A stretch of 64,000 bases of DNA from Salinigranum halophilum. Its GTDB lineage: Archaea > Halobacteriota > Halobacteria > Halobacteriales > Haloferacaceae. Of this stretch, positions 1 through 64,000 are shown one piece after another; the first letter of the stretch is position 1; each line of letters starts with the position of its first letter. The notes beneath the pieces are model-generated. The model was given only the letters and a program-made list of their open reading frames with translations. It made no database searches and was not told the DNA's origin. The stretch is taken from NCBI RefSeq assembly GCF_007004735.1, contig NZ_SSNL01000005.1, positions 310,001-374,000 of the forward strand, read 5' to 3'. Both the position numbers and the translations under genes were made by a program.

Positions 1-74
1 GAAACGGCCTCAGAATCCTCCTCAGGGGGTCCTACGCGTCGCTGCGGGCGTCTCGCCGAGTTCGAAAGAGGAGG

Positions 75-81
75 CTTAAGT
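75..81 (+). promoter_or_regulatory. TATA-like element of rps12
   Basis: A cttaagt element is centred about 30 bases upstream of the ATG at 108. This spacing fits a leaderless or nearly leaderless transcript for the rps12-rps7 pair. Nothing coding can be recognised in the 74 bases before it. Confidence 0.45.
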
Positions 82-107
82 AGCTCCATCAGGAAGTGGA
101 GGCTACC

Positions 108-536
108 ATGGCGAACGGCAAATACGCCGCGCGCAAACTCAAGCAGGACCGCCAGCAGCGTCGGTGGTCCGACTCGAAGTACGCGCGACGCGAACGCGGT
201 CTCCGGAAGAAATCGGACCCGCTCGAGGGTGCCCCGCAGGCGCGAGGCATCGTCCTCGAGAAGGTCGGCATCGAAGCGAAGCAGCCCAACTCGGCCATCC
301 GAAAGTGTGTCCGGGTGCAACTCATCAAGAACGGCAAACAGGTGACCGCCTTCTGTCCCGGCGACGGTGCCATCTCGTTCATCGACGAGCACGACGAGGT
401 CACCATCGCGGGCATCGGTGGCGCGAAGGGTCGTGCGATGGGTGACCTCTCGGGCGTCAACTACAAGGTCGAGAAGGTCAACGGCGTCTCGATGATCGAA
501 CTCGTGCGCGGGAACGCGGAGAAGCCAGTCAGATGA
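108..536 (+). CDS. rps12: 30S ribosomal protein S12
   Basis: This is a small-subunit protein at the decoding centre, 142 residues long, normal for archaeal S12 (uS12). The conserved decoding loop KQPNSAIRK lies at residues 58-66, and a conserved glycine-rich stretch ([12 protein letters not shown]) follows. I chose the ATG at 108 because family alignments begin [10 protein letters not shown]; an upstream in-frame GTG at 96 would add four unsupported residues. It overlaps rps7 by four bases (ATGA), so the two are translationally coupled. This is the archaeal str-type order, and in relatives the RNA polymerase and nusA genes lie just upstream, outside this window. Confidence 0.98.
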
Positions 537-1147
537 GCGACGCGGAAGCCCCCGAGCCGGAGTCCCCTGCCGACAGCGAGGAGGCGCGTTCGAACGCCCT
601 CCTGTTCGGCGTCTGGGACGTCTCCGAGATCGAGTACACTGACCCGTCGACGAAGCGATACATCGCGGTGACCCCCATCGCCCACACGATGGGCCGCCAC
701 GCCTCGAAACAGTTCAAGAAGTCCGAGATCAGTGTCGTCGAGCGGCTCATCAACCGTCTGATGCAGACCGAAGACAACACGGGTCACAAGCAGAAGACGA
801 TGAAGATCGTCCGTGAGGCGTTCGAGATCATCCACGAGCGCACCGAGGAGAACCCGGTGCAGGTGCTCGTGACCGCGATTCAGAACGCCGCACCCCGCGA
901 GGAGACCGTCCGCCTGAAGTACGGTGGCATCTCCGTCCCGCAGGCCGTCGACGTCGCCCCCCAGCGCCGTGTCGACCAGGCGCTGAAGTTCATCGCCGAG
1001 GGCACGAAGCGCGGCTCGTACAAGTCGAAACAGAGCGCCGCCGAGGCGCTCGCCACCGTCCTCATCGGCGCGGCCGACTACGACATGCAGTCGTACGCCA
1101 TCAGCCAGAAGGAAGAGCGCGAGCGCGTCGCCGCCGCCGCCCGCTAA
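533..1147 (+). CDS. rps7: 30S ribosomal protein S7
   Basis: S7 (uS7) is a primary 16S rRNA head-domain binder. The protein has 204 residues, with the extended acidic N-terminus usual for haloarchaeal S7. The core contains the conserved stretch from [13 protein letters not shown] to [13 protein letters not shown], and the C-terminal arm ends [15 protein letters not shown]. The start overlaps the rps12 stop by four bases. The gene is followed by a T-rich tract before a convergent gene, which probably ends the transcript. Confidence 0.98.
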
Positions 1148-1165
1148 CCTCGTCTCTCGTCTTTT
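1146..1165 (+). terminator. T-rich terminator after rps7
   Basis: The stop codon is followed by aacctcgtctctcg and then a run of five T. Archaeal termination is mainly directed by U-rich tracts. The same 14-mer follows rps10 at 8434-8447, which suggests a shared termination element. Confidence 0.4.
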
Positions 1166-1196
1166 TCGTTCTCGCTCTCGGGTGGTGAGCGGCCGC

Positions 1197-1949
1197 TCAG
1201 TCCGCGGCCTGCTGTTCGCGGATGCAGTAGTCGCGGGTGACGTCGACCAGCGCCTTCCGATAGTCGCTCGCGGTGGGGTCGTCGGCGAGTGACGCGAAGT
1301 GCGATTTGAACCGGTCGAGCCCCACCTCGGGCGCGTCGTCGGCGGCGGCGTGCGCGAGGTCGTAGAGGCGGTGGCCCGGTTCGAGGAGGTCGTGACGCTC
1401 ACAGAGCGCGAGCGCGAAGGCCGCGTTCACGGCGGTGATTTCGGGGTCGGCGGCCGGGGAGATACGCCGGGAGTCGGGGCGGGGGGCCGCCGGTCGGTCC
1501 GACAGTGCCGCCGCGAGTTGTGACTCGAAGAAGAGCACGAGTTTCTCCGCGGGCGCGACCGAGAGCGTGAGGTCGTCGGCGTAGATGTCCTTCATGTGAT
1601 TCGCGATCTGATAACAGTGCGCGAGCTTTCGCCGTTCGACGGAGCGCCCCGCGAGCGCGAGGAAGAGCGCCTCCTCGGTCTGTTGGACGTGAGAGGGGTG
1701 TGACTCCTCGTAGCGCGCCATGTGGGCGAGTTCGTGGAGGGCGAGTTCGCGCGCCATCGCACTGGTCGCCGCCTGCTGGGAGATGTTGAGGACGTGGTGG
1801 TCGGGGTAGTGGCCCGCCCAGGTCCGCTCGTCGGGGTCACCGCGCACGTGGACGCGCACGGGCAACTCGAGGGAGAACTCGGTCTCGAACAGGTCGGCCG
1901 CACTCAGAAACGGGTCCGGCGGGGCGGAGCCCAGTACTCGGATATCCAT
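1197..1949 (-). CDS. DUF5781-type protein with HExxH motif
   Basis: This is a 250-residue haloarchaeal conserved protein that I associate with DUF5781. Residues 72-76 read HELAH within a helix-like stretch (LALHELAHMARYEESH), matching the gluzincin/metzincin zinc-protease consensus. No signal peptide or membrane segment is visible, so it is probably cytosolic. The start chosen is the ATG at 1949 (MDIRVLG); an ATG five codons earlier is possible. It lies convergent to rps7 and divergent from fusA, wedged inside the str gene cluster. The function is unknown; peptidase activity is inferred from the motif alone. Confidence 0.75.
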   Translation of the reverse strand: MDIRVLGSAPPDPFLSAADLFETEFSLELPVRVHVRGDPDERTWAGHYPDHHVLNISQQAATSAMARELALHELAHMARYEESHPSHVQQTEEALFLALAGRSVERRKLAHCYQIANHMKDIYADDLTLSVAPAEKLVLFFESQLAAALSDRPAAPRPDSRRISPAADPEITAVNAAFALALCERHDLLEPGHRLYDLAHAAADDAPEVGLDRFKSHFASLADDPTASDYRKALVDVTRDYCIREQQAAD

Positions 1950-2129
1950 GCGTACCGGTACCACGGTCCGCGCGGGTATGATTCTTCTGCCCCCCGTCGG
2001 CGGACGGAACAGGCGAGTCGGTGACGGCCTGGGACCTGTCAGAGTGCCTCACCGAGGGTCGTGCTAAACACCGGCACAGGCCCGCAGCGTGGCTCCAGAC
2101 CCTCGATTTCGTCTCCGGCAAAACACTAC

Positions 2130-2137
2130 CCTTTTGT
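2130..2137 (+). promoter_or_regulatory. TATA-like element of fusA
   Basis: A cccttttg element lies about 28 bases before the ATG at 2162, giving a leaderless start for the EF-2 transcript. Position and spacing are the only evidence. Confidence 0.4.
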
Positions 2138-2161
2138 CCCTCCTTTCGGTAAGACTCGGTA

Positions 2162-4348
2162 ATGGGCCGACGAAAGAAGATCGTACAAGAGTGCGAGAAG
2201 CTGATGGACAAACCGGAGAACATCCGGAACATCGCCATCGCTGCGCACGTCGACCACGGGAAGACGACGCTCTCCGACAACCTCCTCGCGGGCGCCGGCA
2301 TGATCTCCGACGAGACGGCCGGCCAGCAGCTCGCGATGGACACGAAGGAGGACGAGCAAGAACGCGGAATCACCATCGACGCGGCGAACGTCTCGATGAC
2401 CCACGAGTGGAACGACCAGAACCACCTCATCAACCTCATCGACACGCCGGGCCACGTCGACTTCGGTGGCGACGTGACGCGGGCGATGCGCGCCGTCGAC
2501 GGCGCGCTCGTCGTCGTCGACGCCGTCGAGGGCGCGATGCCGCAGACCGAGACGGTCGTCCGGCAGGCGCTCCGCGAGGGCGTCAAGCCGGCGCTGTTCA
2601 TCAACAAGGTCGACCGCCTCATCAACGAGCTCCAGGAAGGGCCTCAGGAGATGCAAGAGCGGCTCCTCGACGTCATCTCCGACGTCAACGAGCTCATCCG
2701 CGGGATGACCCAGGACTACGAGGACCGAGACTGGACCGTGTCGGTCGAAGACGGCACCGTCGCGTTCGGGTCCGCCCTCTACAAGTGGGGTGTCTCCGCG
2801 CCCTCGATGGCCGAGACCGGCGTCGGCTTCTCGGAGGTCATCGAGATGGAGCGCAACGACCAGCGGCAGGAACTGCACGAGCAGACGCCGCTGTCGGACG
2901 TCGTGCTCGACATGGTCGCCGAGCACTTCCCCAACCCGCTCGAAGCACAGCCACGCCGTATCCCGACCATCTGGCGCGGTGACTCCGAGTCGGAACTCGC
3001 CATCCAGATGCGCGACGTCGACGACGACGGCGAAGTCGTCTTCATGGCGACGGACATCTCGATGGACCCCCACGCGGGCGAAATCGCGACGGGTCGCGTC
3101 TTCTCCGGGACCATCCGCAAGGGCCAGGAGCTGTACGTCTCCGGTACCGCTGGCAAGAACCGCGTTCAATCAGTGGGCGTGTTCATGGGCGGCGAGCGCG
3201 AGGAACTCGACCGTGGTGTCCCCGCCGGGAACATCGCGGCCGTCACCGGCCTGCGCGACGCTATCGCCGGCTCCACGGTTTCGAGCGTGGAGATGACGCC
3301 GTTCGAGTCCATCGAGCACATCTCCGAGCCGGTCATCACCAAGAGCGTCGAGGCGACGCGCATGGACGACCTGCCGAAGCTCATCCAGACGCTCCAGCAG
3401 GTCGCGAAGGAAGACCCGACCATCCGCGTGGAGATCAACGAGGACACCGGCGAGCACCTCATCTCCGGGCAGGGTGAACTCCACCTCGAGGTCATCACCC
3501 AGCGTATCCAGAAGAACCAGGGCATCCCGGTCAACACCGGTGAGCCCATCGTCGTCTACCGCGAGGCCCCGACGCAGGAGTCCCGCGAGGTCGAGGGCGT
3601 CTCGCCGAACCGTCACAACAAGTTCTACATCACCGTCGAGCCCCTCTCGGAGGACATCGTCGACGCCATCAAGCTCGGCGACGTCGCGATGGACATGCCC
3701 GAACTGGAGCGCCGTGAGGCGCTGCAGGAACTCGGCATGGACAAGGACACGTCCCAGGACGTCGAGCACATGTTCGGGACGAACATCCTCATCGACGACA
3801 CGAAGGGTATCCAGCACCTCAACGAGACGATGGAACTCGTCGTCGAGGGGATGGAAGAGGCGCTCGAGGACGGTCCGCTCGCCGGCGAGCCGGTCCAGGG
3901 TGCGCTGCTTCGCCTCCACGACGCCCGACTCCACGAGGACACCATCCACCGCGGTCCCGCACAGGTCATCCCGGCCGTTCGCGAGGCCGTCCACCGCGCG
4001 CTCATCGACGGCGAGGTCCGCCTCCTCGAGCCGATCCAGGACGTCCGTATCGACGTCCCCTCGGAGTACATGGGCTCCGCCTCGGGCGAGATTCAGGGCC
4101 GCCGCGGCCGCGTCGACGACATGTACCAGGAGGGCGACCTCATGGTCATCGAGGGCATCGCGCCCGTCGAGGAGATGATCGGCTTCTCCTCGGACATCCG
4201 CTCGGCCACCGAGGGCCGTGCCTCCTGGAACACGGAGAACGCCGGCTTCCGCGTCCTCGCGGACAACCTCCAGACGGAGAAGATCACGGAGATCCGCGAG
4301 CGGAAGGGCATGAAGCTCGAACTGCCGCCCTCCGTCGACTACATCTAA
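2162..4348 (+). CDS. fusA: Translation elongation factor EF-2
   Basis: EF-2 is the GTPase that translocates the ribosome; 728 residues is typical for archaeal EF-2. GTPase motifs are AHVDHGKT at 28-35 (G1), DTPGH at 94-98 (G3) and NKVD at 148-151 (G4), with the switch region QERGITI at 67-73. His596 in DTIHRG near the C-terminal domain matches the diphthamide-modified histidine of archaeal and eukaryotic EF-2. The gene appears monocistronic: a TATA-like element precedes it and a 488-base spacer follows. It stays close to rps12 and rps7, as in most archaea. Confidence 0.98.
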
Positions 4349-4730
4349 CGCCGACGACTGGCCGGTCCGCTCGGACCCGCCGCAGACGTTTCGACCGTCG
4401 TTCTCTTCTCACAGCGACCGACGCGTTCGCGTGTCGGTGCGGCCGACACAGCAGTCGCGAAGTCGTCTCTCCGAGCGCCCCGAACGGAGCCTACTATCCG
4501 TGGTTTCGACAGTCGAGAGCTTCGATGGACCGTAGTCGTCGTCCACACGGGTGTCCGCGACACCGGCGACGGCGTGCCGGACCCGAGGCCGCCGTCGTCG
4601 GAGGGAGACGGACGTCACGCCGCCGACCCACGTGAGCGGGCGTGGGCTGTGGCTCGCACAGTCGACCGCGGAGGCGAACAGCGGAGCGGGGCGGGTCGAG
4701 GCGGACGCGGGCGGTGACCGTGCCGACGCC

Positions 4731-4756
4731 GTCACACCGGCGCTGTCACACCGGCG
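4731..4756 (+). repeat. Tandem 12-base direct repeat, candidate operator
   Basis: The 12-mer gtcacaccggcg occurs perfectly at 4731-4742 and 4745-4756, two bases apart, ending about 50 bases upstream of the TATA element at 4807. Direct repeats just upstream of an archaeal core promoter often bind activators. The regulator is not known from this window. Confidence 0.45.
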
Positions 4757-4806
4757 TGGAACGTCCAGGGGACGTGAGGGCAGCGCGGTCCGCAACCGAC
4801 GGAGGC

Positions 4807-4811
4807 TTATA
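4807..4811 (+). promoter_or_regulatory. TATA element of the leader-ACT-hom unit
   Basis: A ttata element is centred 28 bases upstream of the ATG at 4837. This is the normal haloarchaeal distance from TATA box to a leaderless start codon, so transcription probably starts at or next to the leader ORF start. Confidence 0.55.
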
Positions 4812-4836
4812 CCGCGACGCAGAACACCCTGCTACA

Positions 4837-4953
4837 ATGCGAACGGGTACGTACTCCCCGAGACGCATCGGCACGGAGCGACGACCAGCGGGCTCCCTGC
4901 CGGGGACAACAGGGGGGAGCCGTACCCTCCTGCGGGGAGGTGAGCGGCGGTGA
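4837..4953 (+). CDS. Putative threonine-containing leader peptide
   Basis: This is a 38-codon ORF starting at the predicted leaderless transcription start. Six of 38 residues are threonine (positions 3, 5, 13, 24, 25, 30). Codons 24 and 25 are two consecutive ACA codons, which are rare in such a GC-rich genome. The TGA stop at 4951-4953 overlaps the GTG start of the ACT-domain gene (GTGA), so the two are positioned for translational coupling. The tandem threonine codons lie in a hairpin loop just before a second hairpin that contains the downstream Shine-Dalgarno sequence. By analogy with bacterial amino-acid leader peptides it could sense threonyl-tRNA charging. That is inference; the peptide may have no function of its own. 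Confidence 0.45.
   Translation: MRTGTYSPRRIGTERRPAGSLPGTTGGSRTLLRGGERR
4891..4921 (+). promoter_or_regulatory. Leader hairpin 1, tandem ACA codons in its loop
   Basis: ggctccc at 4891-4897 pairs perfectly with gggagcc at 4915-4921, a seven-pair GC-rich stem. The loop contains both ACA codons (4906-4911). The ctccc segment could alternatively pair with gggag at 4935-4939, so exclusive folds with hairpin 2 are possible. Confidence 0.45.
4926..4943 (+). promoter_or_regulatory. Leader hairpin 2 with buried Shine-Dalgarno
   Basis: cctcc at 4926-4930 pairs with ggagg at 4936-4940. The same ggaggtga (4936-4943) is an eight-base match to the 3' end of archaeal 16S rRNA and sits six bases before the GTG at 4950. 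An in-frame TGA at 4941-4943 excludes any earlier start for the ACT gene. Ribosome entry would need this stem to open, for example by ribosomes translating the leader ORF. Confidence 0.5.
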
Positions 4954-5543
4954 CCGAAGCCACGAGCGAACCCGACGAGGCCGGCGAGGCCGACGCGCCC
5001 CGTCAGGAGCCCGAGACCGACGGCGGGGAGCGCCCACAGGCACACACCGTCCGTCTGGAGCTCGCCGACGAGCCGGGACAGTTGCTCGCCGCGCTCAAAC
5101 CCATCGCGGACAACGGCGGGAATCTCCTCTCGATCTTCCACGAGCGGGGGAACATCACTCCGCGCGGGCGGATTCCCGTCGAGGTCGACCTCGAGTGCCC
5201 ACCGGACCGCTTCGAGGGTATCGTCGACGCACTGCGGGGTGAGGGAATCAACGTCATCCAGGCCGGAGCGGAACGCTACGGCGAAGAGCTGAGCATCCTG
5301 CTCGTCGGTCACCTCGTGGATACGGACCTCTCGGATACGCTCCACCGCATCGAGGAGTCGACGGCAGCGTCGCTGTCGGACCTGTCGCTGTCGGCCCCGG
5401 AAGGGACCGACGAGCCCTCGAGCGCGCGGCTTCGACTGGCGACGCGACCCGGCCAGACCGAAGCGGCACTCGAGTCCGTCCGGGAGATCGCGGCCGAGAA
5501 GGAGCTGAACGTCATCGAACCGCTCACGGAGGGCGCGAAATGA
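4950..5543 (+). CDS. ACT-domain amino-acid-binding protein
   Basis: A 197-residue protein with an acidic N-terminal tail of about 33 residues followed by two ACT-like regions. The first (about 35-105) starts HTVRLELADEPGQLLAALKP, the classic ACT pattern; a weaker second copy spans about 110-195. ACT domains bind amino acids and regulate biosynthetic enzymes. The next gene, homoserine dehydrogenase, lacks the C-terminal ACT domain of many bacterial versions, so this protein may supply that regulation in trans. The start is a GTG with a strong Shine-Dalgarno; no earlier start is possible because of an in-frame stop nine bases upstream. It overlaps hom by four bases. Confidence 0.88.
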   Translation: MTEATSEPDEAGEADAPRQEPETDGGERPQAHTVRLELADEPGQLLAALKPIADNGGNLLSIFHERGNITPRGRIPVEVDLECPPDRFEGIVDALRGEGINVIQAGAERYGEELSILLVGHLVDTDLSDTLHRIEESTAASLSDLSLSAPEGTDEPSSARLRLATRPGQTEAALESVREIAAEKELNVIEPLTEGAK

Positions 5544-6502
5544 GCCTGCGACTCGCCGTGCTCGGTGCGGGTGCCGTCGGCGGCAGCGTCGTCGAACTCG
5601 CCGCGGAGTACGGCCACGACGTGGTCGCTTTCGCCGACTCCTCCTCGGGCGTCGTCGACAGCGACGGTGTCGAGGGTGAAGCCGCGTTAACGCGGAAGAA
5701 CCGCGAGGGCGTCGTCGGCGACGCCGACCCCGACGACGTGCTGTCGGCCGACTACGACGTCCTCGTCGAGGCGACGCCGACGACCCTCGGTGACGCCGAG
5801 CCCGGCTTCTCGCACTGTCTGCACGCGCTCGAACGCGACCGCCACGTCGTGCTCGCGAACAAAGGGCCGGTCGCCGAGCGCTACGCGGACCTCCGGGCTG
5901 CCGAACGAGACAGCGCCGGTGACGTGCTGTTCGAGGCGACCGTCGGCGGGGCGATGCCCGTCCTCTCGACGATCGCCGACTACGGTCCGGCACACATCTC
6001 CGCCGCCCGCGGCGTCCTCAACGGGACGGCGAACTTCGTCCTCTCGCGGATGGCCGCGGAAGGACTGGGCTACGAGCACGTCCTCGCGGAGGCACAGGAC
6101 CTCGGGGTCGCCGAGGCGGACCCCTCCTTCGACGTGGAGGGGACCGACGCGGCGCTGAAGTGCGTCATCCTCGCGAACGTCCTCAGCGAGGCACGCGGCG
6201 GTGACGTCTTCAGTCTCGACGACGCCGAGGTGTCGGGTATCAAGGACATCCCCGGGAGCGCGCTCGACCTCGCGACGGAGGACGGGCGGACCATCCGCCT
6301 CATCGGCGAGGCGACGCCCGAGCGCGTGCGCGTCGGGCCGCGACTCGTCCCACAGCACGGCGCGCTCGCGGTGACGGGAACGCAGAACATCGTCCAGTTC
6401 GAGACCGAACACGCAGGGCAGCTCAACGTGAGCGGCCGCGGCGCGGGCGGACCGGAGACGGCGACGGCCGTCCTCGCGGACGTCACGCGACTGGACCGGT
6501 AA
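5540..6502 (+). CDS. hom: Homoserine dehydrogenase
   Basis: This NAD(P)-dependent enzyme converts aspartate semialdehyde to homoserine, the branch point to threonine and methionine. The protein has 320 residues. The Rossmann motif is near the N-terminus (LGAGAVGGSV, about 8-17), the catalytic-region motif is ANKGP, and the substrate-binding stretch is GTANFVLSRM. There is no C-terminal ACT domain and no fused aspartokinase, so this is the short form. It is translationally coupled by an ATGA overlap to the ACT-domain gene, and both are probably controlled through the leader region upstream. Confidence 0.95.
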   Translation: MSLRLAVLGAGAVGGSVVELAAEYGHDVVAFADSSSGVVDSDGVEGEAALTRKNREGVVGDADPDDVLSADYDVLVEATPTTLGDAEPGFSHCLHALERDRHVVLANKGPVAERYADLRAAERDSAGDVLFEATVGGAMPVLSTIADYGPAHISAARGVLNGTANFVLSRMAAEGLGYEHVLAEAQDLGVAEADPSFDVEGTDAALKCVILANVLSEARGGDVFSLDDAEVSGIKDIPGSALDLATEDGRTIRLIGEATPERVRVGPRLVPQHGALAVTGTQNIVQFETEHAGQLNVSGRGAGGPETATAVLADVTRLDR

Positions 6503-6845
6503 GCAGCGCCGCGTTTCCAGCGTTCTCTCCGCACGTTCCCGCCCGACAGCGGCCGGCCCCAGTACCGGCGGCGAACGTACGAACCGGTCGCTGGCGGGGG
6601 GACGCGAGTCATCCGACAGCTCGTCGAGAGCAACGGCCACAGCGACGAGAGTGGGGTGCTGAGTCGACCATCGCTCGGGGGCGGAGGACACTCCGTGGCG
6701 GGCGGTGTGAGGACCCTTCCGTGACGTATGCGGACGGGGCACAAACCGCCTGACAGCGCCGGAATCGGCCGTGTGGCGTATCGAAATCGTTTTACGGGTC
6801 ACAGGCAAAAGCTTCCCACAGAGCGCCTTAGCGCGTGACTTCACC
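6503..6845. other. Intergenic region upstream of tuf
   Basis: These 343 bases lie between hom and tuf. No gene or repeat is evident. The distal end holds a TATA-like tttta element around 6789-6794 and, closer to the ATG, an A-rich patch; either could be the tuf core promoter. Confidence 0.5.
6789..6794 (+). promoter_or_regulatory. Candidate TATA element of tuf
   Basis: The ttttac element lies 52-57 bases before the ATG at 6846. It would place transcription start near 6817, leaving a short 5' untranslated leader, unlike most other genes here. Confidence 0.35.
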
Positions 6846-8111
6846 ATGAGTGACAAACCGCATCAGAACCTGGCCATTATCGGCCACGTTGACCACGGAA
6901 AGAGTACGCTGGTCGGCCGCCTGCTGTTCGAGACAGGCTCCGTACCAGAGCACGTCATCGAGCAGTACCGAGAAGAGGCCGAGGAGAAGGGCAAGGGTGG
7001 CTTCGAGTTCGCCTACGTGATGGACAACCTCGCCGAGGAGCGCGAGCGTGGTGTCACCATCGACATCGCCCACCAGGAGTTCGACACGGACGAGTACTAC
7101 TTCACCATCGTCGACTGCCCGGGCCACCGTGACTTCGTCAAGAACATGATCACGGGTGCCTCGCAGGCCGACAACGCGGTCCTCGTCGTCGCCGCCGACG
7201 ACGGTGTCGCACCGCAGACCCGCGAGCACGTCTTCCTCGCCCGCACGCTGGGCATCAACGAGCTCATCATCGCGGTCAACAAGATGGACGTCGTCGACTA
7301 CAGCGAGGACACCTACGGAGAGGTCAAAGAGGAAGTCCAGAAGCTCCTCAAGCAGGTCCGCTTCAAGTCCGACGACGCGACGTTCGTCCCCATCTCGGCG
7401 TTCGAGGGCGACAACATCGCCGAGCGCACGGGCAACATGAGCTGGTACGACGGCCCGATCCTCCTCGAGGCCCTCAACGACCTGCCCAAGCCGGAGCCGC
7501 CGACGGACGCGCCGCTGCGACTCCCCATCCAGGACGTCTACACCATCTCGGGCATCGGTACCGTCCCCGTCGGCCGTATCGAGACGGGAACGCTCAACCC
7601 CGGTGACAACGTCTCCTTCCAGCCGTCGGACGTCGGCGGCGAAGTGAAGACGGTCGAGATGCACCACGAAGAGGTCCCGCAGGCCGGCCCCGGTGACAAC
7701 GTCGGGTTCAACGTCCGTGGCGTCGGTAAGGACGACATCCGCCGCGGCGACGTCTGTGGCCCTGCCGACGACCCGCCGACGGTCGCCGAGACGTTCAAGG
7801 CGCAGATCGTCGTCATGCAGCACCCCTCGGTCATCACCGCCGGCTACACGCCGGTCTTCCACGCCCACACGGCGCAGGTCGCGTGTACCATCGAGGCCAT
7901 CGACCAGAAGATCAACCCCAAGACGGGCGAGGTCGCAGAGGAGAACCCCGACTTCATCAAGTCGGGTGACGCCGCGGTCGTTACCGTGCGTCCCCAGAAG
8001 CCCCTCAGCATCGAGCCGTCCGGCGAGATTCCCGAGCTCGGCAGCTTCGCCATCCGCGACATGGGTCAGACCATCGCCGCCGGCAAGGTGCTCGAGGTCA
8101 ACGAGCGATAA
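6846..8111 (+). CDS. tuf: Translation elongation factor EF-1alpha
   Basis: EF-1A is the GTPase that delivers aminoacyl-tRNA to the ribosome; 421 residues is typical for archaea. Motifs are GHVDHGKS at 13-20 (G1), ERGVTID around 67-73 (switch I), DCPGH at 90-94 (G3) and NKMD at 145-148 (G4), followed by two beta-barrel domains. I chose the ATG at 6846 (MSDKPHQN) because it matches the family start; the frame is open 25 codons upstream without conservation. It is followed three bases later by rps10, the standard archaeal tuf-rps10 operon. Confidence 0.98.
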
Positions 8112-8114
8112 CAG

Positions 8115-8423
8115 ATGCAGCAGGCACGCGTCCGACTCGCCGGTACGAGTCCCGAGGACCTCGACAGCATCTGTGGCGACGTCCGCGAAATCGCCAACAA
8201 GACGGGGGTCAACCTCAGCGGGCCCATCCCGCTGCCGACGAAGACGCTGGAAGTGCCGACCCGCAAATCCCCCGACGGGGAAGGGACCGCGACGTGGGAG
8301 CACTGGGAGATGCGTGTCCACAAGCGTCTCATCGACATCGACGCCGACGAACGCGCGCTGCGGCAGCTGATGCGCATCCAGGTCCCCAACGACGTCTCCA
8401 TCGAGATCGTCCTCGAGGACTGA
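8115..8423 (+). CDS. rps10: 30S ribosomal protein S10
   Basis: S10 (uS10) belongs to the 30S head. The 102-residue length is normal for archaea. Recognisable segments are [11 protein letters not shown] at the start, the central loop with GPIPLPTKT at about 37-45, and the C-terminal strand [15 protein letters not shown]. It is the last gene of the tuf operon and is followed by the same 14-base element seen after rps7. Confidence 0.98.
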
Positions 8424-8433
8424 GCGCTAAGGC

Positions 8434-8455
8434 AACCTCGTCTCTCGATTTCTCT
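8434..8455 (+). terminator. Pyrimidine-rich terminator after rps10
   Basis: aacctcgtctctcg at 8434-8447 repeats the element after rps7 and runs into a T/C-rich stretch. It probably ends the tuf-rps10 transcript before the tRNA gene. Confidence 0.3.
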
Positions 8456-8591
8456 CTCCGTTCGAACGACGCGGAGCGTCAGCGCTCCCGACGGCACGCA
8501 CGCGAATCGACGCACGCTGACATCGAGAGGGGTTCGCATCCCTGCGATGAAACAGAACGCTCAAGTGCCGTGCCGGACTTTCGTCGAGTGC

Positions 8592-8663
8592 GGGCTCGTA
8601 GATCAGTGGCAGATCGCTTCCTTCGCAAGGAAGAGGCCCCGGGTTCAAATCCCGGCGAGTCCA
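8592..8663 (+). tRNA. tRNA-Ala (anticodon CGC)
   Basis: The sequence folds as a complete cloverleaf of 72 nucleotides. The acceptor stem is gggctcg paired with cgagtcc with one G-T pair, the D stem is gatc/gatc, the anticodon stem is cttcc/ggaag with loop ttcgcaa, and the T arm is ccggg ttcaaat cccgg. The loop places CGC at positions 34-36, reading GCG alanine codons. The discriminator is A and no CCA tail is encoded. No intron is visible. Its 3' end is repeated 153 bases downstream. Confidence 0.95.
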
Positions 8664-8794
8664 CTACTTTTCGCGGCGTAACGCGACGAGCGGAGCGAGT
8701 CGCCAGCGCCGCGTGACGGAGTGTCTGTTCGAGACGGGGTTTGAACCCTGCCAGTCGCGCGCAGCAAACGAAGTGAGCGAGCACGTCTGGCTCC

Positions 8795-8817
8795 GGTTCA
8801 AATCCCGGCGAGTCCAC
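8795..8817 (+). repeat. Direct repeat of the tRNA-Ala 3' end (att-like)
   Basis: These 23 bases are identical to 8642-8664, which cover the T loop, the T stem 3' strand, the acceptor 3' strand and the discriminator of the tRNA-Ala gene. Only the 3' end is repeated, so it is not a second tRNA. This is the usual footprint left by an element that integrated at a tRNA 3' end. Confidence 0.7.
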
Positions 8818-8856
8818 GATTGAACGAACAGAGTGAGTGAAGAAGTGGACTCGCCG
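8806..8856. repeat. Inverted repeat of the tRNA acceptor end
   Basis: cggcgagtccac at 8806-8817 is followed by its exact reverse complement gtggactcgccg at 8845-8856, separated by 27 bases. It could form a hairpin, or be a trace of a second, inverted insertion event. Confidence 0.55.
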
Positions 8857-8975
8857 TAGTCCCACTCGCTTCGCTCGCGGGGCTCCCGGCGAGCCAGTCT
8901 GCGTTGTCGTATGACTGACGACCGGTTTCGGCCCCGTGGCGTAACAGTAACCCCTACCGACGCCCTAGCAAATCC

Positions 8976-9704
8976 ATGGTTCCACTCGCGATGGGCTGGC
9001 GACATCTGCTCTTCGCCAACTATCCCGTTCCACCCGAAACCGTCGCCGCGCATCTGCCCGACGCCCTGACCGTCGACACCTTCGACGGCGACGCGTGGCT
9101 CTCCGTCGTTCCGTTCACCAACGTCGACGTTCGCCCGAAGGGGCTCCCCGCGTCGGTCGGTGTCGACCTCCCCGAACTCAACCTGCGGACGTACGTCACC
9201 TGCGGCGGCGAACCTGGCGTCTACTTCTTCAGCCTCGACGCACAGGGTCTCCTCTCGGTGCTCGGCGCGCGCCTCTTCCACCGCCTGCCGTACTACTACG
9301 CCCGCGTCTCGCTCACGAGTGACGGGGACGGCGGCGTCCGCTTCGAGAGCCGCCGCCTCCACCCCGGTGACAGGCCGGCGCACTACACGGCGACCTACCG
9401 GCCGAGCGGCCCGGCGTTCGAGTCGAGCGAAGACCCGAGAGCGGCGTTTCTCACCGAACGGTACCGCTTCTACACGCAGGGGGCGGACGGCGCGGTGCGC
9501 TACGCGAACGTCGACCACGAACCGTGGACGCTGTATCCGGCGACGGCCACCGAGGAGACGAACACGCTGTTCGCGGCCGACGGCTTCGCCCACCCCACGT
9601 CGGAGCCGACCTACTACTACAGTCGCGGCGTCGACGTCCACGCCTCGCGCAGCCGGCGGTGGGACGGGGCGGCAGAGCGGGTCGGCGTGGAGGTCCAGCC
9701 GTGA
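8976..9704 (+). CDS. DUF2071 (YqjF-like) protein
   Basis: A 242-residue soluble protein of the DUF2071/YqjF family. It shows the usual N-terminal MGWRHLLFANYPVPPE stretch, in which the first residues precede a conserved Trp, a central YVTCGGEPGVYFFSLDA strand pair and a C-terminal YYYSRGVDV segment. These proteins adopt an acetoacetate-decarboxylase-like fold, but no activity is established. The start ATG at 8976 follows a C-rich leader. Its stop overlaps the start of the DCC protein gene (GTGA), so the two are co-translated; bacterial relatives also often sit next to DCC proteins. Confidence 0.88.
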   Translation: MVPLAMGWRHLLFANYPVPPETVAAHLPDALTVDTFDGDAWLSVVPFTNVDVRPKGLPASVGVDLPELNLRTYVTCGGEPGVYFFSLDAQGLLSVLGARLFHRLPYYYARVSLTSDGDGGVRFESRRLHPGDRPAHYTATYRPSGPAFESSEDPRAAFLTERYRFYTQGADGAVRYANVDHEPWTLYPATATEETNTLFAADGFAHPTSEPTYYYSRGVDVHASRSRRWDGAAERVGVEVQP

Positions 9705-10195
9705 CCGAGGACGAGGCCGGTGCGCGCGACGACACGGTCGAGACGGAGACCGACGCGCGTGCCGCCCGTGAGTCGGTCGACCTCGAAGCCGCCGTCGCCG
9801 AGGGGCCCGTGCTCTTCTTCGACGGCGTCTGTAACCTCTGCAACGGGGCCGTCCAGTTCGTCATCGAGCACGACCCCGAGGGACGGATTCGGTTCGCGTC
9901 GCTGCAGTCGGACGTCGGGCGTGCCGTACTCGACAGCGTCGGCCTCCCTGACGACGAGTTGGAGACGGTCGTCCTCGTGGAGGGCACGCGGGCCTACACG
10001 AAGTCGGCCGCGGCCATCCGGGTCTGTGAGTTGCTCGGCGGCGTCTACCGGGCGGCGAGCGTCGGGTGGCTCCTCCCGCGACGGCTCCGCGACTGGCTCT
10101 ACACCGTCGTCGCCGAACGCCGCTACGAGTGGTTCGGGCGGAAGGACCAGTGTATGGTGCCGACCCCGGAGCTGCGTGAGCGGTTCGTCGAGTGA
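9701..10195 (+). CDS. DCC-family thiol-disulfide oxidoreductase
   Basis: A 164-residue protein of the DCC (DUF393) family. After a 30-residue acidic tail the motif DGVCNLC at 41-47 supplies the DxxCxxC redox site that names the family. The later sequence includes IRFASLQSDVG, YTKSAAAIRV and the C-terminal WFGRKDQCMVPTP. It has a thioredoxin-like fold and presumably exchanges thiols in the cytosol; the substrate is unknown. The GTG start at 9701 overlaps the DUF2071 stop. A near-perfect palindrome follows six bases after the stop. Confidence 0.88.
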   Translation: MTEDEAGARDDTVETETDARAARESVDLEAAVAEGPVLFFDGVCNLCNGAVQFVIEHDPEGRIRFASLQSDVGRAVLDSVGLPDDELETVVLVEGTRAYTKSAAAIRVCELLGGVYRAASVGWLLPRRLRDWLYTVVAERRYEWFGRKDQCMVPTPELRERFVE

Positions 10196-10200
10196 GTGGC

Positions 10201-10226
10201 CGTCACCCCCGTCGACGGAGGTGACG
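10201..10226. terminator. Palindromic hairpin between convergent genes
   Basis: cgtcacc at 10201-10207 pairs with ggtgacg at 10220-10226, and after one mismatch the stem continues with two more pairs around a gtcgac loop. It lies between the DCC gene and the opposing UPF0146 gene and could act on both transcripts. Confidence 0.35.
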
Positions 10227-10248
10227 CTGACGCCGAGTTCGCGAGCCA

Positions 10249-10665
10249 TCAGCGACCGTCGGAGTGGCGGGCGACGTACAGCGTCTCCGCGTCGAGCGTC
10301 ACTCGTTCGACGGGGACGGTCGGCTGGTCGCCCCCGAGCGTCGTGAAGAGGAAGTCCGCACCGGCGGCGTGAGCGACGTCGCGCGCAGGACGGTGGAGTT
10401 CGGGGGGGAGGTTGAGCGCGTAAACGGCGTCGACGGCGTACAGCGAGTCGACGCCCGCGCCGCGTTCCGCGCGGGCGACGACGTCGTCGCGGACGAACCG
10501 CACGCCGTCGGGGACCGACCGGGCGTAGAGGTCCGTCGCGGTCACGTCCGTCCCCCGGTCGACGAGCGCTGCGGCGACGTCAGTCCGTCGCCCGACGCCG
10601 ACCTCGACGACCCGGGCGTATCGGGAGAGATAGTCGGCGAGGGCGGCAGTCGTCGGACGGCTCAC
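10249..10665 (-). CDS. UPF0146 family protein
   Basis: A 138-residue protein of the archaeal UPF0146 family. The N-terminal half contains VVEVGVGRRTDVAAAL, a glycine-containing loop like the SAM-binding motif of Rossmann methyltransferases, and TDVTATDLYA, the usual acidic end of strand 2. The short length means it lacks the C-terminal half of a full methyltransferase. Its function is unknown. It is divergent from the archaemetzincin gene, with 39 bases between the start codons. Confidence 0.85.
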   Translation of the reverse strand: MSRPTTAALADYLSRYARVVEVGVGRRTDVAAALVDRGTDVTATDLYARSVPDGVRFVRDDVVARAERGAGVDSLYAVDAVYALNLPPELHRPARDVAHAAGADFLFTTLGGDQPTVPVERVTLDAETLYVARHSDGR

Positions 10666-10674
10666 GGCGGGATG

Positions 10675-10679
10675 TTTAT
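10675..10679 (+). promoter_or_regulatory. TATA element of amzA
   Basis: tttat lies 28 bases before the ATG at 10705, fitting a leaderless transcript. The 39-base gap to the divergent UPF0146 gene must hold both promoters. Confidence 0.5.
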
Positions 10680-10704
10680 GACCGACCCCTGCTTAACTCC
10701 GTCC

Positions 10705-11226
10705 ATGCTCGTCGATATCGTACCGATCGGGGACGTCCCCGCGCAGGTCAAACGGGAGGCCTCCGCCGCGCTCCGGTCCGTCTACGACTGCGACGTGACC
10801 GTCCACGAGGAGCAGTCGCTCCCCGACGGTGCGTACGACCGCAGCCGAAACCAGTACCGGGCCGAGGAGTTCATCGAACTCGCCTCCCGAACCGGCTCCG
10901 CGGAGAAGAACATCGGCATCACGACCCAGGACCTCTACTACCGCCGGCGCAACTACGTCTTCGGACTCGCGTACCTCAACGGCAACGGCTCCGTCATCTC
11001 GACCGCACGTCTGCAGACCTCTTCCGACGGCGGCATCTCGACGAAGCCCTCCAGCGAGGTGTTCGCCGACCGCGTCCGCAAGGAGGTCGTCCACGAGATC
11101 GGCCACACGCTGGGATTAGAACACTGTGACAACTCCAAATGCGTGATGTCCTTTTCCCCGACGGTCCGCGAGGTCGACGTGAAAGAGGAGAACCTCTGCG
11201 GCACCTGCTCTCGCCTCATCCGCTGA
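10705..11226 (+). CDS. amzA: Archaemetzincin
   Basis: A zinc metalloprotease of the archaemetzincin family, 173 residues. The signature HEIGHTLGLEH occupies 130-140, giving three zinc-binding histidines and the catalytic glutamate, followed at once by CDNSKCVM (Cys141, Cys146 and the Met-turn region). Cys165 and Cys168 at the C-terminus form the second CxxC. These four cysteines bind a structural zinc in known archaemetzincins. No signal peptide is present, so it is probably cytosolic. The ATG at 10705 is chosen by family length and the TATA spacing; the long open frame upstream is antisense to UPF0146. Confidence 0.95.
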   Translation: MLVDIVPIGDVPAQVKREASAALRSVYDCDVTVHEEQSLPDGAYDRSRNQYRAEEFIELASRTGSAEKNIGITTQDLYYRRRNYVFGLAYLNGNGSVISTARLQTSSDGGISTKPSSEVFADRVRKEVVHEIGHTLGLEHCDNSKCVMSFSPTVREVDVKEENLCGTCSRLIR

Positions 11227-11350
11227 CCGTCACCGCTGTTCCGCTTCACCTCCCGTCTCGCCCTCCACGCCGAGACATCTCCCCGACGGGAGCGTCCGCG
11301 AAGCGCCGGGGGACAGTCGGTTCGTCTTCAGCCCGTGAGAACCGCCGACA

Positions 11351-11357
11351 AGTAATT
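11351..11357 (+). promoter_or_regulatory. TATA-like element of the stress-protein gene
   Basis: agtaatt is centred 29 bases before the ATG at 11383, fitting a leaderless start. Confidence 0.4.
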
Positions 11358-11382
11358 GTCCACCGGTGGGCTATCATCTCGC

Positions 11383-11829
11383 ATGACATTTCTAGTGGCG
11401 GTCGACGGGTCGGAGGCGAGCAAGCACGCCCTCGCGCACGCGACAGACCTCGCCGAACGGCTCGGTGAGAGTCTGCTCGTCGTCCAGGCGGTCGAACCGG
11501 CGGTCGTCGACGTCGGCGGAGACGAACCCGACGGGTTCGACGACACCGCTGGTCGACTCGTCGCGAAGGCGGTCGAAGACGCCGAGGCGGACGCCGAGCG
11601 GGTCCTCGAAGCGGCGAGAGACCACGCGGCGAACGCGGGCGTGGAGGTCGAGACCGAACTGCTGTACGGGTCGCCGCTGCAGGTCATCCCGGACGTGACC
11701 GAGCGCGCGGACGTCGAGGGCCTCTTCGTCGGCCACCGCGGCCTCTCGGGGCGGTACGAGGGGCTCGTCGGGAGCGTCGCGAAGGGGCTCGTCGAGCGCT
11801 CGCACGTCCCCGTGACGGTCGTCCGGTAA
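11383..11829 (+). CDS. Universal stress protein (single domain)
   Basis: A 148-residue UspA-family protein. It begins MTFLVAVDGSEASKHAL, the typical first strand and loop. Near the C-terminus it has GLFVGHRGLSGRYEGLVGS followed by VAKGLVERSHVPVTVV, which is the nucleotide-binding G-2x-G-9x-G(S/T) pattern of ATP-binding USPs. The start at 11383 is preferred to an upstream in-frame start at 11356 because the family begins there and the TATA element is 29 bases away. The substrate or partner is unknown. RNA cyclase follows 16 bases later. Confidence 0.92.
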   Translation: MTFLVAVDGSEASKHALAHATDLAERLGESLLVVQAVEPAVVDVGGDEPDGFDDTAGRLVAKAVEDAEADAERVLEAARDHAANAGVEVETELLYGSPLQVIPDVTERADVEGLFVGHRGLSGRYEGLVGSVAKGLVERSHVPVTVVR

Positions 11830-11845
11830 TCGGAGCACGAGACGA

Positions 11846-12847
11846 GTGACCACCTCGCTCGACCTCGACGGCTCCGAGGGCGGCGGCCAACTCTTCCGGA
11901 CGGCGCTGACGCTCTCGTGTCTCGGTGACCAGCCGTTCGAGATGGTCGGTATCCGCGGTGACCGGCCGAACCCGGGGCTGCGACCGCAACACCTCGCCTG
12001 TGTCGACGCGGCCGCAGCGCTCACCGACGCGACGGTCGATGGGGCCGAGGTGGGCTCCGAGCAGTTGCGCTTCGCGCCGACACACGAGCCCCGAGGGGAC
12101 GTCACCGTCGACGTCGGCACGGCCGGGAGCGTCGCGCTCGTCTTCGACACCGTTCTCCCGCTCGGTGCGGGCATCGACAGTTCCCTCTCGCTCACCGCTA
12201 CCGGCGGGACCGACGTGAAGTGGGCACCGACGTTCGCGTTCCTGCACGCGGTCAAACTGCCGCTCCTCGCCCGTTTCGGGCTCGCCGCAGACCTCACGCT
12301 CGAGCGCCGCGGCTTCTATCCGACGGGTGGTGGGCGGGCGACACTACGCGTCGCACCCTCGACGCTCCGCCCGTTCACCCTCGACACCCGGGGTGCCCTC
12401 GTCGCGAGCGTCCACGCCGTCGCCGCGCGTGACCTCGCCGACGCTGAGGTCTGCGAACGCGCGCTCGAACGAGTCCGCGAGCGGCTCTCGGTCCCGTTCG
12501 TCGAGACCACGGCGACGTACGCCGAGACCGACTGCCCCGGCTTCGCACTGTGTCTCGCCGTCGCCGGCGAGACGCGAGCGGGGTTCGACGCGCTCGGGGA
12601 GAAGGGATTGCCTGCCGAGGACGTCGCCGACGACGTCGTCGACGCGTTCGAGGCGTGGTGCGACGGGCCGGGCGTCGTCGACGCACATCTCGCGGACCAA
12701 CTCGTCGTCCCGCTGGCGCTCGCCGGCGGCGTCGTCACGGCGCCCCGAGTCACGACACATCTCGAAACGAACCGCTCGCTGGTCGATACCTTCGGCTACG
12801 ACCTCCGACTCCGGACGGGCGACGCGGGCGTCGTGATTCAGGGGTAG
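11846..12847 (+). CDS. rtcA: RNA 3'-terminal phosphate cyclase
   Basis: RtcA converts RNA 3'-phosphate ends to 2',3'-cyclic phosphates using ATP. The protein has 333 residues, the usual length. The N-terminal GSEGGGQLFRTAL motif lies at about 9-21 and RPNPGLRPQH follows. His305, in TTHLETN, matches the position of the histidine that is adenylated in RtcA. GRGF-like motifs are replaced by ERRGFYPTGGG. The start is GTG at 11846. It probably forms an operon with the stress-protein gene. Confidence 0.94.
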   Translation: MTTSLDLDGSEGGGQLFRTALTLSCLGDQPFEMVGIRGDRPNPGLRPQHLACVDAAAALTDATVDGAEVGSEQLRFAPTHEPRGDVTVDVGTAGSVALVFDTVLPLGAGIDSSLSLTATGGTDVKWAPTFAFLHAVKLPLLARFGLAADLTLERRGFYPTGGGRATLRVAPSTLRPFTLDTRGALVASVHAVAARDLADAEVCERALERVRERLSVPFVETTATYAETDCPGFALCLAVAGETRAGFDALGEKGLPAEDVADDVVDAFEAWCDGPGVVDAHLADQLVVPLALAGGVVTAPRVTTHLETNRSLVDTFGYDLRLRTGDAGVVIQG

Positions 12848-13041
12848 AACACGAACGAACCGCGGACGGGGGACACGGGGAGGGACGGAGAGCCGACGGG
12901 TGGACCCGAGCGGCACGAGCGCCCCGTGGCGTGGGTAGGCTGGCTGTGAATACGGCGCTCGGGCATCCCATCGGACCCGTCCATCTGGACGTTCGACTCC
13001 AGGCCCCTGAATGTGTTGGCAGAGCTACACCTGAACGCGCG

Positions 13042-13494
13042 TCACGGCGCGTACGTCCCGGTGAGTCGTGCCTCTGCGAGGACGTGTCCCTCGACGGCCG
13101 CTTCCAGCGCCGCCTTCGTCTCGCCGCTGTCGAGTGCGAGCGTCGTGTCGAGCGCGCGTGCGACGAACCGGTAGGTGTGCTCGCGGTCCGGCGGGTTCGG
13201 CCCGCCGTAGCCGACCTCGCCGTAGTCGTTTCGCCCCTCGACACCGCCGGCGCTCGGCGGCTCGAAATCGACCGGAATCGACGTCGTCGCTGCCGGCAGG
13301 TTCCACACGACCCAGTGGTCCCACACCTTCCCCGCCGGTTCCACGGCGTCCGGGTCGTCGACGACGAGTGCGAGCGTCTCCGCCTCGTCGGGCACGTCGT
13401 GGATATCGAGCGGCGGGTTCACGTTCGCCGCCCGGTAGCCGTACTGTTCGGGAATCGGGTCGCCATCGTCGAACGCGTCGCTGGTGAGTCGCAT
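13042..13494 (-). CDS. YbhB/YbcL-type PEBP-like protein
   Basis: A 150-residue phosphatidylethanolamine-binding-protein family member of the bacterial/archaeal YbhB/YbcL type. It starts MRLTSDAFDDGDPIPEQY. It contains the conserved PPLDI and LALVVDDPDA region, DHWVVWNLPA (the ligand-pocket Asp-His), and YGGPNPPDREHTYRFVARAL. It has no signal peptide. The biochemical role in archaea is unknown. It lies between rtcA (convergent) and the ABCE1 gene (same strand, 69 bases upstream of that gene's end). Confidence 0.93.
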   Translation of the reverse strand: MRLTSDAFDDGDPIPEQYGYRAANVNPPLDIHDVPDEAETLALVVDDPDAVEPAGKVWDHWVVWNLPAATTSIPVDFEPPSAGGVEGRNDYGEVGYGGPNPPDREHTYRFVARALDTTLALDSGETKAALEAAVEGHVLAEARLTGTYAP

Positions 13495-13563
13495 CCCCTT
13501 CGATGTACAACAGTTGACAGTATGGGTGTTACGCCCACCGGGGGTCGACCGACCCTGGCCGTC

Positions 13564-15393
13564 TCAGGGGGCGTAGTAGTACTCGCCCGCGCGCTTCTGT
13601 TTCCGATCGAGTTGAGAGTCGGGCTTGTTGATGCGCGGCCGACCCGTCCGTTCGTCGCGGCGGAAGGTGATGTCGAGGTCCGAGAGGAAGTCGTTCATCC
13701 CGTCGCGCATCTCCTGTGGCGTCTGGGCGTGACCCTCCTCGGCGGGTTCACCGTCGAACACCATCAGGCGGTCGGCGAGCAGGTCGATCATGTAGATGTC
13801 GTGGTCGATGACCATCACCGTCGCGTCGTGGTTCTCCGCGTAACGGCGGATAGCCGTCGTCGCGCGCACCCGCTGTTCGACGTCGAGGTGTGCGGAGGGC
13901 TCGTCCAGCACGTAGAGGTCGGCGTCTTCGGAGAGCGTCGCGGCGATGGCGACCCGCTGGCGCTCCCCGCCGGACAGGTCCGAGAGGTGCTGCTCCATGA
14001 TGCGTTCGAGCTGGAGCGGGCCGGCGATTTCGGTCTTCCACAGCGAGGTGCCGAAGTCGTTCGTGATAGAAGACAAGAAGGCGTCGACGCGCATCGGCTG
14101 GTCGATTTCGATGTACTGGGGCTTGTAGGCGATGTCCAGTCTGAAGTCGAGTTCGCCCGCGTCGGGTTCGAGCTGTCCGGCGAAGAGCTTCGCCAGCGTG
14201 GACTTCCCGATGCCGTTCGGGCCGACGATGCCCAGCACCTCGGAGTGGTAGATGGTGCCGCCGTCGACGGTGAGCGAGAACTCCCCGTCACCGTACGATT
14301 TCGCGAGGTCCGGGTACTCCACGAGCGGCGCGCTCTTGGTCGTCTCACGCGGGGCGTGCTGCTCGAAGGTGATGGCGTCGGGCCGGATACGCATGTTCTC
14401 GTTCGTCAGGTACCCTTTCAGGTACTCGTTGATGCCGTTCCGGACGCTCTTGGGGTCGGTGATGACACCGAACGCCCCCGGTCGCCCGTAGCCGATGTGG
14501 AGCGAGTCGGCGAGCAGGTCGAGGATGGCCAGGTCGTGCTCGACGACGAGCACGGCACGGTCTTCCTCCGCGGCGAGTTCCTGGACGAGACGGGCGGCGG
14601 TGACGCGCTGGCCGATGTCCAGATAGGGTGTAATCTCGTCGAGGAAGTAGAAGTCACGGTCTCTCGCCAGCGTGGCCGCGAGCGCGACCCGCTGGAGTTC
14701 GCCGCCAGAGAGCGTGTCGATGGGCTGGTCGACGACGGGCCGGATGCCCAGTCTGTCGACGAGTTCGTCGAGGGCGCCCCGCTCGTCGGTCGCCGTCAGC
14801 AGTTCGTTCGTCTTCCCGTCGAACTGCTTGGGAATCTGGTCGACGTACTGCGGCTTGCGGGCGACGGTCACCTCGTCGTCGAGCAACGCCTCGATGTAGT
14901 TCTGGAGACCGGAGCCGCGGTAGCGGTCGAGGACGGCGTCCCACCCCGGTGCCTCGCCGTAGTTCCCCAGGTTAGGGACGAGTTCGTCCGCGAGGATGTG
15001 CACGGCCGTGGACTTCCCGATGCCGTTCGGGCCGAGGATGCCGGTCACACTGCCCGCGTCCGGGACGGGAAGGCCGTACAGCGCGAAGGCGTTCTCGCCG
15101 TAGCGGTGGACGGGGTCCTCGTCGAGTTCCGTGGGGAGGTTGATGATCTCGATGGCGTCGAACGGGCACTTTTCGACGCAGATGCCGCAGGTCTCGCCCA
15201 GACAGATCTCTTCCGAGATGCGGACCTGGTCGGGGTCGCCCTCGTAGGGTTCACCCTCCTCGTAATGGTCGCCGCGGGTGACGATGCAGTCCTTGCCGGT
15301 GCGGTTCGGCGGACAGTACTTCGCACACTCGTAGTTGCACCGGTCGGGCTGGCAGCGGTCGAGGTCGACCACCGCGATACTGTCGTCGGCCAT
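13564..15393 (-). CDS. rli1: ABCE1 / RNase L inhibitor, ribosome recycling ATPase
   Basis: ABCE1 splits post-termination ribosomes with aRF1/Pelota. This 609-residue protein has the full plan. Two Fe-S clusters are bound by Cys14, 19, 23, 27 and 64, 69, 72, 76. NBD1 carries GPNGIGKST at 121-129, LSGGELQRVALA and YFLDEITPYLD. NBD2 carries a second GPNGIGKST, LSGGERQRVAIA and [13 protein letters not shown] chose the ATG at 15393, which overlaps the stop of the upstream membrane-protein gene (TAATG); the long upstream extension of the frame is not conserved. The pairing with an EMC6-like gene recurs in haloarchaea. Confidence 0.98.
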   Translation of the reverse strand: MADDSIAVVDLDRCQPDRCNYECAKYCPPNRTGKDCIVTRGDHYEEGEPYEGDPDQVRISEEICLGETCGICVEKCPFDAIEIINLPTELDEDPVHRYGENAFALYGLPVPDAGSVTGILGPNGIGKSTAVHILADELVPNLGNYGEAPGWDAVLDRYRGSGLQNYIEALLDDEVTVARKPQYVDQIPKQFDGKTNELLTATDERGALDELVDRLGIRPVVDQPIDTLSGGELQRVALAATLARDRDFYFLDEITPYLDIGQRVTAARLVQELAAEEDRAVLVVEHDLAILDLLADSLHIGYGRPGAFGVITDPKSVRNGINEYLKGYLTNENMRIRPDAITFEQHAPRETTKSAPLVEYPDLAKSYGDGEFSLTVDGGTIYHSEVLGIVGPNGIGKSTLAKLFAGQLEPDAGELDFRLDIAYKPQYIEIDQPMRVDAFLSSITNDFGTSLWKTEIAGPLQLERIMEQHLSDLSGGERQRVAIAATLSEDADLYVLDEPSAHLDVEQRVRATTAIRRYAENHDATVMVIDHDIYMIDLLADRLMVFDGEPAEEGHAQTPQEMRDGMNDFLSDLDITFRRDERTGRPRINKPDSQLDRKQKRAGEYYYAP

Positions 15394-15707
15394 TACAGGG
15401 TCACGCCCGCGGTGAGCATGATCGCGAAGGTGATGAACCACAGCGTGAACGTCATGAATCCGACGTAGAGGTAGTCTTTCGCCCCGAAGTCGGAGACGTC
15501 CACCCCGACGACGCGCAGGACGGGAAGCTGCAGAGCGATGAAGCCGGCGAGGATCCCCAGCGTCAGCCGGTTCGTGGCCGACGCGGGGTCCGTCCCGACG
15601 ACGACGCCCGACGCGACCGCCGCCGCGACGCCCGCGAGACACGCGAGCGTGGTGACGGTCACTCCCCGGAGGTGTTTGGAGAGGCCGGTCTGCGTTTCGG
15701 TAGCCAT
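15393..15707 (-). CDS. EMC6-like small membrane protein
   Basis: A 104-residue integral membrane protein with about three hydrophobic segments (roughly 20-42, 50-68 and 78-102). In haloarchaea this gene upstream of ABCE1 is usually described as EMC6-like, after a subunit of the eukaryotic membrane-protein insertase complex. The start chosen is the ATG at 15707 (MATETQTG). The TAATG overlap with ABCE1 indicates coupled translation, suggesting a link between ribosome recycling and membrane-protein biogenesis. That link is inference. Confidence 0.75.
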   Translation of the reverse strand: MATETQTGLSKHLRGVTVTTLACLAGVAAAVASGVVVGTDPASATNRLTLGILAGFIALQLPVLRVVGVDVSDFGAKDYLYVGFMTFTLWFITFAIMLTAGVTL

Positions 15708-15780
15708 ACGTGCCCGTGCGAGAGCGCGCGTCAAAAGCCGTTCGTTGTTCGTTCCGCTGTGTCACAGCCGTCTATCAACC

Positions 15781-15786
15781 TTTATG
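15781..15786 (+). promoter_or_regulatory. TATA element of the HTH gene
   Basis: tttatg is about 28 bases upstream of the ATG at 15812, the standard leaderless spacing. Confidence 0.5.
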
Positions 15787-15811
15787 CCCGTGGCCCGTCT
15801 CGAACGACGTA

Positions 15812-16099
15812 ATGGCTGGATCCGACGAGGAGAGTCTCGACGACCTCCCACCGAGCGCGAAACTCGTGTTCAAAGTTCTCGAATACAACGGCCCGCTGAC
15901 GCAGAAGGGAATCGTCGAGGAGTCGATGCTGTCGGCCCGCACGGTTCGGTACGCCCTCGAACGGCTGGAAGGCATCGGCATCGTCGACGAGGACGTCTAC
16001 TTCGCCGACGCCCGACAGAACCTCTATCAGCTCAACGAGACCGCCGACGAGTTCAAAAGCGGCGACGAGGCCGACGCGGAAGCCTGCGCCGCCGAGTAA
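15812..16099 (+). CDS. Small MarR-like winged-helix regulator
   Basis: A 95-residue protein consisting of a winged helix-turn-helix domain. SAKLVFKVLEYNGPLTQKGIVEESMLSARTVRYALERLEGIGIV covers helices 1-3 and leads into a short wing; QNLYQLNE closes the fold. It has an acidic C-terminal tail. Such minimal MarR/TrmB-type proteins are common in haloarchaea and may act as local DNA-binding regulators. It is divergent from the EMC6-ABCE1 pair, which may be its target; that is only positional inference. Confidence 0.85.
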   Translation: MAGSDEESLDDLPPSAKLVFKVLEYNGPLTQKGIVEESMLSARTVRYALERLEGIGIVDEDVYFADARQNLYQLNETADEFKSGDEADAEACAAE

Positions 16100-16202
16100 C
16101 CACCCGCTCCGTTCTCCTGTTCGGCCTCGCGGCACCAGACCGCGTCACGGTGAGTGCGACGGCGCGTCCGATGACTAAAACGCCCGTCGTACTCACGGGG
16201 AG

Positions 16203-16210
16203 CTACTTTT
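16203..16210 (+). promoter_or_regulatory. TATA-like element of the Agl23-like gene
   Basis: ctactttt is centred about 26 bases before the ATG at 16233. This supports the ATG rather than the in-frame GTG at 16224 as the start. Confidence 0.4.
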
Positions 16211-16232
16211 CGGGGAGCGACGAGTGTCCGGC

Positions 16233-18101
16233 ATGGACGGCGAGTCACCGCCCCCGGCCGACGCCGGTGACGGCGCGCCCCGAACCGAAGACGCGGCACA
16301 CGAACGAGAAGCGAGGTGGCAGCCACCGCGGACGTCACTGCTCGGCTCGCGCCCCGCGTGGACCCCCCGCCGACTCGTGGTCGCACTTACCTGCGTGGCA
16401 CTGTTGCTCCGACTGCCCGCCCTGGGCCAGCGCGTCGCACACTTCGACGAGGGACGCGTCGCGTACTGGGCGCTCCGCTACCACGAGACCGGCACGATAT
16501 CGTACCGGTACATCGTCCACGGCCCGCTCGTCCAGTACGTCGACGCGGCGCTCTTCGCACACCTCGGAGCGAGCGACGCCGTCGCTCGGCTTCCCGTCGC
16601 CGTCGTCGGCGGTCTCCTCCCGCTTGCGGCGCTTCTCTTCCGCGAACGACTGCGTGACGAGGAGGTCGTCGCGCTGGCCGCGCTCTTGAGTTTCAACCCC
16701 GTCCTGCTCTACTACTCGCGCTTTCTCCGGAGTACGCTCCTCGTCGCCGCGTGCGCGTTCGTCGCCTTCGGCGCGCTCGTCAGAGCGGTCGACACGCGCC
16801 GAGTTCGGTACGTGTACGCCGCCGCCGTCCTCGTCGCGCTGGGGTTCGCCGCCAAGGAGAACGCGCTCGTCTACCTGCTCGTCTGGGTCGGGGCGACCGC
16901 GCTGCTCGTCGATCACGAACTCTTCCGCCCACACGTCGCGGAGACGGGCACCGACCGCGTGAGGCGGTACGGGCAGGGCGTCGTCGACGCGCTCCGCGGT
17001 CCGGGTCGCCGTCACCTCCGTGTCGGCGGTCACGCCGTCGGCGTCGTCGGCGTCGCCCTGGTCGTCACGCTCTTCTTTTTCGCCCCGCGGACCAGTGCCG
17101 GGGCCGACGCGGTCGGACTGTGGGACGCCGTCGCCCGGCCGGGGGCGTTTCCGGCCCTCGTCGATGCGACGGTCGACGACGTCCGACGCGGGCTGTCGTA
17201 CTGGTTCGGCGGGACGACGGAACCCGGCTGTCACAAAGAGAGCGTCGTGACCGCCTACGGCTGCTTTCTCGGACGGTTCCTCGAGACGCTCGCACTGGGT
17301 GCCGGCGTCCTCTCCGTCTTCGCCCTCGGCGGCGTCCTCGTCGAACGGTACGCGACATCGCGTCCCCGACCCGTGGTCCTGTTCACTGCCTACTGGGGGC
17401 TCGTCAGCGTCGTCGGCTATCCGCTCGGGACCGACATCTACGGGGCGTGGATCACGGTGAACGCGCTGGTGCCGCTGGCGGTCCCGGCGGCCGTCGGACT
17501 CGGATTCGTCTTCCGCCGCGCTCGGGCGGCGCACGCGACGGGCGACCGGACGCGGGCGGCCGTCGTCGGCGTCGTGCTCTTACTCGTGGCCGGGCAGGTC
17601 GGGGTGACCGCCGCCGCGACAGTCTACCACGAACCGACGGCGGCCGACAACCCACTCGTCCAGTACGCCCAGCCCACCGACGAGTTCCGGCCCGTCTTCG
17701 ACCAACTCCGGGCCGGGCCCGACGGGCTGGACGGGAACGGCGCGACCGCCGACGTCGTCTTCTACGGCGAGACGTTCGTCGCCGAGAGCGCCGACAGCGC
17801 CATCCCCCCAGCCTGTGCCGACCTCCGGACGGCCCTGCCGCTGCAGTGGTACGTCGCTCGGGCCGACGCGGACGCGACCTGTGCGGCCGACAGGCAGGCG
17901 CTCGCGGCACACCTCACTGACGCGGACGCGAGGCCGACGCTCGTCGTCTCGACGGTGGCGGACGCCGACGCGGTTCGACCGATGCTCGACGGCTACACGA
18001 CGCGGACGGCGTCGCTCCGAGCGCCCGGCCGGGAGACGGTGTTCTTCGTCCGTCGTGACGCGAACGCGTCCGTGGTGTCTCGTGAGCGCGGTCAGGCCTG
18101 A
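16233..18101 (+). CDS. Agl23-like (TIGR03663) multi-pass membrane protein
   Basis: A 622-residue membrane protein of the TIGR03663 family, named flippase activity-associated Agl23 in haloarchaea. After an acidic cytosolic tail, the first loop contains VAHFDEGRVAYWALRYHETG, resembling the first extracytoplasmic loop of PMT/ArnT-type GT-C glycosyltransferases with its acidic residue. Around ten membrane segments follow, then a soluble C-terminal domain from about 480. It likely acts in N-glycosylation or lipid-linked sugar handling at the membrane. Its 3' end overlaps the opposing PIN-ATPase gene by ten bases. Confidence 0.82.
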   Translation: MDGESPPPADAGDGAPRTEDAAHEREARWQPPRTSLLGSRPAWTPRRLVVALTCVALLLRLPALGQRVAHFDEGRVAYWALRYHETGTISYRYIVHGPLVQYVDAALFAHLGASDAVARLPVAVVGGLLPLAALLFRERLRDEEVVALAALLSFNPVLLYYSRFLRSTLLVAACAFVAFGALVRAVDTRRVRYVYAAAVLVALGFAAKENALVYLLVWVGATALLVDHELFRPHVAETGTDRVRRYGQGVVDALRGPGRRHLRVGGHAVGVVGVALVVTLFFFAPRTSAGADAVGLWDAVARPGAFPALVDATVDDVRRGLSYWFGGTTEPGCHKESVVTAYGCFLGRFLETLALGAGVLSVFALGGVLVERYATSRPRPVVLFTAYWGLVSVVGYPLGTDIYGAWITVNALVPLAVPAAVGLGFVFRRARAAHATGDRTRAAVVGVVLLLVAGQVGVTAAATVYHEPTAADNPLVQYAQPTDEFRPVFDQLRAGPDGLDGNGATADVVFYGETFVAESADSAIPPACADLRTALPLQWYVARADADATCAADRQALAAHLTDADARPTLVVSTVADADAVRPMLDGYTTRTASLRAPGRETVFFVRRDANASVVSRERGQA

Positions 18102-19948
18102 ACGACGGTGATCTGTTGCTTGCGGTCGATGGCCTGTTCGAGTTCGTCCGCGATGGCGCTGCCACGTGAGACCTGGATGTCCCCGCCTCGGCCCACCGTG
18201 GCGGTGAACAGGTACTCGCCGTCGGCGCGGACCTCGACGGTCTCGCCGACGTGTTCGTCCATCCGGATGACGACGTGCCGGGAGGTGACCTCGGGGGTGA
18301 CGATGGTCCCGTCGACCGGCCCCGCTCCACCGCCACTGGGTCCGGAACCGGCTCCGGACGCACTCTGTGGCTTCTCGTCGTGGGTCCGAACGTCGATGTC
18401 GATGCCGAGTCGGTCTTCGACGTCGGAGATGCGCCCGCCGCCCTTCCCGATGACGTAGGAGATGTCGTCGTCTTCGACGTAGACGACCGCCTTGTTCTGC
18501 CCCTGCAGTTGGACGTCGACGTGGCCGCGAGCGATGGAGCGAATCTCGCGTTCGATCTCCTGCCGGGCGAGGCGGTCGACGCCGGACTCGTCGCGCTCGC
18601 CCTCGGTGAGCGGGACGGTGACGACCTGGCGGTTGAACGTGTAGATCTCGTACTCGGGGCGGCCCGTCTCGAAGTCCTTGACCTGAATAACCGGTCGAGC
18701 GAGGTCCTCGGCGGTGAGGCCCTCGGGGACCTTCACTTCGGTCGTCACGTCGTACACCGTGTGGACCTTCCCGGCCTCGATGTAGACGACGGTGTCGACG
18801 ACCTGGGGGATCATGCCGAGTTCGACCCGTCCCACCAGCCGCTGGAGGGCATCGATTCCCCTGGTGGCGTGGACGACACCGACCATACCCACGCCCGCGA
18901 GCCGCATGTCGGCGAAGACGGAGAAGTCGTTCGTCTTCCGAACTTCGTCGTAGATGGTGTAGTCCGGACGAACGAGGAGGAGCGAGTCGGCCGTCTTCTC
19001 CATCTGGCCGTCGAGGGCCGTGTACTGCGTGATCTCGGGGCCGACCTGGAGGTCGCGCGGCTTCTCCATCGTCTTCACCGCGTAGTCAGCGTCGTTGAGG
19101 AACTCCGCGACGGCCTGGGCGAACGTCGACTTCCCTGCTCCCGGTGCGCCCGAGATGAGGACGCCGCGCTGGCGCTCTTTGAGTCGAGACCGGAGTTCGT
19201 CGGCGAACTCGTAGTCGTCGAGTTCGGTCTTGGCGATGGGGCGAACGGCGGTGATCTCGATGCCGTCCGCGAACGGCGGGTGCGCGACGGCGATCCGGTA
19301 GTCGCGGAACTGGACGATCTTCATCCCGGGCTCGTCGAGTTCGATGAACCCGTCGGGCGAAGAGCGCGCGGAGTTGACGATGTCGTCGGCCCACGCCTTC
19401 ATCGTCTCCTCGTCGCTCACCTCGTCGCGGATGGTCTCGTAGTGCATCTCGCCGAGCGCGCCGCGTTTGGCCTTGGGACGGGTGCCGGTCTTGAGGTGGA
19501 CCGACATCGTCTCGTCGTCGAAGAACTCCTCGATGACCAGCCCGCCCGAGCCTCTGACTCTGGCCTCGACGAACTCGACGTCGACCTGTTTCGCCCGGGC
19601 GACCTCCGCCTGGACCGCGTCGCTAGTGAGGAGCGTCGCCTCGTACTCGGTCGCGAGGTCGCGGATGAGCGCGTCGATATCACCCTCGTGTGACGCGCGT
19701 TGTTCGGTTGCCGACGGGCGTCGGCCGACGTACTCGAGGGTGACATCACCCGCGTCGGCGTGGTCGGCGAGTCGCTGGAGTTCTTCGAGTCCCTCCCATC
19801 CGGTGTCGCGGCCGTCGTTGGCCTGCGACTCGAGTTCGCCGACGACGGCCTCGGGGACGTAGACGGTCGCCCCGTCGTACGTTCCGTCGTCGACGCGCTC
19901 GGACACGCGGCCGTCGATGACCGCGCTCGTGTCCGGCAGTATCTTCAT
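18092..19948 (-). CDS. PIN domain - ATPase - KH protein
   Basis: A 618-residue protein of the archaeal PINc/VapC-type ATPase family. Residues 1-125 form a PIN domain (Asp6 in LPDTSAVID, Glu38/Glu40, and LLTSDAVQAEVA with Asp110). From about 200 comes a type II/IV secretion-like ATPase with GAPGAGKST at 267-275 and the Walker B-like region LLLVRPDYTIYDEVRK. Near 500-535 a KH RNA-binding domain contains YVIGKGGGRI. The combination suggests an ATP-driven ribonuclease or RNA-binding machine in the cytosol; the substrate is unknown. The start is the ATG at 19948. Confidence 0.92.
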   Translation of the reverse strand: MKILPDTSAVIDGRVSERVDDGTYDGATVYVPEAVVGELESQANDGRDTGWEGLEELQRLADHADAGDVTLEYVGRRPSATEQRASHEGDIDALIRDLATEYEATLLTSDAVQAEVARAKQVDVEFVEARVRGSGGLVIEEFFDDETMSVHLKTGTRPKAKRGALGEMHYETIRDEVSDEETMKAWADDIVNSARSSPDGFIELDEPGMKIVQFRDYRIAVAHPPFADGIEITAVRPIAKTELDDYEFADELRSRLKERQRGVLISGAPGAGKSTFAQAVAEFLNDADYAVKTMEKPRDLQVGPEITQYTALDGQMEKTADSLLLVRPDYTIYDEVRKTNDFSVFADMRLAGVGMVGVVHATRGIDALQRLVGRVELGMIPQVVDTVVYIEAGKVHTVYDVTTEVKVPEGLTAEDLARPVIQVKDFETGRPEYEIYTFNRQVVTVPLTEGERDESGVDRLARQEIEREIRSIARGHVDVQLQGQNKAVVYVEDDDISYVIGKGGGRISDVEDRLGIDIDVRTHDEKPQSASGAGSGPSGGGAGPVDGTIVTPEVTSRHVVIRMDEHVGETVEVRADGEYLFTATVGRGGDIQVSRGSAIADELEQAIDRKQQITVVQA

Positions 19949-20108
19949 ATGCGCTGTTCGAGCGGCGTGCGGATAAGGGTGTTCAAGCCGGGTCGAACTT
20001 CGACAGGCCACGGTTCTCGCGTGTCGGCCCTCGAGTCGGCCGAACGAATTATCAAAGACGAATATCGGTTGAAAAGGGATATACCAGTGAGTCATAAAAT
20101 AGCCGAGG

Positions 20109-22574
20109 ATGGCTGACTCAGGGGGTGACACCGGGCCACGGGAGGAGCTCATCAACGTGCTCTACGTGGACGACGAACCCGACTTCGCAGCCCTCGCCGC
20201 CGAGTTCCTCCACCGCGAGAACGACCGATTCGTGGTCGAGACGGAGGAACGAGCGGGAGAGGCGCTCGACCGCCTCGTGGCGGGAGGCTTCGACTGCGTC
20301 GTCAGCGACTACGATATGCCCGAGATGAACGGGCTCGAACTCCTCGAGGCCGCCCGCGAGCGCTCGGTACAGCTCCCGTTCGTTCTCGTCACGGGGAAGG
20401 GGTCGGAGGAAATCGCGAGCGAGGCGGTCTCGGCGGGAGTCACGGACTATCTCCGGAAGCGCGGGGGTCGCGAGCGGTACGTCATTCTCGCGAACCGCAT
20501 CGAGAACGCCGTCTCGCAGTACCGTGCCGAGCGCGAGGCGGCCCACCACCGTCGGGTGAGTGAACTGGTCAGGGACGTCACGCGGGCGCTGGTCGGAGCG
20601 ACGTCGCGCGACGAGGTCGAGCAGGCAGTCTGCGACCGCGTGGCCGGGTCGGAACCGTACCGGTTCGCGTGGATCGGCGAGCCGGACCCCGAGACGGAGC
20701 GTATCAGGCCGCGGACCACCGGCGGCGACGACAGCGGCTATCTCGACGCGATTACCGTCACCGTCGACGGGCCGCGGAGTCGCGGGCCGGCCGGAACCGC
20801 TCTCCGCGAGAACCGGGTCGTCGTCGCACAGAACGTCGACGACGACCCGTCGTTCGAACCGTGGCGCGAGGACGCGCTCGAGCGTGGGTTTCACTCCGTC
20901 GCGGGCATCCCGCTGGCGCACGACGGGACGGTCTACGGCGTCTTGCTCCTCTACGCCGCGTACGCGAACGCGTTCGACGAGACGGAGCGGGCGCTCGTCG
21001 CAGACCTCGGCGACGCGGTCGGCCACGCCATCGAGGGAATCACCGTCCGTGAGCGGCTCGAACGCCAGTACCAGGACCTCTTCGAACTGGCACCCGTCAT
21101 GTACGTCCTCACCAGCGAGCAGGACGGCCACCCCGTCGTCACGGACTGTAACCAGCGTGTGCTCGACCGACTGGGGTACGAGCGCGACGAGGTGGTCGGT
21201 GACTCACTCGCCGACCTGTACACCGAGGAGTCGGCGACGCTGCTGCTCGACGAGGGAGGGTACGACCGCGCGCTCGACGGCGAGTTCACACGCGAAGAGC
21301 GACAGCTCGTCGCGAGCGACGGCTCGGTAGTCGAGACGCTGCTCCGGGCCGTCCCCCGCTACGACACCGAGGGACGGACCGTCGGGACCCTCACGCTGTT
21401 CGTCGACGTCACCGAGCGCCGACGAGCACGGACCATCGCCACGCAGGCGGCGGCGATGGACGCATCTATGGACGGCATGGCCGTCTTCGACGACCAGGGG
21501 GTCTACCACTACGTCAACGATGCCCACGGACGAATCTACGACCGCGACGCCGCCGACCTGGTCGGCGAGACCTGGCGGACGCTGTACGACGACGCCGAGG
21601 TCGAGCGACTCGAACGGGAGGCCATGCCGCTGCTCGCCACGGGCGAGTCGTGGCAGGGCGAGGCTGTGGGACGGCGGGCCGACGGGAGCCGGTTCCCGCA
21701 GGAACTGTCGCTGAGTCCGCTCGACGACGGCCGGTTCGTCTGCGTCATCCGCGACAGTACGGAACGGCGGAAGGCGAAGCGGGAACTCGAGCGGCAGAAC
21801 GTCCGACTCGACGAGTTCGCCTCTCTCGTGAGTCACGACCTCCGCAACCCGCTCAACATCGCCAGAGGGAACGTCGAACTCGCCCGGACCGACGACGCGA
21901 CCACGGACACCAGTCTCGACCGGGCCGAGACGGCTCTCGAACGGATGGACCGTCTCATCGACGACGTGCTCGCGCTGGCACGCGGCGTCGACGAGGCGGA
22001 CCTGCGTCCCGTCTCCCTCCGACGAACCGCCAGGTCGTGCTGGCAGGGGGACGACGGGTCCATCGAGGTGGTCGGCGACCTCCGGTTCCTCGCCGACCGC
22101 GCCCGTCTTCAGCGACTGCTCGAGAACCTGTTTCGGAACAGCGTCGAGCACGGCTCGACGAGCAACCGGTCAGAAGCCGGTGACAGCGGGGACCACGGAG
22201 GGACGGACGGTCAGTGGGAAGCCACAAGCGGCGACACGGTAACACGTGCCGACAAGAGAGGCGGACGTCCGGACGGCGACGCGACGGTCAGGGTTCGCCT
22301 CGGCCCGCTCGGGGACGAGGCCGGGTTCTTCGTCGCCGACGACGGCCCGGGCGTCCCACCCGAGAAACGCGACGCTGTCTTCGAGTTCGGGCACAGCACG
22401 GCACAGGAAGGAACGGGACTGGGGCTCGGCATCGTCGAACGTATCGCCGACGCACACGGCTGGGAGTGTCGGCTGACGGAGGGCACCGAGGGCGGCGCCC
22501 GGTTCGAGTTCGCTGGCATCACGGTCATCGAGGGTGACAGACCGCAGCACCCGGAACCGAACACGAGCGGCTGA
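20109..22574 (+). CDS. Multi-sensor hybrid histidine kinase
   Basis: An 821-residue soluble signalling protein. Domains in order: receiver (about 14-130, phosphoacceptor Asp67 in SDYDMPEMNG), GAF (about 155-315), PAS (about 320-440), PAS (about 445-560), and HisKA with His576 in SHDLRNPLN. The ATPase domain has N box LFRNSVEHG, G1 VADDGPGVPP and G2 GTGLGLGIVER. There are no membrane segments, so signals are cytosolic. The receiver at the N-terminus suggests it is itself driven by another kinase. No cognate response-regulator gene is adjacent. Its stop lies 49 bases before the M20 peptidase gene. Confidence 0.95.
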   Translation: MADSGGDTGPREELINVLYVDDEPDFAALAAEFLHRENDRFVVETEERAGEALDRLVAGGFDCVVSDYDMPEMNGLELLEAARERSVQLPFVLVTGKGSEEIASEAVSAGVTDYLRKRGGRERYVILANRIENAVSQYRAEREAAHHRRVSELVRDVTRALVGATSRDEVEQAVCDRVAGSEPYRFAWIGEPDPETERIRPRTTGGDDSGYLDAITVTVDGPRSRGPAGTALRENRVVVAQNVDDDPSFEPWREDALERGFHSVAGIPLAHDGTVYGVLLLYAAYANAFDETERALVADLGDAVGHAIEGITVRERLERQYQDLFELAPVMYVLTSEQDGHPVVTDCNQRVLDRLGYERDEVVGDSLADLYTEESATLLLDEGGYDRALDGEFTREERQLVASDGSVVETLLRAVPRYDTEGRTVGTLTLFVDVTERRRARTIATQAAAMDASMDGMAVFDDQGVYHYVNDAHGRIYDRDAADLVGETWRTLYDDAEVERLEREAMPLLATGESWQGEAVGRRADGSRFPQELSLSPLDDGRFVCVIRDSTERRKAKRELERQNVRLDEFASLVSHDLRNPLNIARGNVELARTDDATTDTSLDRAETALERMDRLIDDVLALARGVDEADLRPVSLRRTARSCWQGDDGSIEVVGDLRFLADRARLQRLLENLFRNSVEHGSTSNRSEAGDSGDHGGTDGQWEATSGDTVTRADKRGGRPDGDATVRVRLGPLGDEAGFFVADDGPGVPPEKRDAVFEFGHSTAQEGTGLGLGIVERIADAHGWECRLTEGTEGGARFEFAGITVIEGDRPQHPEPNTSG

Positions 22575-22623
22575 TCACCGGCGTCGGGCGAGAGGTTTTC
22601 ACCACCCACCGAGGAGGGAGGGT

Positions 22624-23700
22624 ATGGACGAACTGGGCGAACTCACCCACGACCTGGTGTCGATTCCGAGCCACGAGGACGAGACCGACGCGGGCGACGC
22701 CATCGAGCGGTGGCTCCGCGAAGAGACCGACGCCGACGTCCGACGCGACGAGTCGGGGAACGTCGTCGCACGTCGTGGGAGCGGCGACACCTCGCTCGCG
22801 CTCGTCGGCCACCACGACGTCGTCCCACCCGCAGCCGAGCAACTCGACGGCGACGAGTACGTCGTCGAGGAGCGCGATGGCCGGTTGTACGGCCGCGGGA
22901 CGGCGGACATGAACGGCGCGGTCGCGGCGTCGATGTGCGCGTTCCGGGACGCGGAGGTGGGGGACGCCGAACTCCTGTTCGTCTCCTTCGTCGGCGAGGA
23001 GCAAGGTGGCGTCGGCGCGCGGGCGGCACTGGACGCCGGGTTCGACGTCGACTACGCCATCGTCGGGGAAGGCTCCACGGGGTACTCCGCGCCCGGGGTG
23101 ACCGACGTCGCCGTCGCGCACAAGGGACGGCGAGGGAGCACGCTCATCGCGCACGGCGAGGCCGCCCACGCGAGCGAGGTCGAGTCGGGGACGAACGCCG
23201 TCTACCGCGCCTGCGACGCGGTCGACGTCGTTCGCGCCATCGAGTTTCCCGAGGCGGAGGTGCTCGGCCACCACCTCCGGGGGAGCGTCGCAGTCACCGA
23301 AATCGAGGGTGGAACGGCGTGGAACGTCATCCCCGAACGGTGTGCGGTGACGGTCGACGAGCGGACCGTTCCGGGAGAACGAGCGCCGCTGGAGCGGGCG
23401 GCGGACGTCGACGGCGTCGAGTGGCGCGTCGACCAGGACCTCCCACCGATGGCCTGCGACGACGCGGCGTTCGCCGACCTGGTCCTCGACGCCGCGGCCG
23501 CGGCACAGGAGGGAGCCCCCGAGCACGTCGTCAAGCCGCACGCGACGGACGCGGGGTGGCTCGCGGACGCGGGGACTACCTGCGTCGTCTGCGGCGCGGC
23601 AGAGCCGGGCGAGGCACACACGAGAGACGAGTCCGTGAGCCTCGCCGTCGTGGAGCGGTGTTATCGCATCTACCGGGATGCGGCGGAGCGGTTCGAGTGA
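22624..23700 (+). CDS. M20 family metallopeptidase (ArgE/DapE-like)
   Basis: A 358-residue di-zinc hydrolase of the M20 family, which removes acyl groups or N-terminal residues from amino-acid derivatives. Motifs are VGHHDVVPP (His63/64, Asp65), GRGTADMNG (bridging Asp95), VGEEQGG (catalytic Glu125, metal Glu126), VGEGSTG, and the C-terminal HTRDESV. A dimerisation-type insert occupies roughly 165-270. DapE, ArgE or LysK specificity cannot be settled from sequence, and no arginine or lysine pathway gene is adjacent. The ATG at 22624 is preferred to an in-frame start inside the kinase gene. Confidence 0.9.
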   Translation: MDELGELTHDLVSIPSHEDETDAGDAIERWLREETDADVRRDESGNVVARRGSGDTSLALVGHHDVVPPAAEQLDGDEYVVEERDGRLYGRGTADMNGAVAASMCAFRDAEVGDAELLFVSFVGEEQGGVGARAALDAGFDVDYAIVGEGSTGYSAPGVTDVAVAHKGRRGSTLIAHGEAAHASEVESGTNAVYRACDAVDVVRAIEFPEAEVLGHHLRGSVAVTEIEGGTAWNVIPERCAVTVDERTVPGERAPLERAADVDGVEWRVDQDLPPMACDDAAFADLVLDAAAAAQEGAPEHVVKPHATDAGWLADAGTTCVVCGAAEPGEAHTRDESVSLAVVERCYRIYRDAAERFE

Positions 23701-23751
23701 GCCGGGGGGTGGAAGCACGGAGTTGATAGCCCCGGCCGCCAAGAGACGAGT

Positions 23752-25278
23752 ATGGCGACGGAATCCTCCACAGCCGAGACGCCCGAAGCGTACGACCAGC
23801 TGCTCTCGAAGGTCAGACGCATCAAGAACGTCGAGGCCGCGTCGATGCTCCTCTCGTGGGACCAGCAGGTGATGATGCCCGCGGAGGGGACGCCGGCGCG
23901 CTCACAGCAGCTGTCGACGCTGTCTGCGCTCCAGCACGAACTGCTCACCGAAGACGAAGTCGGCGGCCTCTTGGACGAACTGGAGGGGGAGGCGCTCTCG
24001 CCCGAGCAGGCGGCGGTCGTCCGCGAGGTGCGACGCGAGTACGAACGGGCCGTCCGCGTGCCGACCGACCTGGTCCAGCGCATCTCACAGAAGACGTCGG
24101 AAGCACTGCCTATCTGGGAGCAGGCGAAAGCGGAGAACGACTGGTCGCAGTTCGCCCCGCACGTCGAGGAACTCGTCGACCTCAAGCGGCAGTACGCGGA
24201 GTACATCGACCCCGACGCCGACGCTTACGAGGTGCTCTTCGCCGACTACGAGCCGTGTCTCTCGCTCGAACGCGCCGAGGAGATTCTGACCGAGATCCGC
24301 GAGACGCTCGTCCCGATGATCGACGAGATTCGAGCCTCGGAGACGCCCATCACGACCGACGCCTTCGCGGGGGAATTCGACACCGAGGTGCAGGAGGAGG
24401 TGGCCCGGGAGGCGCTCACGATGCTGGGCTACCCGTGGGAACGCGGCCGACTCGACACCTCCTCGCACCCGTTCTCTAGCGGAACGCAGTTCGACGCCCG
24501 GGTGACGACCCGGTTCAAGCCCGAAGACCCCCTCGACGCGCTCACCGCCACGATCCACGAGTTCGGCCACGCGACGTACAACCTCGGCCTCCCCGACGAG
24601 GCGTACGCGACGCCGCTCGGCGAGCACCGCGGACTCTCGGTCCACGAGTCCCAGTCGCGGCTGTGGGAGAACCACGTCGGGCGGTCGGAGGCGTTCTGGG
24701 AGCGGTTCCTGCCGACGGTGAACGAACACTTCGCACAGGTCGACGACGTGACGCCGCGTGAGGCGTACGAGTCGGTGAACCAGGTGTACGAGGACAACCC
24801 CATCCGCGTCGAAGCGGACGAACTCACCTACCATCTCCACATCGTGCTCCGTTTCGAGATCGAGCGCGCGCTCATCGCGGGCGACCTCGACGTCGCGGAC
24901 GTCCCCGCGGTGTGGAACGACAAGATGGAGGAGTACCTCGGCTTCCGCCCCGAGACCGACGCCGAGGGGTGTCTGCAGGACATCCACTGGTCGCACGGCT
25001 CGTTCGGCTACTTCCCGACGTACTCGCTCGGGAGCGCGATGGCCGCGCAGTTGTTCCGGGCCGCCGAGGACGACCTCGGCGACGTCGACGAGTTGACCCG
25101 CGAGGGCGAGTTCGACACGCTGAAAGGGTGGCTCCGCGAGCACGTCCACCGCCACGGTCAGCGCTACGAGACGAACGACCTCGTCCGCGAGGCCACGGGC
25201 GCGGACTTCTCGGCCGACGCCTTCACCGACTACGTCACCGAGAAGTACGGCGCGCTGTACGACCTCGACAGCGCCTGA
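23752..25278 (+). CDS. M32 family metallocarboxypeptidase
   Basis: This zinc carboxypeptidase (thermostable carboxypeptidase Taq/Pfu type) has 508 residues, normal for M32. The zinc motif HEFGH is at 269-273, and the family stretch ESQSRLWENHVGRS follows with the third ligand region. The C-terminal WSHGSFGYFPTYSLGS is also conserved. It releases C-terminal amino acids in the cytosol. It follows the M20 gene by 51 bases on the same strand, so the two may form a peptide-catabolic pair. Confidence 0.97.
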   Translation: MATESSTAETPEAYDQLLSKVRRIKNVEAASMLLSWDQQVMMPAEGTPARSQQLSTLSALQHELLTEDEVGGLLDELEGEALSPEQAAVVREVRREYERAVRVPTDLVQRISQKTSEALPIWEQAKAENDWSQFAPHVEELVDLKRQYAEYIDPDADAYEVLFADYEPCLSLERAEEILTEIRETLVPMIDEIRASETPITTDAFAGEFDTEVQEEVAREALTMLGYPWERGRLDTSSHPFSSGTQFDARVTTRFKPEDPLDALTATIHEFGHATYNLGLPDEAYATPLGEHRGLSVHESQSRLWENHVGRSEAFWERFLPTVNEHFAQVDDVTPREAYESVNQVYEDNPIRVEADELTYHLHIVLRFEIERALIAGDLDVADVPAVWNDKMEEYLGFRPETDAEGCLQDIHWSHGSFGYFPTYSLGSAMAAQLFRAAEDDLGDVDELTREGEFDTLKGWLREHVHRHGQRYETNDLVREATGADFSADAFTDYVTEKYGALYDLDSA

Positions 25279-25372
25279 ACGCCGCTCACGTGGGGGCGGC
25301 CGGGCGGCGTCCGCACGGCCGAACGGTCACGGGCGGGGAGGGGTTGTGTAACTATGCCATGGTAACAGTAGA

Positions 25373-25379
25373 CATAAGT
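25373..25379 (+). promoter_or_regulatory. TATA-like element of the zinc-finger gene
   Basis: cataagt is centred 28-29 bases before the ATG at 25405. The preceding stretch is unusually AT-rich for this genome. Confidence 0.45.
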
Positions 25380-25404
25380 AACGTCACGACCTACCACAGG
25401 TCGT

Positions 25405-25590
25405 ATGGCAGCTGAACCCAGCGACTTCGAAGACGAAGTGTTCGACCAGTTCCTCTCGGACCGCGGACACGAGACGACACCGGTACGCTGGGACCAGTCG
25501 TATAACAAGCTTCAGTGTCCGGAGTGTGGCGGTCTCCACGACACGTCCGCGAGCCGATGCTCGGTGTGCGGGTGGAACCCCGACACCTGA
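25405..25590 (+). CDS. Zinc-finger microprotein (HVO_0416-like)
   Basis: A 61-residue protein with two C(P)XCG-type knuckles: CPECGG at about 39-44 and CSVCGW at about 52-57, spaced to bind one zinc. The N-terminal half is acidic. It resembles the small haloarchaeal zinc-finger proteins of the type called HVO_0416 family; other such microproteins in Haloferax have regulatory roles. It has its own promoter and a leaderless start. No function can be assigned from sequence. Confidence 0.85.
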   Translation: MAAEPSDFEDEVFDQFLSDRGHETTPVRWDQSYNKLQCPECGGLHDTSASRCSVCGWNPDT

Positions 25591-25697
25591 GTCACCGCCG
25601 TCCGGCCGGAACCGTTCTTTCGACGACGACGCTCGCCAGCGGCCGCCCCGGGCGTTCCGGACAACCCGACGAGTGAGTGACACGACGAGGCACGCCG

Positions 25698-25703
25698 TTT
25701 ATG
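25698..25703 (+). promoter_or_regulatory. TATA element of the helicase gene
   Basis: tttatg lies 26-31 bases before the ATG at 25729, the standard leaderless spacing. Confidence 0.5.
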
Positions 25704-25728
25704 AACCAGCGGGGCGTGAACGGGTACA

Positions 25729-27570
25729 ATGAGCGAAGCAGCGACAGTGACCCGGCTGTTCGGTGGGCCGGGGAGCGGGAAAACGACCGCCCTCCTCGAC
25801 CGCGTCGAGACACTCCTCGAAGAGGAGCGAGTCGACGTCTCCGACGTCCTCGTCGTCTCGTACACGCGCGCCGCCGCCGCCGAGATTCGCGAACGGCTCG
25901 CGGAACGGCTCGATACGAACCCACGAGCGCTGAAGGGGAACGTCTCGACGATGCACGCGAAGGCGTACGAGCTGTTGAACCTCTCGCGCGGCGACGTCGT
26001 CGGCGAGAAGGACAAACAGGCGTTCTGTGAGGAGTACGGCATCGAGTACGAGGACGAGTACAAGAGCGGGGGGCGCCGGACCGCCCGCTCGACGACGCTC
26101 GGGAACAAGATCATCGCCACCTCCCAGTGGCTCCAGCGGACGAGGCGGGACGTGGCCGACTGGTACGACGTCCCCTTCCAGTGGAACGTCGAGGAGGTCC
26201 GACTCCCCCCCGATATCGACCCCAACGCCCAGGAGGGGAACAAGTACACCCCGACGTGGCCCTCGTCGGACGACCGCGTCGACATCCCCGAGGCCATCCG
26301 CGCCTGGCGGGCGTACAAGGGCGACAACGGGCTGGTCGGCTTCGCCGACATGCTCGAACGGGTGAAACAGCGGTCGCTCGTCCCCCACGTCGACTACCTC
26401 GTCATCGACGAGTTCCAGGACATCACCACCCTCCAGTACGACGTCTACGAGGAGTGGAAGCCGCACATGAAGAAGGTGCTCATCGCCGGCGACGACGACC
26501 AGGTCGTCTACGCGTGGCAAGGTGCGGACCCCGACCTGTTGCTCGACACGCCCCGCGACGAGGACGTCATCCTCCCGAACTCGTACCGGCTGCCGTCGAA
26601 GATTCTGAACGTCGTCAACCGCGAGATTCGTCACATCGACAAGCGCCAGGAGAAGGACCTCAAGCCCCGGAAGGAAGGCGGCGTCGTCGAGGGGGTCCAC
26701 AACCCCTCGATGCTCGACCTCGCCCGGAACGTCCGGTACACCGTCGAGCAGGACGAGGGAACCGTGATGATACTGTTCAGAGCGCGCTACCAGATGTTCC
26801 AGTTCATCGACGAGTTCCTCCCGCTCGGGATGCCCTTCTCGACGCTGACGGACCAGCGGATGTGGACCGACCGGCTGACGGATTACGTCCACGCCGTCGA
26901 GAAGATGGTCGACGAGGAACCCATCACAGGGCTCGAAGCCCGCCGACTGGCGGACATGCTCCAGGAGTCGACGTTCGGGTCGAACGAGCGCGACGACCTG
27001 TACGACCTCATCGACGAGTACGAGGAGGCGGCGGACACCGAGGACCTCGCCGCGTTCACCATCCCGGCGGACGAGGTGCGGAACCTCGCCCCGTTCATGC
27101 CCGACGGGGCCTCGGCCTCCGACATGGTGCGCAAGGTGACGAGCTTCCAGCGCAAATCCGTCGCGGCGTACTTCGAGGGACCGTACCAGGGGATGGACTC
27201 GGACCACGTCCGCCTGGGGACCATCCACTCCGCGAAGGGTCGCGAGGCCGACCACGTCTTCGTCTCGACCGACCTCACCGAGAAGGTCGTCGAGCAGATG
27301 GCCGCCTCCGTGAGCGAGGAGGAGTTAGACGCACACGGCCTCGAGGAGTTCACCTCGACGACGAGTCCCGTCCCCATCCTGACCGACAACGAGCGCCGCG
27401 TCTTCTACGTGGGGATGTCACGCGCCCGCGAACGGCTCGTCATCCTCGAGAACCTCGTCGACGGGGCCCCGACGCTTCCGGTCAGCGTCCTCCTTCACAA
27501 CGAGCTCCGCGAGGACACGCTGGAGGACCTCCTCGACGCCGCACAGGAACCGCTCGCGCCGGAGCCGTAG
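25729..27570 (+). CDS. UvrD/PcrA-type superfamily 1 DNA helicase
   Basis: A 613-residue ATP-dependent DNA helicase. Motif I is GGPGSGKTT at 12-20, motif Ia SYTRAAAAEIRERL, motif II DEFQD at 227-231, motif III GDDDQVVYAWQGAD, motif V HSAKGREADHVF, and motif VI VGMSRARERLVIL. It is somewhat shorter than bacterial UvrD (about 720), with a reduced 1B/2B region. It likely acts in DNA repair or in removing nucleoprotein blocks. The M24-like gene follows 46 bases downstream on the same strand. Confidence 0.95.
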   Translation: MSEAATVTRLFGGPGSGKTTALLDRVETLLEEERVDVSDVLVVSYTRAAAAEIRERLAERLDTNPRALKGNVSTMHAKAYELLNLSRGDVVGEKDKQAFCEEYGIEYEDEYKSGGRRTARSTTLGNKIIATSQWLQRTRRDVADWYDVPFQWNVEEVRLPPDIDPNAQEGNKYTPTWPSSDDRVDIPEAIRAWRAYKGDNGLVGFADMLERVKQRSLVPHVDYLVIDEFQDITTLQYDVYEEWKPHMKKVLIAGDDDQVVYAWQGADPDLLLDTPRDEDVILPNSYRLPSKILNVVNREIRHIDKRQEKDLKPRKEGGVVEGVHNPSMLDLARNVRYTVEQDEGTVMILFRARYQMFQFIDEFLPLGMPFSTLTDQRMWTDRLTDYVHAVEKMVDEEPITGLEARRLADMLQESTFGSNERDDLYDLIDEYEEAADTEDLAAFTIPADEVRNLAPFMPDGASASDMVRKVTSFQRKSVAAYFEGPYQGMDSDHVRLGTIHSAKGREADHVFVSTDLTEKVVEQMAASVSEEELDAHGLEEFTSTTSPVPILTDNERRVFYVGMSRARERLVILENLVDGAPTLPVSVLLHNELREDTLEDLLDAAQEPLAPEP

Positions 27571-27616
27571 CGCTCTCGCCGTGCCCGTCGGCCGAGTCGA
27601 CCCCGGAGGCGTCCGC

Positions 27617-28726
27617 GTGAGTCGTATCGAGCGCGCCCTCGAAGCCGTCCGTGAGCGACTGCGCTCCAGCGACGCCGGGGCCGCGTTCGTCCACGCCGCG
27701 AGCGACGCCGACAGCGACTACCTCGGTGCCGACGCCGTCGTCGTGACGGCCGACGACGCGGTGTGGCTCCGCGCCAGCGGGGTCGGGCGAGACCGCACGG
27801 ACGAGACCCCACACGTCGACCACCGCCTCGTCGACGACCCGGCGGGGGCCGTCGCGGGCGTCCTCGACGAACTGGGGGCGAGCGGGACGGTGCTCACGCC
27901 CCGCGGCGTCCGCCACGACGTCGCCCTCTTCGTCGAACGGGCGGGCTACGACCTCGCCTCGACCGCGGTGCTCGCGGACGCACGAGCCGTGAAAACCACA
28001 GCAGAGCGCGACGCGGTCCGGGCGCTCGGGACGGCCGCCACCGCCGGCTTCGACACGGCGGTCGAACGGCTCGCGACGGCCGACGTCGAAGCGGACACGC
28101 TCTGGACAGGAGGGGCGGACGGGGCGGCACCGCTGACGGTCGAACGCCTCACCGATGCGGTGGCCGCCGCGCTCGCGGGCGACGGGGTGGAGACACCCGG
28201 CGTTCGCGTCCGGGGGGTCGCAGACGGGGCACTCCCGGCCGACCGGCCCATCGTCGTCGAGTGCCAGCCGGCCGGCGTGGGGGTGTGTCTCCGCGCCGCG
28301 TGGACGCTCGTCGTCGACGGCGACGGCGGGTGGGAGCGGCGGGCACAACTCGCACTCGACGCCGGACACCGGGCCGGTCGCGGAACGCTGGCCGCGGCAC
28401 TCGACGGCGAGTCGGTGACTGTCGGGGAGGTCGCGGCCGAGGTCCGCGCGGAGGTGACGGCGTACGGTTTCGGCGAGCCGACCGTCGACGTGTACGGCGT
28501 CGGGCAGTCGGCGTACGAACGCCCACGGGGAAACGAGGAGCTCAGCGAGGGGCAGGTCGTGGTCGTCGCCGCGAGTGTCACACGGGCGGCCGACGAGACG
28601 GTGCACGCGAGGCGGCGAGGGGACGTCGTGAGCCACGTCGAGACGCTCTGTCTCGACGACGGGGTCGAGCGGCTCGTCTCACTACCGTCGTCGTTGTCAC
28701 CGGCTCGGTCTCTGGACGAGCGGTAG
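27617..28726 (+). CDS. M24-like protein, probably catalytically inactive
   Basis: A 369-residue protein of creatinase/M24 architecture: an N-terminal creatinase-like domain (about 1-120), the linker DARAVKTTAERDAVRALGTAA that starts the catalytic domain, and a pita-bread-like C-terminal half. The metal ligands expected in M24 peptidases are missing. Where a DxG...D pair is normal it reads PIVVECQPAGVGV, and the HGVG motif is VYGVGQ. It is therefore probably not a working aminopeptidase. The start is GTG at 27617; a GTG at 27581 is also possible. Convergent with the next gene, two bases apart. Confidence 0.75.
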   Translation: MSRIERALEAVRERLRSSDAGAAFVHAASDADSDYLGADAVVVTADDAVWLRASGVGRDRTDETPHVDHRLVDDPAGAVAGVLDELGASGTVLTPRGVRHDVALFVERAGYDLASTAVLADARAVKTTAERDAVRALGTAATAGFDTAVERLATADVEADTLWTGGADGAAPLTVERLTDAVAAALAGDGVETPGVRVRGVADGALPADRPIVVECQPAGVGVCLRAAWTLVVDGDGGWERRAQLALDAGHRAGRGTLAAALDGESVTVGEVAAEVRAEVTAYGFGEPTVDVYGVGQSAYERPRGNEELSEGQVVVVAASVTRAADETVHARRRGDVVSHVETLCLDDGVERLVSLPSSLSPARSLDER

Positions 28727-28728
28727 CG

Positions 28729-28974
28729 TCACTCGTCGTCCTCGTCGGGCAGCTTGACCGCCTTGCCGACGGCCTTCTCTGCGGCCGCGGCGGGGATGTC
28801 TGCAGGGGTCGTGAGCATGCGCGGGAGAACGACCATCAGCACGGCGACGACGAGGGCGACACCGCCGAGGAAGGTGTCCCCGCCGAGGAGTGTGTCGAGA
28901 CCGAAGATACCGAGCGGGATGGCGAAGATGAGGCTCGCCGCCAGCTGTATCGATTCGGAGATACCCAGCGACAT
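28729..28974 (-). CDS. Small two-segment membrane protein
   Basis: An 81-residue protein with two predicted membrane segments (about 7-30 and 36-54), then a charged tail ending KLPDEDDE. The segment PLGIFGLDTLLGGDTFLGG between them is typical of a small haloarchaeal membrane-protein family without assigned function. The start is the ATG at 28974. It is convergent with the M24-like gene and divergent from the SLC13 permease gene. Confidence 0.75.
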   Translation of the reverse strand: MSLGISESIQLAASLIFAIPLGIFGLDTLLGGDTFLGGVALVVAVLMVVLPRMLTTPADIPAAAAEKAVGKAVKLPDEDDE

Positions 28975-29076
28975 GGCGAGGAGTTGGCGAGCGGCCGGTA
29001 AAAGCGCGCCGTCTCTCGGCGCGTCGGCCCCGTCGGTGAGGCCAACAGCTAAGCCACGTCGCCGGGTGGGACGCAT

Positions 29077-30906
29077 ATGATTCTCGGCCTCGCCACCGAG
29101 ACGGCACTGGTGTTCGGGCTCATCCTCGTCACTGTCGTGCTGTTCGTCACCGAGGTCGTCTCGCCCGACATCGTCGCCATCGGGCTCGTCGTCGCCCTCG
29201 TCGTCCTCGGTCCGTGGACCGGTATCTCGGCCGAGGAGGGGCTCTCGGGCTTCTCTAACACCGCGACGGTGACCATCCTGGCGATGTACGTCCTCTCGAA
29301 GGGCGTCCAGGAGACCGGCATCGTCCGACGGCTGGGCGCGGAGGTCGCCCACGTCACCCGGGGGAACGAGAACCGCCTCCTCGCGGCGGTCGTCGGGTTG
29401 ACCGGCCCCATCGCGGGGGTCGTCAACAACACGCCGGTCGTCGCGGTGTTCATCCCGATGGTGACCGACCTCGCCGAGGAGGCGGGCGTCTCCCCGTCGA
29501 AGCTCCTCTTGCCCCTCTCGTACGCCTCGATGCTCGGGGGGACGCTCACTCTCATCGGTACCGCGACGAACCTCGTCGCCAGCGACCTCTCGAGAGCACT
29601 TCTGGGCCACCCCTTCAGCATGTTCGAGTTCACCCACCTCGGCGTGGTCGTCCTCGTCGTCGGGAGCGCGTACCTCCTCACCGTCGGGAAGGCGCTCACG
29701 CCGGCGCGAGTGACCCCGGGAGACCGGACCGCACAGTACGAGGTCGAGGCGTACCTCGCGCGGGTGCTCGTGCCGTCCCGCTCGCCGCTCGTCGGCGTCC
29801 CCGCGGCCGGCGTCGTGAGCGACGCCGCACGCGACCTCGACCTCGACATCCTCGACGTCGTCCGCGGCGACGAACACTTCGTCGCGAGCGAGTCCGACCG
29901 GGAACTGAACGCGCGCGACATTCTCACGGTTCGGGGCGCACCGGACGAGATCAAGCGGTTCTGCGACGTCGCCGACCTCCGATACCTCCCGCGGGCGACG
30001 GTCGGCGACGAGGAACTCGACAACCCCGCCGAGGGGACACTCGTCGAACTGGGCGTCCCGGGCGACTCGTCCGTCGTCGGCGACACCATCGCGGAGGCCA
30101 GAGTGAGAGAGCGGTACGACGCGACCGTCATCGCGGTCCGCCGCCGGAACGGCGACCTCGTCCGCGAACGCTTCGGAGACCACGTCATCGAGGCCGGCGA
30201 CTCCCTGTTGTTGCAGACGACGGACGAGACGGTCGACTACCTCTTAGAGACCCACGAGTTCGTCGTCACCGGCGAGGTGCCGGACCTCGTCGACCGGATG
30301 CGCGCGCGCGAACTCCAGCCGACGACGCTCCCGGCGCTCGGTATCGTCCTCACCGTCATCGGACTGGCCGCGCTCGGCGTCGTCCCCATCGTCATCGCGG
30401 CGCTCGGCGGCGTCGTCGCGATGGTCGTCACGGGCGTGCTGACCCCGTCCGACGCCTACGACGCCGTCAACTGGAACGTCATCTTCCTTCTCGCGGGCGT
30501 CATCCCGCTCGGGCTAGCGATGCAGGAGACCGGCGGCGTGGCAGTCATCGCGTCGGGCGTCGTCTCGCTCTCGGCGGTCGTCCCCGCAATCGGGATGCTG
30601 GCGGCGTTCTACGTCCTGACTGGACTCCTCGCGAACGTCGTGACACCCGTCGCGAGCGTCGTACTCCTCCTCCCCGTCGCCGTCGACACCGCGGGGCGAA
30701 TCGGCGCTGACCCGTTCGCGTTCGTCCTCGCCGTCACCTTCGCCGCCTCGACGGCCTTCATGACGCCCGTCGGCTACCAGACGAACCTCATGGTGTACGG
30801 CCCCGGCGGCTACCGGTTCACCGATTACGTCCGCGTCGGCGCGCCGCTCCAGGCACTCTTGACCGTCGTGACCACGCTCGGTATCGTCTTCTTCTGGGGA
30901 CTGTAA
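29077..30906 (+). CDS. SLC13-family permease with internal RCK_C (TrkA-C) domains
   Basis: A 609-residue transporter. The first half has membrane segments with the family motif GVVNNTPVVAVFIPMV and TLIGTATNLVAS, the re-entrant SNT-like motif of SLC13/ArsB-type carriers. A soluble middle portion (about 205-400) holds two TrkA-C/RCK_C-like ligand-binding domains (around VEAYLARVLVPSRSPLVG and GTLVELGVPGDSSVVG). The second half repeats the transport fold with VTPVASVVLLLP and TPVGYQTNLMVYGPGGY. It probably imports an anion such as a dicarboxylate or sulfate; the substrate cannot be fixed. It abuts the opposing DUF502 gene with no gap. Confidence 0.93.
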   Translation: MILGLATETALVFGLILVTVVLFVTEVVSPDIVAIGLVVALVVLGPWTGISAEEGLSGFSNTATVTILAMYVLSKGVQETGIVRRLGAEVAHVTRGNENRLLAAVVGLTGPIAGVVNNTPVVAVFIPMVTDLAEEAGVSPSKLLLPLSYASMLGGTLTLIGTATNLVASDLSRALLGHPFSMFEFTHLGVVVLVVGSAYLLTVGKALTPARVTPGDRTAQYEVEAYLARVLVPSRSPLVGVPAAGVVSDAARDLDLDILDVVRGDEHFVASESDRELNARDILTVRGAPDEIKRFCDVADLRYLPRATVGDEELDNPAEGTLVELGVPGDSSVVGDTIAEARVRERYDATVIAVRRRNGDLVRERFGDHVIEAGDSLLLQTTDETVDYLLETHEFVVTGEVPDLVDRMRARELQPTTLPALGIVLTVIGLAALGVVPIVIAALGGVVAMVVTGVLTPSDAYDAVNWNVIFLLAGVIPLGLAMQETGGVAVIASGVVSLSAVVPAIGMLAAFYVLTGLLANVVTPVASVVLLLPVAVDTAGRIGADPFAFVLAVTFAASTAFMTPVGYQTNLMVYGPGGYRFTDYVRVGAPLQALLTVVTTLGIVFFWGL

Positions 30907-31569
30907 TCAGTCGGCGATGACGCCCTGTGGGAGGTCGTCTTCCATGTCCTCCGCGCTCAGCCCGGTCGTGACGATGATGCGGAACCCCCGGCGGACGCTC
31001 ATGTCGAGTTCCCACAGTTCGTCTTCGGGCACCATCAGGAGTTTGCCGACGGTCGGGTTCGGGCTGTGGGGGACGAACACGGTCAGCAGGTCCTCGTCGG
31101 TGGTCTGGTTGACGCTTCGGGGGCTCTCGCTCGTCACGAAGCCGAGCATCCAGTGTCGCTCGCGCGGGTACTCGACGAGGACGACCCGCTCGTAGCTCTC
31201 GGTGGACTCGGTGAGCGACTCCGACACCTGTCGGACGCCGAAGTAGATGGTCCTGACGAGGGGGATGAGTCGGATGCCGCGCTCGAAACCGCCGAAGAGC
31301 CGCTGGCCGATGCTCTTGGTGGCGAGGTAGCCGACGAACGTGATGGAGACTGCGATGAGCAGCGCAGAGAGCACCTGTGCGGCTAGGACGAGGTCGCCCG
31401 AGTAGTCGAGCGTGGTGGCGAGGAACGGCTGGACCTGCCGGACGACGGGGCGGATGGTCGTCGTGACCCACTCGAAGACGAACTGGAGGACGAACAGCGT
31501 CACCGCGAGCGGCGCGACGAAGAAGAGGCCCGTGATGAAACTGTTTCGCAGTCGCGTGGCCAGAGACAT
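30907..31569 (-). CDS. DUF502 family membrane protein
   Basis: A 220-residue membrane protein with two transmembrane segments (about 8-32 and 58-80) and a soluble C-terminal domain with family features GIRLIPLVRTIYFGVRQV, LVEYPRERHWMLGFVTSE and FVPHSPNPTVGKLLMVPE. The DUF502 family is widespread in bacteria, archaea and plants. Some plant members (LIKE COV) affect vascular patterning and trafficking, but the archaeal role is unknown. The start is the ATG at 31569; it is divergent from riboflavin synthase. Confidence 0.92.
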   Translation of the reverse strand: MSLATRLRNSFITGLFFVAPLAVTLFVLQFVFEWVTTTIRPVVRQVQPFLATTLDYSGDLVLAAQVLSALLIAVSITFVGYLATKSIGQRLFGGFERGIRLIPLVRTIYFGVRQVSESLTESTESYERVVLVEYPRERHWMLGFVTSESPRSVNQTTDEDLLTVFVPHSPNPTVGKLLMVPEDELWELDMSVRRGFRIIVTTGLSAEDMEDDLPQGVIAD

Positions 31570-31675
31570 ACAGACGCTCGCGGGGCGGATGACAAAAGCG
31601 TACGGTCGACCGGGAGGCGGTCGACCGCGAACCCGAGAGAGAAACCCGTATGAGGCACGCCTCCCAACCGCGAAT

Positions 31676-32290
31676 ATGTTCACCGGAATCGTCGAGGCCA
31701 CGGGCGAAATCCAGTCGGTGACGGCGACCGACGACGGTCGTCGCCTCCGTATCACCCACGACTTCGGCGCGCTCCACCACGGACAGTCGATCAGCGTCAG
31801 CGGCGTCTGCCTCACGGTCGAACGCTTCGACGACGACTGGTTCGAGGTGTTTCTCGCCGCGGAGACCGTCGCGAAGACCTACCTGGGAACGGTCGACGAG
31901 GGCGACGTCGTCAACCTCGAGCGGGCGCTCGCCGCGGACGGTCGGTTCGACGGCCACCTCGTCCAGGGTCACGTCGACACGACGGCGACCGTCGAGGCGG
32001 TCGAGCGGGTCGGCGAGGACTGGCGATACCGCTTCTCGCTGCCGCCCGAGGTTCGGCAGTACGTCGTCTCGAAGGGCTCAGTCGCCCTCGACGGTATCTC
32101 GCTGACCGTCGCCGAGCGGGGTGCGGAGACGTTCGACGTCGCCATCATCCCGACGACGTACGAGCTGACGGCACTGTCCGAAAAGTCGCCGGGCGACCCG
32201 ATTCACGTCGAGGTCGACGTCGTCGCCAAGTACGTCGAGTCGATGCTCGAGGGGTATCTCGCCGGTGTCGACGAACGGCTGGAGCGGTGA
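31676..32290 (+). CDS. ribE: Riboflavin synthase, alpha subunit type
   Basis: This enzyme makes riboflavin from two molecules of 6,7-dimethyl-8-ribityllumazine. The 204-residue protein is two tandem lumazine-binding domains. The first opens MFTGIVEATGEI and has SGVCLTV, and the second starts near DGHLVQGHVDTTA with GSVALDGISLTV. It is of the bacterial trimeric type, as is usual in haloarchaea, not the archaeal RibC type of methanogens. The start is the ATG at 31676. It is convergent with the PrsW gene, three bases apart. Confidence 0.96.
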   Translation: MFTGIVEATGEIQSVTATDDGRRLRITHDFGALHHGQSISVSGVCLTVERFDDDWFEVFLAAETVAKTYLGTVDEGDVVNLERALAADGRFDGHLVQGHVDTTATVEAVERVGEDWRYRFSLPPEVRQYVVSKGSVALDGISLTVAERGAETFDVAIIPTTYELTALSEKSPGDPIHVEVDVVAKYVESMLEGYLAGVDERLER

Positions 32291-32293
32291 GCC

Positions 32294-33304
32294 TTACTCG
32301 AACTCGGTCGGTTCGGAGTGGAGGTCACGCTCGTGGGTCACGTCGGCAGCGTGGGCGGTGTGGTAGGCGTCGCGGTAGCGTTTGATCTTCCCGACGAGGT
32401 ACAGGCCGAAGACACCGTCGAAGAGGACGACGTAGCCGAAGAACGCGAGGATCGGCGGGAGGCCAGTCACCGCCGCGATGATGCCGGAACCGATGCCGAC
32501 GGTGGAGTTGTACGTGGCGTGGATGAGCGCCGCGATGATGAGCCCCTTGATGACGATGGGGCCGGCGTTCTCGCGGTTGAACTTCGCCAGCCCGAGGTAG
32601 TAGCCCGCGATGGCCGAATAGATGACGTGGCCCGGCCCGGCGAGGGCGCGGACGGCCGTGATGCCGCCACCCATCCCGATGAGGCCGAGTCCGAGGTCGA
32701 CGTCGGCCGCAGTGCCGAGGTTCTGTGTGATGTACAGCGAGTTCTCGATGGTGGCGAAACCGAGACCGGCCATCGCGCCGTAGACGGCACCGTCGACGAC
32801 GGCGTCGAACTCGTCTCGTCGGTAGGCGTGGAGGCGGACCGCCAGCAGTTTGACCGTCTCTTCGACGGGGCCGACGATGAGGAAGAAGAAGCCGACGGAG
32901 CCGACGAAGCCGAGCATCTGGAACGCAGGCTGGGCGAACGAGTTGAGGACGGCCGCGAAGTTGGCCGTGAGGACGCCGAGGAGGAACGTCGCGACGAGCA
33001 GCGAGAGCGGTTCGCTCGTCGTGACGTCGCTGTAGTAGACGTACGCCGCGAGGCCGAGCGCCGGGACGGCCGAGAGGAGGGTGAGGACGCCGACCTGGAG
33101 GTCGGTGAGGGCGGCCAGCCCACCGATAGCGAGGAGGATGAGGAACGCGGCGAGGACGACACCGACCCGCGCGGTTCCGACGATGAGCCGGTAGAGAGCG
33201 ACGGAGAGCCCATCGAGCGACGTCCGTTCCTCCCACGTCGACACGTCGTAGAGGTCGACACCGTCGTCCGACGCGGACTCGACGGGGTCAACGCGGTCAC
33301 TCAT
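32294..33304 (-). CDS. PrsW family intramembrane metalloprotease
   Basis: A 336-residue polytopic membrane protein. After a 45-residue acidic tail there are about eight hydrophobic segments. The PrsW signature is present: EExxK-type VEETVKLLAVRLH, then ENSLYI, and IHATYNSTVG supplying a conserved histidine. Bacillus PrsW cleaves an anti-sigma factor within the membrane; archaea lack sigma factors, so the substrate here must differ. The ATG at 33304 is chosen because the upstream extension of the frame has no family similarity. Confidence 0.9.
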   Translation of the reverse strand: MSDRVDPVESASDDGVDLYDVSTWEERTSLDGLSVALYRLIVGTARVGVVLAAFLILLAIGGLAALTDLQVGVLTLLSAVPALGLAAYVYYSDVTTSEPLSLLVATFLLGVLTANFAAVLNSFAQPAFQMLGFVGSVGFFFLIVGPVEETVKLLAVRLHAYRRDEFDAVVDGAVYGAMAGLGFATIENSLYITQNLGTAADVDLGLGLIGMGGGITAVRALAGPGHVIYSAIAGYYLGLAKFNRENAGPIVIKGLIIAALIHATYNSTVGIGSGIIAAVTGLPPILAFFGYVVLFDGVFGLYLVGKIKRYRDAYHTAHAADVTHERDLHSEPTEFE

Positions 33305-33424
33305 GGTCGTATCTGACACCGTGACGGTTAATGTCTTATCACCGGTCGGACGGACGAAGCGCACAGTGTGCGCGGCACGAACGGAGGTTGAAGCGTTGAA
33401 GACCCCCGAGACACACGTTCCGGT

Positions 33425-33799
33425 ATGCACTTCGACCAGCGGACACAGCAGGCGCTCCGCGACGCCGGACTCTCGCGTGCGGACGTCCGGGCCGTCTCGA
33501 AGGCCATCTCCGAGGCTGCCGAACGCGACGCGGAGACGCTCGGCGCCTTCTTCGACGGCGTCGACACCGTCTACTCCGACATGGAGATGGCACACAGCGC
33601 CGACGAGGTTCAAGAACACGCCGTCGCGTACATCGACTTGTACACGCACGGGAGCGACATCCGCGGCTACCTCCGGTTCGATTCGTGGGGAGTCCCCGTG
33701 GACGGCGGACGACCACTCACCGACGAGAAGGTCGAACTCTCCCTCGGCGGAACCGTCAACGACCGTGTCCGCTTCGTCCACGACAGAGACGCGTTATGA
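33425..33799 (+). CDS. Conserved haloarchaeal hypothetical protein
   Basis: A 124-residue soluble protein beginning MHFDQRTQQALRDAGL, with a helical N-terminal half and a strand-rich C-terminal half (IRGYLRFDSWGVPVDGG, ELSLGGTVNDRVRFVHD). I do not recognise a characterised domain. Its stop overlaps the start of the FAU-1 gene by four bases (ATGA), so it is translated together with an RNA-processing factor and may have a related role. Confidence 0.75.
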   Translation: MHFDQRTQQALRDAGLSRADVRAVSKAISEAAERDAETLGAFFDGVDTVYSDMEMAHSADEVQEHAVAYIDLYTHGSDIRGYLRFDSWGVPVDGGRPLTDEKVELSLGGTVNDRVRFVHDRDAL

Positions 33800-35193
33800 C
33801 GGCCCGGATTCGAGTCAGGGGAATCTATTCGACGGCGCTGACGCGCGTCCTCCTCACGTCGGGGTACGACGTCGTTCAGGCATCGCCGCCGATCCGCCGG
33901 CGGTTCGACGAGTCGTTCGACGACACCGACCACGACGTCGACGTGGAGACGACGAACGACAGACAGGGCGTCGGTGTCGGCGGCGAGTCGGCGGTCGTCG
34001 CCGACGTCGTCGAGACGCTCCGCGTCGGGACCGACACGCTCGCGTGGGAGTCACAGACACCGCGGGGAGCCGTGTTCGACGCGCGTGTTGTCGAGACGCT
34101 GGGCGGCGGCGCGGTCTGTGACCTCGGCGAGGGCGAGGGCTACCTTCCCTACCACGTGACCGACACGCACGTCGAGGAGGGCGACGAACTCCGCGTCCAG
34201 GTCCGTGCGGATCGGCCACCGTGGAGCGGGGACCGAGCCGAACTCGGGACGACGCTGGAGACGGACGCCGGGTTGGCGACGCTCGTCGCCGGCAAGCGCG
34301 GTGTGACCGTCGACACGCGCGACGACGCCGCGGGACGCGAACTCGCCGGGATGACCGACCTGCTCGGCGTCGACGTCCCCGAGGGGTGGGGGATTCGCTG
34401 GCGACACGCCGCGACGGACGCGGACATGGAGACGCTTCGGACGGCGCTGACCGATGCCGTCGACCGTGCGACGGCACTCGCGTCGGTGCGAGACGAACCC
34501 ATCGAGGCACCGAGCCGTCGGCTCCGGCCGGCGTCGACGTCCTGGGTGTGGTTCGGTCGCGAGTCCCGCTTCGCGCTCGACGACTATCGCCGCGAGGTGG
34601 CGACGACGATGCCCGGTCACCACCGGACGAAGGCCGGGTCCGAGGCCGCGAGCGCCGGCGTCGACTTCGCCGAGGCGCTCTGTGTCCCCGAAGGGGAGTT
34701 CCCCTTCGACGTCGTCACCAGGCAGTTCGGGCCCGTCGAGGGCGATACGGTCAGTATCGGACACGGGAAGCCCGACGGCCGACTCATCACGCTCGGCCGC
34801 GGCGAGGTGGTCGAACACGGCCCCGACGGGACGCTCGCCGTCCGGCGAGAGATGGGTGGAAGCGGCACCTACGACGCGCTCGGGGTCGACCAGGAGCCGG
34901 GAGACGTCGCGCTCACGAAGTTCCGCGAGGGGCGCTGGTGGTACCCGACGGTCTACCGCAGTCACGAGGGCGAGGTGAAGGGGACGTACGTCAACGTCTG
35001 CACGCCGGTGGAGTGTTTCCCGGACGTCGTCCGCTACGTCGACCTCCACGTCGACGTCGTCAAACACGCCGACGGGGTGGTCGAACGCGTCGACGACGAC
35101 GAACTCGACGCCGCCGTCGAGGCGGGAGAGCTCAGCGAGACGCTCGCGGAGAAGGCTCGGAGCGTCGCGTCGAGCCTCGAGAGCGCGCTGTGA
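33796..35193 (+). CDS. FAU-1-type RNA-binding protein / ribonuclease
   Basis: A 465-residue protein of the archaeal FAU-1 (AU-1) family. It starts with an RNase E/G-like N-terminal region (TARIRVRGIYSTALTRVLLTSGYDVVQASPPI), followed by an S1-like segment with LPYHVTDTHVEEGD. From about 300 it carries a DUF402 domain ending in DLHVDVVKHADG and VDDDELDAAVEAG. In thermococci FAU-1 binds AU-rich RNA and has RNase activity linked to 5S rRNA maturation. The start overlaps the upstream small gene. Confidence 0.9.
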   Translation: MTARIRVRGIYSTALTRVLLTSGYDVVQASPPIRRRFDESFDDTDHDVDVETTNDRQGVGVGGESAVVADVVETLRVGTDTLAWESQTPRGAVFDARVVETLGGGAVCDLGEGEGYLPYHVTDTHVEEGDELRVQVRADRPPWSGDRAELGTTLETDAGLATLVAGKRGVTVDTRDDAAGRELAGMTDLLGVDVPEGWGIRWRHAATDADMETLRTALTDAVDRATALASVRDEPIEAPSRRLRPASTSWVWFGRESRFALDDYRREVATTMPGHHRTKAGSEAASAGVDFAEALCVPEGEFPFDVVTRQFGPVEGDTVSIGHGKPDGRLITLGRGEVVEHGPDGTLAVRREMGGSGTYDALGVDQEPGDVALTKFREGRWWYPTVYRSHEGEVKGTYVNVCTPVECFPDVVRYVDLHVDVVKHADGVVERVDDDELDAAVEAGELSETLAEKARSVASSLESAL

Positions 35194-35523
35194 CCTCGCA
35201 TCGAACGCTCGGACAGGCGGCACCGCTGGAGAGACACGAGACGGGGTGCCGCACAGCCGCGTCACGTCCCGTGGTCGAAATCAACGCATGGGGACGGTGG
35301 CGGCGGTGTCGGATATGAACCTTCACCCGGCACAGGCGAATGTGACGTCGGTGGACTGGTTCGCAGTGATTCAGAGGTCGAGCCTCGAATCCGTCGTGTC
35401 GGGCCCGAGAGACAGCCGGTGAGAACCAGAACGGAGAGGAGACTCGCGACGGGCACAGAGCGGAGGGAACGCACACGCGTTCGGAGCGGCCGTGAGCGGT
35501 CGTGAGCGTGAAGACGTCCGGGG
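35194..35523. other. Intergenic region between FAU-1 and NifU genes
   Basis: These 330 bases are less GC-biased at codon third positions than the flanking genes. On the minus strand they hold a 70-codon frame with a lipoprotein-like start, annotated separately. No RNA gene or other repeat was recognised. Confidence 0.5.
35262..35474 (-). pseudogene. Possible truncated lipoprotein gene
   Basis: A GTG-started frame of 70 codons whose first 24 residues form a lipoprotein signal: a short basic start, a hydrophobic core (VASLLSVLVL) and the lipobox LTGC. The rest is Ser/Thr/Pro-rich, ending soon after YPTPPPPSP, where haloarchaeal lipoproteins normally continue into a folded domain. Third-codon GC drops after about codon 24. 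It looks like a decayed or shortened lipoprotein gene, though a short real lipoprotein or chance cannot be excluded. Confidence 0.35.
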
Positions 35524-35850
35524 TCAGAAGTGGTCCGAGCCCTCGGTCGAGAACTGGAGTTCCCCGCCGCGGCCGCCCTCGACCGTGTCTGAGGTCATCT
35601 CGCCGGTGTCCGGGACCCGCACGACGACGTCTCGGACCTCCTCGAAGTCGCGGATGAGGTCGGCCTTGATGTTCTGGGCCGTGATGTTGCTAATACCGCA
35701 GTGCGAACACGTCCCGCCGAGTTCGACGACGACCTCGCCGGTTTCGGGGTTCGCCTCGCGGACGACGCTCTCTCCCCCGTGCATCTGGATGATGGGCATC
35801 TGGCCGACCATCCACGTCTCGATGCGCTCTTTCAGCGGTTCGTCACTCAT
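35524..35850 (-). CDS. NifU C-terminal domain Fe-S protein
   Basis: A 108-residue protein corresponding to the NifU C-terminal (Nfu) domain, a scaffold or carrier for iron-sulfur clusters. The cluster site is the CxxC pair Cys48/Cys51 in [13 protein letters not shown], and [11 protein letters not shown] follows as in Nfu proteins. No NifU N-terminal or ferredoxin domain is present. It probably hands clusters to apoproteins in the cytosol. It is a single gene, with no SUF gene adjacent. Confidence 0.92.
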
Positions 35851-35995
35851 TGCTCCCCTCTTGGGTGTCCAGCTATGGGTAGGTTACGGTTTCGTGAATC
35901 GACCATGAAGAACACGCGACAGCGGGCCGGCAGCCACGGAGGGTCGGCGCGGCAGCCACGGACCTTCCCGTGCGGCTCGGCGAGGGGGAGAGCCC

Positions 35996-37456
35996 TCACT
36001 CCGACTCGCGGCGTCGGAGCCACCAGCTCCCGAGACCGAGCGCGGTCAGCGCCCCGCCGACACCGAACCCGGGGACCGAAACCGTCGACCCCGAGCCTGA
36101 GCCCGGGTCCGGCCCCGACTCACCCCGCGAGGTCGTCCCGTTCCTCGCCGTCGACGTCGCTGTGCCGGTCGGGAGGTGATCGACCTGCTCACCAGCGCGG
36201 TCAGGGAAGGTGTAGAGGCGGCCCGGGACGTCGTCGACGCCGCGGCTCGACGCGACGAAGAACTCACTCTGTCCGACCGACTGTGCCGTCCAGAAGCTCG
36301 CTTCGGTCGGTGACCGCCACCACGACTCTTCCGTCGGGTCGCCGGGGTCGGAGACGTCGTGTCGCTTCACCCCGCCCTGGTACCACGACGTGTAGAGCGT
36401 CTCCTCGCGGAGTTCGAGGTTGTGGGCCGTCGTCCACGTCCCGTCGAAGGTGGGGTCGTCGCTGGCGGGCGGTGGAACCGTCGCCAGTCGCTCCGGGGCC
36501 GCGAGGTCAGAGACGTCCCAGAGGTCGACACCGCTCGGCCCGCCGACGATTCGGTTCGAGCGACCGTCGCTGCCCTCGTCGACACGGACACCGAACGTCT
36601 CCTTGCCGACAGCGAGGAGGTCGCCGTCGAGCGTCGCGTAGTGGTGGTTTCCCGGAGGCGTGACGGCTGGCCTGGGTCCCACAGCGAGTCTGTCGGGCGC
36701 GGGTGCCTCGACGCTCCCCAGTGCGGTCATCGCCGTCGGGTCGGCGACGTCGACCAGCCAGGTTCCGGCGTCCCACAGCGCGCAGACGGCGACACCGTCG
36801 TGGACCGTGACGTCGTGGAGCGTGCGGCGGTTCGCGTCCACGTCTGCCCAGCCGTCGGCCGCGTCGAGGAGGGACCACTGCCCGAGTGCTGTCGGACGGG
36901 TGGGGGCGGACACGTCGACGACGACGAGCGCGTTCCGGTCGCCGTCGTTGGCGGTGAGGTACGCACGGCCGTCGGCGACGTCACAGTTGTGGACGGGGTA
37001 GTCGGTCTCGAAGAAGCCGCGCTCGACCGGGGCGGCCGGGTCGGACACGTCGACGACGAGGAGGCCCGAGAGCGCGTCCCACCGAGGGTGTGCCGGCCCC
37101 GCCACGACCAGGGTGTCGCCGTCGAGTTTCACGTCCTGGATGTTCGTGAGCGGTCCGTGTTCGTCCGCGCTTCGGAGGCCAGTCCGTCGCGTGAGGACTC
37201 GGGGGGAAGCGGGGTCCGAGACGTCGACGCTGGCGTATCCGTCGCCGGTCGCGACGTACGCCGTCGGCCCGTCGCCGACGACGGCTTCGGTTGCCCCGGG
37301 CACGTCGACGGCCCCAAGCGGGGCGTACCCCTCGTCGGTGTCACCGGTGACCGTCCCGGCGGAGCCGCCGCCCTCGTGCGCGCTCGCGGGGAGCGTTCCA
37401 GCAGCCACTCCGACCCCGAGGGCAGCGGCCCCGCGGAGTGCGTCGCGGCGTCGCAT
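35996..37456 (-). CDS. Tat-exported LVIVD-repeat protein with PGF-CTERM tail
   Basis: A 486-residue surface protein. The N-terminus MRRRDALRGAAALGVGVAAG is a twin-arginine signal. The body is built of repeats ending VDVSDPA-type strings (YASVDVSDPASPRVL, LLVVDVSDPAAPVERG, WLVDVADPTAMTALG, VDLWDVSDLAAPERLA), the LVIVD pattern expected to form a beta-propeller. A Thr/Ser/Gly-rich spacer leads to PGFG, a hydrophobic helix and RRRESE, the PGF-CTERM sorting signal processed by archaeosortase A with lipid attachment. It is therefore anchored on the outer face. Ligand unknown. Confidence 0.88.
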   Translation of the reverse strand: MRRRDALRGAAALGVGVAAGTLPASAHEGGGSAGTVTGDTDEGYAPLGAVDVPGATEAVVGDGPTAYVATGDGYASVDVSDPASPRVLTRRTGLRSADEHGPLTNIQDVKLDGDTLVVAGPAHPRWDALSGLLVVDVSDPAAPVERGFFETDYPVHNCDVADGRAYLTANDGDRNALVVVDVSAPTRPTALGQWSLLDAADGWADVDANRRTLHDVTVHDGVAVCALWDAGTWLVDVADPTAMTALGSVEAPAPDRLAVGPRPAVTPPGNHHYATLDGDLLAVGKETFGVRVDEGSDGRSNRIVGGPSGVDLWDVSDLAAPERLATVPPPASDDPTFDGTWTTAHNLELREETLYTSWYQGGVKRHDVSDPGDPTEESWWRSPTEASFWTAQSVGQSEFFVASSRGVDDVPGRLYTFPDRAGEQVDHLPTGTATSTARNGTTSRGESGPDPGSGSGSTVSVPGFGVGGALTALGLGSWWLRRRESE

Positions 37457-37535
37457 GGCCGTCGTTGGGACCGCAGGTGAATAAGCCGTCCGCGAGGGCG
37501 CGCGTGGCGGAAGCGCATCGCCTCGCGCCAGTTTG

Positions 37536-37649
37536 AGTTACGTTCGTGGTTCTTTTTCGAATCTGTATAAGGATGTACGAAGTATTCCGAGCCATACGAA
37601 CACATAACGGGCAAGATATTTGTGATAGGACACGATATGTCCGATAAGA
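37536..37649. promoter_or_regulatory. AT-rich regulatory island
   Basis: This stretch is far richer in A and T than the surrounding sequence, with elements such as cgtataagg-like, agatattt and gatatgtcc. It separates the LVIVD gene from the divergent zinc-ribbon gene and must hold the promoters for both. ATATTT around 37615-37620 is about 30 bases before the ATG at 37650. Confidence 0.5.
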
Positions 37650-37928
37650 ATGAGAGTGTGTGAACGGTGTGAAGAACCCGTCGAACGCGTGCTGAGACAC
37701 CGCGCGTACGGTGCCTCGATGACGCATCGGGTGACCAGATGGCTCTGCACTGACTGTCATCCGACGCCCCCACGTCGGGGTCGGTCCGGGCGCGCCGACG
37801 CGGGTCGAGCGTCCGACTCGGTCGTGACCGACGGGGGGACGGCGACCGCGTGTCCACGGTGTGCCGCCTCGACGGTCAACGTCCACGGGATATACGACTG
37901 CGTCGAGTGTCACTGGCACAGCTACTGA
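37650..37928 (+). CDS. Double zinc-ribbon small protein
   Basis: A 92-residue protein with four CxxC pairs: CERC (about 4-7), CTDC (about 33-36), CPRC (about 69-72) and CVEC (about 85-88), enough for two zinc ribbons. The N-terminal ribbon has a basic linker (RVLRHRAYGASMTHRVTRW). The C-terminal one ends CVECHWHSY. A Ser/Arg-rich joint separates them. The protein is probably a nucleic-acid or protein interaction module. I do not recognise a characterised family. It is preceded by an unusually AT-rich promoter region. Confidence 0.75.
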   Translation: MRVCERCEEPVERVLRHRAYGASMTHRVTRWLCTDCHPTPPRRGRSGRADAGRASDSVVTDGGTATACPRCAASTVNVHGIYDCVECHWHSY

Positions 37929-37983
37929 CGACCCGGGGAACGACACGCTCGGCGTCGGCTCGTCCGACAGACGCGCCCGTGCT

Positions 37984-38002
37984 GCTCGCCTTACAGGCGA
38001 GC
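37984..38002. terminator. Perfect 7-bp hairpin between convergent genes
   Basis: gctcgcc at 37984-37990 pairs with ggcgagc at 37996-38002 around the loop ttaca. It lies between the zinc-ribbon gene and the opposing ROK kinase gene and could affect the 3' ends of both transcripts. Confidence 0.35.
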
Positions 38003-38048
38003 CCGGTCGCCGATACCCCCTGCGAAGACACAGGCGACACCGCCAGAC

Positions 38049-39020
38049 CTACAGTCTGGCTCGGTCGCCCGTACCTCCGGTCATCGCGCTCGCGACGGCG
38101 CCTTTCACCACGACCTCGTCGCCCAGCGAGGTGAGCTGGATGTCGGGGACGTTGACCATCACCATGTCGTCGACGCGTTCGCGGATGGGGTCGACGACCT
38201 GGTCGGGGTTCCGGAGCGCGACGGCCCCGCCGATGTAGATGACGATGGGGGCGTACGCGTGGATGACGTTGGCGACACCCATCGCGTTCCAGTGGCAGAG
38301 CTGGTCGATGACGTAGTCGGCGAACTCGTCGTCGCCGGCCCGTTCGAAGACGTCCACGGCGGAGAAGTCGGGGTCCTCGACGGGGAGGTCGGTCTCGACG
38401 TTCGCGTCCTCCTGATACAGTTCGTAGGCGTACCGCGGGATGTTCTTCCCGGAGCAGTAGCCCTCCCAGTGGCCATCGTGGCCGCAGCCGCAGGTCATGA
38501 AGCCGTGTGGGTCGACCGTCATGTGACCCACTTCGCCGGCGTTACCGTCCCAGCCCGAGAGGACGTGGCCGTCGATACAGACGCCCGCGCCGATACCGGT
38601 CGAGATGGTGATGTAGACGACGTCGTCGGGGTTGCGTTCGGAGTGGAAGCGCTCGCCGATGACGCCGGCGTTCGTGTCGTTGTGTAAGAAAACGCGGTCG
38701 GTGTCGAGCAGGACCGAGAGCGGTCCGGTGAGCGGGATGCGGTCGATCGTGTCGGGGAGGTTCGCCGGGTTCTCGACGGCGCCCTCGGCGAGGTCGAGCG
38801 GTCCGATGGAGCCGATGCCCGCCGCGACGGCCTCGTCGGGTTCGATGCCGGCCTCGTCGCAGGCTCGCCGGGTGACCTCGAGGACGGCCTCGGTGACGGC
38901 GATGCCCGTCGGGCCGCGCGGCGTGCCGCGCTTGCCGTTGCCGATGATCGTCCCCTCGGCGTCCGCGACGACCGCCCTGACGTTTGTGGCCCCCAGGTCG
39001 ACACCAACGTAGTACGTCAT
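38049..39020 (-). CDS. ROK family sugar kinase (glucokinase-like)
   Basis: A 323-residue ROK kinase, probably phosphorylating glucose or a related sugar. ATP motif VGVDLGATNVRAVV at about 5-18, catalytic Asp115 in HNDTNAG, GIGAG and EVGHMTVDPHG. The zinc site in ROK proteins is usually His plus CxCGxxGCxE; here it reads CGCGHDGHWE, so Cys177 and Cys179 are kept but the last cysteine is His184. Start at 39020 (MTYYVGVDLG) with a TATA-like element 28 bases upstream. No sugar transporter or regulator is adjacent. Confidence 0.92.
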   Translation of the reverse strand: MTYYVGVDLGATNVRAVVADAEGTIIGNGKRGTPRGPTGIAVTEAVLEVTRRACDEAGIEPDEAVAAGIGSIGPLDLAEGAVENPANLPDTIDRIPLTGPLSVLLDTDRVFLHNDTNAGVIGERFHSERNPDDVVYITISTGIGAGVCIDGHVLSGWDGNAGEVGHMTVDPHGFMTCGCGHDGHWEGYCSGKNIPRYAYELYQEDANVETDLPVEDPDFSAVDVFERAGDDEFADYVIDQLCHWNAMGVANVIHAYAPIVIYIGGAVALRNPDQVVDPIRERVDDMVMVNVPDIQLTSLGDEVVVKGAVASAMTGGTGDRARL

Positions 39021-39042
39021 TGTCCTCACTGGCACGCGCCGA

Positions 39043-39053
39043 CCACTTAATCA
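39043..39053 (-). promoter_or_regulatory. TATA-like element of the ROK kinase gene
   Basis: On the minus strand this reads gattaagtgg-like, about 28 bases upstream of the start at 39020, which supports that start. Confidence 0.4.
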
Positions 39054-39166
39054 GGGTGGTTCCAGCTATCGAACCGGAGAACAGAACGCGGGCAGCGGTG
39101 TCAGCTACCGCTGTTCGTGTGCGGGAGCGTCGGGACGAGACGTGACGGAGTCGACCCCGGCGTCGG

Positions 39167-39625
39167 TCACTTGGTGTCGGCGCGGACGAACGTCACCGGA
39201 CAGGGGGATTCGAGCATCACTTCCTGAGCGGTGCTCCCGAAGACGGCCTTGCCAGCGGGCGAGCGCTTCCGCCCGCCGACGATGACGAGGTCGGCGTCGA
39301 CGTCCTTCGCGATCTGGACGATCTCCTTGCCGCGGTCGCCGACACCGCCGCGGACCTCGTACTCCATGCCGGCGGCCTCGAGCATCTTCCCGAGTTCGCG
39401 CGTCGTCGTGTGTCGGCGGGCGGCGTCGCCGGGTGTCGCCTCCTCGGCGTTCGGGTCGATCTCCAGCGCGTCGAGGGTATCTTCGTACTCCTCGTCGGTG
39501 AACACGTGCGCGAGGACGACGTGTGCGTCGGCCCCCACGCCGATGTCGATCGTCTCCTCGCCGAGTCGTTCGTACCGGTCGGCGTCGGTCGGTCCCACAG
39601 CCAGCAGGATGGTGTCGAGACTCAT
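39167..39625 (-). CDS. Universal stress protein (single domain)
   Basis: A 152-residue UspA-family protein. It opens MSLDTILLAVGPTDADRYER and ends with VDADLVIVGGRKRSPAGKAVFGSTAQEVML, the G-2x-G-9x-G-S-like nucleotide-binding stretch. It has a longer acidic insert around 40-75 than usual. It has its own leaderless promoter. It shares only the fold with the stress proteins at 11383 and 52205. Confidence 0.92.
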   Translation of the reverse strand: MSLDTILLAVGPTDADRYERLGEETIDIGVGADAHVVLAHVFTDEEYEDTLDALEIDPNAEEATPGDAARRHTTTRELGKMLEAAGMEYEVRGGVGDRGKEIVQIAKDVDADLVIVGGRKRSPAGKAVFGSTAQEVMLESPCPVTFVRADTK

Positions 39626-39650
39626 CGTCGGGATGACGTTTGCCGGCCGG

Positions 39651-39660
39651 TAACTTAAAA
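39651..39660 (-). promoter_or_regulatory. TATA element of the stress-protein gene
   Basis: On the minus strand this reads ttttaagtta, centred about 30 bases upstream of the start at 39625. Confidence 0.45.
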
Positions 39661-39703
39661 GGCGGTTGCGTACGCGGGCGAACGGGCGAACCGGGCGTGC
39701 CGC

Positions 39704-40087
39704 TCAGTAGTCCGGGGCGTCGTCTTCGACGGCGCGTTTCATCGAGTCACGCCGGGACTTCGCGTCGCGGCCCGTCACCTCGAGGAGGAAGTCGTTCTTC
39801 GCGGAGACGGCGTCCTGGGCGTGGTCCGCGAGCCCCTTCTCGAGGATCTCCGCGGCCTCGTGTTCTTCGAAGTGGACGGCGAGTTGGTCCTTCTTGCCGC
39901 TGTACGTCGCCGCGCCGGCGACGATGCGCTTGAACACCGGGTTGTCCGGTTCGTCGACGACGTACAGTTCGTGCCCGTTCCACTCGTCGGTGCCCGTGAC
40001 GGGACCGAAGTAGCGTTCGATGGTCGCCTTGAGGTCCGGGGCGTTCTCCTCGAGCGTCTCGCCCCGTCGCATCTTGTACTCCTTCAT
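39704..40087 (-). CDS. DUF5611 family protein
   Basis: A 127-residue soluble protein beginning MKEYKMRRGETLEENAPDLKA. It matches what I remember of the haloarchaeal DUF5611 family. It contains EWNGHELYVVDEPDNPVFKRIVAGAATYSGKKDQLAVHFEE and a basic C-terminal helix (VTGRDAKSRRDSMKRAVEDD). The fold and function are unknown. It is followed 63 bases upstream by the zinc-ribbon gene on the same strand. Confidence 0.8.
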   Translation of the reverse strand: MKEYKMRRGETLEENAPDLKATIERYFGPVTGTDEWNGHELYVVDEPDNPVFKRIVAGAATYSGKKDQLAVHFEEHEAAEILEKGLADHAQDAVSAKNDFLLEVTGRDAKSRRDSMKRAVEDDAPDY

Positions 40088-40150
40088 GCTCCGTCGTTTG
40101 GCAGGCGATGGTTTACCTGTTTCGTCACTCTCGAGCGGAAAAAGGGGTGC

Positions 40151-41353
40151 TCACCGCTCCCGCTCGGCGATATACCCCTGTTGGCACTCGGGGCAGATGT
40201 CACCCGTTCGGAGCGACGAGTCCAGCGGACGGGTGTGGCCACAGCTCGGACAGTAGTACTCCGTCTCGACACCGGGGCGGGGCGGGGCGGTGGTGCTGTC
40301 GCCCGCGCTGACGATAGTCCCGTCGCCGTCACGCTGTTCGACGGTGTTGTCGAGGTAGGCCGTCTCGTAGTCGTCGTCCTGACTCTGGCTCCGACTCTGG
40401 CCGTTCGTCGACTGTGGAGTGAGTTCGTTACCGTAGGCCATCCCCGGTCCGCCGGCCGTCGCCGCGCCGGCCGAGAAGCCCTCGTCCTCGCGCTCGTGAG
40501 CGGGCCACGCGCCTTCGGTCGACTCGGCCGTCTCCGTCGAGGTGTCGACCGGCTCGGACGACTCGTCTGGGCCGCCGCCCATCAGTTCGGCGTCTTCCTC
40601 GGCTGCCCGCTCGGCGAGCGAGCGCGGCTCCTCCCCGTCGTCGGTCTCCGCGTCACCGTCGGTATCGGCCGGGCCGTCGGCGTCCACCTCGGCAGCGTTC
40701 GTGGGCACGTCGGTGTCGGCGTCGGCACCGCCCGTCGACCCGTTCGACGGGGCCGTATCGTCGCTGTCGGGCCACTCGCCGTACCCCCGTTCGGGTGCCG
40801 CGTCATCGTCGTCGAGGATGACCGCGTCCTCCTCCTCTGGGTCGGCCGGTTCGTCGAATCCGGCCTCCGCGCGCTCGATGAGCGACTGCTTCGACTCGGC
40901 CGCGTCCGCGTCTTCTTCGGAGGTAGGCTGTGGCCCGGGAGCGGGCGGCGTCTCCGACGACGCCTCCACACTCGCACCCGCGTCACCATCGGCGGTCACC
41001 GACTCGGCGGCGGTTCGGGGAGCCGACGGGTCCGGTGTCGACTCCAGCGCCGGACCGTCACTGGTCGGGTCACCCGCGTCGGGACCCAACGGGGACGTCC
41101 CGTCGTCGACGTCCGCGCCCTGCGTGTTGCTCGCGGGGGCGACCGCGTCGGCGTCCCGCCGTTCCTGGCGGACGTCGTCTTCCATGCGGATGGCTCTGAC
41201 CTCGGTGCTCTCGGAGAGCACTTGTTCCTCGCCGCACCGCCGACAGCGCCGAATCTCGCGCTCTGTCACCACCATCTCGCTCCCATCCTCCTCGTGCTCG
41301 CGAACGACACCCGACGGGCCGAAGTCGTGTCCGAGCAGGCACCTGAGACCCAT
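40151..41353 (-). CDS. Protein with terminal zinc ribbons and acidic linker
   Basis: A 400-residue protein. The N-terminus (MGLRCLLGHDFG, then RRCRRCGEEQ near 36-45) and the C-terminus (YYCPSCGHTRP and ICPECQQGY) each carry zinc-ribbon cysteines. Between them lie some 290 residues rich in Asp, Glu, Ser, Thr, Ala and Pro, almost certainly disordered. It matches a haloarchaeal family of unknown function. The start is the ATG at 41353. It may act as a scaffold linking two partners; that is inference. Confidence 0.8.
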   Translation of the reverse strand: MGLRCLLGHDFGPSGVVREHEEDGSEMVVTEREIRRCRRCGEEQVLSESTEVRAIRMEDDVRQERRDADAVAPASNTQGADVDDGTSPLGPDAGDPTSDGPALESTPDPSAPRTAAESVTADGDAGASVEASSETPPAPGPQPTSEEDADAAESKQSLIERAEAGFDEPADPEEEDAVILDDDDAAPERGYGEWPDSDDTAPSNGSTGGADADTDVPTNAAEVDADGPADTDGDAETDDGEEPRSLAERAAEEDAELMGGGPDESSEPVDTSTETAESTEGAWPAHEREDEGFSAGAATAGGPGMAYGNELTPQSTNGQSRSQSQDDDYETAYLDNTVEQRDGDGTIVSAGDSTTAPPRPGVETEYYCPSCGHTRPLDSSLRTGDICPECQQGYIAERER

Positions 41354-41463
41354 GATGCTCCACTGTTCCCGAGTCGACAGCAAAAAACTACCCCCAGCGT
41401 CAGACGACCGTCTGACTTCCGTCACGCCCCCGAGACCACCGCTCGGCGGAGGGGAGCCAACAG

Positions 41464-41469
41464 TATAAA
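41464..41469 (+). promoter_or_regulatory. TATA box of the winged-helix gene
   Basis: A perfect tataaa is centred 28 bases before the ATG at 41494. It is the best TATA box in the window. Confidence 0.65.
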
Positions 41470-41493
41470 CCATCGGCGCTCGATGCAACAGAT

Positions 41494-41793
41494 ATGAGAG
41501 CGCGGCGGGAGTTCCGGAAGCGAAAGGACATCGACGTCGCCATCCTCGACGCCCTCGTCGACCGGGCCTCGGAGGGCATGACCGTCTACGAACTGCGGGC
41601 CGTCGTCGACGCCGACATCGACGCCATCGGCGAGGCGCTCGACCGTCTCAAGTCGGACTCGCTCATCACCGTCGAGGGCGAGGACGACCGCGTACGCATC
41701 ATGCCCGCAGACCGGGTCGTCCCCGACCCCGGCGAGGCACCCGACGACGACCAGAGCCTGTTCGAGAGACTCCGCAGTCGGCTCGGCCTCTGA
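41494..41793 (+). CDS. DUF6432-type winged-helix protein
   Basis: A 99-residue protein containing a winged-helix fold: DIDVAILDALVDRASEGMTVYELRAVVDADIDAIGEALDRLKSDSLITVEG, then a wing (DDRVRIMPADRVV) and a tail QSLFERLRSRLGL. It agrees with the haloarchaeal DUF6432 family, presumably DNA-binding. The basic start MRARREFRKRKD may contact DNA. It is transcribed from a strong TATA box, just upstream of the YgfZ-like gene. Confidence 0.85.
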   Translation: MRARREFRKRKDIDVAILDALVDRASEGMTVYELRAVVDADIDAIGEALDRLKSDSLITVEGEDDRVRIMPADRVVPDPGEAPDDDQSLFERLRSRLGL

Positions 41794-41841
41794 CGGCCCG
41801 AAGTCCGTACCGTTTTCCCCGCTGCGGCCGTCTCGACGGAC

Positions 41842-42969
41842 ATGACGCTCGTAGGCGACCTCCACGAGGAACACGGTGCGGTCTACACCGAGCGCGGCGG
41901 GGTCGACGTCGTCGACCATTACGGCCGCCCCGAACGCACCCACCGGGCGGTGCGAAACGGTGTCGGCGTCATCGAGATGGGCTACGGCGTGCTCGTCGTC
42001 GAGGGCGACGACCGCGTCGACTTCGTCGACAACGCCGTCTCGAACCGCGTCCCCGACGCTGAGGGGGAGGGCTGTTACGCGCTCCTCTTGGACCCGCAGG
42101 GCCGCGTCGAGACCGAACTGTTCGTCTACAACGCGGGCGAGCGCCTGCTCTGCTTCACGCCGCCGGCTCGACTCGACCCGCTCCTCGCCGACTGGCGCGA
42201 GAAGATATTCATCCAGGACGTCCAGTTGCGCGACGCCTCGGCCGACTTCGGCGTCTTCGGCGTCCACGGCCCGCGCTCGACGGAGAAAATCGCGTCCGTT
42301 CTGAACCACGCCGGCGCGCCCGAAGAGCCGTTCTCGTTCGTGCGCGGGTCGATGGCCGACGTCGGCGTCACCGTCGTCGCCACCGACGCACCCACCGGCG
42401 AGGAAGGGTACGAGGTCGTCTGTCCCGCCGACCAGGCCGAGGAGCTGTTCGACACGCTCCTCACGCGGGGGAACGCCGCCATCCCGGTCGGCTATCGGAC
42501 GTGGGACACGCTCACGGCCGAGGCCGGGACGCCGCTGTTCGAATCTGAACTCGAGGGCCGCATCCCGAACGTCGTCGGCGTCCGTTCCGCCCTCGATTTC
42601 GACAAGGGCTGTTACGTCGGCCAGGAGGTCGTCTCGAAGGTCGAGAACCGGGGGCAGCCGAGCCAGCGACTCGTCGGCCTCCTCCCGCAGGAACGCCCCG
42701 AGGCGGACGCCGCGGTGTTCGCGGGCGACGAGGCGGTCGGCGAGGTGACGCGCGCCGTCGAGAGCCCGCTTCTCGACGGCCCCATCGCGCTGGCGTTCGT
42801 CGACTACGACCTGCCCGACCGGGACGACGACCTCACCGTCCGGGTCGACGGTGAGGCGGTCGCGACCGAACTCGCCCGACTGCCGTTCGTCGAGGGCAGC
42901 GCCCAGTCGGGACGGCTCCCGCGGTACTCCGACTACGACTCCGAGGCCACGAGCGGCGAATCCGCGTAG
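41842..42969 (+). CDS. YgfZ/GcvT-like folate-binding protein
   Basis: A 375-residue protein of the aminomethyltransferase fold. The signature KGCYVGQE at 255-262 is the YgfZ hallmark, including the cysteine used in folate-dependent iron-sulfur cluster assembly. RTWDTLTAEAGTPLFESEL is the shared GcvT region. Other glycine-cleavage genes are not adjacent, so a YgfZ-type role in Fe-S cluster repair is more likely than glycine cleavage. The start is the ATG at 41842, 48 bases after the upstream gene. It is convergent with the flavoprotein gene, 11 bases apart. Confidence 0.9.
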   Translation: MTLVGDLHEEHGAVYTERGGVDVVDHYGRPERTHRAVRNGVGVIEMGYGVLVVEGDDRVDFVDNAVSNRVPDAEGEGCYALLLDPQGRVETELFVYNAGERLLCFTPPARLDPLLADWREKIFIQDVQLRDASADFGVFGVHGPRSTEKIASVLNHAGAPEEPFSFVRGSMADVGVTVVATDAPTGEEGYEVVCPADQAEELFDTLLTRGNAAIPVGYRTWDTLTAEAGTPLFESELEGRIPNVVGVRSALDFDKGCYVGQEVVSKVENRGQPSQRLVGLLPQERPEADAAVFAGDEAVGEVTRAVESPLLDGPIALAFVDYDLPDRDDDLTVRVDGEAVATELARLPFVEGSAQSGRLPRYSDYDSEATSGESA

Positions 42970-42980
42970 TCACGCGCCGC

Positions 42981-44063
42981 TCACCGCCCAACGAGCTTCT
43001 TCAGTCCCTGCTTCGAGAAGAGCGAGGTGGGTCGGTCCATGTGGACGCCGATCTCGCCCGAGAGCGCCCGCAGCCCGAACTGCTGGACGGGTTCGGGGAG
43101 CGAGTAACACCGTCGGACCCAGTGGCCGAGGCTGATCTCGCGGGCGAGGTCCTCGCGCCACGCGGTCTCGTAGTCGGCCAGCGTCGACGGGGCGTCGGGT
43201 TCGATGGTTCGGACCGCGTGGTCCGCGGCGGTCATGCCGTAGAGGATGCCGCCGCCGGTGAACGGCTTGGTCTGAGCGGCCGCGTCACCGATCAGGAAAG
43301 CGCGGTCGGTCGTCACCGTCTCGGGCGGACCGATGGGAATCGCCCCCGAACAGAAGTGGTCGGTGTCGACGTCGTACTGGTGAGTGAGTGTGTCGAACAT
43401 CTCGTTGACCGACGCGCCGGGCGGGGCCGCGAGGCCGTACTCGACGCCCGCCTCGCCGCGGGGGATGCGCCACGCGAAGAAGCGCGGGACGGTGAGGTGG
43501 ACGTCGACGTAGTCGCCGTGGTCGACCTCGTCGGAGAACGCGAGGACGCCGTGGAGCGTCTCGCCCGGTTCGGGCAGGCCGAGCGACCGACGGACCCGCG
43601 AGACCGGGCCGTCACAGCCGGCGACCATCTTCGCCGTGACCTCCTCTGTCGCTCCCTCGTGTTTGACCGTGAGGACGACGCAGTCGTCGTGTTCGTCGAC
43701 ACCCGTCACCGTGTGTCGTTCGCGGACGTCCGCGCCCGCCTCGCGGGCGAGGTCCGCGAGCGTCCGGTCGAGTTCGACACGGTCGATGACGTTCGAGACC
43801 TCCTCGCGCTTGTAGAAGCGACGCGCGCCGGTCTTCGGGCCGCCGACGTGGAAGTCCGCCCCGTAGATGCGGTTCTGGAACAGATGGTCTGTCGCCTCCG
43901 GCGGCAGGAAGTCCCAGATGTCGGTCGAGACGTGTCCAGAGCACGCGAGCGGCGTCCCTACCTCGCCTTTCTCGAGGGCGAGGACGTCGTAGCCGGCCTC
44001 GGCGGCCCGGCGAGCGAACCGGGCGCCTGCGGGGCCGACTCCCACCACGACGAAATCGTACAT
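42981..44063 (-). CDS. Geranylgeranyl-reductase-family flavoprotein
   Basis: A 360-residue FAD-dependent oxidoreductase. The dinucleotide motif VVVGVGPAGARFARRAAEAGYDVLALEK opens the protein. The second FAD region is AFLIGDAAAQTKPFTGGGILYGM. The family includes reductases that saturate the geranylgeranyl chains of archaeal membrane lipids and menaquinone. A CSGHVS motif near 41-46 is also conserved in the family. The lipid substrate of this paralogue is unproven. The start is the ATG at 44063. Confidence 0.9.
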   Translation of the reverse strand: MYDFVVVGVGPAGARFARRAAEAGYDVLALEKGEVGTPLACSGHVSTDIWDFLPPEATDHLFQNRIYGADFHVGGPKTGARRFYKREEVSNVIDRVELDRTLADLAREAGADVRERHTVTGVDEHDDCVVLTVKHEGATEEVTAKMVAGCDGPVSRVRRSLGLPEPGETLHGVLAFSDEVDHGDYVDVHLTVPRFFAWRIPRGEAGVEYGLAAPPGASVNEMFDTLTHQYDVDTDHFCSGAIPIGPPETVTTDRAFLIGDAAAQTKPFTGGGILYGMTAADHAVRTIEPDAPSTLADYETAWREDLAREISLGHWVRRCYSLPEPVQQFGLRALSGEIGVHMDRPTSLFSKQGLKKLVGR

Positions 44064-44139
44064 CGCCTCACCCTATCGGGAGCGCGAGTAAATATCTTCT
44101 CGAAACGACGTGTCCGCTCCGTGCGTCGGCGGTGCCCGT

Positions 44140-45123
44140 TCAGACGGCTGTGAGCCCCGCGACGGCTGCGTCGTCGGGGACGGAGAGGGGAAGCCTGGAC
44201 CATATTTCGCCGTCGGGTGCGCGGAACAACCCCGCGTTCGACAGCGCGTAGAAGCCCTCGTCACCGACCGCGAGGACGTACCGCGTCACTCCCTCGCCCG
44301 TCGGCAGTCCGTCGACGCGGTCCCACGGGGCCGCGCCGCGCTTCCGGTAGAGGTACGTCTCCGCCGACCCGGCGCGATGGGCGCTCGTCGCACCGCGGGC
44401 GGCGGAGAGGAGTCGATGGTCGGGGTCTGCGGGGTCGACGACAACGCTCCAGCAGTACCGATGCGCGAGCCCCTCCTGTGGGTGGTGCCACGTCTCCCCA
44501 CCGTCGGTGGTCTCGGCGTAGCCGTCGCCGGCGGCACAGTACGCCCGGCCCGGTGCACCGGCGTGGGTCGCCATCGAGTGGGTGTCCCGTCTCGACCCCG
44601 CGACGCGGTCTTCCCACGTCTCGCCGCCGTCGTGGGTCTGGACGAGTGCACCGGCCTCGACGGCGACGTAGAGGTGTGCCGGGTCGTGTGGGTCGACTTC
44701 GATCCACCGGACGTGGTGGGTGTGGGGTCGTGGCGGGAACGCCCACGACGACGCGGAAGGGAGGTCGGTGAGGGCGTCGCAGGCGGTCCACGCGTCGGCA
44801 GCCGGGGAGCGATACACCCGGCTCGGTTCGGTCCCGGCCCACCAGGTGACGTCACCGTTGCCCGACGGCGCACACGTGAGGCTCGTGACCCGGTCGTGGT
44901 CGATACCGTCGACGGCGTGCCAGGTCTCGCCCGCGTCCGCCGAGCGGAAGAGGCCGTGGTCGGCCGTACCACAGCAGACGGTGTCGCCGTCGACGGGCGA
45001 GACGGCGATGCACTGGAGCGAGGCGTCGGCTGTCGGCGTCGTCCTCTCACGGACGTCCGTCTCGTCGTCACCGACGTCGACGACGGCGACGCGGTCGGGA
45101 AGGGTGGCGTAGAGCCGGTCCAT
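44140..45123 (-). CDS. BNR/sialidase-like beta-propeller protein
   Basis: A 327-residue soluble protein with Asp-box (BNR) repeats: SADAGETWHAVD, THDGGETWEDRV and TTDGGETWHHPQ each fit SxDxGxTW. Strands with DPHDPAHLYVAVE and DPADPDHRLLSAA complete each blade. No catalytic residues of sialidases can be identified and no signal peptide is present, so it is probably an intracellular binding propeller. The start is the ATG at 45123 (MDRLYATL). Function unknown. Confidence 0.85.
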   Translation of the reverse strand: MDRLYATLPDRVAVVDVGDDETDVRERTTPTADASLQCIAVSPVDGDTVCCGTADHGLFRSADAGETWHAVDGIDHDRVTSLTCAPSGNGDVTWWAGTEPSRVYRSPAADAWTACDALTDLPSASSWAFPPRPHTHHVRWIEVDPHDPAHLYVAVEAGALVQTHDGGETWEDRVAGSRRDTHSMATHAGAPGRAYCAAGDGYAETTDGGETWHHPQEGLAHRYCWSVVVDPADPDHRLLSAARGATSAHRAGSAETYLYRKRGAAPWDRVDGLPTGEGVTRYVLAVGDEGFYALSNAGLFRAPDGEIWSRLPLSVPDDAAVAGLTAV

Positions 45124-45212
45124 ACGGCCCGATAGGCGCGCGAGTCTGAAAGCGGCGGCGGCGCGCCCGCTCGTCCCCAACGTATTTCACGCCCTCACCA
45201 GTCTCCCTCCAC

Positions 45213-46346
45213 ATGTCAGCTAGTCCGTTCGACGCGAGCGGTCCCGAGCGCGTCCGCCACCTGTTCGACGCGCACCTCGACGCGGGCCTCCACCACGGTG
45301 CCCAACTCGCCGTCTTTGCCGACGGCGAGTGCGTCCTCGACGTCGCCGGCGGCGTCACCGGACCCGAGGGAGCGGAGACGACGCCCGGGCAGCGTCACCT
45401 GCTCTTCTCGTGTACGAAGCCCTACGCGGGCGTCTGCCTCCACCACCTCCGCGACCAGGGGGCGCTGGACTACGACGACCCCGTCGTCGACCACTGGCCG
45501 GAGTTCGCCCGCGGCGACGACCGGAAGGCCGACGTGACGGTTCGGCACGTCCTCTCTCACCAGGCCGGTCTCCCGACGACGGGGTTCGAGGAGCGACCCG
45601 AAGAGTGGGGCGACTGGGACGCCGCCGTGACGGCGATGGAAGACGCCGACCTCGTGTTCGAGCCGGGCGAGACCGCGGCGTACCACTCGCTCTCGTACGG
45701 GTTTCTGGTGGGTGAACTCGTCCGGCGGGTCTCGGGGACGCCCGTCGACGAGTACGCCCGCGAACACGTCTTCGACCCGCTGGGGATGGACGACACGAGC
45801 ATCGGCCTCCCCGACGACGTCGCGGGCGACGAGGTCGCGACGCTGGTCGGCTTCGAACCGTACGACGCCTGCCGGGAGGCCGGGGCGGGTCTCGACACGA
45901 GCACGAAAGACGCCGCGGCGCTGTTCAACAGAACGTCCATCCAGCGGGCGGTCGTCCCCGCCGCGACGGGTATCGGCACCGCCCGGGACATGGCCCGCTT
46001 CTACGCCTGTCTCGCGAACGGCGGCGAACTCGACGGAGTTCGACTCCTCGAAGCGGAGACGGTCGCCGAGGCGACCGCCTGTCAGGTCGAGGTCGAACGC
46101 GACGGGACGATGGGCGTCCCGAGTCGGTACGCGCTCGGGTTCGGCTGCGGCGGCACGCCGTGGGACAAGTACGGGTCGCTCTCTCCTCTCGAAACGTTCG
46201 GCCACGGCGGCCTGGGGAGCATCGTCGGCTGGGCCGACCCCGGCGGCGTGGCGATGGCGTACGTCACCAACGGCGTCCGCCACGAGTACGAACACGGCGC
46301 ACGGGTGAACACGATGGCCGACGCCGTGCGGACGGTGTTCGACTGA
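45213..46346 (+). CDS. Class C beta-lactamase-type serine hydrolase
   Basis: A 377-residue protein of the serine hydrolase / penicillin-binding-like family. The nucleophile motif SxxK is S66-C-T-K69 in LLFSCTKPYAG. A Tyr-containing motif, Y157-H-S159 in GETAAYHSLSYGFLVGELV, takes the YxN place, and FGHGGLGS near 330 resembles the HxG (KTG-like) box. No signal peptide is present, so it acts inside the cell, more likely as an esterase or peptidase than a beta-lactamase. It is convergent with the next membrane-protein gene, one base apart. Confidence 0.92.
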   Translation: MSASPFDASGPERVRHLFDAHLDAGLHHGAQLAVFADGECVLDVAGGVTGPEGAETTPGQRHLLFSCTKPYAGVCLHHLRDQGALDYDDPVVDHWPEFARGDDRKADVTVRHVLSHQAGLPTTGFEERPEEWGDWDAAVTAMEDADLVFEPGETAAYHSLSYGFLVGELVRRVSGTPVDEYAREHVFDPLGMDDTSIGLPDDVAGDEVATLVGFEPYDACREAGAGLDTSTKDAAALFNRTSIQRAVVPAATGIGTARDMARFYACLANGGELDGVRLLEAETVAEATACQVEVERDGTMGVPSRYALGFGCGGTPWDKYGSLSPLETFGHGGLGSIVGWADPGGVAMAYVTNGVRHEYEHGARVNTMADAVRTVFD

Positions 46347-46347
46347 G

Positions 46348-46788
46348 CTATCCGTCGGACTCGGCACTGGCTCCGACCGTCTCCCGGAGGCGTGACGCCC
46401 AGCCCCGATAGCCGAGGGCGTACGCACCGGCGTAGACGGCGGTCGTGAACCCGACACCGAGAACACGCGCGGGAGAGCGTCCCGTCGTCGGCGCGGCGTC
46501 GAGGACACCCAAGAAGAACACGACGGGGAGTCCCAGCGCGAGCGTCAGCGCGACAGTCCAGAAGAACCACGCCCCGAGCGGGCCGACGGGGCGGCTCGAC
46601 CACCAGAACCACGTCGCGACCGGCGCGGCGAGCGCAGCCACCACCACGAGGTCGGAGACGGGAGGGGACACCGACAGCGCGTCGACGACGACACTGACCG
46701 GGACGACGAGCAACAGGAGCCAGCCGACGAACGCGAGGAGGAGGTCGAGGGGCGAGCGGGAGGGCACGGCTGTCGTGGCGACCGCCAC
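46348..46788 (-). CDS. Membrane protein of unknown function
   Basis: A 146-residue protein with four hydrophobic segments (about 13-35, 42-60, 66-90, 105-130), short loops and an acidic end. I chose the GTG at 46788; a GTG seven codons later is also possible. It begins 17 bases after the upstream membrane-protein gene, so the two probably form an operon. No family recognised. Confidence 0.7.
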   Translation of the reverse strand: MAVATTAVPSRSPLDLLLAFVGWLLLLVVPVSVVVDALSVSPPVSDLVVVAALAAPVATWFWWSSRPVGPLGAWFFWTVALTLALGLPVVFFLGVLDAAPTTGRSPARVLGVGFTTAVYAGAYALGYRGWASRLRETVGASAESDG

Positions 46789-46805
46789 GGGCAAAACTCC
46801 GGGGG

Positions 46806-47222
46806 TCAGTCGTCGGCCGGGGTCGCGCCTCGCGTCGGACCACCCCCGCCGAGGTCCGTCGTCGCGGCCTGCCAGGCCATGACGACCATGGCCGCGATGA
46901 GACAGAGCCCCCAGACGAAGACGGCCGGGAGGAGGAACGTGACGCCGAAACCGACGCCTACCCACACGCTCACCGGCAGGAGCCACTGGCCGACGACGAA
47001 CAGCCCCGTCACCGCGGCGCGGAGCGTGCCGGTCAGAGCGAACGCGTCGACGGCGAATCCCATGACGATGGCGAGAATCGAGAGCACGCCGAGGTGGGCG
47101 TGCCCGCCGACCAGCCAGCCCGGTACCGCGACGCCGCCCGCGGCCAGCGAGTGCTGGTACATCCCGACGAGCATCATGGCTGTCAGTCCGAGGAACCCGG
47201 AGGTCTTGAGTACACGAGTCAT
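46806..47222 (-). CDS. Membrane protein with His-Ala-His motif
   Basis: A 138-residue protein with four predicted membrane helices. After the first (GLTAMMLVGMYQHSLAAGG) comes WLVGGHAHLGVLSILAIVMGFAV, with a conserved-looking HAH at the start of the second helix. Such histidines in small four-helix proteins can bind heme or metals, but nothing here proves it. The start is the ATG at 47222. It is first in a two-gene unit with the membrane protein at 46348-46788. Confidence 0.7.
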   Translation of the reverse strand: MTRVLKTSGFLGLTAMMLVGMYQHSLAAGGVAVPGWLVGGHAHLGVLSILAIVMGFAVDAFALTGTLRAAVTGLFVVGQWLLPVSVWVGVGFGVTFLLPAVFVWGLCLIAAMVVMAWQAATTDLGGGGPTRGATPADD

Positions 47223-47306
47223 GGTAACACGTGTCAATGTAACGGGTGGAGCAACCTGTAGACACCACCTGAGTACTCCGGCCGACGAGGAGACGACGGA
47301 CCGACC

Positions 47307-50261
47307 TCAGTCGTCGTCGCTCGGGGGCGTCGCCTTCTCAGGTCGGCGGTCCGAGCGTGGCCCCGCGAGTTCGACCGCGGGGAGGAGGTCTCGCAGGTAG
47401 CGCCCGGTGTGAGAGGCGTCGGTACGGGCCACCTCCTCGGGCGTACCGTGGGCGACGATTTCGCCCCCGTCCTCGCCGCCCTCCGGCCCCAGGTCGACGA
47501 TGCGGTCGGCGTTCTTCACGAGGTCGAGTTCGTGCTCGATGACGACGACGGTGTTGCCGTTGTCGACGAGTCGGTGCAACACCTCGATGAGCTTCCGTTC
47601 GTCCTCCTTGTGGAGGCCCGTGGTGGGTTCGTCGAGGAGGTAGAGGGTGTTGCCCGAGTCCTTCTTCCCGAGTTCTTCGGCGAGTTTCACGCGCTGGGCT
47701 TCGCCCCCCGAGAGCGTCGTGGAGGGCTGTCCCAGACGCATGTAGCCGAGGCCGACGTCCTTCAGGAGTTTCAATCTCCGCCGAATCTGGGAGTTGGCCT
47801 CGAAGAACTCGTACGCCTCGTCGACCTCCATCCCCAGGACGTCCGCGATGGTCTTGCCCTTGTACGTGACGTCCAGGGTCTCGTCGTTGTAGCGGTCGCC
47901 GTCACAGTCCTCACAGGGGACGTAGACGTCCGAGAGGAAGTTCATCTCGATTTTGACCGTCCCCTGCCCACCGCAGGCCTCACACCGTCCGCCCTTGACG
48001 TTGAACGAGAAGCGCCCCTTCTTGTAACCACGCTGTTTCGACAGTTTGGTCTCGGCGAACAGTTCGCGGACGTAGTCGAAGACCCCGGTGTACGTCGCGG
48101 GGTTCGACCGCGGCGTCCGACCGATGGGCGACTGGTCGATGAGTCGCACCGTCTCGATGTCGTCGATGCCCTCGATGGCGTCGTGTTCGCCGGGGTCGAC
48201 CGAGGTGTTGTCGTTCATCCGGCGGGCGAGTCCCTTGTAGAGGATGTCGTGGATGAGCGTCGACTTCCCCGACCCGGAGACGCCCGTAATCGCCGTGAAC
48301 GTCCCGAGCGGAAGGTCGACGTCGAGGTCCTTCAGGTTGTGCTGACGGGCCCCCCGGACGGTGAGCGCACCCGACGACTCCCGGCGCTCGTCGGGGACGG
48401 GAATCTGCTTCCGCCCCGAGAGGTACTCCGCGGTGACCGAGTCGTCGACGGCACAGACGTCGTCGAAGTCCCCCTGTGCGACGACCTCGCCGCCGCGTTT
48501 GCCCGGGCCGGGACCCATGTCGATGATGTTGTCCGCGCGGCGCATCGTCTCCTCGTCGTGTTCGACGACGATGAGCGTGTTACCGAGGTCGCGGAGGCCC
48601 TCGAGCGTGTTGAGCAGGCGGTCGTTGTCGCGCTGGTGGAGGCCGATGGAGGGCTCGTCGAGGACGTAGAGGACGCCGACGAGTCCGGAGCCGACCTGCG
48701 TCGCGAGGCGGATGCGCTGGCTCTCGCCGCCCGAGAGGGTGGAGGCCTCACGGTCGAGCGTCAGGTACTCGAGCCCGACCTCGCACATGAAGCCGAGGCG
48801 GGCACGAATCTCCTTCAGAATCTCCTCGGCGATGGTCCGCTCGCGCTCGCCCATCTCCGCTTCCATCCCCTCGAAGTGGTCGAGGGCGTCGCCGATGCTC
48901 ATCCGGTTGACCTCGGTGATGGCGGTGCCCTGCACGAGGACCGACCGCGACTGCGGCTTCAGGCGCGTGCCGTCACAGGCGGGACAGGTGGTGACCGCCA
49001 TGTACTTCTCGATGTGGTCGCGCGTCGACTCCGAGTCGGTCTCGACGTGCCGACGTTCGAGGTTGGGGATGACGCCCTCGAACCGCTTCGTCTTCCGTCG
49101 GGTGCCGTTCTTCGTCTGCCGCTCGAACACCACCTCCTCGTCGGTGCCGTAGAGGAACTGTCGCTGGACGTCGGGAGCGAGGTCCTCGAACGGCGTCGAC
49201 ACGGAGACGCCGAAGTGCCGCGCCACGGAGTCCAGCCGCGTGCGGTAGTACGACCGGTTGTAGCTCCAGGGCTCGAAGACGTGTTTGATGGGCTGGGCGG
49301 GGTCGGTGACGACGAGGCCCTCGTCGACCTCCTTCGTGTTGCCGATGCCCTCACACTCGGGACAGGCGCCGTGCGGGGAGTTGAACGAGAACGACCGCGT
49401 CTCGATTTCGGAGAAGTCGATGCCGCAGTGGGTACAGGCGAGCGACTCGGAGAACTCCACCACCAGTCGAGCGTCGCCCTCCCCGGCGAGGTCGCCCGTC
49501 GACCGGCTCTCGACGCCGAGGTGCACTCCTTCAGGCGGGTCGGGGAGGATGACCTTCAGCACCCCGCCAGCCTCTTCGAGGGCCGTCTCGACCGAGTCGG
49601 TGATGCGCGAGCGGGCCTCCTTCGACACCTTCACGCGGTCGACCACCACGTCGACGGTGTGGTCGTAGTTCTCGTCGAGGTCGGGTTTCTCGTACGCGAG
49701 GTCGTACTCCTCGCCGTCGACCTCGACTCTCGAATAGCCCTCGGCGACGAGTTCGTCGAAGCGGTCCTTGAACGCCCCTTTCTGGTCGCGAACGACCGGG
49801 GCACACAGCTTCGCTTTCGTCCCCTCGGGGAGCGAGAGGATGCGCGACACCATGTTCGACGCCGACTGTTCGCCGACCTCGCGGCCGCACTCGGGACAGT
49901 GCGGGGTGCCGACGCGGGCGTACAGGAGTCGGAGGTAGTCGTGTAACTCCGTCACCGTCCCGACGGTCGAGCGGGGGTTGTTCGCCGCGTTCTTCTGGTC
50001 GATGGAGATGGCGGGCGAGAGACCCTCCACGGACTCGACCTGCGGTTTGTCCATCTGTCCCAGGAAGTTGCGGGCGTACGCCGACAGCGACTCGATGTAC
50101 CGCCGTTGGCCCTCGGCGTAAATCGTCTCGAACGCCAGCGACGACTTACCCGACCCCGACAGCCCCGTGACGACCGTGAACTGCTCGCGAGGGATCTGGA
50201 CGTCGAGGTCCTTCAGGTTGTGTTCCTCTGCACCTCGAACCTCGATGAAGTCCTTGCTCAT
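47307..50261 (-). CDS. uvrA: Excinuclease ABC subunit A
   Basis: UvrA recognises DNA damage for nucleotide excision repair. The protein has 984 residues, slightly longer than E. coli UvrA. Two ATPase modules are present, with [10 protein letters not shown] near the start and [10 protein letters not shown] in the second half; signature motifs are [12 protein letters not shown] and [15 protein letters not shown]. Zinc modules include CTHCG and CPECEG in the first half and CEACGG with CEDCDG in the second. Haloarchaea use the bacterial UvrABC system; uvrB and uvrC are not in the window. The gene has an acidic C-terminal tail. Confidence 0.98.
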
Positions 50262-50347
50262 CTGAATCCGGGTAAGGAATCAGCGGGGGAATACCCATCG
50301 GTTGCCCCGACCGGGACGACCCAACGGACGAGCGACCCCCGTCGTCG

Positions 50348-51610
50348 TCAGCGGTCGACGCGACCGCGGAGCCGACCCGCGAAGACGAACACGAACAGGG
50401 CGACGACGGCCACGAGGACACCGAACCCGGGGAACTGCGTGCTCGTCTCCGTGCCGTCGGTCGGCTGTTCGTCCGTCGCGGTCGGCTCGGCGTCGGACCC
50501 GTCAGCCGGGCCCGCCGCCGTGGTCGTTCCGTCGGTTCCGGCGGAGACGGAGAGCGCCGCGACCACGTCGGTGAGGGCACTCGTCTCCGCCGCGAGCGTG
50601 GTGCCCGTCTCGAGGGCCGCAGTCGAGCGGTTGAGCGCGCTGGCCACTTCGGCCGCAGTCTCGTTCGTGGTCGCCGAGAGCGCCGCCGCGTCGTCGTCCT
50701 GTGCGTCGAGGAGCGACTGGAACTCGCCGACGTCTGCGGGGTGGCTCGGACCGGGCACGGCGAGTGCCTCGGCGAACGTGAACGACTGCGCAGCGAGCGC
50801 CGACTGACCGCCGCTTCCGCCCCCACCGGCTCCCGACCCATCGCCACCGGGGCCGTCACCGGCGTACTGGCGCGCCGCCGCGCGCTGCTCGCGCATCCCC
50901 TGTCGAAGCCCGGCCGCTTCGCGCTGTTGGGCGCGGACGCTCGCTCGCACCCCCGCGAGCGTGCCGTTCTCGGCTCGCAGTTGCGTGCGGAGTCGTGTCG
51001 CGGTCGCGTTCTGTTCGCGAGCCTGCGTCCGGAGGCGGTCGAGCGTCGCCGCGTCGCTCCCGTTGCGCAGCTGTGCGGTGAGTCGGGCGAGCTCGCGGTT
51101 CTGCGTCCGCAGCTGTGCCTGCGTGCGCTGTCGCTCGCGGAGCTGGTCGCCGAGACGCGCCAGCGCCCGCGCCTGCTCGCGGGTGCGTGTCTGTACCGCC
51201 GTCATGGTCTGTGCTTGGGTCCGTAGCTGCGTCCGAAGCCGCATCGCGGCCTGTCGCTGGCCGGCCGTCGCGGCGGGACCGCCGAGGTTGTCGGCGACCC
51301 GGACCTGCTCGCGGTGGCGCTCACGGAGTCGGTCGAGCGTCGCGTTCGTCTCGTTCAACCGTTCGCGGAGCCGCTCGTGCGAGCGGCGCTGTGCGGTGAG
51401 CGAGTCGTTCAGACGGTCGAGCGTCCGGTTCTGTTCGCGGAGTCGCGTCTGGAGCGCGTCGACGCCGGGGTCGTCCGTCTGTGCGACGACGGCGACGGGG
51501 GTGTGGCCCGTCACCGACTCGACGGCGACGAGACCCGCCACGGGGCTGGTGGAGACCACGAGGACGAGCAGCGTGACGAGCACGGTGCGAAGGGTCCGAG
51601 ATATCGTCAT
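50348..51610 (-). CDS. Secreted basic coiled-coil protein with PGF-CTERM anchor
   Basis: A 420-residue protein with an N-terminal Sec-type signal (about 1-40), then some 200 residues of heptad-like coiled coil built from LRTQ/LRER units, a Gly/Ser joint, a second helical part and a Thr-rich spacer. It ends in FPGFG, a hydrophobic helix and RLRGRVDR, a PGF-CTERM-type sorting tail. The coiled coil carries about 42 Arg against about 23 Asp plus Glu by my count, unusual for a surface protein of a halophile. It is expected to be lipid-anchored outside the cell. Confidence 0.8.
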   Translation of the reverse strand: MTISRTLRTVLVTLLVLVVSTSPVAGLVAVESVTGHTPVAVVAQTDDPGVDALQTRLREQNRTLDRLNDSLTAQRRSHERLRERLNETNATLDRLRERHREQVRVADNLGGPAATAGQRQAAMRLRTQLRTQAQTMTAVQTRTREQARALARLGDQLRERQRTQAQLRTQNRELARLTAQLRNGSDAATLDRLRTQAREQNATATRLRTQLRAENGTLAGVRASVRAQQREAAGLRQGMREQRAAARQYAGDGPGGDGSGAGGGGSGGQSALAAQSFTFAEALAVPGPSHPADVGEFQSLLDAQDDDAAALSATTNETAAEVASALNRSTAALETGTTLAAETSALTDVVAALSVSAGTDGTTTAAGPADGSDAEPTATDEQPTDGTETSTQFPGFGVLVAVVALFVFVFAGRLRGRVDR

Positions 51611-51756
51611 CCCACATAAATTTGCTTTTTCAGTACAAGACTGTTTCCGGTAGTCGCGCCGAACGTCAGGTTCGCTGAGATGACGGGGCGACGTCCGCGA
51701 CGCTCGGGAGTCGTGTGTCGGCGAGAGAAAGCCTCAGTTCGGCGTCAGCGGGACCG

Positions 51757-52113
51757 TCAGGCGAGTTTGCGGCGGGAGATGCCACAGCCCTGCGGGACGA
51801 TGATAATCTGGTCGTCGCCCTTCTGGACGATGTCGCCGTCGACCTCGCGGGCGACCTGCTGGAGGTCGTCGATGATGTGCTCCATCGTGCTGTCGTTGAT
51901 GCGGAGGCGGGTGACGTCGGCGATGACGATGTCGCCGTCGTAGACGGCGTCTTTGATGGCGATGACGTCCGTCTGGCCGCCGATTTCGGCGATGTGAACC
52001 TGCGTGCGTGCCTCACCGCCGCGGGCGGTGTCGAAGTCGTCCAGGTCGAGCGTGACGTAGTCGTCCGTGCTGTGACTCTGCCCCCCACTCAGGAGCTTAT
52101 TCATGATTCCCAT
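51757..52113 (-). CDS. sepF: Cell division protein SepF
   Basis: Archaeal SepF anchors FtsZ rings to the membrane. The protein has 118 residues. The N-terminal MGIMNKLLSGG is an amphipathic membrane-targeting helix. After an acidic linker comes the SepF core with VHIAEIGGQTDVIAIKDAVYDGDIVIADVTRLRIND and VAREVDGDIVQKGDDQIIIVPQG. In Haloferax volcanii SepF is essential and interacts with FtsZ2. An in-frame methionine at codon 4 is an alternative start. It lies between the tandem stress-protein gene and the coiled-coil surface-protein gene, all on one strand. Confidence 0.95.
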   Translation of the reverse strand: MGIMNKLLSGGQSHSTDDYVTLDLDDFDTARGGEARTQVHIAEIGGQTDVIAIKDAVYDGDIVIADVTRLRINDSTMEHIIDDLQQVAREVDGDIVQKGDDQIIIVPQGCGISRRKLA

Positions 52114-52204
52114 GCACAGTACAGTGCGATGTGGGGGCTTAGTTTTACGTCAGACACCCGCATGACATCGGCTGACTCGGGGACGACGGGGGAGACGGCG
52201 GCGG

Positions 52205-53086
52205 TCAGGAGTCGACGTCGTCGGGTTCCCGTCGCAACAGCACGGGGACGGGCGAACTCCGGACGATCTTCGTGGCGACGCCCCCGAGGACCGAGCGGCT
52301 GAAGTCGGTCTCGCCGTGGACGCCGAGGGAGACGAGGTCGACCTCGTTGTCCGTCAGATACGACCGAATCTCGCGGTAGGGACGGCCGTGCGCCGTCGAC
52401 CGCGTCACCACGTCGACGCCGGCGTCCTCCGCACGCGCGACTGCCTCGGTCAGAATCTCGTCCGCCCGCTGGTCGAACTCCTCGCTGGCGACGGCCGAGC
52501 GCACGTCGAAGCCGAGGCTCGCCGTCTCGACGACGTGTAAGAGATGCAACGCCGCGCCCGTCGCCCGGGCGAGGGCGATACCCGATTCGAGCGCCAACCC
52601 GGCGGCTGCGCTCCCGTCGGTGGCGACGAGGACCGTCCGCGGCGGGTAGACGAACTCGCGGTCCTCCTCGGGGGTGACGACGACCACCGGGACCGTCGCA
52701 GCGCCGACGACCCGCTCCGTGACGCTCCCGAGGAAGACCCTCGTGAGCCCCGTTCGCCCGTGCGTCGGCATGACGACGAGGTCGATGTCGTACTCGTCGG
52801 CGTAGTCGACGATAGTCTTCGCCGGGTCGCCCTGCAGGACGGCCGAGACCGTCTCGACGCCGCGAGCGTCCGCGCGGTCGACCGCCTCGTCGACCACCTC
52901 CCGACCGGCGGATTCGAGGACGTCGACGACCTGCCCGCCGATACGGGTGAGGCTGTCCTGGTTCGTGTCCGCGACGGTGAGCACGTGGAGCGTCGCGTCG
53001 TGGTCGGCCGCGACGTCGAGCGCGTACTCGAGTGCCGCCCGGGCAGGGTCGCTCCCATCGGTCGGAAACAACAGTCGAGTGTACAT
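52205..53086 (-). CDS. Tandem-domain universal stress protein
   Basis: A 293-residue protein with two fused UspA domains. The first (1-145) starts MYTRLLFPTDGSDPARAAL and ends DLVVMPTHGRTGLTRVFLGSVTERVV. The second starts TVLVATDGSAAAGLAL and ends LVSLGVHGETDFSRSVLGGVATKIV. Both carry the G-2x-G-9x-G-S-like ATP-binding pattern. Such tandem proteins act as intramolecular dimers. The physiological role is unknown. Confidence 0.93.
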   Translation of the reverse strand: MYTRLLFPTDGSDPARAALEYALDVAADHDATLHVLTVADTNQDSLTRIGGQVVDVLESAGREVVDEAVDRADARGVETVSAVLQGDPAKTIVDYADEYDIDLVVMPTHGRTGLTRVFLGSVTERVVGAATVPVVVVTPEEDREFVYPPRTVLVATDGSAAAGLALESGIALARATGAALHLLHVVETASLGFDVRSAVASEEFDQRADEILTEAVARAEDAGVDVVTRSTAHGRPYREIRSYLTDNEVDLVSLGVHGETDFSRSVLGGVATKIVRSSPVPVLLRREPDDVDS

Positions 53087-53171
53087 ACAGTGACATCACC
53101 CCGGAGACTGATATAGCGACGGGTCGGTCTGCACGCGGCGAGAACCGACCGGACCGCAGAGCGCCGCGGCG

Positions 53172-54050
53172 TTACAGCAGTCGTCCCTCCGCGACGGGCT
53201 GGACGCGCCCACCGACGGAGACGCTGATGTCGTCGCCGTCGTGCGCCCGGAGGTGGAGGAGCGACGGCCGGCCCATCTCGTGACCCTGCTCGACACTGAT
53301 ATCGAGTTCGTCGGCGTCGAAGTACCGATGGGCGACGAGGTAGGCGGCGAGACAGCCGTTCGAAGAGCCGGTCGCGGGGTCCTCGGGGACACCGGCGGCG
53401 TCGGCGAAGACGCGGACGGCGAGGTCCGCGTCGCCCCGCGTCTCGGGCGCGAAGACGAGGAGGTTCACGTTCCCGAACGGCTCGATGAGGTCCTCGTGGT
53501 ACGGCTCGGCCTGCGTCGCCGCGCGTCCGAGGGCGTCGAGCGACCGGAGCGGGACGACGAGCGTGGGGAGCCCGGTCGAGACGAGTTCGACCGGGTAGCG
53601 CTCGTCGAGGTCACCGACGTCGAGCCCCAGGATGCGTGCGGCGACCGCGTGGTCGAGGGTCTCGTCGAAGGTGGGTGGCACCTGGTGGACCCAGTACCGC
53701 TCCGTGCCGTCGTGTGCTTCGACGGTCACCGAGATGTCGCCGACACCGAGCGAGAGCGTGAGTTCGTCCGGCGAGTCGTCGCGGACGAACTCGCGGATGA
53801 CGGCGGCGGTGCCGATGGTGGGGTGGCCCGCGAAGGCGAGTTCCTCGGCCGGGTCGAAGATCCTGACGTCGTACGGTCCGTCGGTGGGTGCGGTCGACGC
53901 GACGAACGTAGACTCGGAGTAGTTCATCTCCCGGGTGAGCGTCTGCATCTCCGCGGCGGAGAGGTCAGCCGTGTCGTGGAAGACCGCGAGCTGGTTCCCC
54001 GAGTACGGTGTCTCGGCGAAGACGTCGACGAGGTGAAAACGGTGTGACAT
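53172..54050 (-). CDS. PhzF family isomerase-like protein
   Basis: A 292-residue protein of the PhzF/diaminopimelate-epimerase fold. The N-terminus MSHRFHLVDVFAETPYSGNQLAVF is characteristic, the presumed catalytic Glu is in MNYSESTFV (about 41-49), and ELAFAGHPTIGTA is the family's substrate-loop motif. The C-terminal half has DPATGSSNGCLAAYLV. No phenazine pathway is near, so its substrate is unknown. It ends 85 bases from the tandem stress-protein start. Confidence 0.93.
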   Translation of the reverse strand: MSHRFHLVDVFAETPYSGNQLAVFHDTADLSAAEMQTLTREMNYSESTFVASTAPTDGPYDVRIFDPAEELAFAGHPTIGTAAVIREFVRDDSPDELTLSLGVGDISVTVEAHDGTERYWVHQVPPTFDETLDHAVAARILGLDVGDLDERYPVELVSTGLPTLVVPLRSLDALGRAATQAEPYHEDLIEPFGNVNLLVFAPETRGDADLAVRVFADAAGVPEDPATGSSNGCLAAYLVAHRYFDADELDISVEQGHEMGRPSLLHLRAHDGDDISVSVGGRVQPVAEGRLL

Positions 54051-54068
54051 GGCGGAGGGCGGACGGGC

Positions 54069-54548
54069 TCAGATACTCAGCTCGAAGAGGTCGTCGCCGA
54101 CGTGGTGGACGCTCTCGACGACCTTCCCCGAGTCACCGAGCATCTCGGAGCCGGGGACGAGCGCGCGGCCGATGGCGAGGACCTTCCCGTGGGTCTCCTC
54201 TCTGATGGCGACGAGGTCGCCCGCGGCGATGTCCTCGTCGGCGTCGACGATGCCGGGGCGCATCACGTCCGCACCGCCGGAGACGAACGAGACCGCGCCG
54301 GCGTCGACGGTCACGACGTGTTCCGTCGGCGTGTACGCGTTCGCGCCGGTGACCGTGAGGTACGGGTCGCCGTCGACGAACATCACCGCCGGGTCCCCGT
54401 CGACGAGGACGATGTCGAACTGGGTCTCGGTGAGGTCGACCTTCTCGAAGGCGTCGCCGTCGACGTCGACGCCCGTCTCCGCCTCGATGGTCTCGCGCAG
54501 GTCGCGGATCTCGTCGCTCCTGAGGTGGTGTCGAGACTTTACTTTCAT
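54069..54548 (-). CDS. PUA-domain RNA-binding protein (MCT-1-like)
   Basis: A 159-residue protein with an N-terminal DUF1947-type region (MKVKSRHHLRSDEIRDLRETIEAETG) and a C-terminal PUA domain (HVVTVDAGAVSFVSGGADVMRPGIVDADEDIAAGDLVAIREETHGKVLAIGRAL). Relatives include eukaryotic MCT-1, which works with DENR in translation re-initiation. It probably binds tRNA or rRNA. It follows directly after the PhzF gene start, and both read on the minus strand, so they could be cotranscribed (PUA first, then PhzF). Confidence 0.92.
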   Translation of the reverse strand: MKVKSRHHLRSDEIRDLRETIEAETGVDVDGDAFEKVDLTETQFDIVLVDGDPAVMFVDGDPYLTVTGANAYTPTEHVVTVDAGAVSFVSGGADVMRPGIVDADEDIAAGDLVAIREETHGKVLAIGRALVPGSEMLGDSGKVVESVHHVGDDLFELSI

Positions 54549-54741
54549 AGCTGCAGGTGGACCGCCCCACCCGATAAAACGACCGATGCGACTCGTCTGT
54601 GACGGGGCGCTCGCGCGTGCCGAAGCGCGCACCGGAGCCGACCGACGTCCGAGACGTCGGCGAGCACCTGCCGCCGAACCGTCGGGTGGGACGGACGCGA
54701 CGACGGGACGCGTGCGACCCGCGTCAGACGCGGCTGATAAA

Positions 54742-54750
54742 CGCTAAGTA
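54742..54750 (+). promoter_or_regulatory. TATA-like element of the small zinc gene
   Basis: cgctaagta is centred about 27 bases before the ATG at 54773. Confidence 0.4.
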
Positions 54751-54772
54751 ACCCCCGGCCATGTGAGGGAGT

Positions 54773-55075
54773 ATGTGGCGTTCTCGGTCGAACCGAGACC
54801 GAAAAACCGTCGTCTGCATCGCCTGTGGCGAGTCGGTGCTCCGCGCCGACGCGCGCGAGTACGACAAGGAGGGGAACCGCTGGGACCGACACGACAAGGA
54901 GTTCGAGTACCTCTGCAAGGCGTGTTACCGCACGCTCTGCCACCAGCCGCGGAACGAACTCGAATCGCTCATCCTCAGTATCGAACAGGACGGCCTCAGT
55001 CAGGAGGAGTTCCTCTCCCGCTACGTCGGGGCCGTCGAGGAGCGGTACGGGTCGCCCGAAGAACGCGAACGCTGA
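54773..55075 (+). CDS. Small zinc-binding protein
   Basis: A 100-residue soluble protein with CIACGE at about 15-20 and CKACYRTLC at about 48-56, giving a zinc ribbon from two CxxC pairs. The N-terminus is basic (MWRSRSNRDRK) and the C-terminal half is helical (NELESLILSIEQDGLSQEEFLSRYVGAVEERYG). I do not recognise a characterised family, although it appears typical of haloarchaea. It could be an RNA- or protein-binding adaptor. Confidence 0.78.
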   Translation: MWRSRSNRDRKTVVCIACGESVLRADAREYDKEGNRWDRHDKEFEYLCKACYRTLCHQPRNELESLILSIEQDGLSQEEFLSRYVGAVEERYGSPEERER

Positions 55076-55343
55076 GCGCTCGGGTCGTTCCCCGTCGTCT
55101 CCTCTCGCGCCTCGTGTCGGTGTGTCTGCTCTCTGTCTCTCTGTCTCGGGCTGTTCGTCCACGTTACACATCCGCGGCTTCGGCGATGCCGCTGTCGTTC
55201 TCCGAACCCGTTACGCGCTCGCGTGACCGACTCCGGGGAGACGCCCGCGACACCCCACAGCGACGCGGGCACGTTCGTCGTCACCTGACGGGGAAGACAG
55301 CCGGCCCGACACGCCTAACTACCTCTCGCTTTTATCGCAGTGC

Positions 55344-56675
55344 ATGTCGAACGAAGATCAGGCGTACGCCGGGACCGCCGAAGGACAGGGCCCGGTCGAG
55401 ATCGACGCCGAGGTCGCCCGCCACCTCAAGAACAAGCGGGAGGAGCTCTTCGAGGAGTTCGAACTGCGGGACAAGTTCCCCCACGCCGTCCTCCGCGAGG
55501 CGGAAGAGCGAACCGAGGACGTCCAGGCGGAGATTCAAAACGAGGTCGACGAACGTCGAGACCTCCGCGACCTGACGACGTGGACGACGGACCCCGCCGA
55601 CGCGCAGGACTTCGACGACGCCATCTCTATCGAGAAAGGCGAGGAGACGTACACGCTGTGGGTCCACATCGCCGACGTCTCTCACTACGTCCACCCCGGG
55701 TCGGAGATGTGGGCCGAGGCGGTCAAGCGCGGGAACACGGTCTATCTCCCCGCCTACACGGTCCACATGCTCCCGCCCACCCTCGCCGAGACCGTCTGCT
55801 CGCTCGTCCCGAACGAGGACCGTCTCGCCCACACGGTCGAGATGCACATCGACCGCGAGACGCTCTCGTTCGAGTCCGTCGACATCTACAAGTCGGTCAT
55901 CAACTCCGACGAGCGGCTCACCTACACCCAGTGTGAGAACCGCCTCGACGAGGCGGAGAGCCCGCTTCACGAGGAGAACGTCCTCGCGTACGAACTCGCC
56001 GACAAGATGCACGAACAGCGGAAGGAGGACGGGTCGCTCGTGCTCAACCCGAGCCGCGACCGTGCGCACACCATCATCGAAGAGTGCATGCTGAAGGCGA
56101 ACAAGGCCGTCACGCACGAACTCATGTGGGGGCGCGGCGTCGAGGCGATGTACCGCGTCCACCCCCAGCCCACGCCGGACCAGTGGGACAAGGCGCTACG
56201 AGAGATCATGGAACTCGAAGGCGTCTCGATTCCGGGGTCGTCGTTCGACGACCCGCGGAAGGCCGTCAACGCGGCGCTCGAAGAGGCACCGGGGCGGGCG
56301 CTCAACAAGATTCAGCGTGCCGTCCTCCGGGTGATGCCCCGCGCGAAGTACATGAACGACCCGTTCGGCGGGCACCACGCGCTGAACTTCGACATCTACG
56401 GGCACTTCACCTCACCCATCCGCCGACTGTCGGACCTCATCAACCACTGGATCGTCCACGAGAACGACGTGCCCGAGGACCTCGTCGAACTGTGCGACCG
56501 CGCCTCCGACAGGCAGAAGGACGCCGAGACGGCCGAACGGCTCTACAAGCAGTTCATGGAGGAGATCGGCCTCGACCCGTACGCGGTGAACAACCGCGGC
56601 GTCGTCACCGTCGACGACGACGGGAACGTCATCGACGAGGAGGGCCTGCCGCCGGAACCGGGCGAACAGTCGTAA
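55344..56675 (+). CDS. Minimal RNB-domain exoribonuclease
   Basis: A 443-residue protein that is essentially one RNase II/R catalytic domain. The active site is complete: Asp83, Asp89, Asp91 and Asp92 in TTDPADAQDFDDA correspond to the four metal-binding aspartates of RNase II. GHYSHFTSPIRR-like FDIYGHFTSPIRRLSDLINH carries the RNA-binding arginines. Cold-shock and S1 domains of bacterial RNase R are absent. It is expected to degrade RNA 3' to 5'. RNase R-like enzymes are a feature of haloarchaea, which lack the archaeal exosome in many lineages. Confidence 0.93.
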   Translation: MSNEDQAYAGTAEGQGPVEIDAEVARHLKNKREELFEEFELRDKFPHAVLREAEERTEDVQAEIQNEVDERRDLRDLTTWTTDPADAQDFDDAISIEKGEETYTLWVHIADVSHYVHPGSEMWAEAVKRGNTVYLPAYTVHMLPPTLAETVCSLVPNEDRLAHTVEMHIDRETLSFESVDIYKSVINSDERLTYTQCENRLDEAESPLHEENVLAYELADKMHEQRKEDGSLVLNPSRDRAHTIIEECMLKANKAVTHELMWGRGVEAMYRVHPQPTPDQWDKALREIMELEGVSIPGSSFDDPRKAVNAALEEAPGRALNKIQRAVLRVMPRAKYMNDPFGGHHALNFDIYGHFTSPIRRLSDLINHWIVHENDVPEDLVELCDRASDRQKDAETAERLYKQFMEEIGLDPYAVNNRGVVTVDDDGNVIDEEGLPPEPGEQS

Positions 56676-56676
56676 C

Positions 56677-56775
56677 TCAAAACGCGAGCGTCGACGACGA
56701 CGCCATCGACAGCCCGACGGTTCCCGCCGCGAGGACGACGAAGACGAGTCGGTCGCGGAGCGTGAGCGTATCCAT
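56677..56775 (-). CDS. 32-residue single-span membrane microprotein
   Basis: A 32-codon frame reading MDTLTLRDRLVFVVLAAG, continuing as one hydrophobic helix to TLAF. An acidic/basic start followed by about 20 hydrophobic residues gives one membrane span. A TATA-like element (attcaagta on the minus strand, near 56799-56807) lies about 28 bases upstream, consistent with a leaderless gene. Its stop lies one base from the stop of the opposing RNB gene. Small enough to be missed by gene callers; real expression is unproven. Confidence 0.5.
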   Translation of the reverse strand: MDTLTLRDRLVFVVLAAGTVGLSMASSSTLAF

Positions 56776-56837
56776 ACCCGAGCGGATTCCCGACTCGTAC
56801 TTGAATCTGTGCCGCCGAGTATCAGTTTCGAAAATCC

Positions 56838-57173
56838 TTATCCGGACCGCGACTCCTCGACGAAGTCGACGATAGACTGTGCCCCCTGGAAGCCCTCGGC
56901 GAGGCGACCGACCTCCGCGCCGTCTTCGAGGAGCACCAGCGTCGGCACGCTCTGGACGTTGAATCGCTCGACCAGCGAGAGGTCCGTCTGCGGGTTGCAC
57001 GTCGCCACCACGACGTCGGAGGCGCGGGCGACGTTGCCCAGGACCGGTTCGATAGACTGACATATCGCACACCCGTTCGTGTAGAACTCGACGAGGACGA
57101 GCGGGTGTTCCGCGACGAGCGCGTCGAGTTCGGCAGCGGTCTCGACAGGGACGGGACGGTCCAGCGTCTGCAT
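56838..57173 (-). CDS. Thioredoxin family protein
   Basis: A 111-residue thioredoxin-fold protein. The active site is C35-A-I-C38 in VEFYTNGCAICQSIEP, which replaces the classic WCGPC; the cis-proline loop is QSVPTLVLLEDG. The C-x-x-C sequence implies altered redox potential. It acts in the cytosol as a thiol reductase. The start is the ATG at 57173 (MQTLDRPV). Confidence 0.92.
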   Translation of the reverse strand: MQTLDRPVPVETAAELDALVAEHPLVLVEFYTNGCAICQSIEPVLGNVARASDVVVATCNPQTDLSLVERFNVQSVPTLVLLEDGAEVGRLAEGFQGAQSIVDFVEESRSG

Positions 57174-57243
57174 ACTCACCGATGGGTGGGCAGCGAACAA
57201 AAGCGGTGCGCCGCCCGTGACCGCGAGCGGCGCGCCGGGACGC

Positions 57244-58260
57244 TTACGAGACGTCGTCGTAGAAGTCGTCGGCCTCGATGAACCGGTCGTCGGCGACCGT
57301 CCGGAGCGACTCGAGCAGTTCGGCCAGGTCGTCTCGGTCGTCGTCGTCCGCGGTGTCGGCCGCGTCGTCGAAGAGGTCGTACGCCTCCTCGAACAGTTCG
57401 CGCGCCTCGTCGGCTTTGTCCGCGGCCTCGTCGTCGTCGCCGTCGTCCTCGTCCTCGCGGGCCTCGATGAACTCGTCGAGCCCCTGGAGCATCCGGTCCA
57501 GTCCCGAAGACGCGTCGTCGAGCAGGGCGCGGAGGGCTTCGAACGCCGAGACTGTGTCGTCGTAGGTGTCGTCGTCGAACGGTTCGGCGACGACCACGGC
57601 GTCGGCGTCGATGTCGTCTTTCAGCGTGGAGACGGCCTCGTCTCCGCGGTCGAACATCGTGTCGAAGCGGTTCTCGGCCGTCTGAACCGCGTCGAGTTCG
57701 TCGTCGGGGTCCGCGTCCTCGTCGAAGGCGGCGTGTGCCGCGTCGAGGCGTTCGACGCACTGCTGGAGGTACGACTGGGCGAGTGCCGCCTGCGTCAGGA
57801 ACTGCTCCGCCGCCCGGAGGGACTCGATGGTCTCGCGCTGGGCGTCCGTGACGGCCGCGTTGGCCGCGGCGGCCAGTTCGGACTGGACGGTGTCGAGCGA
57901 GAGGAGGACGGAGCGTACGTCGAACGAGTCGCCGGTGACCGACACGTCGGACAGGTCGCCGTCGTCGGAGCCGGTGTACGCGTCGACCGCGTCGCCGAAC
58001 GCCGACTGGACGTCCTCGATGGCCTCCTCGCCGGCGTCGATGTCCGCGTCCGACGGCCCCGGTTCGGGCGTCTCGGTTGGTTCGGGGGTCGCTGTCGGTT
58101 CGGGCGTCGGTTCGGGGGTCGCCGTCGCTCGGGGCGTGGACGTTCCGAGCGGTTGACCGCCCTCGGTGCGGACTCCCGACGCGGAGTCGGGGCGTTTCGC
58201 ACCCAGACAGCCGGCCGAGAGGAGGGCACCGAGCGCAGCGAGTACCTGGCGTCGTTGCAT
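57244..58260 (-). CDS. Tat lipoprotein, acidic helical, unknown function
   Basis: A 338-residue predicted lipoprotein. MQRRQVLAALGALLSAGC is a twin-arginine signal with the lipobox SAGC (Cys18 lipidated). A Thr/Pro/Glu repeat spacer (about 40-70, TPEPTPEPT-type) leads to a helical body very rich in Asp, Glu and Ala. It lacks any recognised domain and resembles periplasm-facing haloarchaeal lipoproteins of unknown role. A TATA-like element (tttaac on the minus strand, near 58283-58289) gives a leaderless start. Confidence 0.8.
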   Translation of the reverse strand: MQRRQVLAALGALLSAGCLGAKRPDSASGVRTEGGQPLGTSTPRATATPEPTPEPTATPEPTETPEPGPSDADIDAGEEAIEDVQSAFGDAVDAYTGSDDGDLSDVSVTGDSFDVRSVLLSLDTVQSELAAAANAAVTDAQRETIESLRAAEQFLTQAALAQSYLQQCVERLDAAHAAFDEDADPDDELDAVQTAENRFDTMFDRGDEAVSTLKDDIDADAVVVAEPFDDDTYDDTVSAFEALRALLDDASSGLDRMLQGLDEFIEAREDEDDGDDDEAADKADEARELFEEAYDLFDDAADTADDDDRDDLAELLESLRTVADDRFIEADDFYDDVS

Positions 58261-58365
58261 AGCCGATACTCAATCTATCAACTGTTAAATGTACCGGAGA
58301 CTATTATAGCAGTAGAAGGCTTCAAAATACGTCTGACGCGTGTCTTACTATTGTTTGTTTTCTTA
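58261..58365. promoter_or_regulatory. AT-rich spacer upstream of the lipoprotein gene
   Basis: The 105 bases between the lipoprotein gene and the upstream membrane-protein gene are markedly AT-rich, with ttaaa, attatag, tcaaaatac and tttgttttc runs. On the minus strand they contain the lipoprotein promoter; the purpose of the rest is unclear. Confidence 0.5.
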
Positions 58366-59133
58366 CTATAAGGCTCTGCTCGCGCGGTCGTTTCGGCTTC
58401 GAGTCGCCGCACGCGGGGTGCTCGACCCGAGCTGGTGGTACGCCTCCGTCGCGACCCCGAGCCACGCAGCGAGGAGCGCGGCACCGACGACGACACCGAG
58501 GCCGAACTCAACGGTCGCGGGCAGGACGTACGTGAGGCTGGTGCCGACGACGACGAGCGCGGCCGGGACGACAAGCGTGAGCGCCGCCGTCACCAGTTCG
58601 AGTCGGTCGTCGGCCGCACGCTGCCAGCTTCGTCGGAGCGCGGCGAACACGCCCACGTCCTCGGCCGCGAGGACACTCGGGACGAGCAGGAGGTGGCCGG
58701 CGACGACCAGCCCCGGAACGACGAGCAGGGCGGTCCCGAACCCGACCGCGAGGAGGACGGCGACGGAGCCGACGAGAACGGCGAGCGTCGCGGGGACGAC
58801 GCGATGGGTGAGACACTCGAGCGGGTCGGTCCACCGCGAGACCGACTGCCCGAGGAGTGCTCGACTCCCGACGACGATGGCGAACGAGCCGACGAGGAGC
58901 GTCACCAGCGCGACGACGGCGGCCAGCGCGGGGTGGACCGGGAGGACGACACCGTACTCGGCGACCGTCCCGCCCGTCGGCAGTGGTGTTCCGGCGATGG
59001 CGGTGAGGAGGGTGTTCACCGCCGCGTTGAGCGCCGCGAGGGCGAGGACGAACGTGACGAAGAGCGCCGCTCCAGCGGGGGAGGTGACCCGTCGAACACC
59101 GCTCACGACGAGTGTTCGTGCGTGTACAGACAT
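58366..59133 (-). CDS. Multi-pass membrane protein (DUF7847-like)
   Basis: A 255-residue protein with about six membrane segments. It resembles a haloarchaeal family of large hydrophobic proteins of unknown function, with the pattern of long alanine/valine helices, the [13 protein letters not shown] loop near 168-180 and a basic C-terminal tail. The start chosen is the ATG at 59133 ([10 protein letters not shown]). Its stop lies 106 bases before the lipoprotein start. Confidence 0.72.
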
Positions 59134-59266
59134 CGTCCGAAATCAACCGCGCCGGGGGTATAACTCTGCGTGCGACGGCCGTCAGACGTGCGTCATCTAC
59201 GCGCCGCGCTCCGCGGGCGTGAAAAGAATCCGAACGCACAAGACGCCGGCGCACCCGAACGAACGT

Positions 59267-60139
59267 ATGCAGGTCGATGCCGTCGTCCTCGACATCGATG
59301 GCGTACTCGTCGACGTCGCCGACTCGTACCGACGAGCCATCGTCGAGTCCATCGAGCGAGTGTACGACGAGACCCTCCCGTCAGCGGCGATTCAGGCGTT
59401 CAAGGACGCCGGCGGGTTCAACAACGACTGGGAGCTCACCTACGCTGCCGCGCTGTTCGTCCTCGCCGGCCGAGAGGGGTACGACGCGGCGGTCGAGACG
59501 TTCACCGCGGCGATTGCCGACGCCGGTGGCGGGCTGGACGCCGCAGAGCGGGTCGCTGAAGCCGAACTCGACCCCGACGCGTACGACCGCGTCCGTGAGG
59601 CGTGGGACCCGCCGCGGCTCAGAGCCGTGTTCCAGGCGTTGTACCTCGGGAGCGACCTCTACCGCGAACTCGAGGGGTCGGAGCCGCCGTTCGAGTCGGC
59701 GGGCTACATCCACGACGAACCGGTACTCGTCACCGACGGCGCGCTGGAGGCGCTCGCGGCGGAGTACGACCTCGGCGTGCTGACGGGACGTCCGGCCGCC
59801 GAGGCCGACATCGCCCTCGAACGCGTCGGCCTCGTGGTCCCCGACGAACACCGCTTCACCATGGACGACTGGGCGGAGGGAAAGCCGCACCCACACGCGC
59901 TCGTGACGCTCGCCGAGCGGTTCGGAGCCGACAGCGTCGCCTTCGCCGGCGACACCCTCGACGACGTCCGGACGGCGGTCCGGGCGGCGGCGGAAGACTC
60001 CGACCGCGAGTACTACGGCATCGGTGTCCTCACGGGCGGGCTTCGGGGGAGCGACGGGAGAGAGAAGTTCGTCGCCGTGGGTGCCGACGCGGTGGTCGAG
60101 ACGGTCAACGACCTGTCCGCGCTGTTCGGCGACGTCTGA
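59267..60139 (+). CDS. HAD-superfamily hydrolase (TIGR01548-like)
   Basis: A 290-residue haloacid-dehalogenase phosphatase. Motif I is [11 protein letters not shown] (about 5-15, nucleophile Asp8/Asp10), motif II GVLTGRP, and motif [14 protein letters not shown]. It carries a cap insertion of the type seen in the TIGR01548 family, which is close to imidazoleglycerol-phosphate dehydratase-linked phosphatases. HisE lies 1.1 kb away. The substrate is unknown. The ATG at 59267 is supported by the motif I distance. Confidence 0.9.
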
Positions 60140-60157
60140 GCCTGAAGAGACGGAGCT

Positions 60158-60412
60158 ATGCGCACCGCCGTCGAGAGAGCGGGTATGGGCCGCTTCCCGA
60201 CGTACGTCGTCACGATGCTCGCCCTCGACCTGCTCGGCGTGTCGCTCGCTGCGGGGCTCTTGCCGGCGGGCACGGCGGCACAGACCTACGGACTCGGCGC
60301 GACGCTGCTCGTCGCACCGCTCGCCGCGTACTGGCTGGTCTACCGCGAGGGGTTCGAACGGTTCAACCTCGGACGGCTGCTCGGACGCGGGTCCGAGGAC
60401 GAGCGGGAGTGA
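60158..60412 (+). CDS. Small membrane protein
   Basis: An 84-residue protein with two membrane segments (about 14-36 and 41-62) and a charged tail (REGFERFNLGRLLGRGSEDERE). The ATG at 60185 (MGRFPT) is an alternative start. It lies 18 bases after the HAD gene. Family and function unknown. Confidence 0.68.
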   Translation: MRTAVERAGMGRFPTYVVTMLALDLLGVSLAAGLLPAGTAAQTYGLGATLLVAPLAAYWLVYREGFERFNLGRLLGRGSEDERE

Positions 60413-60477
60413 CCGAGCGGACGGCAGCTTCGACCGGTCACGCAACGCTTACCTCTCGGCCGTCCCCGCATCCACAC

Positions 60478-61146
60478 ATGCGAATCGCACTGCTCGGCGG
60501 AACGGGCGATATCGGCCAGGGACTCGCGCTTCGGTGGGCGTACGACACCGACCACGAGGTCCTGGTCGGGTCACGCGACCCCGACCGCGCCCGCGAGAAG
60601 GTCGAAGAGTATCTGACCGAACTGGACAGCCGCGGCGTCGACGCGAACATCAAAGGGTTCGCCAACGAGATGGCCGCCGACCGTGCACGCGTCGTCGTCC
60701 TCGCGGTCCCGCCGTACCACGTCGACGACACCGTCTCGGCCGTCGCTGACTCGCTGTCGGAGGGTGACATCCTCGTCTCACCCGCGACGGGCATCAAGCG
60801 CGACGACGACGGCTTTCACTACCACCGCCCCGGGGCGGGGTCGGTCACCCGGATCGTCGCCGACGCCGCGCCCGACGGCGTCCACGTCGTCGGGGCGTTC
60901 CACAACCTCGCCGCTGGCCGACTCGCCGACCTCGACGCCGAGTTGGAAATCGATACGCTCGTCGTGGGCGACGACCCCGACGCGAACGACATCGTGACGC
61001 GACTCGCCGAGGAGATTCAGGGCCTGCGCGCGCTCGACGCCGGCGGCATCGCCAACGCGGCCGAAATCGAGGGACTCACGCCGCTTCTCATCAACGTCGC
61101 ACAGAACAACGAGAAGATGCACGACCTGGGCGTGCGGTTCCAGTAG
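60478..61146 (+). CDS. npdG: NADPH-dependent F420 reductase
   Basis: This enzyme (Fno/NpdG) transfers hydride between NADP(H) and coenzyme F420. The 222-residue protein opens MRIALLGGTGDIGQGLALRW, the NADP-binding Rossmann motif, with SRDPDRAREK as the phosphate-binding arm and VVLAVPPYHVDDTV. The C-terminal NEKMHDLGVRF is family-conserved. Haloarchaea make F420. The start is the ATG at 60478. Confidence 0.94.
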   Translation: MRIALLGGTGDIGQGLALRWAYDTDHEVLVGSRDPDRAREKVEEYLTELDSRGVDANIKGFANEMAADRARVVVLAVPPYHVDDTVSAVADSLSEGDILVSPATGIKRDDDGFHYHRPGAGSVTRIVADAAPDGVHVVGAFHNLAAGRLADLDAELEIDTLVVGDDPDANDIVTRLAEEIQGLRALDAGGIANAAEIEGLTPLLINVAQNNEKMHDLGVRFQ

Positions 61147-61259
61147 CGACGGGAGTGGACCCAGGAGGGAGTGCGGTGCACGGGCGCGGTGAACCGCCGC
61201 CTCGTCCGCGTCGTCGGGAGCGCACGTGGGGCCCGTCGGTCGGGACCGTCGTCTCTCAC

Positions 61260-61586
61260 TCAGAACCGCGCTTCGAGTTCGTCTCTGAGGTCGTCGACGT
61301 CGAGGTCCTTCATCGCCAGCAGGACGAGGAGGTGGTAGACGAAGTCGGCGGACTCGGACAGCAACTCGGCGTCGTCGTCGTCCTTCGCCGCGAGGACGAG
61401 TTCGGTCGACTCCTCGCCGAGTTTCTCCAGGACGGCGTTCTCGCCCTTCTCGTGGGTGAACAGCGAGGTGGTGTACGACCCCTCGGGGAGGTCGCGCTTT
61501 CGCTGTTCGATGGTCGCAAAGAGGGAGTCGAGGACGTCTGTGTCCTCGACAGCGGCCGACTCGTCCGGACCGGAATCGTCGCTCAT
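61260..61586 (-). CDS. hisE: Phosphoribosyl-ATP pyrophosphatase
   Basis: HisE catalyses the second step of histidine biosynthesis. The 108-residue protein shows the MazG-like fold with LFATIEQRKRDLPEGSYTTSLFTHEKGENAVLEKLGEESTEL, containing the ExxE and later Glu/Asp metal ligands (EESTELVLAAKDDD). Stand-alone HisE, separate from HisI, is typical of archaea. No other his gene is in the window. It is convergent with npdG. Confidence 0.96.
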   Translation of the reverse strand: MSDDSGPDESAAVEDTDVLDSLFATIEQRKRDLPEGSYTTSLFTHEKGENAVLEKLGEESTELVLAAKDDDDAELLSESADFVYHLLVLLAMKDLDVDDLRDELEARF

Positions 61587-61634
61587 GCACCGAGAGACAC
61601 TCCCGGGGAGCGAAAAGCCTGCGTCTTCTTCCGG

Positions 61635-62237
61635 TCAGTCGGCCGCCTCGGCCACGAGGTCTGCGAAGAACGTCAGGCGGTGGAGGCGGACGTCGTCGGT
61701 GAGTTCGGGGTGAAAGGAGGTGCCGACGACGGGGCCGTCGCGGACCGCGACGGGACGCCCCTCCCACTCGGCCAGCACCTCGACGCCCTCGCCCACCTCG
61801 TCGATGAGGGGGGCACGGATGAACACCGCGGGGAAGGGGTCGTCGAGCCCGGTGACGTCGACAGGGGCCTCGAAGCTGTCGACCTGCCGGCCGAACGCGT
61901 TGCGGTCGACGGTCACGTCGACGAGGTCGAGCGTCTCGACCCGGTCGTCCTTCGCGTCGTGGGAGGCGACGATGAGTCCCGCACAGGTGGCGAGAACGGG
62001 CTTGCCCGCGGCGACGTGCGCCTGTACCTCGGGCGCAATCCCTTCCTGCTGGAGGAGTCGGGAGATGGTCGTCGACTCGCCGCCGGGCATGAGCAACACG
62101 TCGCAGTCGGGGACGACGCCGGCCTGGCGAATCTCGTGGACCGTCGCCTCCTCGTCGTGGGCCGCGGCGGCCCGCTCGATAGCTCGTGCGTGTTCCGAGA
62201 CGTCGCCCTGGACGGCGATGACGCCCGCGTGGATCAT
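61635..62237 (-). CDS. pdxT: PLP synthase glutaminase subunit PdxT
   Basis: PdxT releases ammonia from glutamine for pyridoxal-phosphate synthesis by PdxS. The 200-residue protein is a class I amidotransferase of the triad type: GGES at 52-55, Cys85 in LATCAGLIV, His176 and Glu178 in TSFHPELT. VIAVQGDVSEH opens the protein. The partner pdxS is not in this window, as in many haloarchaea. It is 48 bases upstream of hisE in the same direction. Confidence 0.97.
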   Translation of the reverse strand: MIHAGVIAVQGDVSEHARAIERAAAAHDEEATVHEIRQAGVVPDCDVLLMPGGESTTISRLLQQEGIAPEVQAHVAAGKPVLATCAGLIVASHDAKDDRVETLDLVDVTVDRNAFGRQVDSFEAPVDVTGLDDPFPAVFIRAPLIDEVGEGVEVLAEWEGRPVAVRDGPVVGTSFHPELTDDVRLHRLTFFADLVAEAAD

Positions 62238-62331
62238 ACGCGGAGGTGAGGAGGGGACCGATAAAAATGACGCGTCACGCAGCGGCGGGGCTGGTCGGGG
62301 AGCGTCGAGGCGGAGTCGGAGGAGAGAACGC

Positions 62332-62496
62332 CTACAGCGCGACGACGTTCAGCACCATCACGAGGACGCCGAAGAGGAGACCGAACGCCACGACGGTCTT
62401 GGGGTCGATACGGATCGCGTTGCGGTCTTCCGCGTCGAAGTAGCGGACGAGCCCCGCGCTCGACATCAGGCCGCCGCTGTTCTGGCCACTGCTCAT
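62332..62496 (-). CDS. secG: Preprotein translocase subunit Sec61beta
   Basis: A 54-residue protein that reads [20 protein letters not shown], continues with [20 protein letters not shown] and ends in a single membrane helix ([15 protein letters not shown]). This matches archaeal Sec61beta, the small tail-anchored subunit of the protein-conducting channel, including the conserved SAGLxRYFD core and the PKTVV motif preceding the helix. It is divergent from a thioredoxin gene; the TATA-like element (minus strand aaacgtttag, 62521-62530) lies about 28 bases upstream. Confidence 0.92.
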
Positions 62497-62520
62497 ATGC
62501 TCACATGAGAGGTCGAGCGC

Positions 62521-62530
62521 CTAAACGTTT
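62521..62530 (-). promoter_or_regulatory. TATA-like element of Sec61beta
   Basis: On the minus strand this reads aaacgtttag, centred about 29 bases before the start at 62496. Confidence 0.4.
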
Positions 62531-62598
62531 CGTTCCCCGCGGCCCGCTCGGCGAGTGGGAAATCCTTATCTCCCCGAATTGGCAATCATCGTGACGCA

Positions 62599-62868
62599 AT
62601 GAGCGTCCGACTCAAAGACTTCTACGCCGACTGGTGTGGCCCGTGTAAGCAGCAAGACGCCATCCTCGAGGAGATCGTCGCCGAGTGGGGCGACGACCTC
62701 GAACTCGAGAAGGTCGACGTCGACGAGAAGCAGGACGTCGCCAACGAGTACCAGGTCCGGTCGCTCCCGACGCTCGTCGTCGAGACCGACGAGGGCGTCG
62801 TCGACCGGTTCGTCGGCGTCACCCAGCGCGAGGACATCGAGGCCGCACTGACCGAGGCCTCGGCGTAG
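62599..62868 (+). CDS. trxA: Thioredoxin
   Basis: A compact 89-residue thioredoxin. Active site C13-G-P-C16 in [10 protein letters not shown], and the cis-proline loop is [13 protein letters not shown]. It starts almost at the first beta strand ([12 protein letters not shown]), so it lacks the N-terminal helix of E. coli thioredoxin; archaeal glutaredoxin/thioredoxin-like proteins are similarly short. The TATA-like ttat at 62566-62569 lies about 31 bases upstream. Confidence 0.95.
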
Positions 62869-62913
62869 GTCCGTTTTCTCACCCCGAGCGGGCGGACGGC
62901 CGTCTCGCAAGCA

Positions 62914-62917
62914 TTAT
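62914..62917 (+). promoter_or_regulatory. TATA-like element of rpl40e
   Basis: ttat within gcattatcac is 27-29 bases before the ATG at 62943. Confidence 0.4.
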
Positions 62918-62942
62918 CACGCCGAGTCCAGTACCGAGAGGT

Positions 62943-63092
62943 ATGGCGAGTTTCGACGCTGCCGAGGAACGGACGCTGAGCAAGCAGATCTGCATGCGCT
63001 GTAACGCACGGAACCCCCAGCGGGCGACGAGTTGCCGCAAGTGCGGGTACAAGAACCTCCGCCCCAAGTCGAAAGAGCGACGGGCGGCCTGA
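62943..63092 (+). CDS. rpl40e: 50S ribosomal protein L40e
   Basis: A 49-residue zinc-containing large-subunit protein (eL40). The zinc finger is formed by Cys17, Cys20, Cys31 and Cys34 (CMRC and CRKC). The basic tail is [13 protein letters not shown]. The ATG at 62943 ([11 protein letters not shown]) is supported by a TATA-like element. The frame is open far upstream but without conservation. It is the archaeal free form; in eukaryotes L40 is made as a ubiquitin fusion. Confidence 0.95.
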
Positions 63093-63180
63093 CCGCAGCC
63101 GTTCGCGTTCGTCGACCGCAGTACCCCGTTCTCGACCACGACCACAGTCGCGAGCGACGCGTCACGCGAGCGCGCGACCC

Positions 63181-63813
63181 TCAGTTCTCGGGGTACTTCG
63201 GCTGGCGTCGTTCGGCGCGCGAGAGCGCCCGCTCGACGACCGCACGGACCGACTCGTCGTGGTCGGCCACGTGGAACGGGTCGCCGTGGCCGGCGTACAT
63301 CGAGGTGACCGAGTCCGGGAGGCGCTCGAGCAGCGACTTGAGGCTCGCGATGAGTCGCTCCCGGGACTGGCCGGCCATGTCGGTCCGGCCGAAGCTCCCG
63401 TCGTCGTACGCGCCGTCGTTGTAGACGACGACGTCGCCGCTGAACAGGCGCGTCTCGGAGACGAACGAGACGTGGTCGGCCGCGTGACCGGGGGTGTACA
63501 CCACCTCGAACGACTCGTCGCCCATCGCAACCTCGTCGCCGTCGTTCAGTTCCGTCGTCCGCCGAGGGTGCTCCGCGTAGGCGTACAGGTCGGCGTCGAA
63601 CGCGTCGAGCACCGCGTCCAGTTGCCCGATGTGGTCGGAGTGCTGGTGGGTCAAGACGACCCGGTCGAGCGTGTCGGTGTGTTCGGCGACGACGTCGACG
63701 ACGCCGGGCATCGTCCCCGCGTCGACGAGCGTCGGGGTCTCACCGAGCAGCAGATAGGCGTTACAGGTGAACTGTTCGGCGTCCGCGGTGACAGTCACGA
63801 CGGCTTCGCTCAT
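63181..63813 (-). CDS. MBL-fold metallo-hydrolase
   Basis: A 210-residue metallo-beta-lactamase-fold hydrolase. The metal motif HxHxDH is T-H56-Q-H58-S-D60-H61-I. Further ligands are expected at the histidine of VVYTPGHAADHVSF, the aspartate of FSGDVVVYND and the histidine of SMYAGHGDPFHV. It is glyoxalase-II-like in order and length. Substrate unknown; the position of the conserved histidines predicts a two-metal hydrolase. A ttaaaa element (63838-63843) is about 28 bases upstream. Confidence 0.93.
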   Translation of the reverse strand: MSEAVVTVTADAEQFTCNAYLLLGETPTLVDAGTMPGVVDVVAEHTDTLDRVVLTHQHSDHIGQLDAVLDAFDADLYAYAEHPRRTTELNDGDEVAMGDESFEVVYTPGHAADHVSFVSETRLFSGDVVVYNDGAYDDGSFGRTDMAGQSRERLIASLKSLLERLPDSVTSMYAGHGDPFHVADHDESVRAVVERALSRAERRQPKYPEN

Positions 63814-63837
63814 GGCCGCTCCTCTGTGGCCAGTAGG

Positions 63838-63843
63838 TTAAAA
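63838..63843 (-). promoter_or_regulatory. TATA-like element of the MBL gene
   Basis: On the minus strand this reads ttttaa, 25-30 bases upstream of the start at 63813. Confidence 0.45.
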
Positions 63844-63945
63844 CCAGGAGTTCGTCTCGGAGACCGACGTCAGAAAACCAACGTCACTTGGACGTGAAAA
63901 CAGTCGTGCAGTTTTTTTGGGACGCATCGACTAGTGTAACACGAG

Positions 63946-64000
63946 ATGGGGTTCGGTAGCTACGACGAGTCCGAGCAAGAAAAGCAGGAGATCGACGCAG
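63946..64000 (+). CDS. DUF5786 family protein (truncated by the window edge)
   Basis: The start of a gene that runs off the window; 18 codons are visible, reading MGFGSYDESEQEKQEIDA. This matches what I remember of the small acidic haloarchaeal DUF5786 family, whose function is unknown. A T-rich element (63911-63918) lies about 30 bases before the ATG, consistent with a leaderless transcript. The C-terminus cannot be assessed here. Confidence 0.75.
   Translation, partial: MGFGSYDESEQEKQEIDA

Follow-up and report, generated by a model that had tools for sequence, protein, structure and literature searches.

A conserved leader ORF with threonine and isoleucine codons, a probable amino acid sensor coupled to the homoserine dehydrogenase operon of haloarchaea

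In Escherichia coli, the operon that encodes homoserine dehydrogenase is preceded by the thrL attenuator, a leader ORF containing Thr and Ile codons, with hairpins at the control codons. In mycobacteria, leaderless short ORFs with polycysteine runs are reportedly cysteine-responsive attenuators whose output is the release of a sequestered ribosome-binding site. A survey of actinobacterial leaders found no threonine element (PMC1262725). Most haloarchaeal mRNAs are leaderless; for Haloferax volcanii, one study describes 72% of mRNAs as leaderless and lists 16 upstream ORFs (uORFs) of 15 to 31 amino acids within 5′ untranslated regions (5′-UTRs) of 150 to 250 nt (PMC4983044). In the same organism, de novo initiation does not make use of Shine-Dalgarno (SD) sequences (PMC3986360), and genes with 4-nt overlaps are strictly coupled through termination-reinitiation (PMC6728339), with a dependence on distance (PMC10666635); in nine other gene pairs, downstream translation was lost when the upstream gene was stopped early (PMC6728339). 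We found leader-peptide attenuation described for no archaeon in the open-access literature that was searched, and the ORF reported below may have been listed earlier.

Here, we analyzed a 64,000-nucleotide stretch of the Salinigranum halophilum genome (the window), in which a short leader ORF precedes the genes of an ACT-domain protein and homoserine dehydrogenase (hom) (Table 1). The TATA element, the leader ORF with its six Thr codons, including two consecutive ACA codons, the eight-base SD, and the overlap between the leader stop and the GTG start of the next gene, all reported in a first-pass annotation of this DNA, are present in the sequence as described, and its naming of the two downstream genes is backed by Pfam/NCBIfam, with the ACT match below threshold. 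Judging from the TATA spacing, transcription probably begins on or beside the leader ATG, which would make the transcript leaderless. The window also holds genes for tRNA-Ala (CGC; positions 8592 to 8664) and tRNA-Glu (CTC; positions 61421 to 61493).

Table 1. Features of the leader-ACT-hom region, in window coordinates
Feature	Position	Strand	Basis or remark
TATA box, TTATA	4807..4811	+	First T 30 nt ahead of the leader ATG; preceded by BRE-like CGACGGAGG
Leader ORF, 38 codons, MRTGTYSPRRIGTERRPAGSLPGTTGGSRTLLRGGERR	4837..4953	+	ATG at 4837; stop overlaps the ACT gene start
Proposed outer stem P2, 5′ arm (GGGTACG..CTCCCC)	4845..4859	+	Matched-partner rank 0.000 in the window's genus
P1 hairpin, 5′ arm (TCGGCA C GGAGC)	4868..4879	+	88% of cells paired; RNAalifold
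P1 hairpin, 3′ arm (GCTCC C TGCCGG)	4892..4903	+	Folding, covariation, RNAalifold
Control codons ACA ACA (Thr24-Thr25)	4906..4911	+	Directly 3′ of P1; aligned Thr column is ACA in 86/122 rows
Proposed outer stem P2, 3′ arm (GGGGAG..CGTACCC)	4914..4927	+	Folding, matched-partner test
Shine-Dalgarno sequence GGAGGTGA	4936..4943	+	Probably for reinitiation; sequence, PMC6728339, PMC3986360
GTGA start-stop overlap, 4 nt, leader/ACT gene	4950..4953	+	TGA 4951-4953, GTG 4950-4952
ACT-domain protein, 197 aa	4950..5543	+	Pfam/NCBIfam, E 6e-5, below the Pfam cutoff; adjoins hom in relatives
Homoserine dehydrogenase	5540..6502	+	Pfam/NCBIfam, E 5e-48; 4-nt overlap with the ACT gene

ACT genes were present in all 148 genomes searched within the family and in 288 of 293 searched within the order. 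We scanned for ORFs that begin with ATG behind a TATA-like box and stop near the start of the ACT gene; such a leader, of the window's design, stands ahead of ACT-hom at 187 of 202 nonredundant haloarchaeal loci, a figure that expresses presence rather than an unbiased rate because the scan demands that design; with a looser scan, several of the remaining 15 loci also had a leader ORF (e.g., L097, L165, and L134). Among the 180 unique leaders, which are related in sequence, so that counts across loci are not independent, the exact 4-nt overlap with the ACT gene is kept in 135, and the distance from the TATA start to the ATG, as measured by the search, is 31 in 102 and between 26 and 33 in 174. 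Tens of genera have the ORF, its overlap with the next start, and Thr codons at the same position, indicating that the leader is more than a chance ORF. The comparison that the first-pass annotation had called for bears it out in these respects: the leader ORF is conserved, its Thr codons cluster at a set position, its stop overlaps the next start, and a stem covaries.

The form of the leader differs among lineages. In Haloferacaceae (in the GTDB sense) and a few genera outside it, leaders usually have 33 to 69 codons and carry in-frame ACA or ACA plus ATT/ATC; SHRA6 (L075) and Natronocalculus (L085), from the same family as the window, have this long form, and outside the family it occurs in Halobacterium sp. 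KA-4 (L128) and in a small number of others. Leaders beyond Haloferacaceae mostly have 9 to 18 codons without a Thr run, and those of Haloarculaceae and other families (e.g., L065, L066, L071, and L094) keep the same overlap; they are possibly pure ribosome-delivery ORFs, in an ancestral or reduced state. At two loci of the family, L005, from the window's genus, and L049, the leader is frameshifted, which breaks the overlap with the ACT gene; the frameshifts, apparently in or near G/C runs, reflect either real loss or sequencing error. Six Halobellus-type loci (L058, L062, L069, L150, L156, and L158) retain the leader and have lost the Thr run, and a second ACT match occurs in several of these genomes. 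Similar leader ORFs were found at none of 30 loci each for ilvB, trpC, and thrC. Among the aspartokinase loci (L298 to L316 in relatives; L300 in the window's genome), 12 of 28 have a short ATG ORF of their own, located 29 nt after a TATA-like box and overlapping the gene start by about 10 nt. These ORFs have mostly 14 to 21 codons, often end in Cys-Ala/Glu, and show no obvious codon run. Leader ORFs may be more widespread in the aspartokinase/hom pathway.

The codon content of the long leaders is distinctive. Thr occupies the aligned control column in 89 of 122 rows, nearly always coded by ACA. Across 129 long leaders, 15.3% of codons are Thr codons; the ACT genes of the same loci have 6.5%, and the leaders read in their other two frames give 5.7% and 7.1%. 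ACA is used for 212 of the 803 Thr codons of the leaders (26%) and for 79 of 1640 (4.8%) in the ACT genes. Wherever a control site could be defined (112 leaders), it lies 21 to 26 codons after the start; the site was searched only within about codons 21 to 28 and is partly defined by its Thr and Ile content. The distance from control site to stop varies from 10 to 47 codons, and the stop nonetheless lands on the ACT start; in Halorubrum-type leaders, the 4-nt overlap is kept in all through 14 different tail lengths.

Control zones read TT, TTT, ITIIT, ITII, TTII, TII, IIT, ITIT, and similar, with Thr and Ile filling 63% of the zone versus 16% when its bases are shuffled, a comparison in which the zone start is partly picked by Thr/Ile content. 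Haloplanus has ITIIT/ITII, and Halobaculum-type leaders have ITII, TTII, ITAI, TTTV, TGII, and ITIT, with TII and IIT elsewhere. The clustering of Thr codons at a fixed place agrees with the Thr sensor suggested by the first-pass annotation, but the runs of Haloplanus and Halobaculum fit Thr and Ile together better than Thr alone. Ile is synthesized from Thr, and thrL of E. coli likewise mixes the two; the mixture suits the pathway because Ile is made from Thr. We conclude that the element is probably a leader ORF through which these archaea sense Thr and Ile and which termination-reinitiation couples to ACT-hom.

Folding reveals a hairpin (P1) that ends just 5′ of the control codons in many genera, and RNAalifold predicts it unprompted. 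In 18 sequences of the standard register, the 11 pairs of P1 are 88.4% paired, compared to 30 to 42% when slid, and four pairs show changes on both sides; a column test over all genera failed, the registers differing between genera, and was redone on this set. P1 folding energies are only modestly below those of shuffles (median z, −0.4). The conserved hairpin lies 5′ of the ACA codons instead of around them as the first-pass annotation had it. Both hairpins of that annotation can be drawn in the window but are not conserved, the first (4891 to 4897 with 4915 to 4921) being kept in two of the four species of the genus.

A second, outer stem (P2) is proposed to pair codons 3 to 8 with sequence 3′ of the control codons. 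Tested against swapped partners, P2 ranked below 0.1 in 9 of 25 groups, with a mean of group medians of 0.247, whereas a control segment gave 0.484. Support for P2 is strong in Haloplanus and the genus of the window, but the stem is unsupported by this test in Halorubrum, Halobellus, and others of the 25 groups. A covariance model (R1), from which the window's genus was left out, matches positions 4837 to 4911 of the window (E value of 1.5e-13 in 64 kb). In the whole genome, this is its single match (E value of 9.2e-12), with no other copies, and its strong matches in other genomes are located at ACT-hom, the element being unique within each genome. No Rfam family, Thr_leader included, matched the leader element up to an E value of 1.

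Within genera, dN/dS ranges from 0.4 to 1.5 between start and control site, where constraint is mostly at the nucleotide level, and from about 0.5 to 1.1 in the tail. At alignment column 34, in the P1 loop (about codon 15; CGA at 4879 to 4881 in the window), nearly every codon has the form CNA, with a variable middle base and four different amino acids encoded, so that the constraint lies on the nucleotides. These patterns, and the 9- to 18-codon leaders without Thr in other families, would fit a translated ORF that solely delivers ribosomes to ACT-hom and carries a structured RNA element to which a ligand or a protein binds (the ACT protein is one candidate), with ACAACA serving as an RNA motif in which the Thr codons are incidental. 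The reading frame argues against it. Outside the control run, ACA occurs downstream 42 times in frame versus 4 and 7 times in the other frames, and upstream, where it is avoided in frame, 6 times versus 29 and 32 times out of frame, an asymmetry that neither an RNA motif nor composition readily explains. The zone also swaps Thr and Ile codons (ATT ACA ATT ATT; ACA ACA ATC ATC; ATA ATC ACG) and so preserves no single RNA sequence. An RNA motif with incidental Thr codons is thus unlikely, although it remains the most serious competitor of a sensory leader.

The same ratios bear on the possibility that the ORF codes for a functional small protein. The ORF is long and conserved and has a repeated M..GT..RIGTE...PTT pattern, which could suggest one, but the pattern is largely accounted for by P1 and P2 base pairing, much of the ORF has a dN/dS close to 1 or higher, the long tails (about 1.1) evolve freely, and no Pfam/NCBIfam family matched the leader ORF. 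We find this explanation scarcely credible. Nascent-peptide arrest, like a functional peptide, is disfavored by dN/dS. The tails of Halorubrum/Halobaculum-type leaders are free in length and sequence while frame and overlap are kept; what seems to count is that translation reaches the junction, not the peptide that the tail encodes.

How could such a leader act on the operon? The first-pass annotation proposed a translational attenuator in which stalling on the ACA ACA codons releases the SD for new starts at the ACT gene. The SD of short leaders does lie roughly 20 to 40 nt from the control codons and is partly paired, and in Haloplanus it is paired by P2 or by a CCCCGCGG stem. Simulated on 120 leaders, however, SD release by a stalled ribosome had no effect: with the ribosome masked at the control codons, mean SD accessibility changed by −0.00 (full) to +0.05 (downstream only), for folding at 37°C and standard rather than molar salt. 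In Halorubrum/Halobaculum-type leaders, moreover, the stop lies 14 to 47 codons past the control codons. Leaderless mRNAs, de novo initiation without SD use (PMC3986360), and strict coupling at 4-nt overlaps together imply that leader ribosomes should supply ACT-hom translation, which contradicts the SD-exposure model. SD exposure on stalling is therefore very unlikely. Reading positions 4903 to 4953 revealed no T-run after the hairpin, a weak test of termination, which differs in archaea.

For the Thr/Ile sensory leader that we favor, the proposed sensor is the leaderless ORF itself: the decoding of Thr and Ile would set the number of ribosomes reaching the termination-reinitiation junction, with neither a terminator nor a hidden SD, a mechanism for and against which we see about equal weight. 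Ribosomes would translate about 23 codons through P1 before reaching the rare Thr (ACA) or Thr and Ile codons, where decoding speed would report the charging of tRNA-Thr(UGU) and tRNA-Ile. Those finishing the leader would stop on the ACT start codon and reinitiate, so that the ACT protein and homoserine dehydrogenase would depend on leader translation; strict coupling is expected here by analogy with gene pairs studied in H. volcanii. Under such coupling, a ribosome that halted completely on the Thr codons would be expected to reduce ACT-hom expression rather than increase it, which is a difficulty for this reading. While pausing at the control codons, a ribosome would keep P1 from closing, and in several genera P2 as well, and a brief pause could leave both open for the ribosomes behind it. 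Masking lends this slight support, since a ribosome at the control codons opened the 5′ end by 0.00 to 0.04, and the effect peaked with the ribosome a few codons beyond that site. We infer that the leader senses amino acids in this way and that their limitation would raise expression; a transcriptional output of the pause is also possible.

If the leader is such a sensor, charged-tRNA sensing by the translating ribosome would be present in both prokaryotic domains, and its archaeal version would run on leaderless mRNAs without the usual SD start. It would also represent a haloarchaeal regulator for the aspartate-family pathway, missed by annotation because the ORF is too short.

Compared to known systems, the leader resembles E. 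coli thrL (Rfam Thr_leader) in its Thr/Ile codons ahead of a homoserine dehydrogenase operon and in its hairpin at the control codons; unlike thrL, it is archaeal, matches no Rfam family, has no visible intrinsic terminator, probably starts leaderless, and has a stop that overlaps the first gene. With the mycobacterial polycysteine ORFs, it shares a leaderless short ORF with a run of cognate codons, first in a biosynthetic operon, whereas the release of a sequestered ribosome-binding site, their bacterial output, is unsupported for the archaeal leader. The actinobacterial LEU element and cys leader peptides were likewise predicted comparatively from runs of cognate codons, without a clear terminator, but the LEU element pairs its own Leu codons with the SD (PMC1262725). 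The uORFs in long 5′-UTRs of H. volcanii are also short ORFs before normal genes in a haloarchaeon; the accessible part of their description proposes no sensing role and does not mention hom (PMC4983044). The overlapping gene pairs of H. volcanii share with the leader the 4-nt overlap and the SD inside the upstream ORF (PMC6728339, PMC10666635); their upstream partners are ordinary genes, whereas the present one is a short leader ORF that carries a codon run and a hairpin.
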